From Clostridiales bacterium (GTDB lineage Bacteria; Bacillota; Clostridia; Christensenellales; Aristaeellaceae), in assembly GCA_015056175.1 (NCBI GenBank), contig SVGT01000002.1:62001-126000 (forward strand): DNA of 64,000 nucleotides, written 5' to 3'. Of the stretch, positions 1 to 64,000 are shown in pieces (within the stretch, counting starts at the first letter, position 1; each line of letters starts with the position of its first letter). Both the position numbers and the translations under genes were made by a program. Under the pieces are notes generated by a model. It was not told the DNA's origin. It did no database searches and saw only the letters and a list, made by a program, of their open reading frames with translations.

Positions 1-2294
1 TGTTTTTTGAGATACGCCGTCTGCAGCGATACCACCGCGTAGCAGGCCGCGTGGGGCTTGTTGAAGGCGTAGCTGGCAAAGGCGGTCATTTCGTCAAAGA
101 TCTGCTCGGCGGCTGCCTGCGAAACGCCGTTTTTGACGGCGCCGGGCACGCCCATTTCCTCGGAGCCGAAGATGAACACCTCCCGCTCTCTGGCCATCAC
201 ATCCTTTTTCTTTTTGGCCATGGCACGGCGCACCAGGTCGCTGCGGCCCATGGAGTAGCCCGCCAGATCGCGGACGATCTGCATCACCTGCTCCTGATAC
301 ACCATGCAGCCGTAGGTCACGTCCAGAATGGGCGCAAGTTGCGGCGTCACATAACGGATGGTTTCGGGCTGCTGCTTGCCCCTGATGTACCGGGGAATGC
401 TTTCCATGGGGCCCGGGCGGTAAAGGGAAATGGCGGCGATGATATCTTCAAAGGTGCGGGGCTTCATGTTGGTGAGGAAGGTTCGCATGCCGCCGCCTTC
501 CAGCTGGAACACGCCGTCCGTATCCCCGTTGCAGATCATGTCGAACACGTCCGGATCGTCCATGGGGATATCTTCCGGCTGCATGTCGATGCCCCGCAGG
601 CGCATCATATCCAGCGTATCGCGGATGACGGTCAGCGTGCGCAGACCCAGAAAGTCCATCTTCAGCAAGCCCAGATCGCCGATGATGCCCATGGGGTACT
701 GGGTGGTGACCACGTCGTCGTTTTTCTGCAGCGGCACAAAATGGGTGGCGGGTTCGCCGGTGATGAGCACGCCGGCTGCGTGGGTGCTGGCGTGGCGGGG
801 CATGCCCTCCAGCGTCAGCGCCGTATCGATGAGCTTATGGATGCGCTCATCGCTTTCGTACATGTTTTTCAGTTCGGGGTTCAGCTTCATGGCCTTTTCC
901 AGGGTCATATCCAGCGCCATGGGGATGGCCTTGCTCACCTGATCCCCTTCCTGATAGGAAAAGCCCAGCACGCGGGCCACGTCCCGCACCACGCCGCGCG
1001 CCGCCATGGTGCCGAAGGTGATGATCTGGCACACGTGATCGTGACCGTACTTGCGGGTCACGTAATCGATCACTTCCTGCCGGCGCTCGTAGCAAAAGTC
1101 CATGTCGATATCCGGCATGCTGACGCGCTCGGGGTTGAGGAAGCGCTCAAAGAGCAGGTTATACTTGATGGGATCCAGCATGGTGATATTGAGGCAATAG
1201 GCCACAATGCTGCCTGCGCCGCTGCCGCGGCCCGGGCCCACCATGATGCCGTTGTCCTTGGCGAACTTGACAAAATCCCACACGATGAGAAAATAATCGT
1301 CAAAGCCCATGCTGTGGATGACGGAAAGCTCGTAATTGAGGCGGTCGACAGCCACCTGATCGTCGGCGGCGTAGCGGGTGCGAAAGCCCTCCTCGCACAG
1401 ACGGCGGATCATGTGCTCGGCGTCGATATCCTCTTTGGGCACGTCAAAATGGGGCAGGTGGCGGCTTTCAAAGTCAAAGTCCACCTTGCAGCGCATGGCG
1501 ATCTCCTGCGTCCGTTCGATGGCGTCGGGCAGGTCTGGGAACAGGGCGCGCATTTCACTTTCGCTCTTTACGTAGAGCTCCCGCGTTTCCATGCGCATGC
1601 GGCCCTCTTCCTCCAGGGTCTTGCCGGTCTGGATGCACATGAGCACTTCCTGGGCGTCGGCGTCCTTTTGCTGCTCGTAGTGGCAGTCGTTGGTGGCAAC
1701 CAGCGGGATGCCCGTTTTGCGGCTCAATTCCACCAGACGGGGCAGCACGGTTTTTTCCTCCGCGATGCCGTGATCCATGATCTCGATATAGAAATGATCC
1801 TCGCCAAAGAGATCCCGCATGCGCAAGACGTAATCCTCGGCGTCCCTGTAGCGGCCGTCCAGCAGCATTTTAGGCAGGTCGCCGGAGAGGCAGGCGGTCA
1901 GGCAGATGAGCCCCTCGTGATGCTCCGCCAGCAGCTTATAATCGATGCGGGGGCGGTAGTAAAAGCCCTCGGTGAAGCCCATGGAGTTTAGGTACATCAG
2001 GTTGCGGTAGCCCGTTTCGTTTTCGCACAGCAAGATCAGATGGCTGTACTCGCGGCTCATCACCCGCTTATCGTGCATGTCCGGGCACAGGTACATTTCG
2101 CAGCCGATGACGGGGTGGATGCCTTCCTTTTTGCAGGCACGGTAAAAATCCACCGCGCCGTACAAGACGCCGTGGTCGGTCACCGCACAGGCCGTCTGGC
2201 CCAGTTCCTTCAGCCGCTTGGGCAGGGATTTGATGCGGCACGCGCCGTCCAACAGGGAATATTCCGTATGCAAATGCAGATGCGCAAACGCCAT
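1..2294 (-). CDS. dnaE: DNA polymerase III subunit alpha (DnaE), C-terminus beyond window edge
   Basis: Reverse strand from ATG at 2294 reads MAFAHLHLHTEYSLLDGACRIKSL, the typical PHP-domain start of DnaE; open to the window edge. Confidence 0.93.
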   Translation of the reverse strand, partial: MAFAHLHLHTEYSLLDGACRIKSLPKRLKELGQTACAVTDHGVLYGAVDFYRACKKEGIHPVIGCEMYLCPDMHDKRVMSREYSHLILLCENETGYRNLMYLNSMGFTEGFYYRPRIDYKLLAEHHEGLICLTACLSGDLPKMLLDGRYRDAEDYVLRMRDLFGEDHFYIEIMDHGIAEEKTVLPRLVELSRKTGIPLVATNDCHYEQQKDADAQEVLMCIQTGKTLEEEGRMRMETRELYVKSESEMRALFPDLPDAIERTQEIAMRCKVDFDFESRHLPHFDVPKEDIDAEHMIRRLCEEGFRTRYAADDQVAVDRLNYELSVIHSMGFDDYFLIVWDFVKFAKDNGIMVGPGRGSGAGSIVAYCLNITMLDPIKYNLLFERFLNPERVSMPDIDMDFCYERRQEVIDYVTRKYGHDHVCQIITFGTMAARGVVRDVARVLGFSYQEGDQVSKAIPMALDMTLEKAMKLNPELKNMYESDERIHKLIDTALTLEGMPRHASTHAAGVLITGEPATHFVPLQKNDDVVTTQYPMGIIGDLGLLKMDFLGLRTLTVIRDTLDMMRLRGIDMQPEDIPMDDPDVFDMICNGDTDGVFQLEGGGMRTFLTNMKPRTFEDIIAAISLYRPGPMESIPRYIRGKQQPETIRYVTPQLAPILDVTYGCMVYQEQVMQIVRDLAGYSMGRSDLVRRAMAKKKKDVMAREREVFIFGSEEMGVPGAVKNGVSQAAAEQIFDEMTAFASYAFNKPHAACYAVVSLQTAYLKK

Positions 2295-2484
2295 GCTGTA
2301 CCTCCCATGGGCATAAATTGCTATTTACATTATAATAGGTTTTCTTTTTTCGCGCAATGCTATTTTCAAAGGAGCGTATATCGTGCTATAATAACGTGAG
2401 TTTGTATGCACATGCGCACCGGAGCGGCGGACGTTCTTCTGCCGATCCTGCGGGCAAGGATGTAGGCGAAGACGAGGGACGAAG

Positions 2485-3013
2485 GTGGAACCTTCTTCAG
2501 GTTCCACACCTCCGAACCAGGAGACCAGTCTCCTGGACCTCCCTTATCGACAGGCTTGACTGATGCCATTTCGCCGTCCCGCGACAGGCTGCAACGCCAG
2601 GCATCGATACGGCGATCCGCCGGGCCAGGGCGCGCTTTGCGCGTCTGGCCTCCTTCATCAACCAAGGCAGGGAGCAAATTCATTTGCTCCTGCTCTTGGT
2701 GATGAAGTTCCCGTTTTTCTCCGTGTGCGGAGAAAAACAGCGGATCGCGCAAACTTGTCCTAACTAACCCATTGGCTTTTCCCAAACAAATCGGCATGTA
2801 AACCCCCGCCCTACGCGGCTTTCAGCCGCCATGCGTTCCGAAGGAACGTGCTTCATGTGCCGCATGGCACGCTTCATTCCTTCATTGTTCATTTCGTTTC
2901 CCCTAAATTGTCCCATTGGGAAACAACTGATTCGATAAAACCTGTTTGTCCAATACTGCGGGTGCAGGGTACTCAGTACCCTGCCTCGGGGCGTGGGGGC
3001 GAGCAGCCCCCAC
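2485..3013 (+). repeat. Composite intergenic unit E: reverse twin-hairpin, cloverleaf, forward twin-hairpin
   Basis: GTGGAACCTTCTTCAGGTTCCAC + CCAGGAGACCAGTCTCCTGG on the left; cloverleaf 2612-2748; GCAGGGTACTCAGTACCCTGC + GTGGGGGCGAGCAGCCCCCAC on the right. Confidence 0.8.
2612..2748 (+). repeat. Three-armed cloverleaf repeat, copy E
   Basis: Closing helix GCGATCCGC/GCGGATCGC; arms GGCCAG..CTGGCC, CTTCATCA..TGATGAAG, TTTTTCTCCG-TGTG-CGGAGAAAAA. Confidence 0.85.
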
Positions 3014-3027
3014 ACAAAGGAGTCAAT

Positions 3028-3762
3028 ATGAAAGAACCCATCGCAGCGCGCAAGCGTCGCAAGGCGTTTACCATCGTATCCGTCACGGTGGTTTGCGTGC
3101 TGCTGTTCCTGCTCAGCTATTTTGTGCTCTGGCCCATGGTGCAGGATTTCCGGGACCCGGAATACTTCCGCATGCAGATTGCGGATAAAGGGTTTGTGGG
3201 AAAGCTGACCATGATCGGCCTGTTTATGCTGCAGATCTTTTTTGCCTTTCTGCCCGGCGAGGTGTTTGAGGTAGGCGCGGGCTACGCGTTTGGCGGGCTG
3301 GAGGGGAGCATTTTGTGCATCATCGGCACCACGCTGTCCAGCACGGTGATCTTCCTCCTGGTCAAGCGCTTTGGCGTCAAAATGGTCACGCTGTTTTTCG
3401 AGCGCCACCACATTGACGAATGGTCGTTCATGAAAAACAGCAAAAAGCGCAATCTGCTCACCTTCATGCTGTTTCTGATCCCCGGCACGCCCAAGGATCT
3501 GTTGACCTACTTCATCGGCCTGACGCCCATGAAGCTGCACACCTTTCTGCTTCTGACGCTGCCGGCCAGGCTCCCTTCGCTCCTTTCCTCCACACTGACA
3601 GGCGGCATGCTGGGCAGCGAAGAATACCTGTTTGCTACTATCGTGTACGGCATAACGGCCGTCCTCACCGTGATCTGCGTGATCTGGTACCGCAAGGAAT
3701 CCCGCAGACAACAGCTGGAAGACGCACAAGAAACCAAAGGAGAACCCCCTGCTCATGAATGA
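3028..3762 (+). CDS. TVP38/TMEM64 (VTT domain) family membrane protein
   Basis: ATG at 3028 behind AAAGGAG; hydrophobic protein with FAFLPGEVFEVGAGYAFGGLEG motif. Confidence 0.8.
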   Translation: MKEPIAARKRRKAFTIVSVTVVCVLLFLLSYFVLWPMVQDFRDPEYFRMQIADKGFVGKLTMIGLFMLQIFFAFLPGEVFEVGAGYAFGGLEGSILCIIGTTLSSTVIFLLVKRFGVKMVTLFFERHHIDEWSFMKNSKKRNLLTFMLFLIPGTPKDLLTYFIGLTPMKLHTFLLLTLPARLPSLLSSTLTGGMLGSEEYLFATIVYGITAVLTVICVIWYRKESRRQQLEDAQETKGEPPAHE

Positions 3763-4660
3763 CCGGCAAAAAACCCTGCGCGCCTGCGGCGCACTGCTGC
3801 TCACCGCCATCATCTGGGGCGTGGCCTTTTCCGCACAGCAGAAAATGTCCGAGCATCTGGGTCCCTTCACCTGCAACGCGCTGCGCTTCATCGTCGCCAC
3901 AATGGCCATGCTGCCCTTCATGCACAGGGAAAACAAACGGCATAAAACGCCCGTCAATAAAACGGACGCAGGCGCAGGCGCGCTGGTAGGCGCGATATTG
4001 TTCCTGGCGGCATTTTGCCAGCAGGCGGGCGTGAAGGAGGCAGGCGCGGGCAAGGCCGGGTTCGTCACGGCGCTGTACGTGGTGCTGGTGCCGCTCCTCG
4101 GCGCGCTGCTGTTCCGGCAAAAAACCCGCCTTTCCACCTGGCTGGCGCTGGTCATCGCCCTGCCCGGGCTGTACCTTTTGTGCATCCCCCTGGGAGAGCG
4201 CTTTGCGATTGCCACCGCCGATCTGTGGCTGATCATCGGCGCGGTGATGTGGGCGTTCCATATCCTGTGCACCGATCGCTTCGCCCATCGCACCACGGCG
4301 CTGAAATTGTGCGTGATCCAGTTTGCCGTATCAGGCGTATTGAACCTGATCTGCGCCATGATCTTTGAAGATATTTCCCTGCACAGCGTGTATCTGGCGC
4401 TTTTGCCCATCTTGTACTGCGGCATTTTCAGCAACGGCGTCGGCTACTACCTGCAGACGGTAGGCCAGATGCATGCCAAGCCTGCCCATGCCGCGCTGAT
4501 CTTGAGCCTGGAAAGCGTGTTCAGCGTACTGGGCGGCGCGGTGCTACTGGGTGAAAGGATGAGCGTGCAGGGCTACATCGGCTGCGCGCTGATGCTGCTG
4601 GCCGTGCTGCTTTCCCAGTTTGGCATGCTGAAACAATCCGGAGGTGACGTGCATGTTTGA
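3755..4660 (+). CDS. EamA/DMT family transporter
   Basis: 301 aa, about 10 TM segments, repeated EamA-like halves; overlaps the upstream gene by 8 nt. Confidence 0.85.
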   Translation: MNDRQKTLRACGALLLTAIIWGVAFSAQQKMSEHLGPFTCNALRFIVATMAMLPFMHRENKRHKTPVNKTDAGAGALVGAILFLAAFCQQAGVKEAGAGKAGFVTALYVVLVPLLGALLFRQKTRLSTWLALVIALPGLYLLCIPLGERFAIATADLWLIIGAVMWAFHILCTDRFAHRTTALKLCVIQFAVSGVLNLICAMIFEDISLHSVYLALLPILYCGIFSNGVGYYLQTVGQMHAKPAHAALILSLESVFSVLGGAVLLGERMSVQGYIGCALMLLAVLLSQFGMLKQSGGDVHV

Positions 4661-6104
4661 TCTTGATCCCAGCGCCCGCGATTACGGCGTGACGGTGGTG
4701 GAAAACCTGTTCATCCGGGAATATCTGCCCGCCGCCAAGGGCGATTATGTAAAGGTATACCTGTGGGGGCTCCATAAATGCCAGCACCCGGAGGAAAATT
4801 ACGGCACCCGGGAAATGGCCGCCGAGCTGGAAATGACGCTGCCCCAGGTGCAAAGCGCGCTGCGCTACTGGGAGCGTCGGGGGCTGGTCACCTGCGTATC
4901 TCAGGAGCCGGAGGTGTACATGTTCCACTCCCCCATGCAGCGCAAAACCACAACCGGCCTCATGAACACCCAGGACAGCGAGTTTGCCGTGTTCGCGGAA
5001 AGCGTATACACCATTCTTGCAGACAAGCGCAAGGTATCGCCCAACGATATCTCCCGCATGTGGGAATGGGTGCAGGACATCGGCCTTCCGCCGGAAGCGG
5101 TGCTGATGCTCATCAGCCATACGGTAAACGCCCCCGTCGCCCATTTTTCCATGAAGCGGATGGAGGGCATGGCCCTGCTGATGAAGGAAAACAAGGTGCA
5201 GACGGTGGAGGATGCGGAAATGTTCCTGCGCAACGAGATGAGCGTGCACAAGGGCGTGCAGGAATTGCTCCGTCACCTTGGCAAGCGCAGCCGCTTCCCC
5301 AGCGAGGACGAAATGGCTTTGTACCGCAAATGGCGGTTTGAATGGCAGTTTGACCAGGAGGCGCTGCTGAGTGCCTGCCGGGAAACAGTCAAGGGCGAAC
5401 CCACCTTTGCCTACCTGGACGGTATTCTCAAGGGCATCCGCGCCCGCAGCGAGAGCCGCACGGGCGGCGCGGTGGACGCCTTCCTGCAGGAGGAAAGCGA
5501 TGAAGGCGCGAAGGCGCAGGAAGTGATGGATGCGCTGGGCATGCGCGCAAGCCGCGTGCAGGCGGTGAACTTCTACCGCCAGTGGCGCAGGCATATGCCC
5601 CATGACGTGGTGCTGTGCGCCGCCTCGCTGTGCCACAGGACGCGGGATAAGGCCGCCAATATGGAGGATCTGCTTTCCAAATGGCAGGACATGGGCATGG
5701 ACACCATGGACAAGGTGCAGCCCTATGTGGACAGGCTCAACCGCCTGAACGCCGCGCTGCGCAAGGTGTTTGAGGCGCTGGGCTACCGCAGCGCCATTGC
5801 CGAAAGCGACCGTCTCCTTTACGAAAAATGGGAAAGCATGGGCTTTGACGAGGCGCTGATCCTGGAGGGCGCTGCCATCGCCCACGGCGCGGAGGGCAAC
5901 AAGCTGCGCTACATGGACGCCCTGATGGAAAACTGGCACCGGGACGGTGTGCGCGATCTCGCCACTGCCCGCAGCCACAAGACCCCCGACCGCGGCCGCA
6001 AGCCCAACAACGCCCAGAACTACACCCAGCGACAGTACACCGAGCAGGACCTGGCCTTTGACGATCTGGCTCTGCTCCGTGAAGCGGAGGAACGCAATGG
6101 ATAA
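4653..6104 (+). CDS. DnaD-domain replication protein
   Basis: MFDLDPSARDYGVTVVENLFIREYLPAAKGDYVKVYLWGL start with GGAGG RBS; helical DnaD-like repeats; sits directly before a DnaC-like ATPase. Confidence 0.85.
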   Translation: MFDLDPSARDYGVTVVENLFIREYLPAAKGDYVKVYLWGLHKCQHPEENYGTREMAAELEMTLPQVQSALRYWERRGLVTCVSQEPEVYMFHSPMQRKTTTGLMNTQDSEFAVFAESVYTILADKRKVSPNDISRMWEWVQDIGLPPEAVLMLISHTVNAPVAHFSMKRMEGMALLMKENKVQTVEDAEMFLRNEMSVHKGVQELLRHLGKRSRFPSEDEMALYRKWRFEWQFDQEALLSACRETVKGEPTFAYLDGILKGIRARSESRTGGAVDAFLQEESDEGAKAQEVMDALGMRASRVQAVNFYRQWRRHMPHDVVLCAASLCHRTRDKAANMEDLLSKWQDMGMDTMDKVQPYVDRLNRLNAALRKVFEALGYRSAIAESDRLLYEKWESMGFDEALILEGAAIAHGAEGNKLRYMDALMENWHRDGVRDLATARSHKTPDRGRKPNNAQNYTQRQYTEQDLAFDDLALLREAEERNG

Positions 6105-7059
6105 GCAGCTTTACGACGCCGTGATGGATACCTACCGCATCCGTCAGGAAAAGAACCGCCGCGTGGAGGAAAGCCGCAAGGCGGAAGTGTTTGCCGCCCA
6201 TCCCGACGTGGAGGAGCTTTGCATCAAGCGCCACGGCATGATCCTGGGCGCGGTGCGCAGCGTGTTCCACGAGGGGAGCACGGATCCGGAAGCCATCATG
6301 AAGGAGTATAACGAAAAGATCCGCAAGCTCCTGGCCGCCTACGGCTATCCGGAGGATTATCTTGCTCCCGTGTACACTTGCCCCCTGTGCGAGGATCGGG
6401 GGCTGGTGGGCGAGCCCATCCGCACGGAATGCGAGTGCTTCCGCAAAACCTACATGCGCATGGCCAGCGAAAAGAGCGATACGGGCGCCTCTGCCCACAC
6501 CTTTGAGCGCTTTGACCTGCATCGCTTCCCGGACGAGCCCTTAAGGGAGCATCCCGCCGTGACCCAGCGCAGCTATATGGCGCTGCTTAAGGACAAGTGC
6601 GAGCATTTTGCCGATCAATACCCCCACGGGGAGATCAAAAACGTGCTGCTCCACGGCGGCAGCGGCCTGGGCAAAACCTACCTGGTGCACTGCATCATGA
6701 ACCGGCAGCATCAGTTGGGCCGCGAGGCGCTGTATGTGACGGCATATCAATTGCTCAACGATCTGCGCAGCGAGTATTTCCGTCCGGGCTCGGTGGACGC
6801 CTCGGTGTACGAGGAGGCGCAGCTTTTGCTCATCGATGATCTGGGCATGGAGCCGCTGTTTGAAAATATCACGGTGGAGAGCATCTTTAATTTGCTCAAC
6901 CAGCGCACCATGAAGGGGCTGGGCACGGTGATCAGCACGAATCTGAGCCGCGTGGAGCTGCAGAAGCGCTACACCGAGCGCTTTACCTCCCGCCTGCTGG
7001 ACGCCCGCACCTCCCTGCTACTGGCCTTCTACGGTCAGGATATCCGGCTGGTGAAGTAA
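6098..7059 (+). CDS. DnaC-like helicase loader ATPase
   Basis: Walker A HGGSGLGKTYLVHCI and Walker B LLLIDDLGMEP; zinc-finger-like CPLCEDRGLVG; overlaps DnaD stop. Confidence 0.9.
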
Positions 7060-7077
7060 AAACAACAAAAAAGAGCC

Positions 7078-7118
7078 CCAAACGGAGACGCTTCGTAAAG
7101 AAGCAGTCTCCGTTTTTC
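7078..7118 (+). terminator. Intrinsic terminator after dnaC-like gene
   Basis: AAACGGAGAC...GTCTCCGTTTTT stem-loop with U tract. Confidence 0.75.
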
Positions 7119-7185
7119 TATGAAACAAAAAACACTTTCAGCGTTTGAAAGTGTCATAGTGGGTTGCATACGTTGAGAAAGGTAA

Positions 7186-7362
7186 AGTGATATTGCAAAC
7201 GATTCGTTTGCAGTGGTATTTTTGCCTGGCAGCAAAAGTGATATTGAAACCTACGGTTTCAGTGATATTATATTCGCCATTCACGATCCGAAGGATCATA
7301 TCACGGTGAGCAGCATCCTATCACTGCGAAGCAATATCACTCGCCGTAAGGCGAATATAACT
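7186..7362 (+). repeat. Fern-like hairpin array with AGTGATATT/AATATCACT half-repeats
   Basis: Four AGTGATATT-like half-repeats, then four AATATCACT-like complements, each separated by a small perfect hairpin (e.g. GCAAACGATTCGTTTGC, GAAACCTACGGTTTC, CGCCGTAAGGCG). Confidence 0.75.
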
Positions 7363-7408
7363 GAGGCACACTTCGTCAGGAAGTGTGCCTCAAAGGGCTC
7401 TTTTTCTT

Positions 7409-8206
7409 TTACAGCAAATTGTTCAGCAGCAGCTGGAAGCGCAGCTTTTCCCGATCCACGGGGATGGGCAGGGCGCGGAGAAAATCGTCCGGATCGTACC
7501 CCGGGTACACCTTGCCCGTAAACCAGCCGCCGAAATTGCCCTTCAGACTGCGGTAGCAGTCCGCAATATCGCAGCAGCGGTCGGCCATGGCGGCGTCGCC
7601 CAGATCAATGAAGCCGGTCAAATGACCCTCCTCCATCAGCACATTAGGCAGGCAGTAATCGCCGTGGGACATGACCGGATCAAAGGCGGGTACATGGCTT
7701 TCCAGATAATCCAGCAGCGCCCGGGGCGACTGAAACTGCTCGTCCCCAAAGGCGTCCTGATAGAATTCCTCAATGAGATCATGTTCCACCCGGTAGCGGG
7801 CCAGGCGCAGATCATCCTCGATGGTGCGCACGCGGGGGCAGTGGGAGGCGTCCACCTGCCAGAAAAGCTGCAAGCCCTCCGTAAGCAACCGGTGCAATTC
7901 CTCCGGGCGCTCCATCTGCTTGGGATCGCAGCCCATATGGCCCTTCATGCGGCTCATCAGCAGGTAGCTTTTGCCCTTTTCCTCGCAGCTTGCGATCACT
8001 TTGGGCACAGGCAGCTTTCCTTCCAGCCAGCGCAGCGTATCCACCCGCTTTTGCCAGTCTATACGCACGTCCTCGATTTTCAGCACCCGATCCTCATAGA
8101 TCAGCACCGAGCCTGTGGACATGCCAATCTCATCCCGGGCATAATCCATCCCCTGCACATGGGGAAGGATGGCGCTTGGCAGCTGCAGAGGCATACCCTT
8201 CTTCAT
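7409..8206 (-). CDS. Aminoglycoside phosphotransferase-family (APH) kinase-like protein
   Basis: VMSHGDYCLPNVLMEEGHLTGFIDLGDAAMADRCCDIA matches the APH catalytic/Mg-binding motifs. Confidence 0.85.
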   Translation of the reverse strand: MKKGMPLQLPSAILPHVQGMDYARDEIGMSTGSVLIYEDRVLKIEDVRIDWQKRVDTLRWLEGKLPVPKVIASCEEKGKSYLLMSRMKGHMGCDPKQMERPEELHRLLTEGLQLFWQVDASHCPRVRTIEDDLRLARYRVEHDLIEEFYQDAFGDEQFQSPRALLDYLESHVPAFDPVMSHGDYCLPNVLMEEGHLTGFIDLGDAAMADRCCDIADCYRSLKGNFGGWFTGKVYPGYDPDDFLRALPIPVDREKLRFQLLLNNLL

Positions 8207-8772
8207 CCCAGCACCCCCAGGTGCTCAAGCAAAATCTTCAGCCCCAGCAAAATCAAAATCACGCCGCCGGCCAATTCCGCCTTGCTCTTGTATTTGGCGC
8301 CGAACACGCTGCCCAGCTTGACCCCCAGGCCGCTGAGCAAGAATGTGACCACGCCGATAAACACCACGCTCACCCAGATATTGGCGCTGACCATGGCCAG
8401 GGAAATGCCCACGGCCAGGGCATCGATGGAGGTGGCGATGGCCATCACCAGCATGGTCTTAAAGCCCAGGGCGTTATCGCAGTCCTCGCACGCCTCTTCG
8501 CCCGAAAGCGCCTCGCGGATCATGTTGCCGCCGATCAGCGCCAGCAGGCCAAACGCCACCCAGTGGTCAAAGGCGCGGATGCTGTCTGCAAACATGCTGC
8601 CCAGGAAGTACCCGATCAGGGGCATCAGGGCCTGAAAGCCGCCAAACCATGCGCCCACAACGGCCATATGGCGCACCCTGATCTTCTTCAGCGCCAGTCC
8701 CTTGCAGATGCTCACCGCAAAGGCGTCCATGGACAGGCCCACGGCCAGCACAGCCAGTTCCAGAATTCCCAT
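8203..8772 (-). CDS. mntP: Manganese efflux pump MntP
   Basis: MGILELAVLAVGLSMDAFAVSICKGLALKK, typical MntP; preceded by a yybP-ykoY riboswitch. Confidence 0.92.
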   Translation of the reverse strand: MGILELAVLAVGLSMDAFAVSICKGLALKKIRVRHMAVVGAWFGGFQALMPLIGYFLGSMFADSIRAFDHWVAFGLLALIGGNMIREALSGEEACEDCDNALGFKTMLVMAIATSIDALAVGISLAMVSANIWVSVVFIGVVTFLLSGLGVKLGSVFGAKYKSKAELAGGVILILLGLKILLEHLGVLG

Positions 8773-8794
8773 ATTCTGTATCTCCCCTCTTACG

Positions 8795-8852
8795 CAAAAA
8801 ACGAGACCACGGCAAACAGCGGAAGCATGTTCCGGGTCTGCCGTGAGTCTCG
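8795..8852 (-). terminator. Riboswitch expression-platform terminator upstream of mntP
   Basis: Reverse strand GAGAC-T-CACGGCA...TGCCGTG-GTCTC-GTTTTTT; its 5' arm overlaps the aptamer's 3' strand. Confidence 0.85.
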
Positions 8853-8935
8853 CTGTTTGATACGCAGCCGGATGCGCATGCGCATCAGCATGTCGACTGC
8901 GTCACGGTGCACGCACCGTCAGCTACTCCCCCACA
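8846..8935 (-). ncRNA. yybP-ykoY manganese riboswitch aptamer
   Basis: Reverse strand GGGGGAGTAGC...GACGGTGCGTGCACCGTG...CATCCGGCTGCGT...CAGCGAGAC matches the conserved yybP-ykoY segments (GGGGAGUAG, CCGGC, AGCRAGAC). Confidence 0.88.
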
Positions 8936-8960
8936 GGAAAGTATGCTTTGTTTCTTGTTT

Positions 8961-9341
8961 TTACGCCAGCTGCTCGCCGTCGTTCTCCACGGTCACTTCT
9001 TCCACGCCGCGGATGGCCCAGCGGGCAAACACCATTTCGGTGCGGGCAGCGCCCACAGCCAGGGTGATGGTATCATCCTTGATGCCCATGATGGTGCCGT
9101 AGATGCCGCCGATGGTGGTCACGCGGTCGCCGGGCTTGAGGGCGTCCAGCATTGCCTTGACCTGCTTATCCTTCTTGCGCTGGGGACGGATGAGCATAAA
9201 GTAGAACACGGCGATCATCATCACGATCATCACGCCGTAGGAGATCAGCGTAGCAACGGGGTTTGCTTCCATAGCAGCGTCAGCAGCGGGAGCGGTTTCG
9301 GCCATGGCGGAGGCCATGCCGGCGAGCCAGTTCATCGTCAT
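8961..9341 (-). CDS. yajC: Preprotein translocase subunit YajC
   Basis: Single TM then FYFMLIRPQRKKDKQVKAMLDALKPGDRVTTIGGIYGTI. Confidence 0.93.
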   Translation of the reverse strand: MTMNWLAGMASAMAETAPAADAAMEANPVATLISYGVMIVMMIAVFYFMLIRPQRKKDKQVKAMLDALKPGDRVTTIGGIYGTIMGIKDDTITLAVGAARTEMVFARWAIRGVEEVTVENDGEQLA

Positions 9342-9456
9342 TGTTTTGGTCCTGCCTTTCAGAAGTTGGTTTCATCTTTTCTATTATACCGAATAAATGG
9401 CAAACTGTAAAGACCAACATCCGGGCAATTTTGTGACACGTGAACAAAAATGCACT

Positions 9457-9804
9457 TTACACGGCCATGGCGCACAGCTTATAACCGAAGCGGTATACCG
9501 TTTCGATGCAGCCAAAGCCCAGCTTTCTTCTCAGCCTCTGGATGTGTACATCCACCGTGCGCGTTTCCCCCATGCACTGGTAGCCCCAGGCGTCCCGGAG
9601 CAATTGCTCCCGGCTGACGGGCGTATCCACATGCTGGGCCAGTTCCTGCAAAAGGTAAAATTCCTGCTGGGTCAGGGCGCATTCCTCGCCGTTTATCAGA
9701 GCGCGATTGTTCTTTTCGTCAATGGTCAGTGTCTGCACTGCATGGTTCTGATCGATCGTAAGCAGCGTACTCATTTGCATCACCTCACCTATAAGACGCA
9801 TGAA
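9457..9804 (-). CDS. Stand-alone OmpR/PhoB-type winged-helix DNA-binding protein
   Basis: ALTQQEFYLLQELAQHVDTPVSREQLLRDAWGYQCMGETRTVDVHIQRLRRKLGFGCIETVYRFGYKL; no receiver domain. Start (9804 or 9780) uncertain. Confidence 0.8.
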   Translation of the reverse strand, partial: FMRLIGEVMQMSTLLTIDQNHAVQTLTIDEKNNRALINGEECALTQQEFYLLQELAQHVDTPVSREQLLRDAWGYQCMGETRTVDVHIQRLRRKLGFGCIETVYRFGYKLCAMAV

Positions 9805-9953
9805 ACCCCCGTTTTGTTCCCGGTATTTAAAAATTTCGTCATAAAATTTTGAAAAATTGCCCGTCCGCGGTGGGTGAAAACGCATATCCTGCCCTGTCCG
9901 GGTGCATAATATGAAAACAAACACCGCCACTTGCGGAAGGAGTTCAGGAGCAA

Positions 9954-10706
9954 ATGGAACAGTTGACCCGAAGAAACGGCTGGCAGGAAGCGGAAACCGC
10001 TCTTTTGTGGCAGGAGATCGAAAAGGCCGCGGTGACAGGCGAAACGCTGCGCAGCGTATTTGACCGCATGGGCGAAAAGCTGGAGCGCAAGCCCAACAGC
10101 GTGCGGAATTATTATTACATGCAATTGCGCTCCCGGGAGGGCGCCGCCATGCGCCGCGCCGCGCCCTTTGAAACCTTCTCCCGGGAGGAGATCAACGCCC
10201 TTTTACGGGAGGTGCTCACCGCCCAGGGCCGGGGCGAATCGGTGCGCAGCTGCGTGATGCGTCTTTCCCGGGGCGATCAAAAGCGCATGCTGCGGTTGCA
10301 GAACAAGTACCGCAGCGTGCTGAGCAAGCGGCCTGAGTGGGTCAGCGAGATCGCAGAAGAGCTGACGCGGGAGGGCATTCCCTGCATGATGCCCCAGGCG
10401 CAGCAGACGCTGCCCCCATTGCGGCAGCCGGACGTGCAGGATGCAGACGCGCAGGCGCTGTACCGGGCGGTGGAAAACCTTCTCCGCCGGGCGCAGGAAA
10501 GCGATCCCCGGGGCGATCGCGCCCGGGCGCAAAGGGACGTATGCCTGATGCAATTGGAGGAATTGCAGCAGGCGTCGGGCGAATTGGTGCAGATCTGCAA
10601 GGAAGTGTGCGCGGAGAGAAGCGAGATGGGCGCAGACAGCGTCGACCGCATGACAAACTGCCTCTCCCGGGTAGAAAATCTGCTGCACGGCCTGCCCGTT
10701 GCGTAA
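9954..10706 (+). CDS. Myb/SANT-like (RsfA-like) putative DNA-binding protein
   Basis: GWQEAETALLWQEIEKAAVTGETLRSVFDRMGEKLERKPNSVRNYYYMQLR N-terminus. Confidence 0.6.
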   Translation: MEQLTRRNGWQEAETALLWQEIEKAAVTGETLRSVFDRMGEKLERKPNSVRNYYYMQLRSREGAAMRRAAPFETFSREEINALLREVLTAQGRGESVRSCVMRLSRGDQKRMLRLQNKYRSVLSKRPEWVSEIAEELTREGIPCMMPQAQQTLPPLRQPDVQDADAQALYRAVENLLRRAQESDPRGDRARAQRDVCLMQLEELQQASGELVQICKEVCAERSEMGADSVDRMTNCLSRVENLLHGLPVA

Positions 10707-10755
10707 AAAATCCGGCTGTGCTATAATGCTTCCACCACACAAAAGGAGCCGGCAT

Positions 10756-11667
10756 ATGAAAGTTCATGTTTACCCCGTGGGGCAGATCCCACGTGAGCAG
10801 CTGATTTTTTCCGTGATCGTTCCGCGCATGGGCGCCCAGTGGCTGCTATGCCGGCACAAAGAGCGCCTGACATGGGAATTGCCCGGCGGGCACATTGAGC
10901 CCGGCGAAACGCCGGATGACGCCGCCGTTCGCGAATTGTACGAGGAAACGGGCGCCACGGGCGGCATGACCCGCATCTGCGATTACGGCGTGGAGCGGGA
11001 AGACGGCGTCCGCTGCGGCGCGCTGTTCCTGTGCGACGTATCGTCCCGCGATCCGCTGCCGGATATCAGCGAGATGGCGGAAGCGCAGCTGTTTTCCCAT
11101 CTGCCCGAAAACCTCACCTATCCCCTCATCCAGACGGCCCTGTTCAATCATGTACAGGGATATCTGAACACCATCACCGCGCCGGACGAGATCTGGGACG
11201 TGCTGGACGAAAACAAGCAGCCCGTGGGCCGCACCCATCGGCGGGGCGATCCCATGCAAAGCGGCGATTATCACCTGGTTGTGGACGTATGGATGCGCCG
11301 CAGCGACGGGCGGTATCTGCTCACCCGGCGCGCGCCCACAAAAGGCTATGCCCTCATGTGGGAGAGCACCGGCGGCTCGGCAGCCGCAGGAGAAGACAGC
11401 CTGACGGCGGCACTCCGCGAAGCGCAGGAGGAGGCCGGCATGGTGCTGGATGCCGCAAAAGGGCGTCTGGTGCACAGCTACCGCGGCCGGGATCACTTTA
11501 AGGACGTATGGGTGTTCGAGCACGAGGCGGAGCTGGAGGACGTCACTCTGCAGGAGGGCGAAATCGTGGACTGCCGCCTGGCGACAGCGGAGGAGATATG
11601 GCAGCTGTACCACGACAGGGAACTGGTGCCGTATACCTATCTGGACGTGCTGTTCGCGGAACCCTGA
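10756..11667 (+). CDS. Tandem-NUDIX hydrolase
   Basis: Two Nudix-box-like segments: GHIEPGETPDDAAVRELYEETG and a second GGSAAAGEDSLTAALREAQEEAG. Confidence 0.88.
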   Translation: MKVHVYPVGQIPREQLIFSVIVPRMGAQWLLCRHKERLTWELPGGHIEPGETPDDAAVRELYEETGATGGMTRICDYGVEREDGVRCGALFLCDVSSRDPLPDISEMAEAQLFSHLPENLTYPLIQTALFNHVQGYLNTITAPDEIWDVLDENKQPVGRTHRRGDPMQSGDYHLVVDVWMRRSDGRYLLTRRAPTKGYALMWESTGGSAAAGEDSLTAALREAQEEAGMVLDAAKGRLVHSYRGRDHFKDVWVFEHEAELEDVTLQEGEIVDCRLATAEEIWQLYHDRELVPYTYLDVLFAEP

Positions 11668-11678
11668 TCAGGTTCTTC

Positions 11679-12172
11679 TTGGGGCTTACTCAGCCCCAAA
11701 CCCTGAGGCAGGGTACTGAGTACCCTGCACCCGCAGTGTTGGTCATAGGGTATGGGTAAACGATGGGATTTCCCAATGCAGCAGGTATGAATCAAGTCGA
11801 CTTGGGTGCAGGCCGATCCGACGGCGCAGAGCGCCTTCTTCATCATACCAAGGCAGGGAGCGAATAAATTCGCTCCTGCTCTTGGTTGATGAAGTCCCGG
11901 TTTTTCTCCGTTTACGGAGAAAAACACGGATCGGCCTGTGCATGTTGCTGACGAAAAAAACGAAATGGACAATCCACAATACTGCGGCGGGAACAAGAAA
12001 GCGCCCTACGATGAAAAAACTCCGTCCCTCAACGCCAAACACGTCACGGGACGGAGTTATTTATTGACTTCTTTGCCCCATCGGGAAGTAGTTGGACATT
12101 TCATCCACCTGTGTCCGACACGGCGGGTCAAGGGTGCTCAGCACCCTTGTAGGGGTCCAGGGGGCAACGCCC
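11679..12172 (+). repeat. Composite intergenic unit C
   Basis: Left TTGGGGCTTACTCAGCCCCAA + GCAGGGTACTGAGTACCCTGC; cloverleaf 11809-11940; right CAAGGGTGCTCAGCACCCTTG + GGGGCAACGCCCC. Confidence 0.8.
11809..11940 (+). repeat. Three-armed cloverleaf repeat, copy C
   Basis: CAGGCCGATCCG/CGGATCGGCCTG closing helix, three internal hairpins. Confidence 0.87.
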
Positions 12173-12177
12173 CATGG

Positions 12178-12996
12178 TTACTTGGAAGCAGGGGTGAAGG
12201 TGGGCACGAAGCCGCGTTCCACGATCAGGTCATACACCTTCTGGGTGTAGACGCATTCCTGCAGCGCCTTGACGAAATCGGAGTTTTCGTTCTCGGGCTT
12301 GACGGCGAACAGGTTCACGTAAGCGGCGGCAGCCTGGCTGTCGGCGGGCTCGGCGAAGATGCCGTCCACAGAGGGGTTCAGGTTGGCCAGAGCGGCGTTG
12401 TTGCCGTTGATGACGGCGTAGGCCACGTCAGCGCGCAGGCCGGGGATCTGCTCGGCGTTGGCTTCGATGATCTCCAGGCTGTACACGTTATCCACGATGT
12501 CTTCCTTGGTGACGATGGAATCCAGGGTAGTGCCTTCGGGCAGGGTGATCAGGCCGGCGTCCTGCAGCAGCAGCAGCGCGCGGGTCATGTTGGTGGGATC
12601 GTTGGGGATGGCCACCTTATCGCCGTCGGCAGCAGCTTCCAGGGTGTCCTTGGTGCCCTTGTAGATGGCCAGGGGCTCAAAGTGAGTGGGAACCACGCCC
12701 ACCAGCTTTTCCTTATCGGAAGCGGTCTCGTTGTAGCCGGCCAGATAGGGCACATGCTGGAAGAAGTTGGCAATGGCGTCGCCGCCGGCCACAGCGGGGT
12801 TCTCGGTGACGTAGTCGGTGACCACGGTGATCTCCAGATCAAAGCCCTTGGCCTTCATGTCATCCTTGATCAGCTCCAGGATTTCGGCATGGGGGCTGGG
12901 CGTGGCGATGAGCGCGGTCTTCTTGGGCGCGGCGCAGCCGGCAAACAGGGACGCGGTGAGTACCAGAACCAGGATCAGAGCAAGATACTTTTTCAT
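12178..12996 (-). CDS. metQ: Methionine ABC transporter substrate-binding lipoprotein
   Basis: MKKYLALILVLVLTASLFAGCAAPKK lipobox; NlpA-family fold; downstream of metI/metN. Confidence 0.92.
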   Translation of the reverse strand: MKKYLALILVLVLTASLFAGCAAPKKTALIATPSPHAEILELIKDDMKAKGFDLEITVVTDYVTENPAVAGGDAIANFFQHVPYLAGYNETASDKEKLVGVVPTHFEPLAIYKGTKDTLEAAADGDKVAIPNDPTNMTRALLLLQDAGLITLPEGTTLDSIVTKEDIVDNVYSLEIIEANAEQIPGLRADVAYAVINGNNAALANLNPSVDGIFAEPADSQAAAAYVNLFAVKPENENSDFVKALQECVYTQKVYDLIVERGFVPTFTPASK

Positions 12997-13032
12997 GGGA
13001 TATCTCCTTTCAATCATAGACCTTTCAGTATA

Positions 13033-13695
13033 TCAACGGATGCGGTGATCCATGCGGCGGGTAAGCTTGGTGCCGCTTACGGTGATCACCTGCACCAGAA
13101 TGACCAGAACAATGGAGGCAACGTACATAATATCGTACTTGCGCAGGTTAAGACCCTTGATGATGGCCAGCGAGCCCAGACCGCCGCCGCCTGCGGTGGA
13201 CGCCATGGCGGTGTAGGCAAGGATCGTGGTCACGCAGATGGCCGCGCCGTTGATCAGGCTTGGCATGGCCTCGGGGATCAATACCTTGTAGACGATCTGC
13301 CAGGTGGTGCTGCCCATGGACTGTGCGGCCTCAATGATGCCGCGATCCACGTCGATCAGGCTGCTTTCCACCATGCGCGCTACGTAGGGGAAGGCGCTGA
13401 TCACCAGCGGGAAGATGACCGATTTGGTGCCGATGGCCGTACCCATCACCACGCGGGTGACCGGGAACAGCATGGCCAGCAGAATCACAAAGGGGATGGA
13501 GCGGAGGAGGTTTACCACCGCGCCCAATACCGTGTTAAAGGTGGGCACGGGCTTGATGCCGTCCTTCCTTGTGATAACCAGCAAGACGCCCAGAGGCAAG
13601 CCCAGCACGTAGGCGATCAGGCTTGCGGGGATGGTCATGTACAGCGTTTCCAGGAAGGCCACCCACACCAGATTGAAAATTTCAGCAGCGTTCAC
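13033..13695 (-). CDS. metI: Methionine ABC transporter permease
   Basis: 220 aa, LTIPASLIAYVLGLPLGVLLVITRK and AQSMGSTTWQIVYKVLIPEAMPSLI motifs. Confidence 0.93.
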   Translation of the reverse strand: MNAAEIFNLVWVAFLETLYMTIPASLIAYVLGLPLGVLLVITRKDGIKPVPTFNTVLGAVVNLLRSIPFVILLAMLFPVTRVVMGTAIGTKSVIFPLVISAFPYVARMVESSLIDVDRGIIEAAQSMGSTTWQIVYKVLIPEAMPSLINGAAICVTTILAYTAMASTAGGGGLGSLAIIKGLNLRKYDIMYVASIVLVILVQVITVSGTKLTRRMDHRIR

Positions 13696-14732
13696 TGGGG
13701 GTACACCTCCTTCACCGTCAGCCCCTGGCCCTCCAGGTACTTTGTCACCTTTTTGCGGTCCTCCAGATCATCCGGCATTTCAATGAGCATCTGTCCGTAG
13801 CTCTTTTCGCCGATGCGCTTGATATCCGCGCTGAGGATGTTCACATCCGCGCCGCTTTCGCGGATCATGGAGGCGATGATGGGCTTTTGCGCGTTGGAGC
13901 CGTCAAACACGATGCGCAGCGCAGGCACATGCAGCATTTCTTCCCTGGGCGTTTCCTGATCGGCAATGATGCCAAACAGGCGCTTGCCGGCGGCGGAGCG
14001 GGTATGGACGAACACCTCGTCCACCGTGCCCTCTTCGGCGATCTTGCCGCCGTCCAGAATGGCCACGCGGGTGCACACCTGACGGATGACCGCCATTTCG
14101 TGGGTGATGATGACCACCGTGATGCCCAGGCGCTTGTTGATATCCTGCAAAAGAGCCAGGATGCTCTGGGTGGTCATGGGATCCAGCGCGGAGGTGGCTT
14201 CATCGCACAGCAGCACTTCCGGGTTGCTGGCCAAAGCCCTTGCGATGGCCACGCGCTGCTTCTGGCCGCCGGAAAGCTGGGCAGGATAGGCGTCCTCCTT
14301 GGCTTCCAGACCCACGATCTTAAGCAATTCCTTGACCCGCTGATTGGCCTTTGCCTTCGGCACGCCTGCGATCTCCAGGGGGTAGCGCACGTTGCGCCCC
14401 ACGGTTTTCTGCATCTGCAGATTGAACTGCTGGAAGATCATGCTCACCTTGCGGCGCATCATGTTCAGCTGCTTTTCGTTCATGGTCAGCACGTCCTGAC
14501 CGTCGATCAGGATGCGGCCGTCGGTGGGCGTTTCCAGGCGGTTCATGCAGCGGATCAGCGTGCTTTTGCCCGCGCCCGACATGCCGATGATGCCGTAGAT
14601 CTCGCCCTTGCGGATCTTGAGGGAAATATCGTCCAGCGCGGCAAACTCGCCGCCGGTGGAAAGGGGAAACACCTTGCGCAGACCCTGTACCTCGATCTGC
14701 ACAGGGGCGCTTGCTTCAACGGGCATGGTCAC
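13692..14732 (-). CDS. metN: Methionine ABC transporter ATP-binding protein
   Basis: Walker A GMSGAGKSTLIRC, signature LSGGQKQRVAIARAL, C-terminal NIL domain. Confidence 0.94.
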   Translation of the reverse strand: MTMPVEASAPVQIEVQGLRKVFPLSTGGEFAALDDISLKIRKGEIYGIIGMSGAGKSTLIRCMNRLETPTDGRILIDGQDVLTMNEKQLNMMRRKVSMIFQQFNLQMQKTVGRNVRYPLEIAGVPKAKANQRVKELLKIVGLEAKEDAYPAQLSGGQKQRVAIARALASNPEVLLCDEATSALDPMTTQSILALLQDINKRLGITVVIITHEMAVIRQVCTRVAILDGGKIAEEGTVDEVFVHTRSAAGKRLFGIIADQETPREEMLHVPALRIVFDGSNAQKPIIASMIRESGADVNILSADIKRIGEKSYGQMLIEMPDDLEDRKKVTKYLEGQGLTVKEVYPQ

Positions 14733-14790
14733 ATCTCCTTCGGAAGCGCCGTGCGCTTCACTTTCAACGCTGCCAATATGCGCTTATCAC

Positions 14791-14823
14791 AGAAAAAACC
14801 GCTCCGCGCGATTGCGAAGCGGC
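14791..14823 (-). terminator. Terminator-like hairpin between leader ORF and metN
   Basis: Reverse strand CCGCTTCGCAATCGCGCGGAGCGGTTTTTT. Confidence 0.75.
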
Positions 14824-14843
14824 CTTGATAACACAAGCGAATG

Positions 14844-14918
14844 TCAGGCGGCGCAACACAAACAGCACGAGAGGACGCTCGCGCACATGGACATTCGCAT
14901 AGCAAAGCGGGTATACAT
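14844..14918 (-). CDS. Candidate Met/Cys-rich leader peptide MYTRFAMRMSMCASVLSCCLCCAA
   Basis: ATG at 14918 with upstream AAGGGAGG, TGA at 14844-14846; 4 Met and 5 Cys in 24 codons; followed by an inverted repeat and terminator before metN. Confidence 0.65.
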   Translation of the reverse strand: MYTRFAMRMSMCASVLSCCLCCAA

Positions 14919-14958
14919 GGGCAAGCCTCCCTTCAGCGTGTCGCCGTTTGATAGGGGC

Positions 14959-14988
14959 ATTATAGCAAATGCGTATATACCCTGTCAA
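14959..14988 (-). promoter_or_regulatory. Sigma-A type promoter for leader ORF/metNIQ
   Basis: TTGACA (14988-14983) - 18 nt - TATAAT (14964-14959) on the reverse strand, both consensus. Confidence 0.85.
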
Positions 14989-15034
14989 CGGCAAAATTGC
15001 ATTTTGGTTGTATTTTAGACATTTCCTGCCAATT

Positions 15035-16222
15035 TCACCGCATGCCCAGCTGGCCAAGGGGCGTAATCTGGGCGGCGGTACGGCTGCGGGTCACGTTGAG
15101 CACCAGACCCAGACCGATGATATTGGTGAGCAGATTGGTGCCGCCGTAAGAAAGGAAGGGCAAGGGGATGCCGGTAATGGGCATCAGACCCAGGCACATG
15201 CTCATGTTCTGGAAAATGTGGAAAAACAGCATGGCCATCACGCCGATGATGATCAGCTTGCCAAACTTATCCTGGGTAAACCGGGCCAGATACAGCATGC
15301 GGAACACGATGAACATGTACACCGCCATGACGGCCATGATGCCGGTAAAGCCAAAGCCCTCGCCGATGGTGGCCAGGATAAAGTCGGTAGAGTGCTCGGG
15401 CACGTTGCCAAGCTGGGTGTGGGTGCCCAGGCGGAAAAGCCCAAGGCCTGTCATCTGGCCGCTTCCTATGGCCACAGCCGCGCCCAGCGCCTGATAGCCG
15501 CTGCTCTGGCTGTAGGATTCGGGGTCGATAAAGGCCAGGATGCGGGCCAGGCGGTAGTCCGTGGAGCCGGAGATCAGCGCAAAGGCGATGAGCCCAACGG
15601 CTGCCAGCGCCACCGCGCCGATCATGCCAAAGATGATGCGCAGATCCACGCCCGCAAAAAAGATCATAGCGATGAACACCACGCCCACCACGATGACCGA
15701 GCCCGTTTCACCCTGCAAAAGCACCAGCACGGCGGGAATGCCCATGCTCATGCACACGCGGAAAAAATCCTTCGGCGTGCCCATGGGCTTTTGCGTGCGG
15801 GACAGCTGGCGCGCCAGGATCAAAATGACGGAGATCTTGGCAAACTCGCAGGGCTGAAAGGCACGTCCGAAGGGGCCCTGCAGCCAGGCGTTGATGCCGT
15901 TGACGGTGCTGGCCAGCGCCAGCGTCAAAACCAGGAGCCCCAGCACGCCGTAGTAGATCAGGTCGCCGATGCGGCCCCGGTACAGCTCCATGGGGATCGA
16001 GACCACCACGATGAGCACGATGGGCGAAAGCAGGGTAAAAATGCTCTGCATCAGCCCTGAACGGCTGTCCAGAATATAGCTGAGCAGCGAGCGATCGGTG
16101 CCCAGATCCGGATCCATCATGGCGCTTGAAATACAGATGATGCCAAACACGGTCAGCGCATACACCGCAATGACCAGCGGCCAGTCAAAATGGGCGCGGC
16201 TGCGGCGGCTTACTTCCTGCAT
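15035..16222 (-). CDS. rodA: RodA/FtsW SEDS-family peptidoglycan polymerase
   Basis: SEDS topology; FQPCEFAKISVILILARQLS and ...LPFLSYGGTNLLTN motifs. Confidence 0.9.
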   Translation of the reverse strand: MQEVSRRSRAHFDWPLVIAVYALTVFGIICISSAMMDPDLGTDRSLLSYILDSRSGLMQSIFTLLSPIVLIVVVSIPMELYRGRIGDLIYYGVLGLLVLTLALASTVNGINAWLQGPFGRAFQPCEFAKISVILILARQLSRTQKPMGTPKDFFRVCMSMGIPAVLVLLQGETGSVIVVGVVFIAMIFFAGVDLRIIFGMIGAVALAAVGLIAFALISGSTDYRLARILAFIDPESYSQSSGYQALGAAVAIGSGQMTGLGLFRLGTHTQLGNVPEHSTDFILATIGEGFGFTGIMAVMAVYMFIVFRMLYLARFTQDKFGKLIIIGVMAMLFFHIFQNMSMCLGLMPITGIPLPFLSYGGTNLLTNIIGLGLVLNVTRSRTAAQITPLGQLGMR

Positions 16223-16240
16223 ACATGCCTCCTTGCAAAA

Positions 16241-17026
16241 TCACACGAGGGAACGGAGGAAAAAACGTCTTACGGGGCTGAGCTTTTCATCCGGCACGGG
16301 CACCTGATCTCCCATCAGGCGGGAGGCGATGCGGTCAAAGGCCATTTTCACCTGCTTGTCGCCGCACTGATAGGCCGTCTGATGCCGGAGCAGACCCCGG
16401 TACACATGCTCGCTTTCCGGCACCGCCCCAAGCAGGGGCAGATCCAGCGCCATGGCAAGCTGCCGGGGAGACTGCATTTCGCCCCTGCGCACCATGTTTT
16501 TATCCCAGCGGTTGACGATCAAATGGGGATGGAGGATCTCATGCTCCGCCATCACCTGACAGGTGCGCTCGGCGTCGCGCAGCGCCACGTCGTCCGGGGT
16601 GGTGACCAGGATATACTCCTCCACGCTGCCAAAGTTCACCTTCAGGCTCCTGCCGACGCCCGCCGGGCAGTCCAGCAGCACGATATCAAAGGTGCGCCCC
16701 AGGGACGCCGCGATCTTCTGCACGTCCTTGGGGCGAATCTCTGCCGCCCGCATGATCTGGGAGGCGGAAAGCAGGAACAGACTCCCCCACCCCTGCACGG
16801 GATACAGCGCCTCCTGCAGCATGCAGCGCTTTTCGCACACGTCCTGAAAATCGTAGATCACTTTATCCTGCAAGCCCAGCATCAGGTCCTGACAGCGCAA
16901 GCCCGTATCGCAGTCCACAATGACCACACGCAGGCCCCGGGAGGCCAGCGCCTGACCCAGGGATGCTGCGACGGAGCTTTTGCCCACGCCGCCCTTGCCC
17001 GATGCAATGAGAAAGCTTCTGCTCAT
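16241..17026 (-). CDS. minD: MinD-like ParA ATPase
   Basis: MSRSFLIASGKGGVGKSSVAASLGQALASRG; deviant Walker A, DCPAG. Confidence 0.85.
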   Translation of the reverse strand: MSRSFLIASGKGGVGKSSVAASLGQALASRGLRVVIVDCDTGLRCQDLMLGLQDKVIYDFQDVCEKRCMLQEALYPVQGWGSLFLLSASQIMRAAEIRPKDVQKIAASLGRTFDIVLLDCPAGVGRSLKVNFGSVEEYILVTTPDDVALRDAERTCQVMAEHEILHPHLIVNRWDKNMVRRGEMQSPRQLAMALDLPLLGAVPESEHVYRGLLRHQTAYQCGDKQVKMAFDRIASRLMGDQVPVPDEKLSPVRRFFLRSLV

Positions 17027-17085
17027 GTTTTTCTCCTCAGGATCCTGGCAGATCCTTCCACTTGTTTCTATTTATATAGCTTTTT

Positions 17086-19680
17086 TTACGGAGCCAGCTG
17101 GTTGCCCGCGGGCAGTTCCAGATTCTCCACCACTTTGTTGGTTTCATCCAGATACCAGCCCACAAAGTCGCGCACGGCGCGGGTGGCCTGGGCGCCTGCA
17201 TAGCCGTGGGGCACGCAGGATACCACCGCGATCTTGGGATCCTCCTGGGGGGCGAGGCAGACGAACCATGCGTTGTTTTCCAGATCGATCTTCACGCCGC
17301 CTTCGGTGACCTGGGAGGTTCCCGTCTTACCCATGATCCACACGTCGGCGTCATACTTCCAGTCGCGGAAGTAGCGGGTAGCGGTACCGCTTTCGTCAAC
17401 CACGCCTCGCATGCCTTCCTGGATCTTGGGCAGGTACTGGATGGAATCCTCCAGCGTGCCGAACAGCGAGGGCGCGTACTGGGTGAGCACCTCGCCCTCG
17501 GGGGAGATGATGGAATCGATGATGTTCACGTTCCACACATTGCCCTCGGCAAGCGCGCCTACGTACCTTACCACCGCCATGGGCGTCAGCAGCGTAATGG
17601 ACTGGCCGATGGCCATCTGGATTTCCTGCGATCCGCCCCACTTGATGTTGTTCAGCGCGACCCACAGGTTGCTCATCAGCGCCGCCTTCATGACCATATC
17701 GCGGGTCATGTTCAGCTCGCTCATCAGGATAGGCCTTGCGTTTGCCACCCAGTCGTCAGAGTTGCTCTCGATGGCCATGTCCATCAGCAGCTTGATGGTC
17801 TTATCCAGTCGCGCCGTATCGTACTCGATGCCGTAGCCCGCGCCGAACTCGCTGATCAGCTTTTTGATGGAGTTGGCGACGATGGTGGGCAGCAGCGTGA
17901 CCTGCTCGTCCAGCGGCACGGTGGGATCGTACATATTCTGCTGGTTGCCCACGATGGAGCGGCCCTCCTGGGGCAACTGGATGCCCGTTTTGCTGGTCAG
18001 GCCGATCTGGGCGGCGTACTTGTACAAAAGCTGCTGCTCGCTCAGGCCGTCCGCGCCCGTGCCGTAGAGCATGGAGCCCAGGGTATAGAAGAAGTAGTTG
18101 CAGGAGTTGGAAAGTCCCTCCACAATGGTCTGGTCCTGATGGCTCTGGGGGTAATTGGTCCAGCACTTGGGGGCGTCCTCTTCGTTCTTGGTATAGGCCA
18201 TAAAGCGGCCGCCGTCGGAAATTTTGGTGGAGGTGGTAAAGCCGGTGACCTCGTGGTTGGTCAGCGCCGCAAGGCCGGTGACCATCTTGAAAATGGAGCC
18301 GGGCTCGTAGCGGCCCTGGATGGCCAGATGGCTGGTCAGATTGCGGGTGTCCGTGTTCACTTCCTGCGCCGCCTTGCCGCCTGCGATCATGGCGTTCAGA
18401 TCGTAGCTTGGGTACTGGGCGGAGGCCAGCAGATCGCCGTTATCCACGTCCATCACCAGCAGCATGCCGGTTTCCGCCAGCTTGATGGGGTACTTTTCCC
18501 AGTTGCGGTAGTCGATGGATTCGCGGTTCTGCTCCAGCCATTCGCCGTTTGTCATTTTCAGCTCCTGCTCATCGCGGATGGCGTTTACGTTATCGGCGAT
18601 GGCGCGCTCGGCGGCCTGCTGGTAGTTGACGTCAATGGTGAGCTTGACATTATTGCCGTCGGAGGGCTCCTGATAGCTCAGTTCTCTTGTGATCTTGCCG
18701 GTATTATCCTTTTCCACCACGCGGCTGCCCTGGCGCTCGGAAATGCAGGCGGTGAGCCAGCTTTCCATGCTTTCCTCCACGCCCGCCTGGCCGATATGGT
18801 CGCTTAAGGCATAGCCCTGGGGCTTCAGATCGCTGAGGAAGTATTCATAGTTCTGGATGGCGCCGGTATAGCCGATGATGGAGGCGGCCAGCGACCCGTG
18901 GGGGTACACGCGCTTTTCGCCCACCTGCACGCCCATGCCCCGCAGCGCCATGCTGCGGCCCTCGATCTCGCTGACGGCGGCAAAGGGCACGTCGGTGGCG
19001 ATGACGATGGGCAGGGAGTTGAACAGGTTTTCCTGCATTTTATTGTAGACGGCGATGACCTTGAGGGTGGTATCCCGATCCAGATTGCGCTCCACCGGGG
19101 CGATCACCTTGCCCTCGGCATCGGTATATTCCACCAGGTAGTAGCGCTCGCACATCTTAAGATAAATGCTTTCCGCATCCGGGTATTTTTCCGTGTTGGT
19201 GATGTAGTTGTTCTTGCGGTAGAGCGTTTCGCGGGCGGCGGTGGCGCTTTCGCTGATGCCGGAGCCGAAGTTCATCTCCCACAGACCCGTTTCCTCGTTG
19301 AACTGCAGCGGCGTGGTGGCGTTGATGCTCACACCGTAGCTCTCCAGAATATCGATGGTGTCCAGAATGGAACGGGTAAAGGCGCGGTAATCGCTTTCGG
19401 TGTTTTCCGAGTTGGTGCGCTGGAAGGTGACGTTATAGATCATTTCCGACCGCGCCAGGATGACGCTGTTGCGGTCGGTGATCATGCCGCGCAGACCTTT
19501 TACCGAAATGGTCTTTACGCCGGACACGCCGGCCTCATCCGCATACTCCTGCCCCTTGCTGACCTGCAGGTCGTAGGCGCCGTAGCCGATATAGGCAAAG
19601 CAAAGCAGCGCCGCCACGATGAAAAACAGGTAACGGCCGTTTTCGCTGTATCTCTTTTTTCTGCGTTCAGTACGTTTCAA
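17086..19680 (-). CDS. Penicillin-binding protein 2-type transpeptidase
   Basis: N-terminal TM, EPGSIFKMVTG (SxxK), SNSCNYF (SxN), MGKTGTSQ (KTG); located after mreD. Confidence 0.92.
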   Translation of the reverse strand: MKRTERRKKRYSENGRYLFFIVAALLCFAYIGYGAYDLQVSKGQEYADEAGVSGVKTISVKGLRGMITDRNSVILARSEMIYNVTFQRTNSENTESDYRAFTRSILDTIDILESYGVSINATTPLQFNEETGLWEMNFGSGISESATAARETLYRKNNYITNTEKYPDAESIYLKMCERYYLVEYTDAEGKVIAPVERNLDRDTTLKVIAVYNKMQENLFNSLPIVIATDVPFAAVSEIEGRSMALRGMGVQVGEKRVYPHGSLAASIIGYTGAIQNYEYFLSDLKPQGYALSDHIGQAGVEESMESWLTACISERQGSRVVEKDNTGKITRELSYQEPSDGNNVKLTIDVNYQQAAERAIADNVNAIRDEQELKMTNGEWLEQNRESIDYRNWEKYPIKLAETGMLLVMDVDNGDLLASAQYPSYDLNAMIAGGKAAQEVNTDTRNLTSHLAIQGRYEPGSIFKMVTGLAALTNHEVTGFTTSTKISDGGRFMAYTKNEEDAPKCWTNYPQSHQDQTIVEGLSNSCNYFFYTLGSMLYGTGADGLSEQQLLYKYAAQIGLTSKTGIQLPQEGRSIVGNQQNMYDPTVPLDEQVTLLPTIVANSIKKLISEFGAGYGIEYDTARLDKTIKLLMDMAIESNSDDWVANARPILMSELNMTRDMVMKAALMSNLWVALNNIKWGGSQEIQMAIGQSITLLTPMAVVRYVGALAEGNVWNVNIIDSIISPEGEVLTQYAPSLFGTLEDSIQYLPKIQEGMRGVVDESGTATRYFRDWKYDADVWIMGKTGTSQVTEGGVKIDLENNAWFVCLAPQEDPKIAVVSCVPHGYAGAQATRAVRDFVGWYLDETNKVVENLELPAGNQLAP

Positions 19681-20261
19681 TACAGGTCACCTCCACGCAT
19701 GACGGCTTCCTCCCGCCTGTACATCCCAAGGAACGCGCGCAGCGGCGTCATGAGCAGCACCGCCAGCCCTGCGGAATACAAAACGCCCAGCAGCGCACGG
19801 CCGATGTGGCCAAAGGTGATCGCGTTGCCGCTCAGGTACACATACGTCAAGTGCACCGCGTTCATGGAAAAGCACATGCACACCGCGCCCAGCACGATGC
19901 GCACAAGCGCCGGCAAGTCGCCCTGCCTGCGCTCGGGGTGCAGCGATTCCTTGCGCTCGCGACGGCGGTCGGACATGTCTGCAAACACATACGACCAGGC
20001 AAACGTCAAAATGGTATAGCACAGCAAATACAGCCCGCTCACCGAGGACAGCATGCACTCCAGCAGCATGCCGATGATGGCGGCCGCGCAAAAGGCGCTC
20101 TTCATCCCGCAGGACACGATCACAATGGCCAGATATGCCCACAGAATGTTCCCCGTCACGCCGAAAAGGGAAAAGTAATCCATCACGCAGACCTGGATCA
20201 GGTAAAACAGCACTGCGCCCGGAATGACCAGTATGAACTTTCTCAGGGTGGATACTCTCAA
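19677..20261 (-). CDS. mreD: Rod shape-determining protein MreD
   Basis: Small polytopic protein between mreC and PBP2; likely TTG start at 20261 behind AAAGGA. Confidence 0.82.
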   Translation of the reverse strand: MRVSTLRKFILVIPGAVLFYLIQVCVMDYFSLFGVTGNILWAYLAIVIVSCGMKSAFCAAAIIGMLLECMLSSVSGLYLLCYTILTFAWSYVFADMSDRRRERKESLHPERRQGDLPALVRIVLGAVCMCFSMNAVHLTYVYLSGNAITFGHIGRALLGVLYSAGLAVLLMTPLRAFLGMYRREEAVMRGGDLY

Positions 20262-20280
20262 TGCTTTATCCTTTCTCTTT

Positions 20281-20802
20281 GTGGAACCCTCTTCGGGTTC
20301 CACACCTCCGAACAAGGGGCATGATGCCCCTTGACCCGCATTAGTGGTCGGAGAGGAAGTGCTTAGATGATGCGGTTTCCCACTGACAGGTTATGAGCTA
20401 CGGCGATTGTCGGACAGGCCGATCCGGCGGCGCGGAGCGCCTTCTTCATCATACCAAGGCAGGGAGCGAATACATTCGCTCCTGCTCTTGGTTGATGAAG
20501 TCCCGGTTTTTCTCCGTTTACGGAGAAAAACACGGATCGGCCTGTGCATGTTGCCGACAAAAAGATGGAATTGACAATCCTCAGTCACTTCGTGACAGCT
20601 CCTTTGCCAAAGGAGCCTTTGTTGGAAATGCTTGGCTTGTGGACGATGGATACGGGCTGCGGCATGTTACGGCGGCGGGAGCAAGCCCCCGCCCTACATT
20701 GATCATGGGGAAGATGTTTGCTGTGCAGCGTACCTGTGTCCCATACGGCGGGTGCAGGGTACTCAGTACCCTGCCGCAGGTGTGGGGGCGCGCAGCCCCC
20801 AC
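20281..20802 (+). repeat. Composite intergenic unit A (inside the mre operon)
   Basis: Left GTGGAACCCTCTTCGGGTTCCAC + CAAGGGGCATGATGCCCCTTG; cloverleaf 20415-20544; right GCAGGGTACTCAGTACCCTGC + GTGGGGGCGCGCAGCCCCCAC. Confidence 0.82.
20415..20544 (+). repeat. Three-armed cloverleaf repeat, copy A
   Basis: CAGGCCGATCCG/CGGATCGGCCTG; further outer TGTCGG/CCGACA pairing; three internal hairpins. Confidence 0.88.
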
Positions 20803-20882
20803 GAAGGCAGCACTCCTCCGCTTCGTCCCATAGCACGACCTGTCCATGTCGCCCAAATCCTGATTTGGGCGAAAGCGGAGCG

Positions 20883-22448
20883 TTATTCCTCCTCCACCGT
20901 CAGACTGCCCGGATCAAAGGTGGGCGTAGGCTCGGGGGTGGGGGTAGGCGTAGCGGTCGGCTCCGCGGTGGGCGTGCCGCCCAGGTTGTCCGGCGCCTGG
21001 TAGACCAGGTTTTCGGGCTGCTGGGTGGCGTTGGGATCGGGGGTCGCCGTTTCCTCCGGAACCTGGGTAGGCGCGGGGGTCTCGGTGGGCGCGGGCGATT
21101 CGGTGGCGCCCTCATCCGGCGCCTGGGTGGCAAAGCCGCTGTCGCTGCCTACCTGGAAGGTAGGCTGGGGACGGGCGCTCACCAGCGGCTCCAGCGTGGC
21201 GCTGACGCCGGTATCCCGTTCCTGGGCGCTTTCGGCATAGGCGGGCTGATAGCGGTAGACCACCACATACTCCAGATGCTGGAAGTCCACCAGCGGCTCC
21301 ACCACGATGTAGCTCTTGTTTTCATCCATGCCGCGGGTGCTCTCGCGCACCGTGCCGATGGGAATGCCCTTGGGGAATTCCATGCCCACGCCCGAAGTGA
21401 CCACAATATCGCCGGGGCGGGGCAGGCTGTTTTCGGGGAGATAATACATGCGGCAGCGGGCCTGACCGTCAATGCCCAAGGTGCCCTTCACGGCGCCCTG
21501 GTCGCGGGTGGACTGGATCATGCCAAACACGGTGGCGTCGCTGTCGATAATACAACGCACCGAGCAGGTGGTTTCTTCCACGTCATAGGTGTAGCCCACC
21601 AGACCGCCGGCGAACACCACGGCCATATAATCCTTCACGCCGTGCTTGCTTCCCACATTGATGGTCAGCACGGAAAAATAATTGCCCGTGTCATGGCCGA
21701 TCACGTTTGCCGCCAGGGGGTTTAGGTCCGTATTGCGGTTGATCTCGTCCATCAGGTCGTACATATCGTTGATCTGACGCTTGTATTCCTCGGCCATGGC
21801 GGCCTCGCTGGCCAGATCGTCCAGCTTGATGAGCAACTGCTCGTATTCATACTCGATATTGCCCCGCACCTTCAGCGTGCGCAGGTACCCGGCCACGGAC
21901 TCAGTAAGCCCGGAAAACGCCTGCTGCACCGGGGTGATCACGGAGGTGATCACGGTTTTAGGCGTCTGCAGGATGGGCCAATCCACAAAATTGCTGATGA
22001 CCATCACGGCGGCGCACACAAACAGTACCGCCACGATGCCAAAGCCGGCCATGCGGCGGGCGAAGGACTTTTTCTCCTGCGGGCTGGCGGCGCTGCGCTT
22101 GCGCTCTTCCTTTTTCTTTTCCTTGCGGATGCGTTCTTCCTCGCGGCGCTTCTGGGCGCGGCGGGGCGTTTCCCTGTCGCGGCGCAACTGCTCCTGCTGC
22201 TTTTCCTCGTCCGTTTCCACAAAGCGGCGGCCGGAATGGGTGCTGTTGTCCCCCTGACGGGCGGCGCGGCGCCATTCGGCTTCGTCCTGATCCTCCAGGG
22301 CCTGATAGCGGTTCTTCACCTGACGGGACACGCGGGGCGCATCCTCATCCCAGGCGGGAGACACGCGGGTATAGCCGTTTTCATCCTGCGCGGGGGCGTC
22401 CTTTTCGCCCTCGGGCGGGGTGGTAAACAGCCTGTCGTCATCGTACAT
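20883..22448 (-). CDS. mreC: Rod shape-determining protein MreC with long Pro/Thr-rich C-terminal tail
   Basis: MreC beta domain plus PTETPAPTQVPEETATPDPNATQQP...PTPTPEPTPTFDPG tail and charged N-terminal extension. Confidence 0.87.
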   Translation of the reverse strand: MYDDDRLFTTPPEGEKDAPAQDENGYTRVSPAWDEDAPRVSRQVKNRYQALEDQDEAEWRRAARQGDNSTHSGRRFVETDEEKQQEQLRRDRETPRRAQKRREEERIRKEKKKEERKRSAASPQEKKSFARRMAGFGIVAVLFVCAAVMVISNFVDWPILQTPKTVITSVITPVQQAFSGLTESVAGYLRTLKVRGNIEYEYEQLLIKLDDLASEAAMAEEYKRQINDMYDLMDEINRNTDLNPLAANVIGHDTGNYFSVLTINVGSKHGVKDYMAVVFAGGLVGYTYDVEETTCSVRCIIDSDATVFGMIQSTRDQGAVKGTLGIDGQARCRMYYLPENSLPRPGDIVVTSGVGMEFPKGIPIGTVRESTRGMDENKSYIVVEPLVDFQHLEYVVVYRYQPAYAESAQERDTGVSATLEPLVSARPQPTFQVGSDSGFATQAPDEGATESPAPTETPAPTQVPEETATPDPNATQQPENLVYQAPDNLGGTPTAEPTATPTPTPEPTPTFDPGSLTVEEE

Positions 22449-22466
22449 GGCGTAAAGCTCCTTTTA

Positions 22467-23510
22467 TCATTCGTCGGCGTCGTCGCGCAGGAAGCTGCTC
22501 TTGCCGATGCGGGAAAGCTGATCAAAATGCTCGCACAATTCGCCCACGCCCCTGCCTGCGCAGGATGCGGCGTCGCGGGCGCACTGCACGCGGATGCCCA
22601 GGGCGCTGGCGATGTACTGGTCAAGGCCAAACAGCTGGCTTGCGCCGCCGGTGAGATAAATGCCCGAGCGCATCACGTCGCCCGCCAGTTCCGGAGGCGT
22701 ATGCTCCAGCACGCTCTTGATGGCGGACAGGATCTGGCTGCAGGGGGTTTTTAGCGCCTCGTACACCTTATCCGATCCGATGGCCGCCGTGCGGGGCAGA
22801 TTGGTGACCATATCGCGGCCGCGCACCAGGGCATCCCGGTACTCGCTGACGGGCAGGGCGCTGCCCAGGTTCAGTTTCACTTCCTCCGCGGTGCGGTCGC
22901 CGATGAGCATGTTATATTCACGCTTGATGTAGGCGGCCACGCTTTCGTCCATTTTGATGCCGCCCATGCGGATGGACTTGGCCACCACCACGCCGCCCAG
23001 GGAAATGACCGCCACCTCCGTGGTGCCGCCGCCGATATCCACCACCATGGAGCCGGTGGGCTGGAACACGGGCAGACCGCAGCCCATGGCCGCGGCAAAG
23101 GGCTTTTCCACCAGGTGCAGATGGCTGGGGCGCACGCCTGCGTACAGCGCCGCCTGACGCACCGCGCGGCGCTCGATGGCCGTGATGCGGCAGGGCACGG
23201 TGATGATGGCGCGGGGCTTGACCAGACGGCTCATGCCGATGGCCTTGCGCACAAAATACTGCAGCATATACTTGGTCATATCAAAATCGCGGATCATGCC
23301 TTCGCTCAGGGGGCGCACGGCCACCACATCGTCCGCGGTGCGGCCCAGCAGCGACAGCGCTTCATCGCCGATGGCGCGCACGGCGCGTCTGCCGCCCCGC
23401 TCCATGACCAGCACCGTAGGTTCGTCAATCACCACGCCTTTTTTGCGCACGTACACAAGCGTTTTGCTTGTGCCCATATCAATCCCGATATCCGGGGCAA
23501 TGATCGCCAT
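22467..23510 (-). CDS. mreB: Actin-like MreB
   Basis: DIGIDMGTSKTLVYVRKKGVVIDEPTVLV, VVDIGGGTTEVAVISLGG. Confidence 0.93.
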   Translation of the reverse strand: MAIIAPDIGIDMGTSKTLVYVRKKGVVIDEPTVLVMERGGRRAVRAIGDEALSLLGRTADDVVAVRPLSEGMIRDFDMTKYMLQYFVRKAIGMSRLVKPRAIITVPCRITAIERRAVRQAALYAGVRPSHLHLVEKPFAAAMGCGLPVFQPTGSMVVDIGGGTTEVAVISLGGVVVAKSIRMGGIKMDESVAAYIKREYNMLIGDRTAEEVKLNLGSALPVSEYRDALVRGRDMVTNLPRTAAIGSDKVYEALKTPCSQILSAIKSVLEHTPPELAGDVMRSGIYLTGGASQLFGLDQYIASALGIRVQCARDAASCAGRGVGELCEHFDQLSRIGKSSFLRDDADE

Positions 23511-23563
23511 ATATCATCCATCCTCTTTGTAAAAAGTAGGTCGCGTGTAAACTAGGAAAAAAA

Positions 23564-24127
23564 TCAGAAGATCAGGGAATAGGGCATGAGCATATCGCGG
23601 ACGGTGGCCATGGGCAAACCGATGACGCAGGAATAGCTGCCCTCAATGCGGCGCACAAACATGCCGCCCACGCCCTGCAAAGCGTAGGAGCCTGCCTTGT
23701 CCATGGGCTCATTGGTATCCACATACTGCCGGATGGTTTCGTCCGTCAGCGGATCAAAGAGCACTTTTGCCACGTCCACGCGCACGTCCTCGCCCAGAGG
23801 GCCGATGACGCACACGCCGGTGTATACCTCGTGCCATTTGCCCTGCATGGATTTGAGCATGCGCACGGCGTCCTCTTTGTCCCGGGGCTTGCCAAGCACC
23901 GTTTGTTCATCGGGAAGGTACACCAGCGTATCGGCGGACAACACCACGTGATCGGGGCAATGCGCCGCCACCGCCCGTCCCTTCCTGCGGGCGTTTTCCC
24001 GCACCAGTTCATCCGGCGCGCCATCTGCCAGCTCGTCCGCATCCGACACCTTGATCTCAAAGGGAATGCCGGTATATCCCATCAACTCCCGCCGCCGGGG
24101 CGAGGAGGAAGCCAGGTACAGTTTCAA
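23564..24127 (-). CDS. maf: Maf-family nucleotide pyrophosphatase
   Basis: LKLYLASSSPRRRELMGYTGIPFEI; probable TTG start at 24127 with GGAG upstream. Confidence 0.9.
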   Translation of the reverse strand: MKLYLASSSPRRRELMGYTGIPFEIKVSDADELADGAPDELVRENARRKGRAVAAHCPDHVVLSADTLVYLPDEQTVLGKPRDKEDAVRMLKSMQGKWHEVYTGVCVIGPLGEDVRVDVAKVLFDPLTDETIRQYVDTNEPMDKAGSYALQGVGGMFVRRIEGSYSCVIGLPMATVRDMLMPYSLIF

Positions 24128-24339
24128 TGCTTTAATCTCCTTCGTGCGCAAATCGGACACGCCAAAAAGGCGCCTCTCTCCACGCATACACCATTATAGC
24201 ACACAAGCGCCGTGTTCGTACAGGTTTTTTTCGGTTATATATTGTAGACATATTTCCATGCCGACCGGTTTTTTGTGGTTTTCGGCCGGGAAAACCCACC
24301 AGGCGATACAGCAAGACGGAAATGTTTACAATGATTACG

Positions 24340-25230
24340 GCGCGGAGCCGCGCCGGGCAGCGGCTGCGCCGAATGAAGCCGCGGCAAAGCCGCTAATGAA
24401 TAATGAAGCGTGCCTGCGGCACATGATGCACGTTCCTTCGGAACGCATGATGATTGGTTACCCACTGTAGGGCGGGGGCTTGCATGCCGCAGTGACTTGA
24501 TGATACAACGAACTTCGATCCTTTGCGAAACAAACCTCGCCAAAAGGCCCCCTTGTGAAAGGGGGCTCCCGTGGAACGGGTGGGGGATTGTGAAATTGAC
24601 TTAAATCGACAATCCCACCACCGCAAGCGGTCCCCCTCCCTTTGACAAGGGAGGCTGAACCCCGTCCCTCGACAGGAGGCAATGCGCAGACGGGGGGTAA
24701 TCGGGCGCGCAGCCGCGCCTACCCATGTCGACCAACTTGACTTATCCCATTTCCCCGTCCCCCGACATGTCACAGCCAGTATTCATCGCCCACACAACAA
24801 ACACACTCAACCAAAAGGCCCCTTAGGCAAAGGGGCTCCCGCGTAGCGGGTGGGGATTGTCTCGAACAGCAAAACAAGCATGTAACTTAGGACAATCCTC
24901 AGTCACTACGTGACAGCTCCTTTGCCAAAGGAGCCTTTGATGTAGTATGGTGATTGTGTAATCGATGTTTGTGGATGGGTAATGGGGCTTGCCCCCGCCC
25001 TACCGCAGCAGGCAAACCGCAATGTGTTCCGCAGGAACACGCTTCATGTGCCGCAGGCACGCTTCATTCTTCATTCTTCATTCTTCATTCTTCATTCGGC
25101 GCAGCCGCCGCCCCCGCCCTACCACAGCAGGCAAACTGCAATGTGTTCCGCAGGAACACGCTTCATTCTTCATTCTTCATTCTTCATTCTTCATTCTTCA
25201 TTCGGCGGAGCCACCGCCCCTTCCCCATAC
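24340..25230. repeat. Mosaic of REP-like hairpins, tandem TTCATTC repeats and inverted repeat pairs
   Basis: CCCCCTTGTGAAAGGGGG..GGGGGATTG facing CAATCCCACC..CCTCCCTTTGACAAGGGAGG; ATGCGTTCC/GGAACGC and GTGCCGCAGGCAC hairpins; (TTCATTC)n. Confidence 0.8.
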
Positions 25231-25239
25231 TGAAACAAA

Positions 25240-25275
25240 AAACGTCCCGGGGCTGCTGCGCCCGGGACGGAAAAA
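25240..25275 (-). terminator. Terminator downstream of pcp
   Basis: CGTCCCGGG..CCCGGGACG hairpin flanked by A/T runs. Confidence 0.65.
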
Positions 25276-25366
25276 TACAGCAAAAAATGGTGAAGTAAAA
25301 CAATCACAGAACGAGACGAATCAAAAAGGGAAAAGAACATCCGCTGCCCACGGGCAAAGGCAATGC

Positions 25367-25954
25367 TTACAGGCAGGCGAGCATGGCTTCCAGCGCCTTT
25401 GTGATCTCCTCCAGCGGCAGGGAGGGAATGGGCTTCTCCTGCGTCTGCTCGGGGATCATGGGCACGTGGATAAAGCCGCATTTGGCAGGGATCTTGCGCA
25501 GTTTGGCGTAGCACAGCGCGGTGTACATAACGCAGTTGCACACGTACGCCCCGGCGGACAGGCTGCGCTGGGCGGGCACGCCCGCCTGCTTTGCGGCCTC
25601 CACCATCTCATTGACCGGCAGCGTGGAAAACAGTGCGTTTTCGCCGCCGATCGCGATCTTGGCATCCTCCATGCTGACGCCGTCCGCATCCGTGCCGCTC
25701 ATCAGGTTAATGGCCACCAGCTCCGGGGTAACGGCCTTGCGGCCCGCCGCCTGACCCACGGACACCACATAATCGGGCTGGATCTCGTCCATCAACCCGG
25801 CAAGCTGTTTCGCCGCGCCGTAGAAGCTGACGGGCAGTTCGCGCTTTACGATCTCAAGCCCGGGGATATCGGGCAGCTGACTGACCGCCAGCCAGGAGGG
25901 GTTGACGTTTTCTCCGCCAAAGGGAGCAAAACCGGTGAGCAAAACTTTTTTCAT
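25367..25954 (-). CDS. pcp: Pyroglutamyl-peptidase I
   Basis: MKKVLLTGFAPFGGENVNPSWLAVSQLP; SAGAYVCNCVMYTAL catalytic Cys region. Confidence 0.93.
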   Translation of the reverse strand: MKKVLLTGFAPFGGENVNPSWLAVSQLPDIPGLEIVKRELPVSFYGAAKQLAGLMDEIQPDYVVSVGQAAGRKAVTPELVAINLMSGTDADGVSMEDAKIAIGGENALFSTLPVNEMVEAAKQAGVPAQRSLSAGAYVCNCVMYTALCYAKLRKIPAKCGFIHVPMIPEQTQEKPIPSLPLEEITKALEAMLACL

Positions 25955-25961
25955 GTACAAA

Positions 25962-28601
25962 TCACTCCGTTCTCAGTGCCACCACAGGATCCTTGCCTGC
26001 GGCTACGCGGGAGGGGATGAGCCCGGCCACGGCGGTCAGCAGCATGCTGATTGCAACCAGCACCATGCCTGCGCCTGCGGGCAGCGCTGCGATGGTCACA
26101 ATGCCCGTCAAGTCGTAGATGATCACGTTGATCAGGATATTGCAAAGGAGCGTTACGCCGATGCCGATCATGCCGGCGGCAAACCCCACGATCAGCGTTT
26201 CCGCATTGAACACGCGGCTCACGTCCCGCTTGCTGGCGCCCATGGCGCGGAGGATGCCGATCTCCTTGGTGCGCTCCAGCACGGAAATGTAGGTGATGAT
26301 GCCGATCATGATGGAGGATACCACCAGGGAAATAGCCACAAAGGCGATGAGCACGTAGCTGATGGCGTTGATGATGGTGGTGACGGACTTCATCATCAGC
26401 CCCACGTAATCGGTGTAGCGGATGGCGTTGTCATCCCCCACCTGTTCGTTGTAGGCGCTGATCTTGTCCGTCAGAAGCTCCTTGCTGTCAAAATCCTTGG
26501 GATAGATGCGGATGGCGGCGGGGCGGTCAAGGTCGCTGACGCCAAAGGCGGACAGATTGCCGCTCAGCGTGTTTTCAGACGCCTTAGGCAGCAGATCCGG
26601 CATATACTGCGAGATGAGCGCCACCGTTTCCTCCGGCGTTTTGCCCGCCATGAAGGCGGCATATTCCGGGGGCATCTGGCTAAGATCCATGGAGGCCAGC
26701 ACCGCTTCCGCGTCCATCTCCTCTCCGCTTTCAAAGAGAAGACCGGTGAGCACGTCCCTGTCGGGATCGTTTTTCTGCATTGTGACGATATAGCTGTTAT
26801 TCACCGCGTCCACCGCATATTCCTGCAAGGAGGACAAATATCCGATGCCGCCGGATGCGCCGGCGGAGGTAGCCACCGCATCCTCCCGGGGACGGATGAT
26901 GCCCACCACCCGAAGGGGCAGCGCGGAAGCGATCTTTTCCTCCAAGGCCGCCTGATCCGCCCGGATATCCAGGTAGGTGCCTCCCTCCTGCTCCGCGTAA
27001 TAATCCGTGGGCAAAAGCAGACGGAAGCTGAGGTTCATGATCTCGTCAAAGGTGTATTCGCTTTCCGTCACCTCGATCTTCTGCCCGGTCATCACGCTGC
27101 GGGTGAGGGCGGCAATTTCATTTTGGTCGCGCAGACCCAGCGCGTACAGGCTGTAATCGCTGATCTCCATGTTTTCGGTGACGATGACCACCAATTCGTC
27201 ATAGTTTTCCGGCATGCGGCCGGTGACCACCTCAAACTGCTGGTCAAGGAGTTCTTCATTATCCAGCAGTTCTTCAAACACGTCCAGCTGCATCATGGGG
27301 CTTTGCTGCGCCATGGGGTTTTCGGTGAGCATGCTCATCATGCCGCCCGCGCCGTCCACAAGGCCGCTGTTTTGCAGCACAAGGCTGGGGTTCACCTGCA
27401 CGGCGGGCGCGTTTTCCTGTGTGCGGTAGATGTACAAGGTGGTATCGTAATCGTACTGAATATCGCTGACCAGATCACGAACGCCGTTTGCCTCATCCTC
27501 GATATAATCCTTGAAATCGTGGAGATTGTTGCGGGTGACGGCGCCCGTCATGGTATTGAGCATGCGGCTCATCACCGCGCCGGAGTAGATTTTTCCATCC
27601 TCCCGCTCCCGCTGCGCCTTTGCGGCCTCCTCCATCATGGTGGCCATCATGCCGCTCATATCCGCCGTTTCCTCGGTGATCTCCAAGGGGTAAGAGCTTA
27701 AGGTATCCTCCTGCACCCGGTCGATATAGTTTTTGACGCCGGAGGAGATGCTCAGGATCAGCGCGATGCCGATGATGCCGATGGAGCCCGCAAAGGCGGT
27801 GAGCAGCGTGCGGCCCTTCTTGGTGAGCAGGTTGTTGAAGGACAGCGACAGGGCGGTGAAAAAGCTCATGGAGGGATGGCGGCGCTTTTTGAGATCCTTT
27901 TCCTCGTGAAGCAATTCTTCCTCGCTGCAGGGGTTGCTGTCGCTTTGCACCCTGCCGTCCAGAAGGCGGATGATGCGGCTGGCATACGCGTCCGCCAGAT
28001 CCGGGTTATGGGTGACCATGATCACCAGACGATCCTTTGCGATTTCTTTCAGCAGATCCATCACCTGCAGGCTGGTTTCGCTGTCCAGGGCGCCGGTGGG
28101 TTCGTCGGCCAGCAAAATCTCCGGGTCGTTCACCAGCGCACGGGCGATGGCCACGCGCTGCATCTGCCCGCCGGACATCTGGTTGGGCTTTTTGCGCAAC
28201 TGATCGCCAAGGCCCACCTTGACAAGCGCTTCCTTTGCCCGCCGCCTGCGCTCGCTGCGCTTGACGCCCGAGAGCGTCAGCGCCAGCTCCACATTGGCAA
28301 GCACCGTCTGATGAGGGATCAGGTTATAGCTCTGGAACACAAAGCCCACCTTATGGTTGCGGTAGGTATCCCAGTCCCGGGCGGAAAACTCCTTTGTGGA
28401 GCGGCCGGAGATCACCAGATCCCCGTCCGTATAGCGGTCCAGACCGCCGATGATGTTGAGCAGCGTGGTTTTTCCGCAGCCCGAGGGGCCCAGCACCGCC
28501 ACAAATTCGTTTTTGCGGAACACCGTGCTCACGCCCCGCAGCGCTTCCACCTTCTGGCTGCCGGCGCCGTATACCTTGGTCACGTTTTTCAGATTCAGCA
28601 T
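25962..28601 (-). CDS. MacB-like ABC transporter, fused ATPase-FtsX permease
   Basis: GPSGCGKTTLLNIIGGLD, MSGGQMQRVAIARAL; FtsX domain at C-terminus. Confidence 0.92.
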   Translation of the reverse strand: MLNLKNVTKVYGAGSQKVEALRGVSTVFRKNEFVAVLGPSGCGKTTLLNIIGGLDRYTDGDLVISGRSTKEFSARDWDTYRNHKVGFVFQSYNLIPHQTVLANVELALTLSGVKRSERRRRAKEALVKVGLGDQLRKKPNQMSGGQMQRVAIARALVNDPEILLADEPTGALDSETSLQVMDLLKEIAKDRLVIMVTHNPDLADAYASRIIRLLDGRVQSDSNPCSEEELLHEEKDLKKRRHPSMSFFTALSLSFNNLLTKKGRTLLTAFAGSIGIIGIALILSISSGVKNYIDRVQEDTLSSYPLEITEETADMSGMMATMMEEAAKAQREREDGKIYSGAVMSRMLNTMTGAVTRNNLHDFKDYIEDEANGVRDLVSDIQYDYDTTLYIYRTQENAPAVQVNPSLVLQNSGLVDGAGGMMSMLTENPMAQQSPMMQLDVFEELLDNEELLDQQFEVVTGRMPENYDELVVIVTENMEISDYSLYALGLRDQNEIAALTRSVMTGQKIEVTESEYTFDEIMNLSFRLLLPTDYYAEQEGGTYLDIRADQAALEEKIASALPLRVVGIIRPREDAVATSAGASGGIGYLSSLQEYAVDAVNNSYIVTMQKNDPDRDVLTGLLFESGEEMDAEAVLASMDLSQMPPEYAAFMAGKTPEETVALISQYMPDLLPKASENTLSGNLSAFGVSDLDRPAAIRIYPKDFDSKELLTDKISAYNEQVGDDNAIRYTDYVGLMMKSVTTIINAISYVLIAFVAISLVVSSIMIGIITYISVLERTKEIGILRAMGASKRDVSRVFNAETLIVGFAAGMIGIGVTLLCNILINVIIYDLTGIVTIAALPAGAGMVLVAISMLLTAVAGLIPSRVAAGKDPVVALRTE

Positions 28602-28759
28602 ACCTTTTCTCCTTGCCAATCCAAACAAAAGTTAAACAAAAAAGTGCAATTCTGTCACGTATATCATCATATCACAAAACCGGAAAAAATAAACAGGAAA
28701 AGGGGGCGCAAAATGTGTCATCCTCATGTCAGCGCATATCTCCCCTGCCGTTTTTACCC

Positions 28760-28788
28760 TTTACAACGGGCGCGGGATGTGGTATACT
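28760..28788 (+). promoter_or_regulatory. Promoter of the cggR-pgk-tpiA operon
   Basis: TTTACA - 17 nt - TATACT. Confidence 0.7.
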
Positions 28789-28794
28789 ATTATG

Positions 28795-28830
28795 CGGGAC
28801 ATATTCGTCCCGGCGGGGCGTGCATCGTCC
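28795..28830 (+). promoter_or_regulatory. Candidate CggR operator (tandem half-sites)
   Basis: CGGGAC-N6-GTCC-N4-GGGGCG-N6-GTCC, spacing as in the B. subtilis CggR operator, just downstream of the -10. Confidence 0.65.
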
Positions 28831-28857
28831 CCGCAGGATCAAAGGAGATGAACGGCA

Positions 28858-29892
28858 TTGCAGGACGGCCAGCTTCTTTCACTGATGAAGTGCCTGGCGC
28901 CCCAGGAAGTGGAGCAGATCGGCCGCCATGCCCAGGTGCTGACGGGCATTGACAACATGCAGCCCGTGGGCCGCAGGGCGCTGGCAAGCCGCCTGCGTCT
29001 GCCCGAAAGGGAAGTGCGCACCATTGCCGCAAACCTCCGCGATCAGGGACTGCTCACATTGGACGCAGCCGGCATGCAATTGACCGGCAAGGCGCTTCAG
29101 GTGCTGCCCGGCGCCAGGGATTTGAGCCGCGCGCTCTTTGGTTTGCATGATCTTGAGGAGCAGCTTTCCAAATCCCTTCACATCCCCCACGTGGTGGTGG
29201 TGGCAGGCGATGCGGATGAGGACGCGCAGGTGCTGCGCGAAGTGGGCCGCGCCTGTGCGCACCGGGTGCGCCAGCTGATCGCAGGCGGCATGACGGTGTC
29301 CATCGCAGGCGGCAGCACCATGATGGAAACGGCCCGGGGCATGCAGTTTGCATCCCTGCCGGACGTAACGGTGGTTCCCTCCCGCGGCGGCATGGGCACC
29401 AATGTGGAAACTCAGGCCAACACCATCGCAAGCGAGCTGGCCCGAAGGCTGGGCGCCAGGTGCAAGGCCATCTACGTGCCAGATTCTTTGGATTCCACCC
29501 AGCTTGCGGAGATGCTGCGTCTCCCCGAAGTAAAGGACGCCGTATCGTACCTGAAAAACGCCAAAGTGGTGATCCACGGCATCGGCCGCGCGGACGAAAT
29601 GGCCCTGAAGCGCGATCTGCCCGCAAGCGCGGTGCAATTGATCCGCGAAAGCGGCGCCATGGGCGAAGCCTTCGGTGAGTTCTTTGACGAGATGGGCAGA
29701 ACCGTCTATCAGGTCAACACCGTGGGAAGTGGCCTTTCCACAAGCGACGGGAGCTTCCTCATCGCAGCGGCGGCAGGCAGCCGCAAGGCCAAAGCCATCA
29801 TCGCATCCACCCGCCACGAGCCTCACGATTCCCTCATCACCGACGAGGGCGCGGCAAGCAGGATGCTCAGCCTCCTCAAAGAGGCGCCGTAA
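28858..29892 (+). CDS. cggR: SorC/CggR-family central glycolytic gene regulator
   Basis: TTG start with AAAGGAG; N-terminal HTH, sugar-phosphate-binding domain (SIAGGSTMMETARGM, VPSRGGMGTNVETQANTI); precedes pgk-tpi. Confidence 0.9.
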   Translation: MQDGQLLSLMKCLAPQEVEQIGRHAQVLTGIDNMQPVGRRALASRLRLPEREVRTIAANLRDQGLLTLDAAGMQLTGKALQVLPGARDLSRALFGLHDLEEQLSKSLHIPHVVVVAGDADEDAQVLREVGRACAHRVRQLIAGGMTVSIAGGSTMMETARGMQFASLPDVTVVPSRGGMGTNVETQANTIASELARRLGARCKAIYVPDSLDSTQLAEMLRLPEVKDAVSYLKNAKVVIHGIGRADEMALKRDLPASAVQLIRESGAMGEAFGEFFDEMGRTVYQVNTVGSGLSTSDGSFLIAAAAGSRKAKAIIASTRHEPHDSLITDEGAASRMLSLLKEAP

Positions 29893-29964
29893 CACGTTTC
29901 CACGGGGCGTCGCCCCTGGATATAAAAAACTCATCATACCGAACACGAGTAAGGAGAATCCGTC

Positions 29965-31266
<1,302 letters not shown>

Positions 31267-31304
31267 CGCATCGTAAACGATGCTTCCGAAAAAATGAAAA
31301 CTCA

Positions 31305-31445
31305 TTTTTTCGGGGTACAGATTTTCCTGTGACCCACGGTCACGGCCGGAAAATCTGAGCGGAATGAAAATCCTGTCCGGCGGGCAAGCTCGCCTCCCCG
31401 GATTTTCTCCTCGCGGCGTACATGCCGCCGCTGCGGATTGTTGTT
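31305..31445 (+). repeat. Three-hairpin GATTTTC element, copy 1
   Basis: AGATTTTC..GTGACCCACGGTCAC..GAAAATCTGAGCGGAATGAAAATCC...GGATTTTCTCCTCG..hairpin..CTGCGGATTGTTGTT. Confidence 0.75.
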
Positions 31446-31550
31446 TTACGCACCGCAGCCACACCGTCTTTTGACAATCATCTCAAGTCCGGGGCTGAAA
31501 AACGCCCCGGATATTTTCCGTCAATAAGCTTTCAAAGGAGAATACCTGCT

Positions 31551-32297
<747 letters not shown>

Positions 32298-32533
32298 GGG
32301 AAGGGGCGCTGCCCCCTCCACCCCTGCACGGGGAACTGAGTCCCCCGTGACCCCCGCATTTTCGACCATCTTGAATCGAAAAGTCACCCCGTCCCCCGAC
32401 ATGCTTGGTGTTGAGGGACGGGGTTTTTCTTTGGGGCTATCCGCCCCAAACCCTGACAAGGGGCATGATGCCCCTTGTGGGGTGAAGGGGTGAAACCCCT
32501 TCAAAAGCCCCCCGTAAACGTTCCCATCGCGAC

Positions 32534-32563
32534 AAAAAAGGACTCCCTTTCGGGAGTCCTTTT
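32534..32563 (-). terminator. Terminator of GH31 gene
   Basis: AAAAAAGGACTCCCTTTCGGGAGTCCTTTT. Confidence 0.8.
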
Positions 32564-32570
32564 CGTTTGC

Positions 32571-34883
32571 TTACATATCGCAGGTCACGGTATCGGAAAG
32601 GCCGGTCAGCAGCAGGCCTTCGGGGGTATCCTGCGCTGCGGCGCCGATCAGGTTGTTGACCGCATGCACGTTGACGAGCAGCACCCTTGCACCCTCGTGC
32701 GCGCCGGAGAGCGTCACGGTCACATGCCCCTTCGCATTCTTTGCACGGGCGGTAAAGGCCACGTCGCCCCTGTTGGTGCGCACGGCGCAGCAGGCTTCAT
32801 CCTTCAGCGCATAGATGCGCAGGGTGACGTTCTTTTCGTAATCGTACACGGCCTGCGTATCGCTCTCGCCCATGGGCAGAATGGTGTTTTCCCGCACGAA
32901 CAGCGGCAGGCTCATAAAATCATAGCTGTCACGCCGCCAGCCCATGCCCTCCACTGCTTCGCCGGAGAGCAGATGCGTCCACGTGCCGCGGGGCAGGTAA
33001 TGATCGCACACATTGTCCTTGCGCATGACGGGCGCCACCAGCAGGCTTTCGCCCAGCATGTACTGCCTGTCCAGATCCTCCGCGCCCAGATCGCCGGGGA
33101 ATTCCAGCGCCATGGCGCGCATCATGGGCACGCCCGTTTCATGGGCGATGGCGGCCTGGCCGTAGATGTAGGGCATGAGCCTGGCCTTGAGTTTGGCAAA
33201 ATGCCGGCACACGTCCACCGCCTCATCGCCAAACAGCCACGGCACGCGGTAAGAATTGCTGCCGTGCAGACGGCTGTGGCTGGACAAAAGCCCAAACGCC
33301 AGCCAGCGGTTGTACACGTCCGGATTGGCCGTGCCCTCAAAGCCGCCCATATCGTGGCTCCAGTAGCCAAAGCCGGACAGGCTCAGGCTCAGGCCTGCGC
33401 GCAAGGATTCCGCCATGCTGGGATAGGTGCTGTTGCAGTCGCCGCCCCAGTGCACGGGGAATTTCTGCCCGCCAACCGTGGCGCTGCGGGCAAACAGGCA
33501 GGCTTCCTCTTCGCCCCGCTCCTCGCAGATGGCGTCGTACACGCACTTATTGTACAGGTAGGTGTAGAAGTTATGCATGCGCACGGGGTCGCTGCCGTCA
33601 AAGTATTTCACGTCCGTGGGGATACGCTCGCCAAAGTCGGTCTTGAAGCAGTCCACGCCCTGACGCATCAGCGTTTTGAGCTTGTTTTTATACCATTCCG
33701 CCGCATCCGGGTTGGTAAAGTCGATGACGGCGCAGCCGGCCTGCCACAGATCCCACTGCCACACATCGCCGTTTTCGCGGTTGAGCAGATACCCCTTGTC
33801 CATGGCCTCCTTGAACACCGGGCTCTTCTGGCCCAGGTACGGGTTGATCCACACGCATACCTTGAGCCCCTTGTCATGGATGCGCTTCAGCAGCCCCTCC
33901 ACGTCCGGGAACATATCCTTGTCCCATTCAAAGGAGCACCACTCGTTTTCCTTCATCCAGAAGCAGTCAAAGTGGAACACGGACAGGGGGATATGGCGCT
34001 CCTGCATGCCGTCGATAAAGCTCATGACGGTGTTTTCATCGTAAGACGTGGTGAAGGAGGAGGAGAGCCACAGGCCAAACGTCCAGGCCGGGGGCAGCGC
34101 GGGACGGCCGCTGAGGGCGGTGTAATGCTCCAGCACGCCCTTCATATCGCCGCCGCCGATGACCATAAAATCCATCTTGTGTCCGGGCACGGAGAACTGC
34201 ACCTTGGTGACGGCCTCGGAGCACACCTCAAAGCTGACGGGGCCTGCATCGTTCACCAGCACGCCGTAGCCGCGGTTGGTCACATAGAAGGGGATGTTTT
34301 TGTAGGCGATCTCGCTGGCGGTGCCGCCGTCCTCGTTCCAGATATCCACCACCTGGCCGTTTTTGACAAAGGCGGTAAAGCGCTCGCCCAGGCCGTACAC
34401 CTTTTCGCCCACGTCCACTTCCAACTGGCCGCGCATGAAGGGGCCCTCGTCCGTCTTCATGTAGCTCAGCTGGGGCGCGCCGTAATGATCGCCCACGGCG
34501 GTCAGATACTGCCCCTTCCAGTAGTATTTGAAGGATGCGGGGCGGTAGGTGACCACCAGCGCAAGATCGCCCGATGCGATGGTGATCCTGTCCGCCTCCC
34601 GGGTCACTTCCATGGGCAGGTCGGAAAGATTCAGATCAAATTCGGGCATCTTCTGCCGGGAACCGATAAAATGCGCCGCCTGCAGGCGCAAAATGCCCTC
34701 CTGGGGCGCGGTGACGTCCAGTTCAAAGGACGGGCCGTCCAGCCCGCGATAATCCTCGCCGTAGCTGACGCCGTACAGGTGCACGCTGCGCTTATCGCCG
34801 CTCACCTTCACCTGACGGATCTGCTTGCAGTGGTACGCCGTTACGCCGGGCTTGAGTACCCAGTAGCCAACATTGAATTTCAT
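32571..34883 (-). CDS. GH31 alpha-xylosidase/alpha-glucosidase (YicI-like)
   Basis: MKFNVGYWVLKPGVTAYHC; CFKTDFGERIPTDV nucleophile motif; WGGDCNSTYPSMAESLRAGLSLSLSGFGYWSHDMGGFEG. Confidence 0.93.
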   Translation of the reverse strand: MKFNVGYWVLKPGVTAYHCKQIRQVKVSGDKRSVHLYGVSYGEDYRGLDGPSFELDVTAPQEGILRLQAAHFIGSRQKMPEFDLNLSDLPMEVTREADRITIASGDLALVVTYRPASFKYYWKGQYLTAVGDHYGAPQLSYMKTDEGPFMRGQLEVDVGEKVYGLGERFTAFVKNGQVVDIWNEDGGTASEIAYKNIPFYVTNRGYGVLVNDAGPVSFEVCSEAVTKVQFSVPGHKMDFMVIGGGDMKGVLEHYTALSGRPALPPAWTFGLWLSSSFTTSYDENTVMSFIDGMQERHIPLSVFHFDCFWMKENEWCSFEWDKDMFPDVEGLLKRIHDKGLKVCVWINPYLGQKSPVFKEAMDKGYLLNRENGDVWQWDLWQAGCAVIDFTNPDAAEWYKNKLKTLMRQGVDCFKTDFGERIPTDVKYFDGSDPVRMHNFYTYLYNKCVYDAICEERGEEEACLFARSATVGGQKFPVHWGGDCNSTYPSMAESLRAGLSLSLSGFGYWSHDMGGFEGTANPDVYNRWLAFGLLSSHSRLHGSNSYRVPWLFGDEAVDVCRHFAKLKARLMPYIYGQAAIAHETGVPMMRAMALEFPGDLGAEDLDRQYMLGESLLVAPVMRKDNVCDHYLPRGTWTHLLSGEAVEGMGWRRDSYDFMSLPLFVRENTILPMGESDTQAVYDYEKNVTLRIYALKDEACCAVRTNRGDVAFTARAKNAKGHVTVTLSGAHEGARVLLVNVHAVNNLIGAAAQDTPEGLLLTGLSDTVTCDM

Positions 34884-34949
34884 ATGTGTTCTCCTTCTGC
34901 AAGGATTTTTATCTGGGTTTATTATAGGTAATTTTCGCCTGTTGGTCAA

Positions 34950-35477
34950 GTATGGGGCTATCCGCCCTTCGTGGAACCCTGTTCGGGTTCCACACCTCCG
35001 AACAAGGGGCCTGAGGCCCCTTGACCCGCAGTATTGGTCTGACTTGTGTTATCGATTAAGTTGTTTCCCAATGCGACAACCGCGTAGGGCACTTTCTTGC
35101 TCCCGCCGTTTTTGGGTTTGGGAAAAATCCTGTTACTTTAGTATCGCCCGATCCGCCCGGCCAGCCTGCGCTTTGCGCGGCTGCGCCTTCTTCATCATAC
35201 CAAGGCAGGGAGCGAATACATTCGCTCCTGCTCTTGGTTGATGAAGTCCCGGTTTTTCTCCGCATACGGAGAAAAACAGCGGATCGGTCTATGCATGCTG
35301 CCGACTGATGAATGAAATCATCAATCCCCCACCGCTACGCGGAGCCCCCTTTAACAAGGGAGCCTTTGGATACGCTTCATGGGGAGGATGTTTGCTATGC
35401 GGCGCACCTATGTCCCACACAGCGAGGTCCAGGAGGGTCACCCTCCTGGTCAGGGCGTGGGGCGGACAGCCCCACAA
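34950..35477 (+). repeat. Composite intergenic unit D
   Basis: Left GTGGAACCCTGTTCGGGTTCCAC + CAAGGGGCCTGAGGCCCCTTG; cloverleaf 35148-35287; right CCAGGAGGGTCACCCTCCTGG + GTGGGGCGGACAGCCCCAC. Confidence 0.8.
35148..35287 (+). repeat. Three-armed cloverleaf repeat, copy D
   Basis: CCGATCCGC/GCGGATCGG closing helix; CAGCC-TGCGC..GCGCG-GCTG arm; shared long arm; TTTTTCTCCG-CATA-CGGAGAAAAA. Confidence 0.85.
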
Positions 35478-35537
35478 AGACAGCCCCACAAAAAAACCGT
35501 CACCTGACACGCAGCATGCCAGATGACGGGGTCACTT

Positions 35538-36662
35538 TTATAATACGATATCGCCGGGATTATACCCATAGGGCAGCGGTTCTTCGTCCACGAAGGGGAA
35601 GGAATCGTCCATCAGCACGGGGAGGAAGGCCTCATAGGGCATCCGGACAAACTCGCAGCCGTAGCCACTCTGGCCAAACGCGCCCTTTTCCTGCGCCTGC
35701 AGGTGCAGATTGCGGGCAAACTTGGTGCGGTTGGAGCAGTCGTGCACGCAGACGGGCCAGTTTTCCTCGGCGGCCTGCTTCATGAAGCGCAGCGTCAGAT
35801 CCCGGCTCCAGATGGGCGATACATAGCCCAGGCGGCTGATGTACAGGTTTTCGCCCGCATAATTGCCGATGTTGTTGTCGTTGAGGTGCAGTTCGGCGCA
35901 GTTGATAAAGTCCAGCCCGGCAGCCAGGATGCTGTCCTTCTTTTCCATGAATTTTTCAAAAAATTCCGGGGTCATGGGCGTTTCGATGCCCACGCGGGGG
36001 ATGTACTTTTTCGCCGTCGCCATGCTGGCGATCACCTTATCGGCGCAGTTCGACGCGCCCAGGTTAAAGCGCAGTTCATCCAGCCCCGCTTCGCCCAAAG
36101 CTTTCAGATTTTCCTCCGTGCACAATGTGCCGTTGGTATACAGATGCTGGTGCACGCCCGCGTCATGGAACTTTTTCACCACGCCGTAGTATTTTTCGAT
36201 CTCCATGAAGGGCTCAAGATACACATACGCAATGCCGGTGGGCTTCTTCTGCACCTGCAGGAGCAGATCGATATCCTCTTCATAGAAGCGGCTGCCGCCG
36301 ATCTCCCACAGCCCTTCGCCGATGGGCGGCTGCATGTCCATTTCGCCAAAGTCGTAGCAGAAGCGGCAGTTCAGGTTGCATTTATTGGTTTTGCGCACGG
36401 CACTTAAGCCGGTGCCAAGCAGACAGCTTTTGCAGCCCAGGGGGAAGTTTTCATCCCGGCCCACATAATAGGTGCGCCCCTGCAGGCACTTAAGGCCGGG
36501 GATCTCCTGCATCATTTTTTCCCGCCGCGCGTTCACCGCACGCTCGATCTGGTAGAACGCGGCGTAGGCGATCTCCTGCTGATTGGGCAGGAGCGTTTCA
36601 TCCTCGGGCAATTCCGCAAAAAAGCGGAACCACATCAGCGCATCTTTCTTGGAAATTTTCAT
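35538..36662 (-). CDS. Radical SAM protein with an upstream CxxC
   Basis: LGCKSCLLGTGLSAVRKTNKCNLNCRFCYDFGEMD, CxxxCxxC radical SAM motif. Confidence 0.88.
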   Translation of the reverse strand: MKISKKDALMWFRFFAELPEDETLLPNQQEIAYAAFYQIERAVNARREKMMQEIPGLKCLQGRTYYVGRDENFPLGCKSCLLGTGLSAVRKTNKCNLNCRFCYDFGEMDMQPPIGEGLWEIGGSRFYEEDIDLLLQVQKKPTGIAYVYLEPFMEIEKYYGVVKKFHDAGVHQHLYTNGTLCTEENLKALGEAGLDELRFNLGASNCADKVIASMATAKKYIPRVGIETPMTPEFFEKFMEKKDSILAAGLDFINCAELHLNDNNIGNYAGENLYISRLGYVSPIWSRDLTLRFMKQAAEENWPVCVHDCSNRTKFARNLHLQAQEKGAFGQSGYGCEFVRMPYEAFLPVLMDDSFPFVDEEPLPYGYNPGDIVL

Positions 36663-36677
36663 GGAAACATGTACTCC

Positions 36678-37268
36678 TTATTCTTCAATGACAAGCTGGC
36701 CAAACTCGTGGGGGCAGTGGAAATCCAGCCGGCTTACGGGCGCCCAGGCCGCCCAGTGGGGCGCGGAGCCGTCCTCAATGCACTTGTAGAAATTGCCCGT
36801 CATTTTGTGCCCGGGCGCAAAATGACAATCGCACCCGTAGAGCGCTTCCAGCGTGGAAAGGGGCATCAGCACGGTATAGGTCCAGTATTCGTCCGTCTTC
36901 TGCACTTCCGCCACGGGATGAGGAAGACCCAGATCGGTGAGGAACACGCGCTCGTGCCTGCCGGGGCCAAAGGCGCAGTGCACCACGCCCAGCGAGTTGA
37001 CCTCCAGATTGAAATAGCCCTTGCCCGTTTCCGGCTGGCAATCGATGAACGCTTCCAGGCAGCTGTCGCAGCAGACGGCACCGTTCATCTCTGTGCGGAT
37101 GGCGTAGGGATCCTTTTCAAAGCAGGTGAGGGTGATCTTGAGACCCTCGTCCTTCACATAGCTCACCTGCGCCTGGGCACGGGGGCCGATGACGCCCTCC
37201 TTACGGAAGTTGCCGATGGGGGCAATATTGCCCTCCCTGTTCACGTTGACGATGTATTTGCTTTCCAT
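36678..37268 (-). CDS. CBM9-like carbohydrate-binding domain protein
   Basis: 196 aa; DPYAIRTEMNGAVCCDSCLEAFIDCQPETGKGYFNLEVNSLG pattern as in CBM9-like sugar-binding domains. Confidence 0.6.
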   Translation of the reverse strand: MESKYIVNVNREGNIAPIGNFRKEGVIGPRAQAQVSYVKDEGLKITLTCFEKDPYAIRTEMNGAVCCDSCLEAFIDCQPETGKGYFNLEVNSLGVVHCAFGPGRHERVFLTDLGLPHPVAEVQKTDEYWTYTVLMPLSTLEALYGCDCHFAPGHKMTGNFYKCIEDGSAPHWAAWAPVSRLDFHCPHEFGQLVIEE

Positions 37269-37289
37269 ATTGCTGCTCCTTTCTTTGTG

Positions 37290-37867
37290 GGGGCTGCTCG
37301 CCTTCGTGGAACCCTCTTCGGGTTCTTTGTGGGGGCTACTCGCCCACCACACCCCTCGGCAGGGGGATGATCCCCCTGCACCCACAGTAGTGGTCGGAGG
37401 AGTCCGCTTAGATGATGCGGTTTCCCACTGACAGATTAAGGGAACCAGTCGACTTGGGTGCAGGCCGATCCGGCGGCGCGGAGCGCCTTCTTCTTCTGAT
37501 AAAGGACGGGCGAGAAAACTCGTTTTCTCCCCGCCTTTACAGAAGAAGTCCCGGTTTTTCTCCGTTTACGGAGAAAAACACGGATCGGCCTGTGCATGTT
37601 GCCGACAAAAAAACGGAATGAACAATCCCTCCGGCGCTCCGCGCCACCTCCCTTTCACAAGGGAGGCTTAGGCTGGGTGAACAGCTTGGGCAATCGAGGT
37701 TTGTATTTGCAACATGTCGCAGGACGGGGTCATTGTCCAAGTCAACATTGTTGATATGGGAAGCAGGAGTGGGAGGTTGCCTGAAAAAGTGTCCAACATT
37801 GTCCACCATGGTGGGTGCAGGGAGATCATCTCCCTGCCTCAGGGTGTGGGGCTGAGCAAGCCCCACA
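37290..37867 (+). repeat. Composite intergenic unit B
   Basis: Left CTTTGTGGGGGCTGCTCGCC... + GCAGGGGGATGATCCCCCTGC; cloverleaf 37461-37592; right GCAGGGAGATCATCTCCCTGC + GTGGGGCTGAGCAAGCCCCAC. Confidence 0.8.
37461..37592 (+). repeat. Three-armed cloverleaf repeat, copy B (long arm diverged)
   Basis: Same closing helix as copies A and C; long arm replaced by CTTCTTCTG..TAAAGG..CGGG..GAGAAAA/TTTTCTC..CCCG..CCTTTA..CAGAAGAAG, fully paired. Confidence 0.88.
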
Positions 37868-37999
37868 TAAACGCCCCACATATCTCCGCCATATCCCCTT
37901 CATTATACCTTCCCTCCGCCCCCTTCGTCAACCGGAAACCCTTGCATCGCCGCGGGGTTTGCCTTATAATGGAAGCAATAAAGATTGGAGGCGTTTTGT

Positions 38000-38806
38000 A
38001 TGCGCTTTGTTATCGATCACGATCTGCATATGCATTCCCAGTTGTCGGACTGCTCCTCCGACCCTTTGCAGACCCCTCAGGCGCTGCTTGAATACGCAGA
38101 GGAAAATAACCTAAGCACCCTGTGCCTCACCGATCATTACTGGGACAGCCTGGTGCCCGGCGCGTCCTGGTGGTACCAGCCCCAGAACTATGATCACATC
38201 GCCAAATCCCTGCCGCTGCCCCGGAGCAGCAAGGTGCGCTTCCTCTTTGGCTGCGAAACGGATATGGATAAATTCGGCACGATCGGCGTGCCCAAAGAGC
38301 GGTTTGACGATTTTGATTTCATCATCGTGCCCCTGAGCCATCTGCACATGGACACTTTCACCCACGATCTGCCCCATGACGACGTGCCCGCCCGCGCCCG
38401 GCACCTGATGAAGCGCATGGAGCAGTTCCTGGCCGCCGACCTGCCCTTTGGCAAGGTGGGCATCGCCCACTTCACCTGCAGCCTGATCATGTACGATGAA
38501 AAAAGGTACCTTCAGGTGCTGGACATGATCCCGGACGAAGCCTACGCCCACTTTTTCAAGGCGTGCGCCGAAAAAGGCTGCGGCATTGAATTGAACATGG
38601 AGCTCAAGGAACTGAAGGATGAACAGATCCTCCCCACCATCCTCCGCCCCTACAGGATCGCAAAAGCCCAGGGCTGCAAGTTCTATCTTGGCAGCGATAC
38701 CCACCACCCCCGGGACAGCGAAAGGGCCATGGAGCGCTTCAACCTGATGGTGGATCTGCTGGAGCTCACCGAAGACGATAAGTTCCGTTTGCCCAACGAA
38801 CAATAA
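38000..38806 (+). CDS. PHP-domain phosphoesterase (histidinol-phosphatase-like)
   Basis: MRFVIDHDLHMHSQLSDCSSDPLQTPQALLEYAEENNLSTLCLTDHYWD. Confidence 0.88.
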   Translation: MRFVIDHDLHMHSQLSDCSSDPLQTPQALLEYAEENNLSTLCLTDHYWDSLVPGASWWYQPQNYDHIAKSLPLPRSSKVRFLFGCETDMDKFGTIGVPKERFDDFDFIIVPLSHLHMDTFTHDLPHDDVPARARHLMKRMEQFLAADLPFGKVGIAHFTCSLIMYDEKRYLQVLDMIPDEAYAHFFKACAEKGCGIELNMELKELKDEQILPTILRPYRIAKAQGCKFYLGSDTHHPRDSERAMERFNLMVDLLELTEDDKFRLPNEQ

Positions 38807-38818
38807 GGAGAAAGCTTT

Positions 38819-39349
38819 ATGTCCGAACAGATGAAGGTCAAGGTCACCGCGGCGGCCCTCAACATCCGCGAAGCGCCCGGCGGCGAAATCCTCCGGGAAG
38901 CGCCCGGAAACGCCGTGCTCACCGTGCTGGACTGGGACAGCAACGGCACCTGGGCCAGGGTACAGTTTGAAAACACCCAGGGCTATGCCATGAAGGATTA
39001 CCTCCAGCCCGTCACCGAGGACGAGATCAACGATCTGGCGCTGGAAGAAAAGCAAAAGCGCAACGAGGAAAAGGAAAAGCAGGAAAGCGGCATGTTTGCC
39101 AACATCGGCGAAAAGATCAAGTCCGTCACGGTGTTCTTCTGCGTGGTGGGCGTCATTGTGTCCGTGCTGCTGGGCGTCATTCTGATGATGGGCGGCACGG
39201 TGCTTGCCGGGCTGCTCACCGCCGTGCTGGGCGCACTCGGCAGTTATCTTGGCTCCATGGTGATGTACGGCCTGGGCGAATTGATCACCGAAAGCAAGCG
39301 CCAGCGCGCCGTGCAGGAGGAGATCCTCAAAGCGCTGCGCAGCAAATGA
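38819..39349 (+). CDS. SH3b-domain membrane protein
   Basis: MKVKVTAAALNIREAPGGEILREAPGNAVLTVLDWDSNGTWARVQFENTQGYAMKDYL, then two TM segments. Confidence 0.8.
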   Translation: MSEQMKVKVTAAALNIREAPGGEILREAPGNAVLTVLDWDSNGTWARVQFENTQGYAMKDYLQPVTEDEINDLALEEKQKRNEEKEKQESGMFANIGEKIKSVTVFFCVVGVIVSVLLGVILMMGGTVLAGLLTAVLGALGSYLGSMVMYGLGELITESKRQRAVQEEILKALRSK

Positions 39350-39431
39350 TCTGGCCGAAAGGCGAGCGCAAAAGCGATTGCAAAAGCCATTGCAAAAAAG
39401 AGAAAAAAGAGATTCGAGAGGTACACACAGC

Positions 39432-40037
39432 ATGATCTTCATCGGCATCTGCGGCGCCAGCGGCTCGGGCAAGAGCACGCTGGCACAGGAACTGACCCGG
39501 GATCTTGGCACGCGGTGCGTGGTGCTGCAGCAGGACTGCTATTACCTGGACCAGAGCCACCGCCCCTTTGAGGAGCGGGTGAAAATCAACTGGGACGAGC
39601 CCGCCATTTTTGACCACGATCTGCTCTATCAGGACATCTGCGACCTGATGGACGGCAAAAGCATCGTGCGCAGGGGGTACGATTACACCCGCCACGCCAG
39701 GCACGATACCGACGATGTGATAAGCCCTGCGGACGTGCTGGTATTGGAGGGCATCCACTGCTTTTACGACAAACGGCTGCTGGACAAAATGTTCCTGCGA
39801 TTGTATATCTCCGTGGAGCCGGACATCTGCCTGCTTCGCCGCATCCAAAGGGATATCAATGAGCGGGGCCGCGCCATCGACAATATTTCCGAGCAGTATC
39901 TTTCCACCGTCAAGCCCATGTACGATCAGTACATCCGCAATTATGTGAAGGATGCGGACGTGGTGGTCATGCGGGGCGGCAAGAACGCCCGCATTGTGGA
40001 TATTTTGAGCGGGTACCTGAAAAGTCAGCTTCCGTAA
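39432..40037 (+). CDS. udk: Uridine kinase-like P-loop kinase
   Basis: MIFIGICGASGSGKSTLAQEL; YYLDQSHRPFEERVKINWDEPAIFDHDLL. Confidence 0.88.
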   Translation: MIFIGICGASGSGKSTLAQELTRDLGTRCVVLQQDCYYLDQSHRPFEERVKINWDEPAIFDHDLLYQDICDLMDGKSIVRRGYDYTRHARHDTDDVISPADVLVLEGIHCFYDKRLLDKMFLRLYISVEPDICLLRRIQRDINERGRAIDNISEQYLSTVKPMYDQYIRNYVKDADVVVMRGGKNARIVDILSGYLKSQLP

Positions 40038-40045
40038 GCCTTGAA

Positions 40046-40073
40046 AAGCGCGTATGCAAACGCGCTTTTTTTA
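40046..40073 (+). terminator. Terminator after udk
   Basis: AAAGCGCGTATGCAAACGCGCTTTTTTT. Confidence 0.8.
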
Positions 40074-40228
40074 ACGCCGCACGCTTTACAGCCCAATAAA
40101 AGCATGCTATAATCTTTACATATATTGTATGTGTCCGTTCCATAGCCTTTTCCGTTTTCTGCAGGCGTTTTTTGCATGCCGTTTTGCAGGATACACGGAG
40201 AAGGCTATGAAACGCAAAGAGAGGTGCT

Positions 40229-41590
40229 ATGATGGATTTTGTCCGTTTTGACAAGGAGATCCCCCTCAATCGGGAGTACGAGGTGATCGTCATCGGCGGC
40301 GGCCCGGCAGGGTGCGCGGCGGCGGCGGCCTCTGCCCGCCACGGCGCCAAAACGCTGCTCATTGAAAGCAGCTGCTCCCTGGGCGGCATGGGCACCATCG
40401 GGCTGCTGCCCGCCTGGTGTCCCTTCTCCGATGAGGAAAAGATCATCTACCGCTCCATTGCCCAGGAGGTGTTTGAAAACACCAAGGCGCAGATGCCCCA
40501 CATCGCCCCCGACGCCACCCACTGGGTGCCCATCGATACCGAGGTATTAAAAAGGGTGTATGACGAGCTGGTATCTGCTTCCGGCGCGGACGTACTCTTT
40601 GATACCACCGTGTGCGCGGCAAAGACGGAAAACGGCGCGGTACAATACGTGACGGTGGCCAATCAGGCCGGCCTTACCGCCTACGAAGCCAAGGTGTACA
40701 TCGACTGCACCGGCGATGCGGATCTGGTGGTGCAATCGGGCGGCGAATGTGACTACGGCGATGAAAACGGCGAGGTGCAGCCCTCCTCCATCTGCTTTGT
40801 GATGACCAATGTGGATGAGTACTGGTACCGCCACGGCCTGCCCCTGCACGACTGGAACTTGCCCGAAAGCCCCATCTACAAAATGCTGGGCAACCCCAAA
40901 TATCCCCTCATCAACGATTATCACGCCTGCCTCCATCTGGTGGCCCCCCGCACGGTGGGCTTCAACGCCGCCCACATCTGGGACGTGGACGCCCGAGACC
41001 CCATGAGCGTCAGCCGCAGCATGATGGTGGGCAGGCAGCAGGCGCATCAGTACGCCCAGGCGCTGCAGGAGTTTATGCCCCAGGCCTTCGGCGCGTCCCA
41101 CCTTGCCGCCACCGGTCAGGTGATGGGCATCCGCGAATCCCGCCGCATCCGGGGCGATTACACCCTGGTGCTGGACGATTATCTGGCCCGCCGCACCTTC
41201 CCGGACGAGATCGCCCGCAGCTGCTATTTTGTGGATATCCACAATACCAAGGCCCAGCGCGACCAGATGCAAGAGGACGTGGAAAAGGGCGATATCAGTG
41301 AGGAAAAGGTGCTGGAACGCGACCTGCGCTACAAAAAGGGCGAATCCCACGGCATCCCCTACCGCTGCCTCCTGCCCAAGGGCCTTACCAACGTGCTGGT
41401 GGCCGGCAAAACCATCTCCGCCGATCATGTGATGCAGGCCTGCATCCGGGTGATGCCCGTGTGCCTGGTCACCGGTCAGGCGGCGGGCACGGCGGCCTTT
41501 ATGGCGGCAAGAGGCGATGTATCCCCCCGGGAGCTTAACGTGCAGGCGCTTCGGAAAACATTGCGCGACGACGGCGCATGGTTTGAATAA
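40229..41590 (+). CDS. FAD-dependent oxidoreductase
   Basis: YEVIVIGGGPAGCAAAAASARHGAKTLLIESSCSLGGMGT; C-terminal VMPVCLVTGQAAGTAAFMAA. Confidence 0.9.
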   Translation: MMDFVRFDKEIPLNREYEVIVIGGGPAGCAAAAASARHGAKTLLIESSCSLGGMGTIGLLPAWCPFSDEEKIIYRSIAQEVFENTKAQMPHIAPDATHWVPIDTEVLKRVYDELVSASGADVLFDTTVCAAKTENGAVQYVTVANQAGLTAYEAKVYIDCTGDADLVVQSGGECDYGDENGEVQPSSICFVMTNVDEYWYRHGLPLHDWNLPESPIYKMLGNPKYPLINDYHACLHLVAPRTVGFNAAHIWDVDARDPMSVSRSMMVGRQQAHQYAQALQEFMPQAFGASHLAATGQVMGIRESRRIRGDYTLVLDDYLARRTFPDEIARSCYFVDIHNTKAQRDQMQEDVEKGDISEEKVLERDLRYKKGESHGIPYRCLLPKGLTNVLVAGKTISADHVMQACIRVMPVCLVTGQAAGTAAFMAARGDVSPRELNVQALRKTLRDDGAWFE

Positions 41591-41631
41591 CACAAAAAAT
41601 GGAGTTTTGGATACAAGGAGGAACACATTTT

Positions 41632-42630
41632 ATGGAACGCGTTGTGATCATCGGCGGTACCGGCAACATCTCCACCAGCATTTCCCGTCTGCTGGTCGAA
41701 AAGGGCTATGACGTGACCTGCTTCAACCGGGGCGTGACCAAGCTGGAACAGCTGCCCGACTGCGTGCACACCCTCGTGGGCGACCGCTGGGACAGGCCCG
41801 CCTTTGAAAAGGTGATGCAGGAACAAAAGTTTGACTACGCCATCGACATGCTCTGCTTTGACGAGCAGGACGCCCTCAGCGACATCCGCGCCTTCCGGGG
41901 CGTGAAGCAGCTGATCTACACCTCCACCACCTGCGTGTTCGGCGTGGATTACGATTACCTGCCCGTGGACGAAGACCACGAAAAGCGCCCCTTCACCGTG
42001 TACGGCAAGAACAAGAGCATTGCGGAGGACGTGTTCCTGAAGGCCTACAAGGAAGAAGGTTTCCCCATCACCGTTCTGCGCCCCTCCTCCACCTACGGCA
42101 ACCAGAGCGGCATGGTGGGCAATGTGGGCGAAACCAATCTGTGGATCGACCGTATCCGCAAGGGCAAGCCCGTCATGCTCTGTGGCAGCGGCAACAACGT
42201 GCACCAATTGCTCCATGTGGATGATGCGGCGCTTGGTTACGTGGGCGCCCTGGGCAAGAGCCACTGCATCGGCCAGTGCTACAACCTGGTGGGCAAGGGC
42301 TGCTTTACCTGGCGCGATTACTACAAGACCGCCATGAAGGTGCTGGGCAAGGAAGCGCCCATGGTGTGCGTGCCTCTGGACGCGCTGGAAGCGCTTGGCT
42401 ACGAGGGCCGCGGCTTTACCACGGATATTTTCGGCTACAACACCATTTACTCCCACGAAAAGGTGTACCGCGATATTCCCGAATTCCGTCCTAAGGTATC
42501 CCTGGAAGATGGCATGCGCGGCGTGATCGCCTTTGCGGATGCGCACGGCACGGTGCCCAACTGCGAAGATTATCCCCTGGACGACAAGGTATGCGCCTAC
42601 ATGCAGAACATCGTGTCCCTCAAGGACTAA
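41632..42630 (+). CDS. NAD-dependent epimerase/dehydratase (SDR) family
   Basis: MERVVIIGGTGNISTSISRLLVEKGYDVTCFNRG; Rossmann fold. Confidence 0.88.
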   Translation: MERVVIIGGTGNISTSISRLLVEKGYDVTCFNRGVTKLEQLPDCVHTLVGDRWDRPAFEKVMQEQKFDYAIDMLCFDEQDALSDIRAFRGVKQLIYTSTTCVFGVDYDYLPVDEDHEKRPFTVYGKNKSIAEDVFLKAYKEEGFPITVLRPSSTYGNQSGMVGNVGETNLWIDRIRKGKPVMLCGSGNNVHQLLHVDDAALGYVGALGKSHCIGQCYNLVGKGCFTWRDYYKTAMKVLGKEAPMVCVPLDALEALGYEGRGFTTDIFGYNTIYSHEKVYRDIPEFRPKVSLEDGMRGVIAFADAHGTVPNCEDYPLDDKVCAYMQNIVSLKD

Positions 42631-42663
42631 CGTCCTGCCAATTACATGAAAGAGGATACTGCC

Positions 42664-43641
42664 ATGGCCTTTAATTACAGCCTGATGCGGGGCTTCAACT
42701 ACCAGCCCTCCTATGCATCCTCAAGCTATGAAGCCTGGCGCTGGTTTGATGAAGACGTATTCCGGCGGGAGCTGGGCTTTGGCAAAAAGCACTTCCCCCG
42801 CATCAACACCGTCCGCCTGTGGCTCTCCTACGACGCCTATCTCCGGGACCGGGAAGGCTTCCTGGATCATTTTGAAAAGGCGCTTGAGATCTGCGACGAA
42901 TTGGGTCTCCGGGTGATCGCCTGCCTGTTCAACCGCTGGCACAACCATTTTTGCGATAACGGCGGCATTTTTATGGAAAAGCTGTTCCCCGCAACGGAAA
43001 TGTACGATCCCAACTTTTACAAGCCCTTCCTCAGGGACGTATGCCTGCCCCACCGGGAGGACACACGCATCCTGATCTGGGACTTGTGCAACGAGCCCTT
43101 CTCCTTTGACTGCGATTACACGGAGGTTCCTTCCCTGATGGACGCGCTGAACGACTGGCTGAAGAGCATGAGCGCGTACCTTGGGGAGCTTTCCGTCACG
43201 CAGGATATCGGCGTATCCCTCCACGGCTCGCTGAACCCCTTGCTCATGGAAATGGTGGAGCCCTACAGCACCGTGCTCATGGTGCACCCCTATCTGCAGC
43301 GCATCCCCAATGAAAAAGCGTACCGCAGGTTCTGCCAACAGGTGATCGACCATCTGGATACGCAAAAGGCCTTTGCCAATGCCGTTCACAAGCCCCTCAT
43401 CGTCACCGAATGCTGCTGGGGCTCCATCGACGACGAGGTATTTGCGGAAAACATCCGCGCCACGCTGACGGAGTACGTGAAGCGCGGTATCGGCTTTGTG
43501 GCCCACGCGCTGATGGAAAGCGACGTGGCCGATCTGCACGCACCCACCGGCCCCATCAAGCAGGACATGGGCCAGTTCAACTTCCTGGACAAAGAGGGCC
43601 ACATCCGCCCCGGGCTTCAGGTTTTCAACGATTTTTGCTGA
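42664..43641 (+). CDS. Clan GH-A (GH5-like) glycoside hydrolase
   Basis: RILIWDLCNEPFSFD (NEP acid/base) and KPLIVTECCWGSIDD (candidate nucleophile). Confidence 0.8.
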   Translation: MAFNYSLMRGFNYQPSYASSSYEAWRWFDEDVFRRELGFGKKHFPRINTVRLWLSYDAYLRDREGFLDHFEKALEICDELGLRVIACLFNRWHNHFCDNGGIFMEKLFPATEMYDPNFYKPFLRDVCLPHREDTRILIWDLCNEPFSFDCDYTEVPSLMDALNDWLKSMSAYLGELSVTQDIGVSLHGSLNPLLMEMVEPYSTVLMVHPYLQRIPNEKAYRRFCQQVIDHLDTQKAFANAVHKPLIVTECCWGSIDDEVFAENIRATLTEYVKRGIGFVAHALMESDVADLHAPTGPIKQDMGQFNFLDKEGHIRPGLQVFNDFC

Positions 43642-43652
43642 AGGAGGCTGCC

Positions 43653-44369
43653 ATGACTACCGAAAAGATCATCGCCGTGGACTATCCCCTTCAGCAGGAT
43701 CTGATGCTGATGGATTTCTGGCGCAGACAGACCCTGCAGGATTTTGAAAACACCCTTTCCCGCGTCCGCAGCGCCTGCAAAGAGGCAAACGCCCTGCGCG
43801 TGATGCACGATTTCCATGCCTGGCAGCGCAGCCCCCGGGAGTATGTGCGTGCCTGGGAGGGCATGCTCGCAGCCTGCGAAAAGCAGGGCTTCCGTGCGAT
43901 CCCCTGCCTGTTCAACCGCTGGCACGACAAGACTTGGGACGTGGGCGGCATATACCTTGAGCAATTGATCCCCGACCTGAGCTGGGCCTATCAGGAAGGC
44001 TTTTACCAGCGCTTCCTGGAGGACGTGATGCTGCCCTATGCGGACGACACACGCATCCTTTTGTGGGACGCGTGCAACAAGCCCCTGGGCGTGTACCCCA
44101 CGCAGCAGGACGATCCCCTCATGGCCCGCTTCTATGAGCTCAGGTGGCTGCGCGACATGTATTGCTACGCCAAGAAGTGCCGCATTTCCCAGCCCATCGG
44201 CCTGAGCATCCGGGAGGATTACGATGCGGAGACCCTTTCCGCGCTCAGCCGCTGCTGCGACCTTTACCTCCTCTCCCCCTACCTGCTCCGCCCGGACAAA
44301 ACCGCGGCCGTCATGCAGTGCCGGGCGGAAGGCAAGCCCATCCGGTACGTGCACGAGGTCAATGCCTAA
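43653..44369 (+). CDS. Shortened paralogue of the upstream GH-A protein, catalytic residues missing
   Basis: CLFNRWHDKTWDVGGIYLEQLIPDLSW...TRILLWDACNKPLG parallels the upstream CLFNRWHNHFCDNGGIFMEKLFP...TRILIWDLCNEPFS; NEP is NKP and the nucleophile strand is absent. Confidence 0.75.
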   Translation: MTTEKIIAVDYPLQQDLMLMDFWRRQTLQDFENTLSRVRSACKEANALRVMHDFHAWQRSPREYVRAWEGMLAACEKQGFRAIPCLFNRWHDKTWDVGGIYLEQLIPDLSWAYQEGFYQRFLEDVMLPYADDTRILLWDACNKPLGVYPTQQDDPLMARFYELRWLRDMYCYAKKCRISQPIGLSIREDYDAETLSALSRCCDLYLLSPYLLRPDKTAAVMQCRAEGKPIRYVHEVNA

Positions 44370-44384
44370 ACATAACACACAACA

Positions 44385-44415
44385 AAAAAGTCCCGGCACA
44401 CGCCGGGGCTTTTTG
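44385..44415 (+). terminator. Terminator
   Basis: AAAAAGTCCCGGCACACGCCGGGGCTTTTT. Confidence 0.8.
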
Positions 44416-44675
44416 CTTTGGTTGAAGAGTAAGCAGTGAAGAGCATAAAAGAAAAGACAAGCTTCTGTCGAAACTTGTCTTATTCTGTCTGTAGGCTGCA
44501 AAAAGATTCTTTGGCCGTTTCTTCGTATGAATTTGAACTCATACATAAAATTGTAAATCATCCGCGAAGCGAATGCCGTTACTTCTTCACTATTCACTAT
44601 TCACTATTCACTATTACTTATTACCTAATCGACAAGTTTCGAGAGAAGAGTGAATAGTGAAGAGTGAAAAAGTAA

Positions 44676-44710
44676 AATCGACAAGCTTCTGTCGAAACTT
44701 GTCGATTTTT
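44676..44710 (-). terminator. Bidirectional terminator-like hairpin downstream of tRNA-Ser
   Basis: AATCGACAAG..CTTCTGTCGAAA..CTTGTCGATTTTT. Confidence 0.65.
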
Positions 44711-44712
44711 GG

Positions 44713-44801
44713 CGGAGAAGGAGAGATTCGAACTCTCGAACGCTTTTACACGTTACACGATTTCCAGTCGTGCGCCCTCGACCAAGCTAGGCGACTTCTC
44801 C
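44713..44801 (-). tRNA. tRNA-Ser(GGA)
   Basis: Reverse strand GGAGAAGTCGCCTAGCTTGGTCGAGGGCGCACGACTGGAAATCGTGTAACGTGTAAAAGCGTTCGAGAGTTCGAATCTCTCCTTCTCCG: long variable arm, GTTCGAATC T-loop, GGA anticodon. Confidence 0.95.
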
Positions 44802-45124
44802 ATCTTCAGTTGTGCCGCGGCATCTGCATGCAGTGCCTTGGCTGCGACGCCTCCGCACGGGTCAGGCACGGGATTGTCAACGCAAGAGAGTATAGCACGT
44901 TCCGCCGTATTCGTCAAGCGTTTTTTTCAAAAATATGCAAATTCGCATGCCCCGTCCAGCCGATTTGCGTTTTTTGCACAGGGTTTGACCGATTAAGTCC
45001 AAAAAGATGTCAGTCTGCTTGACAAAAAATATGGTATACTGTATGTGGGTCATCCGTGGGGATGGCTTTTTTCGTATCTGCACGCGCTCCCCCGGGGGCG
45101 CTTTTTGATTGGAAGGAGGTTTGT

Positions 45125-45949
45125 ATGAAGCACAAGGAGCGCAGCGGGTTTCTCACCTATCATGACGACGCCATGGTGGCCATGCGGTGCCTGAGCGACG
45201 CGCAATTGGGGCAATTGTACCGGGCGCTGTTCACGGCGTCGGTTGGAGAAAAAGTGGCCGACGATACGCTGGACAGCATCGTGCTGCCCATGTTTCTGCT
45301 CATGCGCAACAAGATCGACCGGGACGCGCAGAAGTATGAGGAGATTTGCGAAAAAAGGCGGAGCAGCGCCTCATCCCGCTTCCATAAGTCGGCTGATGAC
45401 AAAAGCACCCTGCAAGTGCATGCAAATGCAGAGAACTGCATGCAAGAAGTGCCAACCAAAACCGTAACCGAAAGGGAAACCGAAACTGTACCCGTAACCG
45501 AAAGGGAAAGGGAAAGCGTAACCGAAAGGGAAACTGAATGCGCATCCTGCGCGGACAGGGAGGACGCCCCCGCGACAGGTGAAACGGCGTCCGGGGATGC
45601 TTTCCCGTCTGCACGGGAGGACGCGTTCACGCCGCCCACCCTGCAGGAGGTGCAGCAGCAGGCGCTGGTGCTGGGCAGCGTGCCATCCGGCGAGCAGTTT
45701 TATCACTACTACGCCGCCCGGGGCTGGAAGATGGGCGCCGGGCGTATGCATGACTGGCCATCCGCGCTGCGCTACTGGGTGACCAAAGACCTCCGGCGGG
45801 AAAAACCGGGCGCGCCCCCGCGCGCACCCCGTCAGGTCAGCGCCCAGATGTACACCCAGCGGCAGTACACCGAGCAGGATCTGGACGCCGATTCCATGCA
45901 GCTGTTCAAGGAGGCGGAAATGCTGCAGCGGACAGCGGGAGCGAGATAG
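45125..45949 (+). CDS. DUF6291-like / phage-type replication protein with TERETE repeats
   Basis: MKHKERSGFLTYHDDAMVAMRCLSDAQLGQLYRALF N-terminus; low-complexity TERETE stretch; C-terminal YTQRQYTEQDL tail shared with the DnaD protein. Confidence 0.65.
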   Translation: MKHKERSGFLTYHDDAMVAMRCLSDAQLGQLYRALFTASVGEKVADDTLDSIVLPMFLLMRNKIDRDAQKYEEICEKRRSSASSRFHKSADDKSTLQVHANAENCMQEVPTKTVTERETETVPVTERERESVTERETECASCADREDAPATGETASGDAFPSAREDAFTPPTLQEVQQQALVLGSVPSGEQFYHYYAARGWKMGAGRMHDWPSALRYWVTKDLRREKPGAPPRAPRQVSAQMYTQRQYTEQDLDADSMQLFKEAEMLQRTAGAR

Positions 45950-45997
45950 CGCCCTACAGGAAACTCCGTTCCGAAACATGTGGCAACTACAAACTTC

Positions 45998-46680
45998 GAT
46001 CACCCACAAAACACCCCCAACCAAAAAGCCCCCTTGTGAAAGGGTGACGGAGCCGAAGCGCGCCCAGTGGGCGATGCAGCGAGGCGGAGGAATCAACCGA
46101 AACGAGCAATGCGCCGGCAGGCGCAGGGCGACGATTGAGGTTGCGGATCGCTCCGCGTAGCGGTGGGGGATTGCATCACGGAAGGTTGTTGACAATCCCT
46201 CCGGCGCTCCGCGCCACCTCCCTTTAACAAGGGAGGCTTTGTCGGGTGTGTTTGGTGATGGATCGATGATTGTTATTGTAGCATGTCGGGGGACGGAGCG
46301 ACGGAACAAGTCAAGTGTATCGACATTGCCCGGCGGCGGGAGCAAGCCCCCGCCCTACAGCAGTTGACAAACTGCCATGCGTTCCGAAGGAACGCGCTTC
46401 ATGTGCCGCAGGCACGCTTCATTCCTTCATTAGCGGCTTTGCCGCGCCTTCATTCGGCGCAGCCGTAGCCCCCGCCCTACAGTGGATAACAAACTGTCAT
46501 GCGTTCCGAAGGAACGCGCTTCATGTGCCGCAGGCACGCTTCATTCCTTCATTTTTCATTCGGCGCTGCCGCTGCCCCCGCCCTACAGCAGTTGACAAAC
46601 TGCCATGCGTTCCGAAGGAACGCGCTTCATGTGCCGCAGGCACGCTTCATTTCTTCATTCTTCATTCGGCACTGCCGCTG
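45998..46680. repeat. Repeat mosaic: REPIN-like inverted pair with internal insertion, then a tandem hairpin array
   Basis: 46020-46240 inverted pair; 46360-46680 about 2.5 units of ATGCGTTCCGAAGGAACGCGCTTCATGTGCCGCAGGCACGCTTCATT. Confidence 0.82.
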
Positions 46681-46683
46681 CCC

Positions 46684-47574
46684 TCATCTGCCAAACTCAT
46701 TCTCCATCACGTACCGGATGAAGGTGTCCAGCGCCCGGCTCATCCACTTGCTGCGGTGGAAAATCAGCTGCTGCCAGATATCCGCCTGCACGTCGCACAC
46801 GTCCAGGTAGCACAGCTTGCCCGCCTCCACGCCCCGGCGGGTGATGAAATCCGGCAGGTAGGATATGGCGCTGCCGCCCTCCAGCAGATGGGTGATCACG
46901 TCCGTGCGGCCCACCTCCAATACGGGCTGCACCTCGTAGTTCATCTGCGCCAGCCTTTCCTCCAGCACGCGGCGGTAGCCCATACCCCTTTCCGTCAGGA
47001 TGAAGGGCATCTGCGCAATATCCCGGAAGGCAAGCTGCTTTCCCCGAAGGGGCGATCCCGCACCCGTGACAAAGTGCACGCTCATCCGCGCCTCCTTGGC
47101 GATACTCAGGTCGCTGCGGTACACATGGCTGTCCAGCGTCATCATCACGTCCGCCTCGTTGTGAGTCACCATGCGCATCATGTCCTCGGTGTTGGCGGTG
47201 GAAAATTTCAGCGTGATGCCGGGGTAGCGGCGGTAAAAATCCGCGTAATTGTCCAGCAGCATGCACTCGCACACGCTGTCCGGGGTGACGATGTGCACAT
47301 GCCCCGTCACGTCGCCGCCCGCGCTGAGCGTTTCGTGAAATTCGTCGGTGAGGCGCAGCACCTTCTGAGCGTAGAGCAAAAGCTCCTCCCCCTTCTGCGT
47401 CAGCGTCAGCCGGTGGCCGATGCGCTCAAACAGCATGCAGCCCAATTCCGTTTCCAATTGCTTGATCTGAAAGGACACCGTGCTCTGGCTGTAGCTCAGC
47501 GCCTGGGCCGCCCGCGTCATGCTGCCCGCCTCCGCCGCCTGCACAAAGGTGGTCAGGTTCCGGATCTCCATCAC
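46684..47574 (-). CDS. LysR-family transcriptional regulator
   Basis: MEIRNLTTFVQAAEAGSMTRAAQALSYSQSTVSFQIKQLETELGCMLFERIGHRLTLT. Confidence 0.93.
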   Translation of the reverse strand: MMEIRNLTTFVQAAEAGSMTRAAQALSYSQSTVSFQIKQLETELGCMLFERIGHRLTLTQKGEELLLYAQKVLRLTDEFHETLSAGGDVTGHVHIVTPDSVCECMLLDNYADFYRRYPGITLKFSTANTEDMMRMVTHNEADVMMTLDSHVYRSDLSIAKEARMSVHFVTGAGSPLRGKQLAFRDIAQMPFILTERGMGYRRVLEERLAQMNYEVQPVLEVGRTDVITHLLEGGSAISYLPDFITRRGVEAGKLCYLDVCDVQADIWQQLIFHRSKWMSRALDTFIRYVMENEFGR

Positions 47575-47692
47575 AGCCTCCTGTTCTATCGATAATTTCG
47601 ATGGTTGTGATCAAAAACATTTGCTTTATCGATGGCCGCGTTTATTATATACTATTCCTGCAAATGTGACAATCACCAAGGAGTGTTTATCG

Positions 47693-49141
47693 ATGCCTGA
47701 GATCAAGTTTTATGCCCGCAAAGCCGTCCCTGTTGAAATGCACAAGGTGAAGATCGTGCAGAAACTGTCCCTGCTGCCCGCCCGGGAGCGCCTGCAGCGC
47801 ATGTATGAAGCCGGGTTCAACACCTTCGGGCTGCACAACAGCGATATTTTTATGGATATGCTCACGGATTCGGGCGTAAACGCCATGAGCGACAACATGC
47901 AGTCCGCCATGCTCCGCGCCGACGACGCCTACGCCGGCAGCGAGACCTTTTACCGCATGCGGGACAAGCTGGAAGAGATTTTCGGCATTCCCCATCTTTT
48001 GCCCGCCCATCAAGGCCGTGCCTGCGAGCACATTATCGCCCAGCATTTTGTAAAAAGCGGCAACTGCGTCATCATGAACTACCACTTCACCACCTCCAAG
48101 GCCCATGTGACCCGCCTGGGCGGTCATGTGGAGGAGCTGATCTGCGACGAGGGCCTGATCACCAAGTCCCAGAACCCCTTCAAGGGCAATATCGACCTTG
48201 ACAAGGTGCGCGCCTGCGTGGAAAAGGAGGGCGCTTCCAACATCGCCTATCTGCGCATCGAGGCCGGCACCAATTTGATCGGCGGCCAGCCCATCTCCTA
48301 TGCCAACATGAAGGCCGCGACCGAGCTTGCCAAGGAATACGGCATCCTCACCGTGCTGGACGCTTCCCTTTTGCAGGACAACCTGTACTTCATCAAGACC
48401 CGCGAGGACGCGATGCAGGATAAATCCATCCGCGAAATCACCCGCATGATCGCAGATCTGTTCGACATCGTATACTTCTCCGGCCGCAAGTTCGGCTTTG
48501 GCCGCGGCGGCGGCATCCTGATCCGGGACGAAAAGATCTTCCACGATATGGAGGATCTGATCCCCATGTTTGAAGGCTTCCTGACCTACGGCGGCATGTC
48601 GGTCAAGGAAATGGAGGCCATGATCGTGGGCTTTGACGAGACCATGGACATGGACGTGATCTCCCAGGCGCCCCAGTTTATCCGCCACTGCGTGAACGCC
48701 CTGGACGAAATGGGCGTGCCGGTGATCACCCCCGCAGGCGGTCTGGGCGCCCATCTCAATGCCCGCGAGATCCTCTCCCACGTGCCCGCGGAGGAATATC
48801 CCGCAGGCGCACTGGTTGCAGCGCTGTACCTGTGCGGCGGCATCCGCGGCATGGAACGGGGCACCATGTCCGAGGAGCGCAACCCCGATGGCAGCGAGCG
48901 CATCGCCTCCGTGGAAATGGTGCGTCTGGCCTTCCCCCGCCGCGTGTTCACCCTGGGCCAGACGGAGTTCGTCATCGACCGCGTCAAGTGGCTGTACGAC
49001 CACCGCCACCTGGTGGGCGGCCTCAAGTTCACCCACGAGCCCAAAACCATGCGCTTCTTTACCGGCAAGCTCACCCCCACCTCCGACTGGCCCGAAAAGC
49101 TGGTGGAGGCCTATATCGCGGACTTTGGCGAGGAGGGCTAA
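47693..49141 (+). CDS. Tryptophanase/tyrosine phenol-lyase-like PLP enzyme
   Basis: LLPARERLQRMYEAGFNTFGLHNSDIFMDMLTDSGVNAMSDNMQSAML; FSGRKFGFGRGGG. Confidence 0.9.
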   Translation: MPEIKFYARKAVPVEMHKVKIVQKLSLLPARERLQRMYEAGFNTFGLHNSDIFMDMLTDSGVNAMSDNMQSAMLRADDAYAGSETFYRMRDKLEEIFGIPHLLPAHQGRACEHIIAQHFVKSGNCVIMNYHFTTSKAHVTRLGGHVEELICDEGLITKSQNPFKGNIDLDKVRACVEKEGASNIAYLRIEAGTNLIGGQPISYANMKAATELAKEYGILTVLDASLLQDNLYFIKTREDAMQDKSIREITRMIADLFDIVYFSGRKFGFGRGGGILIRDEKIFHDMEDLIPMFEGFLTYGGMSVKEMEAMIVGFDETMDMDVISQAPQFIRHCVNALDEMGVPVITPAGGLGAHLNAREILSHVPAEEYPAGALVAALYLCGGIRGMERGTMSEERNPDGSERIASVEMVRLAFPRRVFTLGQTEFVIDRVKWLYDHRHLVGGLKFTHEPKTMRFFTGKLTPTSDWPEKLVEAYIADFGEEG

Positions 49142-49174
49142 AACGCCCTCCTCTTCGCCCAAATCAGGATTTGG

Positions 49175-49315
49175 GCGACATAGGCAGATTTTCTTGTGAC
49201 CTTCGGTCACGGGCAGAAAATCTGAGCGGAATGAAAAATCCCTCCCAAATCGTAAACGATTTTCCGTGATTTTTCTCCTCGAACCGGCAAAGCCGGTCCT
49301 GCGGATTTGTTGTTC
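49175..49315 (+). repeat. Three-hairpin GATTTTC element, copy 2
   Basis: AGATTTTC..GTGACCTTCGGTCAC..GAAAATCTGAGCGGAATGAAAAATC...GATTTTTCTCCTCG..ACCGGCAAAGCCGGT..CTGCGGATTTGTTGTT. Confidence 0.75.
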
Positions 49316-49319
49316 CCTC

Positions 49320-49925
49320 GTTCCTTCAGAACGCATGACAGTTTGTTGACCACTGTAGGGCGGGGGCTTGCTCCCGCCGCCGGGCGGCGCAACGCGCCGA
49401 ATGAAGGAATGAAAAATGAAGCGTGCCTGCGGCACATGAAGCACGTTCCTTCGGAACGCATGATGATTGGTTACCCACTGTAGGGCGGGGACTTGCATGC
49501 CGCAGTAACTTGATGATACAACGAGCTTCGATCCTTTGCGAAGCATACCCGCCAAAAGGCCCCCTTGTGAAAGGGGGCTCCGCGTAGCGGTGGGGGATTG
49601 TTCATTGACTCGCATCTGCAATCCCACCACCGCAAGCGGTCCCCCTCCCTTTGACAAGGGAGGCATTATGAAGCACGTTCCTTCGGAACGCATAATGATT
49701 GGTTACCCACTGTAGGGCGGGGGCTTGCTCCCGCCGCCGGGCAATATCGACCGGCTTGACTTGTACAATCCCTCCGGCGCTCCGCGCCACCTCCCTTTCA
49801 CAAGGGAGGCTTAACCCCGTCCCCCAACGTGTTGCAATAACAATCATCGATCAATCGCAAACACCTCCAACCAAAAGGCCCCCTTGTGAAAGGGGGCTCC
49901 GCGTAGCGGTGGGGGATTGCCATTT
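49320..49925. repeat. Repeat mosaic with REPIN-like inverted pairs
   Basis: Repeated CCCCCTTGTGAAAGGGGGCTCCGCGTAGCGGTGGGGGATTG and inverse forms; GTAGGGCGGGGGCTTGCTCCCGCCG hairpins. Confidence 0.8.
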
Positions 49926-50070
49926 GACTAATGCATCCCCCGCCCCCCAACCCGACCTTATCTCCCTCCTTATAAGGCCCCGGCGAGCGATCGTCGGGGT
50001 TCTTTCTTTGCGCTTGCATTGCGCTGTCAATGCAAGTATAATGAAAATACCCTGACATACGGAGGCGTAT

Positions 50071-51222
50071 ATGTACAGCATGATCCTGGGTGCGGCGATC
50101 CTTGCCCTGGCAGCGCTCTTTATCCTGCTCTGCTTCTTTTTTCATGGTTCCATCCGCCGCGCACACATAGCCTTTTTCCGTCCCGAATTTTTCCCCCGGG
50201 GCGCAGCATCCATCGCCGTCATCGGCAAATCGCCCCTGTGGCAAAAGCTGCTTTGGTGGCTGTTTGCCGCGGTGCTCTCCCTGCTTTCCCTGAACGTGTT
50301 CCATCTGAGCGGCATTTTCCTTTTGCATCTGGCGGCTGTCGGCGCGCTTTTGCACCTTATCTATCTCCTGTGCAAAAGCTTCCTTCCCGCATTTCTTCGG
50401 CGCATCCATTTTTCGGGCGTTTTGCCCCTGCTCCTTGCGGTGCTGGTGATGATGCTTGGCTATGCAAACCTCCACCACGTGACCCCCACCCATTACACCC
50501 TGCACACGGATAAGCCCCTGCGGGAGGGCGGCGTGCGCCTTGTGGCCATTTCCGACGTGCACTACGGCGTATCCCTGAGCGATGATGATATGCAGCGCGT
50601 CTGCGACGAGATCGGCGCCCTTTCCCCCGACGTGGTGCTGCTGCTTGGCGATCTGGTGGATAACGATACGCCCCGCGAGCGCATCCCCACGCTTTTTTCC
50701 ATGCTGGGTTCCATCGACGCCAAGGACGGCGTGTACTTTATCTTTGGCAATCACGACCGCCCCTACGCTCAGATCAAAAGCGATTTTGACGGCGATACCC
50801 TGCTTGCCGCCATCCGGGACGCCGGCGTCACCCTCTTGCAGGACGATACGGCGCTCCTTGGCGATGACGTGCTGCTCATCGGCCGGGAGGACGCTTCCCG
50901 CCCCCGCATGACGGCCTCCCAACTGTGTGAACATGCAGATCTGACCCGCTACACCGTCATGCTGGATCACCAGCCCACGGATTATGCGGGCGTGCGGGGC
51001 ACGGGGGTGGATCTGCTGCTCTCCGGCCATACCCACGGCGGGCAGCTTTTCCCGCTGGGGCTGTTCATGAAGCTGTTCCGTATCAACGATCATGTGTACG
51101 GGTACACGGATATCGATGCCCATACCGCCGCCATCGTATCCTCCGGCTTTGCGGGCTGGCGCTTCCCCCTGAAGACGGGCGCCCCCGCCGAATACCTGGT
51201 CATCGATATCCTTCCCCGCTGA
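50071..51222 (+). CDS. Membrane-anchored metallophosphoesterase (YkuE-like)
   Basis: LVAISDVHYG...LLLGDLVDN...FGNHDR...SGHTHGGQ. Confidence 0.9.
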   Translation: MYSMILGAAILALAALFILLCFFFHGSIRRAHIAFFRPEFFPRGAASIAVIGKSPLWQKLLWWLFAAVLSLLSLNVFHLSGIFLLHLAAVGALLHLIYLLCKSFLPAFLRRIHFSGVLPLLLAVLVMMLGYANLHHVTPTHYTLHTDKPLREGGVRLVAISDVHYGVSLSDDDMQRVCDEIGALSPDVVLLLGDLVDNDTPRERIPTLFSMLGSIDAKDGVYFIFGNHDRPYAQIKSDFDGDTLLAAIRDAGVTLLQDDTALLGDDVLLIGREDASRPRMTASQLCEHADLTRYTVMLDHQPTDYAGVRGTGVDLLLSGHTHGGQLFPLGLFMKLFRINDHVYGYTDIDAHTAAIVSSGFAGWRFPLKTGAPAEYLVIDILPR

Positions 51223-51241
51223 CAAAAAGGAGGCTGCACCC

Positions 51242-52669
51242 ATGCCCGAAACGAGACCCAACATCGTCCTCATCACCGCCGATCAGTTCCGGGGCGACTG
51301 CCTGTCCTTCCTGGGCCACCCGGACGTAAAGACCCCCTATCTGGATACCCTGGCCGCCCAGGGCGCTTACTTTACCAACATGTACTCTGCCTGCCCCAGC
51401 TGCATTCCCGCCCGCGCCGCGCTGATGACGGGCATGAGCCAGACGAAAAACGGCCGCACCGGGTATCAGGACGGCGTAAACTGGGATTATGCGCATACGC
51501 TGGCGGGCGAGCTTGCAAAGGCGGGCTACTACACCCAGTGCGTGGGCAAAATGCACGTGCATCCCCCGCGCCGCATGCTGGGCTTCCATCATATCGAATT
51601 GCACGACGGCTACCTGCACTACTACCGCCGGGAGGATACCCCCGCGCCTCAGTACCAGCCGCTGATGGACGATTATATCTGCTGGCTCAAGCAGCAGCTG
51701 GGCGCGGATCGGGATATTACCGATGCAGGCCTGGAGTGCAATTCCTTCCTTGCCCGCCCCTGGCCCTACGAGGAACGGTACCATCCCACCAACTGGGTCA
51801 CCGACCGGGCGCTGGATTTCCTCCGCCGCAGGGACAGGGACATGCCCTTCTTCCTCAACGTAAGCTATGTGCGCCCCCATCCGCCGCTGGACGCGCCCCA
51901 GTGCTATTTTGATATGTACCGCGATGCGCCCCTTGCCCCGCCCCTCGTTGGCGACTGGGACGACCGCGACGCGCAGCTGCGGGACGGCCGCATCATCGAC
52001 AGCATGACCGGCTCCCTCGACCCGGCTTTGACCCGTCAGGCGCAGATCGGCTATTACGCCTGCATCACCCATCTGGATCACCAGATCGGCCGTCTGGTGC
52101 GGGAGCTGCCGCAGAACACGGTGGTCATCTTCACCTCCGACCACGGCGAAATGCTGATGGATCACTGCCTGTTCCGAAAGTCCCTGCCCTACCGGGGCAG
52201 TGCGCTGCTGCCCCTGATCGTGTGGGGCACGCATCTGCGCGGAAGACATAAGCGCCTGGCGGAGCTTCGGGATATCCTGCCCACGCTGTGCGCCCTGGCA
52301 GGCCTGCCCCACCCCGATTTTTCCGACGGCGAAAACCTGCTGGACGGCGCAGAAGGCCGCAGCTTCCTCCACGGCGAGCATGCCTACGGCGATCACTCCA
52401 ACCACTTTATTGTGACAAAATCCGACAAATACATCTGGTTTTCCCAGACAGGCCGGGAGCAGTATTTTGATCTTGTGCAGGATCCCCTTGAAACCCATAA
52501 CGCCATCCATGACGCGCAGCATCAAAGCCGCATCGATGAACTGCGCGGCTTCCTGATCCGCGAACTGCAAAACCGCCCCGAAGGGTATGTGCGGGACGGA
52601 CGGCTGGTCGCAGGCCAAACGCCCCTTGCCGTGCAGCCCGCGCCTGAGGCTGTCCGCCCCAACCCCTGA
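51242..52669 (+). CDS. Sulfatase-family hydrolase
   Basis: RPNIVLITADQFRGDCLSFLGHPDVKTPYLDTLA...YSACPSCIPARAALMTG (C/S-x-P-x-R type active site), TSDHGEML. Confidence 0.88.
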   Translation: MPETRPNIVLITADQFRGDCLSFLGHPDVKTPYLDTLAAQGAYFTNMYSACPSCIPARAALMTGMSQTKNGRTGYQDGVNWDYAHTLAGELAKAGYYTQCVGKMHVHPPRRMLGFHHIELHDGYLHYYRREDTPAPQYQPLMDDYICWLKQQLGADRDITDAGLECNSFLARPWPYEERYHPTNWVTDRALDFLRRRDRDMPFFLNVSYVRPHPPLDAPQCYFDMYRDAPLAPPLVGDWDDRDAQLRDGRIIDSMTGSLDPALTRQAQIGYYACITHLDHQIGRLVRELPQNTVVIFTSDHGEMLMDHCLFRKSLPYRGSALLPLIVWGTHLRGRHKRLAELRDILPTLCALAGLPHPDFSDGENLLDGAEGRSFLHGEHAYGDHSNHFIVTKSDKYIWFSQTGREQYFDLVQDPLETHNAIHDAQHQSRIDELRGFLIRELQNRPEGYVRDGRLVAGQTPLAVQPAPEAVRPNP

Positions 52670-52736
52670 GCGGGGGGATGCGTTCCGCAAGCAGCGTCCC
52701 CTGCGCAAAAAACCTTTCTTTTTTTCATTTTTCCTC

Positions 52737-52765
52737 TTGCCAAACCCCGCCCCCATGTGTATAAT
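52737..52765 (+). promoter_or_regulatory. Promoter of rpsF-ssb-rpsR operon
   Basis: TTGCCA - 17 nt - TATAAT. Confidence 0.75.
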
Positions 52766-52835
52766 ATGATATTGGCACATCCTTGCGCCGTGCAAGAGCG
52801 TACGGTGCCATAAGTCCATGAGGAGGTGAAAAGAC

Positions 52836-53219
52836 ATGAACAAGTATGAACTGGTGTACATCATCGACACCGCTGTGGAAGAGGAAGCCCGCAAGGCGCT
52901 GGTTGAAAAGTTCAACGCCCTCATCACCGAAAACGGCGGCGAGATCGAAAAGGTGGAAGAGTGGGGCAAGCGCCGTCTGGCCTATGCCATCAACTACAAG
53001 ACCGAAGGTTACTACGTGCTGGTCAACTTCTCCGCGGCGGCCGAACTGCCCCTGGAGCTGGAACGTAACCTGAAGATCACCGAATCCATCATCCGTTACC
53101 AGACCATCCGCGTGCTGGAACGCAAGGTTGGCATCAAGCCCCGTGCTCCCCGCGTCATGGCCGCTCCCGTTCAGGCTGCCGAGGAAGCTCCCGAAGCCGC
53201 CAATACCGACGCTGAATAA
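52836..53219 (+). CDS. rpsF: Ribosomal protein bS6
   Basis: MNKYELVYIIDTAVEEEARKALVEKFNALITENGGEIEKVEEWGKRRLAYAINYKTEGYY. Confidence 0.96.
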   Translation: MNKYELVYIIDTAVEEEARKALVEKFNALITENGGEIEKVEEWGKRRLAYAINYKTEGYYVLVNFSAAAELPLELERNLKITESIIRYQTIRVLERKVGIKPRAPRVMAAPVQAAEEAPEAANTDAE

Positions 53220-53234
53220 GCCAGAGGTACGTCA

Positions 53235-53660
53235 ATGAACAAGCTTTTTATCATCGGCAATCTCACCCGCGATCCCGAACTGCGCACCACGTCCACCGGA
53301 CTTACCGTGTGCTCCTTCACGGTCGCCGTGAACCGCCGCCGTTCCTCCCAGGACGGCCAGCCCGAAGCGGATTTCTTCCGCGTTACGGCGTGGCGTCAGC
53401 TGGGCGAAACGTGCGCCAAGTATCTGTCCAAGGGCCGCAAGGTCTCCGTGGTGGGCTCCGTGTCCGTCAGCACCTATACCGGTAACGACGGCCAGACCCG
53501 CGCTTCCCTGGAAGTGACCGCGGACGATATCGAATTCCTCACCCCCCGCACCGAAGCAGGCGAAAGCGTGCCTCAGTACTCCGCTCCCGCCGCCGCGCCC
53601 CGCGCGTCTGCGCCTCAGGGCGGCTATGTGCAGGTGGACGAGGAAGAGCTTCCCTTCTAA
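53235..53660 (+). CDS. ssb: Single-stranded DNA-binding protein
   Basis: MNKLFIIGNLTRDPELRTTSTGLTVCSFTVAVNRR; acidic DEEELPF tail. Confidence 0.96.
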   Translation: MNKLFIIGNLTRDPELRTTSTGLTVCSFTVAVNRRRSSQDGQPEADFFRVTAWRQLGETCAKYLSKGRKVSVVGSVSVSTYTGNDGQTRASLEVTADDIEFLTPRTEAGESVPQYSAPAAAPRASAPQGGYVQVDEEELPF

Positions 53661-53821
53661 CTCGATACTGCCGATTTTCCTCCGCGCTTTCCGCGCGGAC
53701 CCTTCAAGGGGGCTGAATAAAAGGGGGTCGCATGAGAATTGCGGCATGATCCCCGCTCCCCCGCTTATGAGGAGCGCCCATCGCGCCATCCTCCACATTT
53801 CCGAGAAGGAGGTTATGCAAA

Positions 53822-54076
53822 ATGTCTGAAGATCGTGGCGAAAAGCGTCCGCGTCCCCGTGGCCGCAAGCCCCGTCGCAAGGTGTGCGATTTCTGCGTCA
53901 GCAAGATCGAATACATCGACTATAAGGATGTCAACCGTCTGCGTCGTTACATCAACGAACGCGGCAAGATCCTGCCCCGCCGCATGACCGGCAACTGCGC
54001 CAAGCATCAGCGTCAGCTGGGCGAGGCCATCAAGCGCGCACGTGCCATCGCGCTGCTGCCCTACACTGTGGACTAA
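53822..54076 (+). CDS. rpsR: Ribosomal protein bS18
   Basis: [62 protein letters not shown]. Confidence 0.96.
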
Positions 54077-54086
54077 GCAGTATCAC

Positions 54087-54116
54087 AAGAGCTCTTCCAA
54101 TCGGAAGAGCTCTTTT
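54087..54116 (+). terminator. Terminator after rpsR
   Basis: AAGAGCTCTTCCAATCGGAAGAGCTCTTTT. Confidence 0.88.
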
Positions 54117-54119
54117 CAT

Positions 54120-55245
54120 TTCCCTCCAACCAGGCGGGCGCGGAGGCGCGCCTACCCGTGTCGACGAACTCGATTTGTGAAATCACCCCGTCCCGCGACA
54201 TGCCGCAGCCAGCAACCATCGCCCACACAACAAACACATGCGACAAAGGCTCCTTTGGCAAAGGAGCTCCCGCGCAGCGGGTGAGGATTGTCATCCTCGG
54301 GCGCGGAGGCGCGCCTACCCATGTCGACCGGCTTGGCTTGCATCATCTCCCCGTCCCCCGGGCGCGAGCCGCGCCAACCCATGTCGACGAACTCGACTTG
54401 TGAAATCACCCCGTCCCCCGACATGCTGCTTATGTAGGGCGGGGGCTTGCTCCCGCCGGACGCGGAGCAACTTAACAGCACACCAAACTTCGATCACCCA
54501 ACAAACACACCCAACCAAAAGGCTCCTTTGGCAAAGGAGCTCCCGCGCAGCGGGTGAGGATTGTCATCCCCCGGGCGCGAGCCGCGCCAACCCGTGTCGG
54601 CCAACTTGACTTGTGCAATCCCACCACCGCAAGCGGTCCGATCCGCAACCTCAATCGTCGCCCTGCGCCTACCGGCGCATTGCTCGTTTCGGTTGATTCC
54701 TCCGCCTCGCTTCATCCGCCACCGGCGGCGCTTCGGCTCCGTCACCTTTCACAAGGGAGGCTTAATCCCATCCCCCAACATGTTTCCTATCGCCGGACAG
54801 GGTTTTCCTGTAGGGCGGGGGCTTGCATGCCACAGTAACTTAATGGCACAACAAACTGCGATCAATCATCAAACAAGCCCACCCAAAAGGCCCCCTTGTG
54901 AAAGGGGGCTCCGCGTAGCGGTGGGGGATTGCTCTTTCGTCGGTTGGCAAATCGATGATTGTAGCAGCATCATGCTGCATCGGCGGGAGTAAACCCCCGC
55001 CCTACAGCGGCTTACAGCCGCCATGCGTTCCGCAGGAACGCGCTTCATGTGCCGCAGGCACGCTTCATTCCTTCATTCTTCATTCGGCGCAGCCGCTGCA
55101 TCGGCGGGAGTAAACCCCCGCCCTACGTTGAAAAGAAAAACCCCGTCCCGGACAACAAACATGTCGGGGGACGGGGAAATGATACAGGTCAAGCTGGTCG
55201 ACATGGGGAGGCGCGGCTCGCGCCTTCATTCGGCGCAGCCGCTCC
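54120..55245. repeat. About 1.1 kb repeat mosaic between rpsR and a LysM gene
   Basis: Several copies of CATGTCGACNAACTTGACTTGTNNNATCNCCCCGTCCCCCGACATG, REP-like hairpins and ATGCGTTCC modules, no credible ORF. Confidence 0.82.
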
Positions 55246-55249
55246 GCCG

Positions 55250-55843
55250 TTACCGCGTTCTGGGCAGGCGGATGGTTATGCCGTTGGCAAAATCGCCGGG
55301 CGCCAGGCAGGGGTTGGCCCGCAAAAGCGCCGCCACCGGCACCCGCAGCGCCATGGCCACCGTTTCCAGCGTGTCATCCTGCTTGAGGGTGTAGGTTTCC
55401 GGCACGGGGCAGGGCACGTTCTCTTCCGGGATGCACAGCACGTCGCCCGCCTTGATGGTGTTCAGGTCGGTGGTGGGGTTGGCGTTTTGCAGCGTGTAGA
55501 AGGACAGGCCGTACTTGAGCTGCAGCTCCTCCGCCGTCTGATCCAACTGCACCACGGTGCGGCGGTTGGCAGGACAGGCGTCGTCCTCTGCGGGCAGGGA
55601 GGGCGTGGGCAGATCGTCCGGGGTGTTCTCCGGGGGTTCGGCGGGCTTTCCGTCCCCGGCGGGACGGTTTACGTCATGATGCGGCACGCACAGGCGGTCG
55701 CCTACCGTCAGCCGGGAGGGCGGCACGTTGGGATTGGCGGCCAGCAGCGCAGCAAGATCCACCTGCAGCGCCTGGGCGATGGAAAAATAGCTGTCCCCCC
55801 TGCGGACGGTGTAGATGTAGGCGCAATTGCTTTGATCAGCCAT
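55250..55843 (-). CDS. Protein with three LysM domains
   Basis: YTVRRGDSYFSIAQALQVDLAALLAANPNV; LKYGLSFYTLQNANPTTDLNTIKAGDVLCIP; YTLKQDDTLETVAMALRVPVAALLRANPCL. Confidence 0.9.
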   Translation of the reverse strand: MADQSNCAYIYTVRRGDSYFSIAQALQVDLAALLAANPNVPPSRLTVGDRLCVPHHDVNRPAGDGKPAEPPENTPDDLPTPSLPAEDDACPANRRTVVQLDQTAEELQLKYGLSFYTLQNANPTTDLNTIKAGDVLCIPEENVPCPVPETYTLKQDDTLETVAMALRVPVAALLRANPCLAPGDFANGITIRLPRTR

Positions 55844-56098
55844 GTGACATATCCCCTTTCACGGTATTCACAGCCATTGTATGCACCGGGGCACGCGGCG
55901 GTGACAAGCGGGGCGATTGTGGGACGATTGTGGGGCTGTTGTGGGGGCTGCTCGCCCCAAAACACCCTGCCTCAGGGTTTGGGGCTGAGTAAGCCCCAAG
56001 AAGAACCCGAACAGGGTTCCACGAACCGTTGTACATTTTCGCCGGGCTGTGCTATAATATACGGTAGATCAATATGCTATTTTCAGGGGGATCTTGCC

Positions 56099-58651
56099 AT
56101 GCGCGATCTGTTTCTCTGTGTGGACGGCAACAGCCTGATGCACCGTGCCTTTCACGCCCTGCCGCTGATGGATGCGGACGGGGTGTACACCAATGCGGTG
56201 CACGGGTTTCTGGCCATGCTGCTGAAGGTTTTCAAGGAATATTCGCCCCGCTATGCGGCGGTGGCGTTTGATCTGCCTGCGCCCACCTTCCGCCATAAGG
56301 CGTACGATGGGTATAAGGCGGGCCGCAAGTCCACGCCGGATGAACTGCGCAGCCAGTTCCCTTTGATCCGGGAGATCCTCGCCGCCATGCACGTGGGCGT
56401 TTTGACGGCGGAGGGCTTTGAGGCGGACGATATTCTGGGCACGGTGGCCAAAAAGTGCCAGGGCTCGGACAGCCTGCGCGCCATGCTGCTCACCGGCGAT
56501 AAGGACGCATTGCAATTGGTGGACGACGAGGTGCAATTGCTCTTCACCCGCAAGGGCATCAGCGAAACCACGCTGTTCACCCCGCCCATGGTGAAGGAAA
56601 TGTACGGCATTTCCCCCCGCCAGGTCACCGACTGGAAGGGCCTGATGGGCGACAGCAGCGATAATATCCCCGGCGTGCCGGGCGTGGGCGAAAAGACGGC
56701 CGTCAAGCTGCTCTGCGAATACGGCACGCTGGAAAACGTGCTGGAAAACGCCGACCGCATCAAGGGCAAGCTTGGCGAAAAGATCCGCCAGAACCGGGAT
56801 CAGGCCTTGTTCTCCAAGGATCTTGCCACCATCCGCCCCAACGCGCCCATCCCGTGGAACGTGGCCGATTACGAACTGAACAAACTCTCCCAGGGCATCC
56901 CCCTGCTGCGCAAGTACCAATTGGGGCAGATCCTCCAGCGGCTGACCCAGCTGCTGGGCGATGAGGCGATGACCGCCCCCGCGGAGGCGGAAGCGCCCGC
57001 AGAACAATTGCCCGCCCGGGAGATCGCAGATATCGACGCCCTTTGCGCCTTCCTTGGCGCTATCGAACAGGACGCGCCCATCGCCCTGCACATGGGCGAA
57101 AATACCCTGTCCCTGTGCACGGACAACGCCTTTGCGTGCCTTACCTTCCGGCAGGATCTTCTGTCTCCCGGCCTGGATATGGAAGAAACGCTGCCCCATC
57201 TCCGTTCTATGATGGAGCGCCATCCCCTCATCGTGCATGACGGCAAGCGGCTCATGCATATCCTCCGGGGCTTTGGTATTTCGCCGCCCAACATCCTGTT
57301 TGATACCATGCTGGGCGCCTATCTTTTGAACCCCCAGGAAAAAAGCTACTCCCTGTCCGCCTTTGAAAGCGAGGACGCCCAGGGCGTGCGAAAACTGTAT
57401 GTGCGCCAAAGCAAGGCCATCCGGGAAAGCGGCATGGAAAATCTGTACCGCGAGGTGGAATTGCCCCTTTCCTACGTGCTCTTTGATATGGAGGTGGAGG
57501 GCTTCCGCACGGACGCGGACGTGCTCAAAAGCCTGGGCGCTCAGTGGAAGCAAAAGACCGAGACCCTCCAGCAGGAGATCTACGATCTGTGCGGCACGCG
57601 CTTTAACATCAACAGCCCCAAGCAATTGGGTCAGGTGCTGTTTGAAACGCTTGCCCTGCCCCACGGCAAAAAGACCAAGTCCGGCTACTCCACCGATGCG
57701 GATACGCTGGAAAGCATCCGCGACGCCCACCCCGTGGTGGACAAGGTGCTGGAGTACCGTCAGGTGGTCAAGCTCTCCTCCACCTATGTGGACGCGCTGC
57801 TGAGCAAAATGGATGCAAACGGCCGCATCCACTCCTTTTTTGACCAGACCGGCACGGCCACGGGGCGCATTTCCTCCTCCGAGCCCAATCTGCAGAACAT
57901 CCCCGTGCGCACCGAGATGGGCAGGGAGATTAGGCGCGCCTTTATCCCCAGGGAGGGCTGGCTGCTCTTTGACGCGGACTACAGCCAGATCGAACTGCGC
58001 ATCCTGGCCCACCTTTCCGGCGACGCCGCCATGATGGACGCCTTCCTCCGCGATCAGGACGTGCACACCCGCACGGCAAGCGAGGTGTTTGAGGTGCCCA
58101 TGGAAGATGTGACAAGCGATATGCGCCGCAGCGCAAAGGCGGTCAATTTCGGTCTGGTGTACGGCATCAGCCAGTTCGGTTTGGCCAAAAACATCGGCAT
58201 TTCCCGCAGGGAGGCGGCGGACTTCATCAGCCGCTATTTTGCCCGCTACCCCGGCGTGAAGCAGTTTATGGACGACGCCGTCAAAAAGGGCTATGACGAG
58301 GGCTGCGCCCTGACGATCATGGGCAGACGGCGCATGCTGCCGGAACTCCAGAGCAGCAACCAGAATATCCGCTCCTTTGGCGAGCGCGCCGCCATGAACA
58401 CCCCGGTGCAGGGCACGGCGGCGGATATCATTAAATTGTCCATGGTGCGGGTGCACAGGGCGCTGAAGGAGCATCACCTCCGCGCCAAACTGATCCTGCA
58501 GGTGCACGATGAACTGATCATCGAATGCCCCAAGGACGAAATGGAACAGGTGGAACGCCTGCTCATCCACTGCATGGAAAACGCAGTCTCCCTGCGCGTG
58601 CCCCTCAAGGTGGAAGCCAAATCCGGAGAAAGCTGGTACGAAACCAAATGA
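56099..58651 (+). CDS. polA: DNA polymerase I
   Basis: 5' nuclease domain at N-terminus; FDADYSQIELRILAHLSGD; RRSAKAVNFGLVYGISQFGLA; QVHDELIIE. Confidence 0.96.
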   Translation: MRDLFLCVDGNSLMHRAFHALPLMDADGVYTNAVHGFLAMLLKVFKEYSPRYAAVAFDLPAPTFRHKAYDGYKAGRKSTPDELRSQFPLIREILAAMHVGVLTAEGFEADDILGTVAKKCQGSDSLRAMLLTGDKDALQLVDDEVQLLFTRKGISETTLFTPPMVKEMYGISPRQVTDWKGLMGDSSDNIPGVPGVGEKTAVKLLCEYGTLENVLENADRIKGKLGEKIRQNRDQALFSKDLATIRPNAPIPWNVADYELNKLSQGIPLLRKYQLGQILQRLTQLLGDEAMTAPAEAEAPAEQLPAREIADIDALCAFLGAIEQDAPIALHMGENTLSLCTDNAFACLTFRQDLLSPGLDMEETLPHLRSMMERHPLIVHDGKRLMHILRGFGISPPNILFDTMLGAYLLNPQEKSYSLSAFESEDAQGVRKLYVRQSKAIRESGMENLYREVELPLSYVLFDMEVEGFRTDADVLKSLGAQWKQKTETLQQEIYDLCGTRFNINSPKQLGQVLFETLALPHGKKTKSGYSTDADTLESIRDAHPVVDKVLEYRQVVKLSSTYVDALLSKMDANGRIHSFFDQTGTATGRISSSEPNLQNIPVRTEMGREIRRAFIPREGWLLFDADYSQIELRILAHLSGDAAMMDAFLRDQDVHTRTASEVFEVPMEDVTSDMRRSAKAVNFGLVYGISQFGLAKNIGISRREAADFISRYFARYPGVKQFMDDAVKKGYDEGCALTIMGRRRMLPELQSSNQNIRSFGERAAMNTPVQGTAADIIKLSMVRVHRALKEHHLRAKLILQVHDELIIECPKDEMEQVERLLIHCMENAVSLRVPLKVEAKSGESWYETK

Positions 58652-59256
58652 CGGCCTATATCGTGGGCCTGACGGGCGGCATCGCCACAGGCAAAACCAA
58701 TGTGACGGACGCGCTGCGGCAAGCGGGCGCATATGTGGTGGACGCGGACGAAGTATCCCGCGCCCTGACCAAAGATCAGGGCATAGCCCTGCCCCTGATC
58801 CGTAAGCGGTTCGGGGAAAACGTATTCCTTGAGGACGGCAGTCTTGACCGCCGGGCGCTTGGGAAGCTGATCTTTGCAGACAGCGAAAAGCGCAAACAGC
58901 TGGATCAGATTATGCTCCCCCTCATCATCGACGAATGCAAGCGCCTGCTTTCCCTGTCCCCCCTGCCCGTGGCCTTCCTGTCCGCGCCGCTGCTCTACGA
59001 ATGCGGCATGGACAAACTGTGCCGGGAGGTCTGGTGCACCTACGTTCCGCAGGATGAGCAGGTAAAGCGCGTCATGACCCGGGATCAGGCGGATGAAACG
59101 CTGGCCAAACAAAAAATCGAAAGCCAGATGAGCGCCTATCAAAAGGCGCAGATGGCCGATCACGTGATCTACACCGGCCTTTCGCGGCAGGAAAGCGCAA
59201 ACAAAGCGCTGCAATTGTACCGCGAATTGCTTTCCCGCCTGCACATCACCCTGTGA
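58648..59256 (+). CDS. coaE: Dephospho-CoA kinase
   Basis: MTAYIVGLTGGIATGKTNVTDALRQAGAYVVDADEVSRAL; ATGA overlap with polA. Confidence 0.93.
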   Translation: MTAYIVGLTGGIATGKTNVTDALRQAGAYVVDADEVSRALTKDQGIALPLIRKRFGENVFLEDGSLDRRALGKLIFADSEKRKQLDQIMLPLIIDECKRLLSLSPLPVAFLSAPLLYECGMDKLCREVWCTYVPQDEQVKRVMTRDQADETLAKQKIESQMSAYQKAQMADHVIYTGLSRQESANKALQLYRELLSRLHITL

Positions 59257-59270
59257 TAAGGAGAAAACCC

Positions 59271-60008
59271 ATGTCCCATCATCTCTCCCCCCAGGTGCAG
59301 CGCTATCAGGCGCCGCCGCCCATGCCCCGCCGCAACCGCCGCGCGGGCAGGCAAAAGCAAAAAAAGGGGCTGCGCATCTGGCAGCTTTGCGTGCTTGCGC
59401 TGCTCTTTTGCGCCGTGGTGTTCACCGCGCTGGATCTGAGGGAAGCCAACCTCAATTTGTCTTTCCTGCGCGCGGAGCGAAAGCGCATCCAGGATGAGTA
59501 CGATGCCCTGGTCTCCCGCCACATAAGCCTCATCAACTATCAGGATTACATCGAGCATTACGCCGCCGTCTACGAACTGAACCCGGCGTTTGTGGCCGCC
59601 ATCATCTACCGGGAAAGCCATTACGATCCCATGGCGGTATCCAATGTGGGCGCCCAGGGGCTGATGCAGCTGATGCCGGACACCGTCACCTGGATGGCGG
59701 ATAAGCTGGATATCCCATCTCCCGACCCTCACGATCCGGAAACCAACATCCGCATGGGCACCCGCTACCTCCATTATTTGAGCAATAAGTTTGACGGGCA
59801 GCCTTTGTATGTGGCCTGCAGCTTCCACGCAGGCGCAGGCAACGTGGAAAGCTGGATCGAGAAGGGGTATTTCAGCGATCCCGAAAACCCCCAGGTGGAC
59901 GAAATTCCCATGGACGACAGTCAGAATTACGCAAGAAAGGTGCTGGAAAGCTATGCGGTCTATCTGCAGCATTATTATCCGTTTGGCGGCGCTCATCCTG
60001 GCGCTTAG
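59271..60008 (+). CDS. Lytic transglycosylase (SLT domain)
   Basis: NPAFVAAIIYRESHYDPMAVSNVGAQGLMQLMPDTVTWMA. Confidence 0.92.
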   Translation: MSHHLSPQVQRYQAPPPMPRRNRRAGRQKQKKGLRIWQLCVLALLFCAVVFTALDLREANLNLSFLRAERKRIQDEYDALVSRHISLINYQDYIEHYAAVYELNPAFVAAIIYRESHYDPMAVSNVGAQGLMQLMPDTVTWMADKLDIPSPDPHDPETNIRMGTRYLHYLSNKFDGQPLYVACSFHAGAGNVESWIEKGYFSDPENPQVDEIPMDDSQNYARKVLESYAVYLQHYYPFGGAHPGA

Positions 60009-61512
60009 TCTGTGCATCCCGGCCTTTGCCACCGAGGCGGACGGGGAATTGACGCTGGGCATGCTGTCGGTCAAAACCACCTTTCTCAACCCGCTTCAGG
60101 CACAGGAAAGGGATTTTCAGGCGCTGACGCACCTGATCTACGACAGTCTGGTGGTGCTGGACGATAATTACATGCCCCAGAGCGCCGTGGCGGAAAGCTG
60201 GGTCAAGAGCAACGACGCCAAAAAGTGGACCTTCTACCTGCGGGAGGACGTGACCTTCCATGACGGCACGCCCCTCACCGCCTATGACGTGGAGGCCACC
60301 GTCAACGAGATTTTGCGTCTGGGCGCCGAGGGCAAGGGCCAGTATTCCTCCCTCAAATACATGGTGGATTCGGTGACGGCTACGGACGCCAAGACCCTGA
60401 ACGTGGTGTCCAAGCGCCCCTATTACGGCTTCATCTACGCCATGACCTTCCCCATCCTGCCCAAAGACCAGGTGCAGTCCGCCGATCCCGTGGGCTCGGG
60501 GCCCTACTTTGTCAGCGCCTTTGCGCCGGGGGATTACCTGTACCTTACCGTCAACGACAACTGGTGGCAGGAGCCCAGCGATATCCGGTATCTGAACGTG
60601 GTGTTCACCAACGAGACCCGGTCGCTGGTAGGCCTTTACGAAAACAACGAGGTGGACGCCGCCATCACCCGCAGCGCCTCCGCCGCCCAGTTTTCCCGCG
60701 GCACCTCCAGCGTATCGCTGAGCTACCGCACCCAGCAATTGGAAACGCTGCTCATCAACAACAAGGATTACGCCGGGTATCTTTCCGATCCCAACGTGCG
60801 CCTGGCCATCCGCTACGCGCTGAACATCGATCAGATCGCCCAGAGCGCCTATCAGGACATGGTCATCCGCACGGATACGCCCCTGCCCATGGGCTCCTGG
60901 ATGTATCAGGACGATCCCTCCTTCCGCTACGATCCGGATAAGGCAAGGGAATTGCTTGCCCAGGCCGGCTGGGTGGATATGGATAACGACCCCAACCACA
61001 TCCTCAACAAGGTGATCGACGGCAAGGTGAAAAATCTGCATTTGCGCCTGTACGTGTACGAGGAGCAGAGCAACTCCGTGCGCGTGGAGGCCGCCAACCA
61101 GATCGCCGATATGCTCTTGCAGGTGGGCATCGAGGTGAAGGTGGAAAACATTTCCTTTACCCAGGCCAGCGAAAAGCTGTCCGCCGGCAGCTATGACCTG
61201 TGCCTTGCCGCCTACCAGATGGACGCTGTCCCCGACCCCGGCTTCATGCTGATGAGCGGCAACACCGGCAACTACGCCCGCTACCGCTCCTCCGCCATGG
61301 ACGAGCTCTTTGATGCGCTGCGCAAGGCCTCGGATTTTGACGAGTACGAGCGCCTGCTCCATCAGGTGCAGACCCAGTTTGCCCAGGATTGCCCCTTCAT
61401 CTGCCTGTACTACCGCACCGGCGCCGTGATGACCAGAAAGCTCTTCACCTTCGCCCGGGACGTGCGGGAACCCAACATCCTGCGCGGCATTGAAACCTAT
61501 CAGCGCGACTAA
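59953..61512 (+). CDS. ABC transporter family-5 substrate-binding protein
   Basis: MRSICSIIIRLAALILALSLCIPAFA signal peptide; YDSLVVLDDNYMPQSAVAESWVKSNDAKKWTFYLREDVTFHDGTPLTAYDVEATV. Confidence 0.9.
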   Translation: MRSICSIIIRLAALILALSLCIPAFATEADGELTLGMLSVKTTFLNPLQAQERDFQALTHLIYDSLVVLDDNYMPQSAVAESWVKSNDAKKWTFYLREDVTFHDGTPLTAYDVEATVNEILRLGAEGKGQYSSLKYMVDSVTATDAKTLNVVSKRPYYGFIYAMTFPILPKDQVQSADPVGSGPYFVSAFAPGDYLYLTVNDNWWQEPSDIRYLNVVFTNETRSLVGLYENNEVDAAITRSASAAQFSRGTSSVSLSYRTQQLETLLINNKDYAGYLSDPNVRLAIRYALNIDQIAQSAYQDMVIRTDTPLPMGSWMYQDDPSFRYDPDKARELLAQAGWVDMDNDPNHILNKVIDGKVKNLHLRLYVYEEQSNSVRVEAANQIADMLLQVGIEVKVENISFTQASEKLSAGSYDLCLAAYQMDAVPDPGFMLMSGNTGNYARYRSSAMDELFDALRKASDFDEYERLLHQVQTQFAQDCPFICLYYRTGAVMTRKLFTFARDVREPNILRGIETYQRD

Positions 61513-61680
61513 AGGCGCTCCGCTTTCGCCCCAAATCAGGATTTGGGGCGATTTTCTTTTCAACGTAGGGCGGGGGCTTGCTCCCGCCGCCGGGCTGTGC
61601 CCGCCTCCAATGTCGACCAACTCGACCTGCACCCTTCCCCCGTCCCCCGACATGCTGCGTGTCGCCGGACGGGGCTTTAT

Positions 61681-62195
61681 TGTGGGGGCTACGCGCCCCC
61701 ACACCTGCGGCAGGGGAATGATTCCCCTGCACCCGCCGTATCGGACACAGGGATATGAACTGTCCAACTGTTTGCCGATGAAGCAAGAATAACAATAAAA
61801 GCACCCCATCTCGCAACACAACCCCATCCATCGATACGGCGATCCGCCCGGCCAGGGCGCGCTTTGCGCGTCTGGCCTCCTTCATCGATCCAAGCCGTGG
61901 AGAGAATGTATTCTCTCCCGGTCTTGGTCGATGAAGTTCCCGTTTTTTCCGTAAACGGAAAAAACTGCGGATCGCTCAAACATGTCCCAACTAATCCATT
62001 GACTTTTTCAAAACAAAAACGGCGGGAGTAAACCCCCGCCCTACAGCACTTGTCCCATTGGGAAACATCTGCATCGATCAAGCCTGTCTGTCCAATACTG
62101 CAGGTCCAGGAGGCTCAGCCTCCTGGTCGGGGTTTGGGGCAGATCGCCCCAAGAAAAGCCCCAAGAAGAACCCGAACAGGCTTCCACAAACGCGA
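61681..62195 (+). repeat. Composite intergenic unit F
   Basis: Left GTGGGGGCTACGCGCCCCCAC + GCAGGGGAATGATTCCCCTGC; cloverleaf 61839-61975; right CCAGGAGGCTCAGCCTCCTGG + TTGGGGCAGATCGCCCCAA. Confidence 0.8.
61839..61975 (+). repeat. Three-armed cloverleaf repeat, copy F
   Basis: GCGATCCGC/GCGGATCGC; arm GGCCAGGGCGCGCTTTGCGCGTCTGGCC; arm CTTCATCGA..TCCAAG..CCG.GGAGAGAA/TTCTCTCC.CGG..CTTGG..TCGATGAAG; TTTTTTCCG-TAAA-CGGAAAAAA. Confidence 0.86.
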
Positions 62196-62357
62196 GGAGC
62201 CCCCGCATAAGCCTCAGGAAAACCCATCATGCCAATCAACATGCATTCCGAAGGCACGCGCTTCATTCTTCATGAGCGGCCTGCCGCGCCTTCATTTTTC
62301 ATTCTTCATTCGGCACGTCCCGTGCCGCTGCTGCATATACTCTCCCGAGGTGGTCGT

Positions 62358-62606
62358 ATGAGTTTATCCGAACTGCGCACCAAAGACGTGATCTCCACCC
62401 ACACGGGGCGGAACCTGGGCAAGGTGATGGATCTGGAGTTTGACCCCTGTACAGGGCGGGTGGAGGCGCTGGTGGTGCCGGGGGAATTTTCCCTTTCCTG
62501 TGCGCTGCGGGGCGAAAAAAGCGGCGTGGTGATCCCCTGGAACGCCATTGAGCGCATCGGTGAGCACGTGATACTGGTCTCCCTCCCCGATGACGCCGCC
62601 CGTTGA
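62358..62606 (+). CDS. YlmC/YmxH-family PRC-barrel sporulation protein
   Basis: MSLSELRTKDVISTHTGRNLGKVMDLEFDPCTGRVEALVVPGE. Confidence 0.9.
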   Translation: MSLSELRTKDVISTHTGRNLGKVMDLEFDPCTGRVEALVVPGEFSLSCALRGEKSGVVIPWNAIERIGEHVILVSLPDDAAR

Positions 62607-62678
62607 TGCCGCTTTACAAACCGCCCCCATATTTGGTATAATGGGTGTGCTGCAACACCAACCGGGAGGGATTACCCC

Positions 62679-63140
62679 ATGAAATGCCAGTTTTGCAATT
62701 GTACCGAGAGCCGCGTGGTGGACTCCCGTCCCACCGACGACGGCAACTCCATCCGCCGCCGCCGCGAATGTGTGGGCTGCGGCCGCCGCTTTACCACCTA
62801 TGAAAAAATCGAAGCCCAGCAGCTGCTGGTGATCAAGAAGGATCATTCCCGCGAATTGTTTGATCCGCAAAAACTGCGCAGCGGCATCATTGCCGCCTGC
62901 CACAAGCGCCCCGTCTCCGCCGCGCAGATCGAGGGCATCGTGTCCACCGTGGAGCAGATGGCCTGCAACAGCCTGCAGGAGGAGATCACCACCCGCCGGA
63001 TCGGCGAAATGGTGATGGATGAACTGCGCCAGCTGGACGAGGTGGCCTATGTGCGCTTTGCCAGCGTGTACCGCCAGTTTACCGATATCCCCTCCTTCAT
63101 GAGCGAGCTGACGCGCCTGGTCAGCGAGCGGGATAAATAA
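62679..63140 (+). CDS. nrdR: Transcriptional repressor NrdR
   Basis: MKCQFCNCTESRVVDSRPTDDGNSIRRRRECVGCGRRFTTYEKIE. Confidence 0.97.
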   Translation: MKCQFCNCTESRVVDSRPTDDGNSIRRRRECVGCGRRFTTYEKIEAQQLLVIKKDHSRELFDPQKLRSGIIAACHKRPVSAAQIEGIVSTVEQMACNSLQEEITTRRIGEMVMDELRQLDEVAYVRFASVYRQFTDIPSFMSELTRLVSERDK

Positions 63141-63202
63141 CGCACCCCTTGGAGCGCCTGTTTGCGCTCCTTTTTTGTTGGATGCAAAAGGAGGTTTTGC
63201 CT

Positions 63203-63694
63203 ATGTTCCGTTCCATGCGCCGGCCTGCACAGCAACTGACGGATGCGCAGGCACGCGATATTCTGCTCCGCGGCACCTCGGGCGTGCTGGCCCTGTCGGG
63301 CGACGGGGGCTATCCCTACGCCGTGCCCAGGAGCTATGCCGTTATGGATGACCATATTTATTTCCATTCCGCGCCGGAGGGCCACAAGGTGGACGCCGTG
63401 CTGCGGGAAAACAAATGCTCCTTCTGCGTGGTGGGGCAGGACGTGATCATGCCCCTGGAATACACCACCTATTACCAAAGCGTCATCGCCTTTGGCCGCA
63501 TCCGTGTGGTAGAGGAGGGCGAGGAATGGGTACGCGCCATGCGCGCCATTGCGGATAAATACGCCCCCAGCCACCCCACCGGCCCCGAACACGCCATCCA
63601 ATCCTCCCGCGGCCACATGCACATTCTGCGCATGGACGTGGAGCACCTGACGGGCAAGCAAGCGCTGAAACTGACAAACCGCGAAGCAAAATAA
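63203..63694 (+). CDS. Pyridoxamine 5'-phosphate oxidase-family protein
   Basis: MRRPAQQLTDAQARDILLRGTSGVLALSGDGGYPYAVPRSYAVMDDHIYFHSAPEGHKVDAV. Confidence 0.88.
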   Translation: MFRSMRRPAQQLTDAQARDILLRGTSGVLALSGDGGYPYAVPRSYAVMDDHIYFHSAPEGHKVDAVLRENKCSFCVVGQDVIMPLEYTTYYQSVIAFGRIRVVEEGEEWVRAMRAIADKYAPSHPTGPEHAIQSSRGHMHILRMDVEHLTGKQALKLTNREAK

Positions 63695-63703
63695 GCACGC
63701 AAA

Positions 63704-63738
63704 ACGGGCACCCGTTCATCGGATGCCCGTTTTTTTGT
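63704..63738 (+). terminator. Terminator-like hairpin
   Basis: ACGGGCACCCGTTCATCGGATGCCCGTTTTTTTG. Confidence 0.7.
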
Positions 63739-63756
63739 TCCGCAGACCGCAGCGCG

Positions 63757-64000
63757 TTATTCCTTTTTGCCTGCGTACTTCCCCAGCGCAATGACCAGCA
63801 CCGGAATCAGCACAATCTGCACCAGAATGCCCGGCACCGCGTTGACCACCGCACCGGCCATAAAAGCGCTGAAACCAAACTTGGCAGCGTCAAAGCCCAT
63901 GCAGGCGAACATGGCCACGCCCCATACCAGACGCCCGATGATCATGGCGCTCAGCAGGGAAACCAATACGCTGATCCTCTTATGGGGCAGCTTGCGGTGC
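63757..64000 (-). CDS. Integral membrane protein, C-terminus (possibly ECF transporter S component), partial
   Basis: SLLSAMIIGRLVWGVAMFACMGFDAAKFGFSAFMAGAVVNAVPGILVQIVLIPVLVIALGKY; open at the window edge. Confidence 0.55.
   Translation of the reverse strand, partial: HRKLPHKRISVLVSLLSAMIIGRLVWGVAMFACMGFDAAKFGFSAFMAGAVVNAVPGILVQIVLIPVLVIALGKYAGKKE

Follow-up and report, generated by a model that had tools for sequence, protein, structure and literature searches.

REP sequences and their BIME and REPIN arrangements are intergenic palindromes found in inverted pairs. They are non-autonomous, preserve their hairpins and form intragenomic populations of tens of dispersed copies. The units described here share all of these properties. 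They are dispersed, structured and protein-free, missing from orthologous sites in a sister species, homogenised within each species and biased in orientation in the source genome. A hallmark of REPs is the tetranucleotide GT[AG]G at the hairpin foot (PMC6006769). This motif is absent from the feet of the unit hairpins (alignment A2), which read GCGGGT before one hairpin of the end module, hp2, and usually GGGGT or GGTGT before the other, hp1. The units also differ from REPs in having paired hairpins at each end and a cloverleaf in the middle, and in a length of 0.5 kb versus ~0.1 kb.

A second difference concerns the enzyme. The Y1_Tnp domain (PF01797) was not detected in the source genome G000 (a MAG of 2.0 Mb, 60 contigs, 91% complete) or in G001 (87% complete), a sister species and the sole same-genus genome among the relatives searched; at this completeness a Y1 gene could have escaped detection, but hardly in every carrier. 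PF01797 went undetected in 9/11 carrier genomes, and in the 2/11 that have it no ends lie nearby. These results do not support a Y1 transposase as the partner, and the co-occurring RAYT suggested in the preliminary description was not found. The unit works like a REP/BIME, yet departs from REPs in two defining features, the hairpin foot and the Y1 enzyme.

IS200/IS605 elements combine Y1 with non-inverted subterminal hairpin ends. Their derivatives resemble the units in having subterminal hairpins and, for the units in G000, in a replication-related orientation bias; the unit ends however are inverted copies, with no Y1 transposase and no internal ORF. The TIRtrons, or TIRYT repeats, are long inverted repeats at the termini of their elements. 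Some of them are double palindromes and some have a G4 motif; they are dispersed as dimers and flank a tyrosine transposase gene, with the consensus GGGGWSAS (PMC3733652). The units share the long terminal inverted repeats, but GGGGWSAS is only loosely like their GGGGT and no tyrosine transposase gene is linked to them. Bacillus bcr1 is a small dispersed repeat of Firmicutes with a modular or structured design. The pneumococcal BOX, RUP and SPRITE repeats are likewise small, modular or structured and dispersed (PMC3049150). All of these repeats are shorter than the units, and they are not known to have a four-way core between inverted twin-hairpin ends.

At gathering thresholds Rfam found in the window a tRNA only and no family for the units, in line with the preliminary description, which had recognised no named family. 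None of the Rfam RNA families, group II introns, HEARO and Clostridiales-2 included, reaches its gathering threshold on the units. The best sub-threshold match was RF02937 (Clostridiales-2); it scored 22-24.5 bits, the gathering score being 58.6. Only hp2 (GGGUGCAGGGG..CCCCUGCCG) really aligns, with the first hairpin of that family. A tRNA or tmRNA identity was rejected, ARAGORN giving one tRNA-Ser only. A partial search of the literature found no description of such a composite. The units are probably best understood as a non-autonomous, REP/BIME-like palindromic element with a cloverleaf core that spreads at the replication fork via folded single strands, using an enzyme supplied in trans.

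Architecture of the units

The window, the whole stretch of 64,000 nucleotides analysed, corresponds to bases 62001-126000 of G000 contig C26. It contains six cloverleaf units (E, C, A, D, B and F; Table 1), all with the core on the + strand, spaced 2-24 kb apart among housekeeping genes. Integron attC cassettes form tandem arrays accompanied by an IntI integrase. Each is ~0.45-0.6 kb long and consists of a core of 124-142 nt with an inverted twin-hairpin end module on each side, the left one reversed and the right one forward. The preliminary description had claimed six cloverleaf copies framed in this way, and both the copies and their modules were seen in 6/6. Every core folds as a four-way junction formed by a closing stem and three arms. 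The claimed absence of an encoded protein inside the units was upheld. The outer tips, given earlier as CTTTGTGG...CCACAAAG, are more variable; CTTTGTGG occurs left of A and B, and CCACAAAG right of D. Similarly, the joining segment said to be shared, TTTCCCAATG, is literal in C and D and replaced by variants in the other units.

Each end module has, in order, a linker of type GTCCAATACTGCGGGT, hp2 with the loop TCA, a short GGGGT-like linker and hp1, which comes in three or more interchangeable types. In layout the left and right modules are reverse complements, and the two ends of one unit often differ in hairpin type. Cores and ends were searched with covariance models, R1 for the core and R2 for the end. 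The left end of unit E scores weakly with R2 because its linker is degenerate, and some ends were missed because an element of ~115 bp sits in the hp2 loop. This small repeat, with the motif CAACCGAAACGAGC...GACGATTGAGGTTG, was seen at L017 ~1730-1850, L010, L002 and L184 and in the window at ~46093 (+) and ~54.7 kb (-). It lies inside the hp2 loop of several units, is present too in a rumen genome with the second core type described below, and in the window is nested in another palindromic family.

Table 1. Positions of unit components and solitary ends in the window
Feature	Position	Strand	Evidence and remarks
Unit E left twin-hairpin end	2481..2556	-	R2 match, weak
Unit E cloverleaf core	2611..2749	+	R1
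Unit E right twin-hairpin end	2943..3017	+	R2; empty site G001 C55:5989-6111
Unit C left twin-hairpin end	11675..11749	-	R2
Unit C cloverleaf core	11812..11935	+	R1
Unit C right twin-hairpin end	12108..12181	+	R2; empty site G001 C55:14475-14575
Unit A left twin-hairpin end, inverted	20277..20354	-	R2 covariance model match, C26:82277-82354 -
Unit A cloverleaf core	20418..20541	+	A1/R1
Unit A right twin-hairpin end	20733..20806	+	R2; empty site G001 C55:22649-22731
Solitary twin-hairpin ends without core	32295..32506	two reverse, one forward, partly overlapping	R2: C26:94295-94372 -, 94426-94477 -, 94438-94506 +
Unit D left twin-hairpin end	34967..35044	-	R2
Unit D cloverleaf core	35147..35288	+	R1, best match
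Unit D right twin-hairpin end	35407..35479	+	R2
Unit B left twin-hairpin end	37325..37400	-	R2; half-hairpins further out at ~37284-37324 (sequence)
Unit B cloverleaf core, A/C scaffold with different long arm	37464..37589	+	R1; alignment
Unit B right twin-hairpin end	37796..37870	+	R2; empty site G001 C114:13675-13764
Unit F left twin-hairpin end	61678..61751	-	R2
Unit F cloverleaf core	61838..61976	+	R1
Unit F right twin-hairpin end	62085..62158	+	R2

The units occupy convergent, divergent and co-directional gaps alike, the flanking genes that were tested being housekeeping- or transport-like, and some ends begin no more than a few nucleotides from a stop codon. Unit A directly adjoins mreC (window 20255-20883) and probably lies between mreC and mreD of one operon; the naming of mreD is a guess, the gene having no Pfam match. 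Copies of other short palindromic families are found in the middles of units, and the rest of the unit is not lost. Such intergenic repeat families, unrelated to the units yet nested in their middles, also cluster at window 24395-25196, 46026-46660, 49319-49929 and 54193-55224. Overlapping 12-bp repeats resembling AAACCGAAAGGG occur at 45459-45561.

Empty sites and concerted evolution

Synteny with the window, at 72-86% identity, is seen in two G001 contigs, C55 and C114. The homologous flanks of unit E are 122 bp apart in G001 and 705 bp apart in G000; the distances are 100 versus 537 bp for C, 82 versus 640 bp for A and 89 versus 661 bp for B. These clean empty sites mean that the four units move or moved; the region of unit D is rearranged in G001. 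The preliminary description had read the unit as a non-autonomous mobile one and had pointed to empty sites in sister strains as a check. That reading gains support from the four sites, the 18 dispersed copies in G000 and the lack of an internal protein, and non-autonomous mobility can be held with high confidence. The G001 copies tend to sit at contig ends, as expected because repeats break assembly.

By eye no obvious direct repeat is seen at the unit tips, and the intergenic remnants of the two species are too diverged to align for exact tips or a target duplication. At some sites (D, F and two RUG14706 loci) the flanks look like the arms of a split hairpin. Hairpin-loop targeting as a general rule was rejected, the best flank complementarity being 5.58 bp versus 5.20 bp for mismatched pairs (40 units). 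Local hopping was rejected as well; on C26 similarity does not drop as copies lie further apart (Mantel p=0.30). Plasmid and phage collections contained nothing matching unit D, and the end pattern occurs in only four viral contigs.

The units have several features of a MITE. They are short, non-coding and intergenic, inverted ends are present on all of them, and empty sites exist. A conventional MITE would derive by internal deletion from a cut-and-paste DDE transposon and move as double-stranded DNA, with long terminal inverted repeats in which the palindromes are incidental. Such an origin is unlikely. First, the hairpin types at the two ends of one unit often differ, so the ends are not kept complementary to each other. 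Second, no target duplication was seen, the flanks being too diverged between species to read. Third, no transposase gene is enclosed by these ends among the inverted pairs examined, nor was a transposase-sized ORF seen among the pairs read in a partial search. Finally, the strict keeping of pairs within each hairpin would be left unexplained.

The 18 cores of G000 and the 10 of G001 are separated by a single branch with support 99/100, forming one clade per genome. At a site shared by the two species (G000 C15:37067; G001 C76 and C112) the flanks on either side have 88-90% identity, whereas the cores are only 0.60-0.63 identical; the G000 core at this site is 0.96 identical to its best paralog in the same genome. 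The unit there has opposite orientations in G000 and G001. Core identity is low too at a second shared site (G000 C35:66443, G001 C3), of which one flank is known. The cores are homogenised within each species, that is, they undergo concerted evolution, and replacement, conversion or repeated insertion at one site would each yield this pattern. Within G000 the core arms mix as modules. In core B, P1, P2 and P4 match those of A and C but the long arm is another; core D combines the long arm of A with a P2 unlike that of A. An inversion of ~23 kb distinguishes G000 C35:50.1-73.2 kb from G001 C52 and C95, and one of its G001 breakpoints carries a unit.

Folded structure and orientation

The six-copy core alignment has 42 consensus pairs, 7 of them with changes on both sides. 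In hp2 (23 end sequences) pairing is found in 100% of cells, 8/10 pairs have changed on both sides and G.U occurs in 1/230 cells. Shuffled and slid controls come nowhere near these statistics. Over 28 cores from the two species G.U amounts to 41/1548 pairs on the core (+) strand versus 10/1522 on the - strand. Two RNA controls from G000, one tRNA and one T-box folded identically, gave 2/28 and 15/69. The abundance of compensatory changes with almost no G.U favours selection on folded DNA over RNA, and indicates either DNA hairpins or a copying mechanism by which palindromes stay perfect. The slight wobble excess on the core strand and the low number of RNA controls are reservations to the DNA-hairpin reading. 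The compensatory changes in both ends and core bear out the earlier view that these are kept as secondary structure. Its alternatives of a retrotransposed unit or RNA cassette are made less likely by helices nearly free of G.U.

If the unit were nevertheless a multiplied structured RNA cassette, a small RNA or a 3' or 5' UTR regulator, the cloverleaf would function in RNA form, and the twin hairpins would terminate transcription in both directions or stabilise the RNA. Compensatory changes would be expected of such a cassette, and the weak strand preference of the wobble pairs (41 versus 10), the ends that start a few bases from a stop codon and the below-cut-off resemblance of the hp2 region to Clostridiales-2 are in line with it. 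G.U however is far rarer than in the G000 RNA controls, a U tract is absent from the ends checked, the units sit in gaps of every gene arrangement, and other repeats are inserted mid-unit with the remainder retained. An RNA cassette is accordingly given little credence.

Orientation is biased in G000. Contig C26 makes up 7% of the genome but holds 10/18 copies (p=7e-8), and 10/10 of its cores are on the + strand. The raw GC skew within 15 kb places 17/18 cores on the locally C-rich strand; a two-sided sign test for orientation agreement (16/17) gave p=0.0003. With local GC3 (third-codon-position) skew corrected for gene strand, 15/18 agree, one of the misses being zero. In G001 the contig-level skew agrees with core orientation at ~6/8 loci. 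At 10 loci the genes to either side of the unit are codirectional with the core and at 3 they run against it, and gene direction is a partial confounder of the bias. These data suggest that core orientation is linked to replication direction in G000. IS608 and ISDra2 target the lagging strand template (PMC6006769), which makes a replication-linked process a natural reading of the orientation. Counting against the fork reading, the few wobble pairs favour the + strand, but a lagging template would expose the other strand. The site at which G000 and G001 carry the unit in opposite orientations counts against it too. Orientation of the second core type is mixed, and the skew in those genomes is almost nil, too weak to judge.

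The shared orientation on C26, the crowding of copies there and the agreement with GC skew would also suit a host chromosome-organising or fork-polarity signal selected in one orientation. Such a signal is highly improbable given that the units are missing from orthologous sites of the sister species, that R1 found the core in 0 of 99 other relatives and that a shared site carries the unit in opposite orientations.

Linkage of ends and cores, wider family and proposed mechanism

R1 gave 18 core matches in G000 and 10 in G001, and R2 gave 47 end matches in G000 at E<0.001. Zones within 650 bp of cores constitute 1.2% of G000. At least one outward end lies in this distance at 18/18 cores, and both ends at 15/18; 37/47 end matches are beside a core and 0 point inward. 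The preliminary description had held that independent, random occurrence of ends and cores would count against a unit; genome-wide they are not independent. A chance pile-up of separate short palindromic repeats mimicking a unit, conceivable in a region rich in several other palindromic families, is rejected as having next to no probability, since outward ends at all 18 cores with none reversed exclude chance association and the same composite recurs in G001 and, around a different core, in further genera. Ends also occur apart from cores, as an inverted pair at C6:26093-26395 and in tandem on C35.

R2 ends were found in 30/201 relatives, spanning 17 genera of three families. A second cloverleaf type lies between the same ends in other Clostridia, including several rumen MAGs; it has P1 CTTCTGGCCC, followed by GGCGGC, CCCGGATGC and a long arm. 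In this core 14/50 pairs have changes on both sides. It is present in 7/201 relatives (4 genera), and eight genomes have 19-78 matches each, some of which may be opposite-strand matches of one place. In the G134 and RUG563 stretches most cores of the second type are flanked by outward ends. G031 has units with two inverted cloverleaves. In one such unit of 1.4 kb the insert between the two cloverleaves includes a short ORF (L087, G031:C89 ~8024-8105 in contig coordinates) whose product, MTVTEILQLLSLLATVVLVVVTAIKK, is hydrophobic and resembles a small type I toxin. The end pattern alone, GCGGGTCCAGGGNNNTCANNNCCCTGG then GGGGTCCAGGGGC.., was found in Magnetococcales, Acetobacteraceae, Roseomonas and Rhodospirillales (L144, L147, L126, L145, L160, L163), where it may be either related or convergent. 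A search of the named genomes for the exact core pattern found none.

In the REP/BIME-like element favoured here, the two inverted twin-hairpin ends would be the structures recognised at the termini, and the cloverleaf core would be a third structured DNA element. At the replication fork the hairpins may form in single-stranded DNA, and a putative nuclease supplied in trans would cut and join them. This nuclease appears not to be the usual Y1 (RAYT) transposase. For the single-strand, replication-linked part of the model the chances are evenly balanced. Only tentatively can the units be placed in a mobile DNA class of their own, one that moves as folded single strands at the fork without Y1 and has twin-hairpin recognition ends, interchangeable cloverleaf cores, arms swapped as modules and homogenisation per species.

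Small palindromic repeats that lack a transposase are common, and this element is large and structurally rich enough for testing how they spread. One family unites three structured modules, wobble-free covariation, empty sites, orientation matching GC skew and concerted evolution, and a related design is found in several genera of gut Clostridia, in dozens of copies. The units may account for assembly breaks in these MAGs, and they would add the cloverleaf to the DNA folds under selection.
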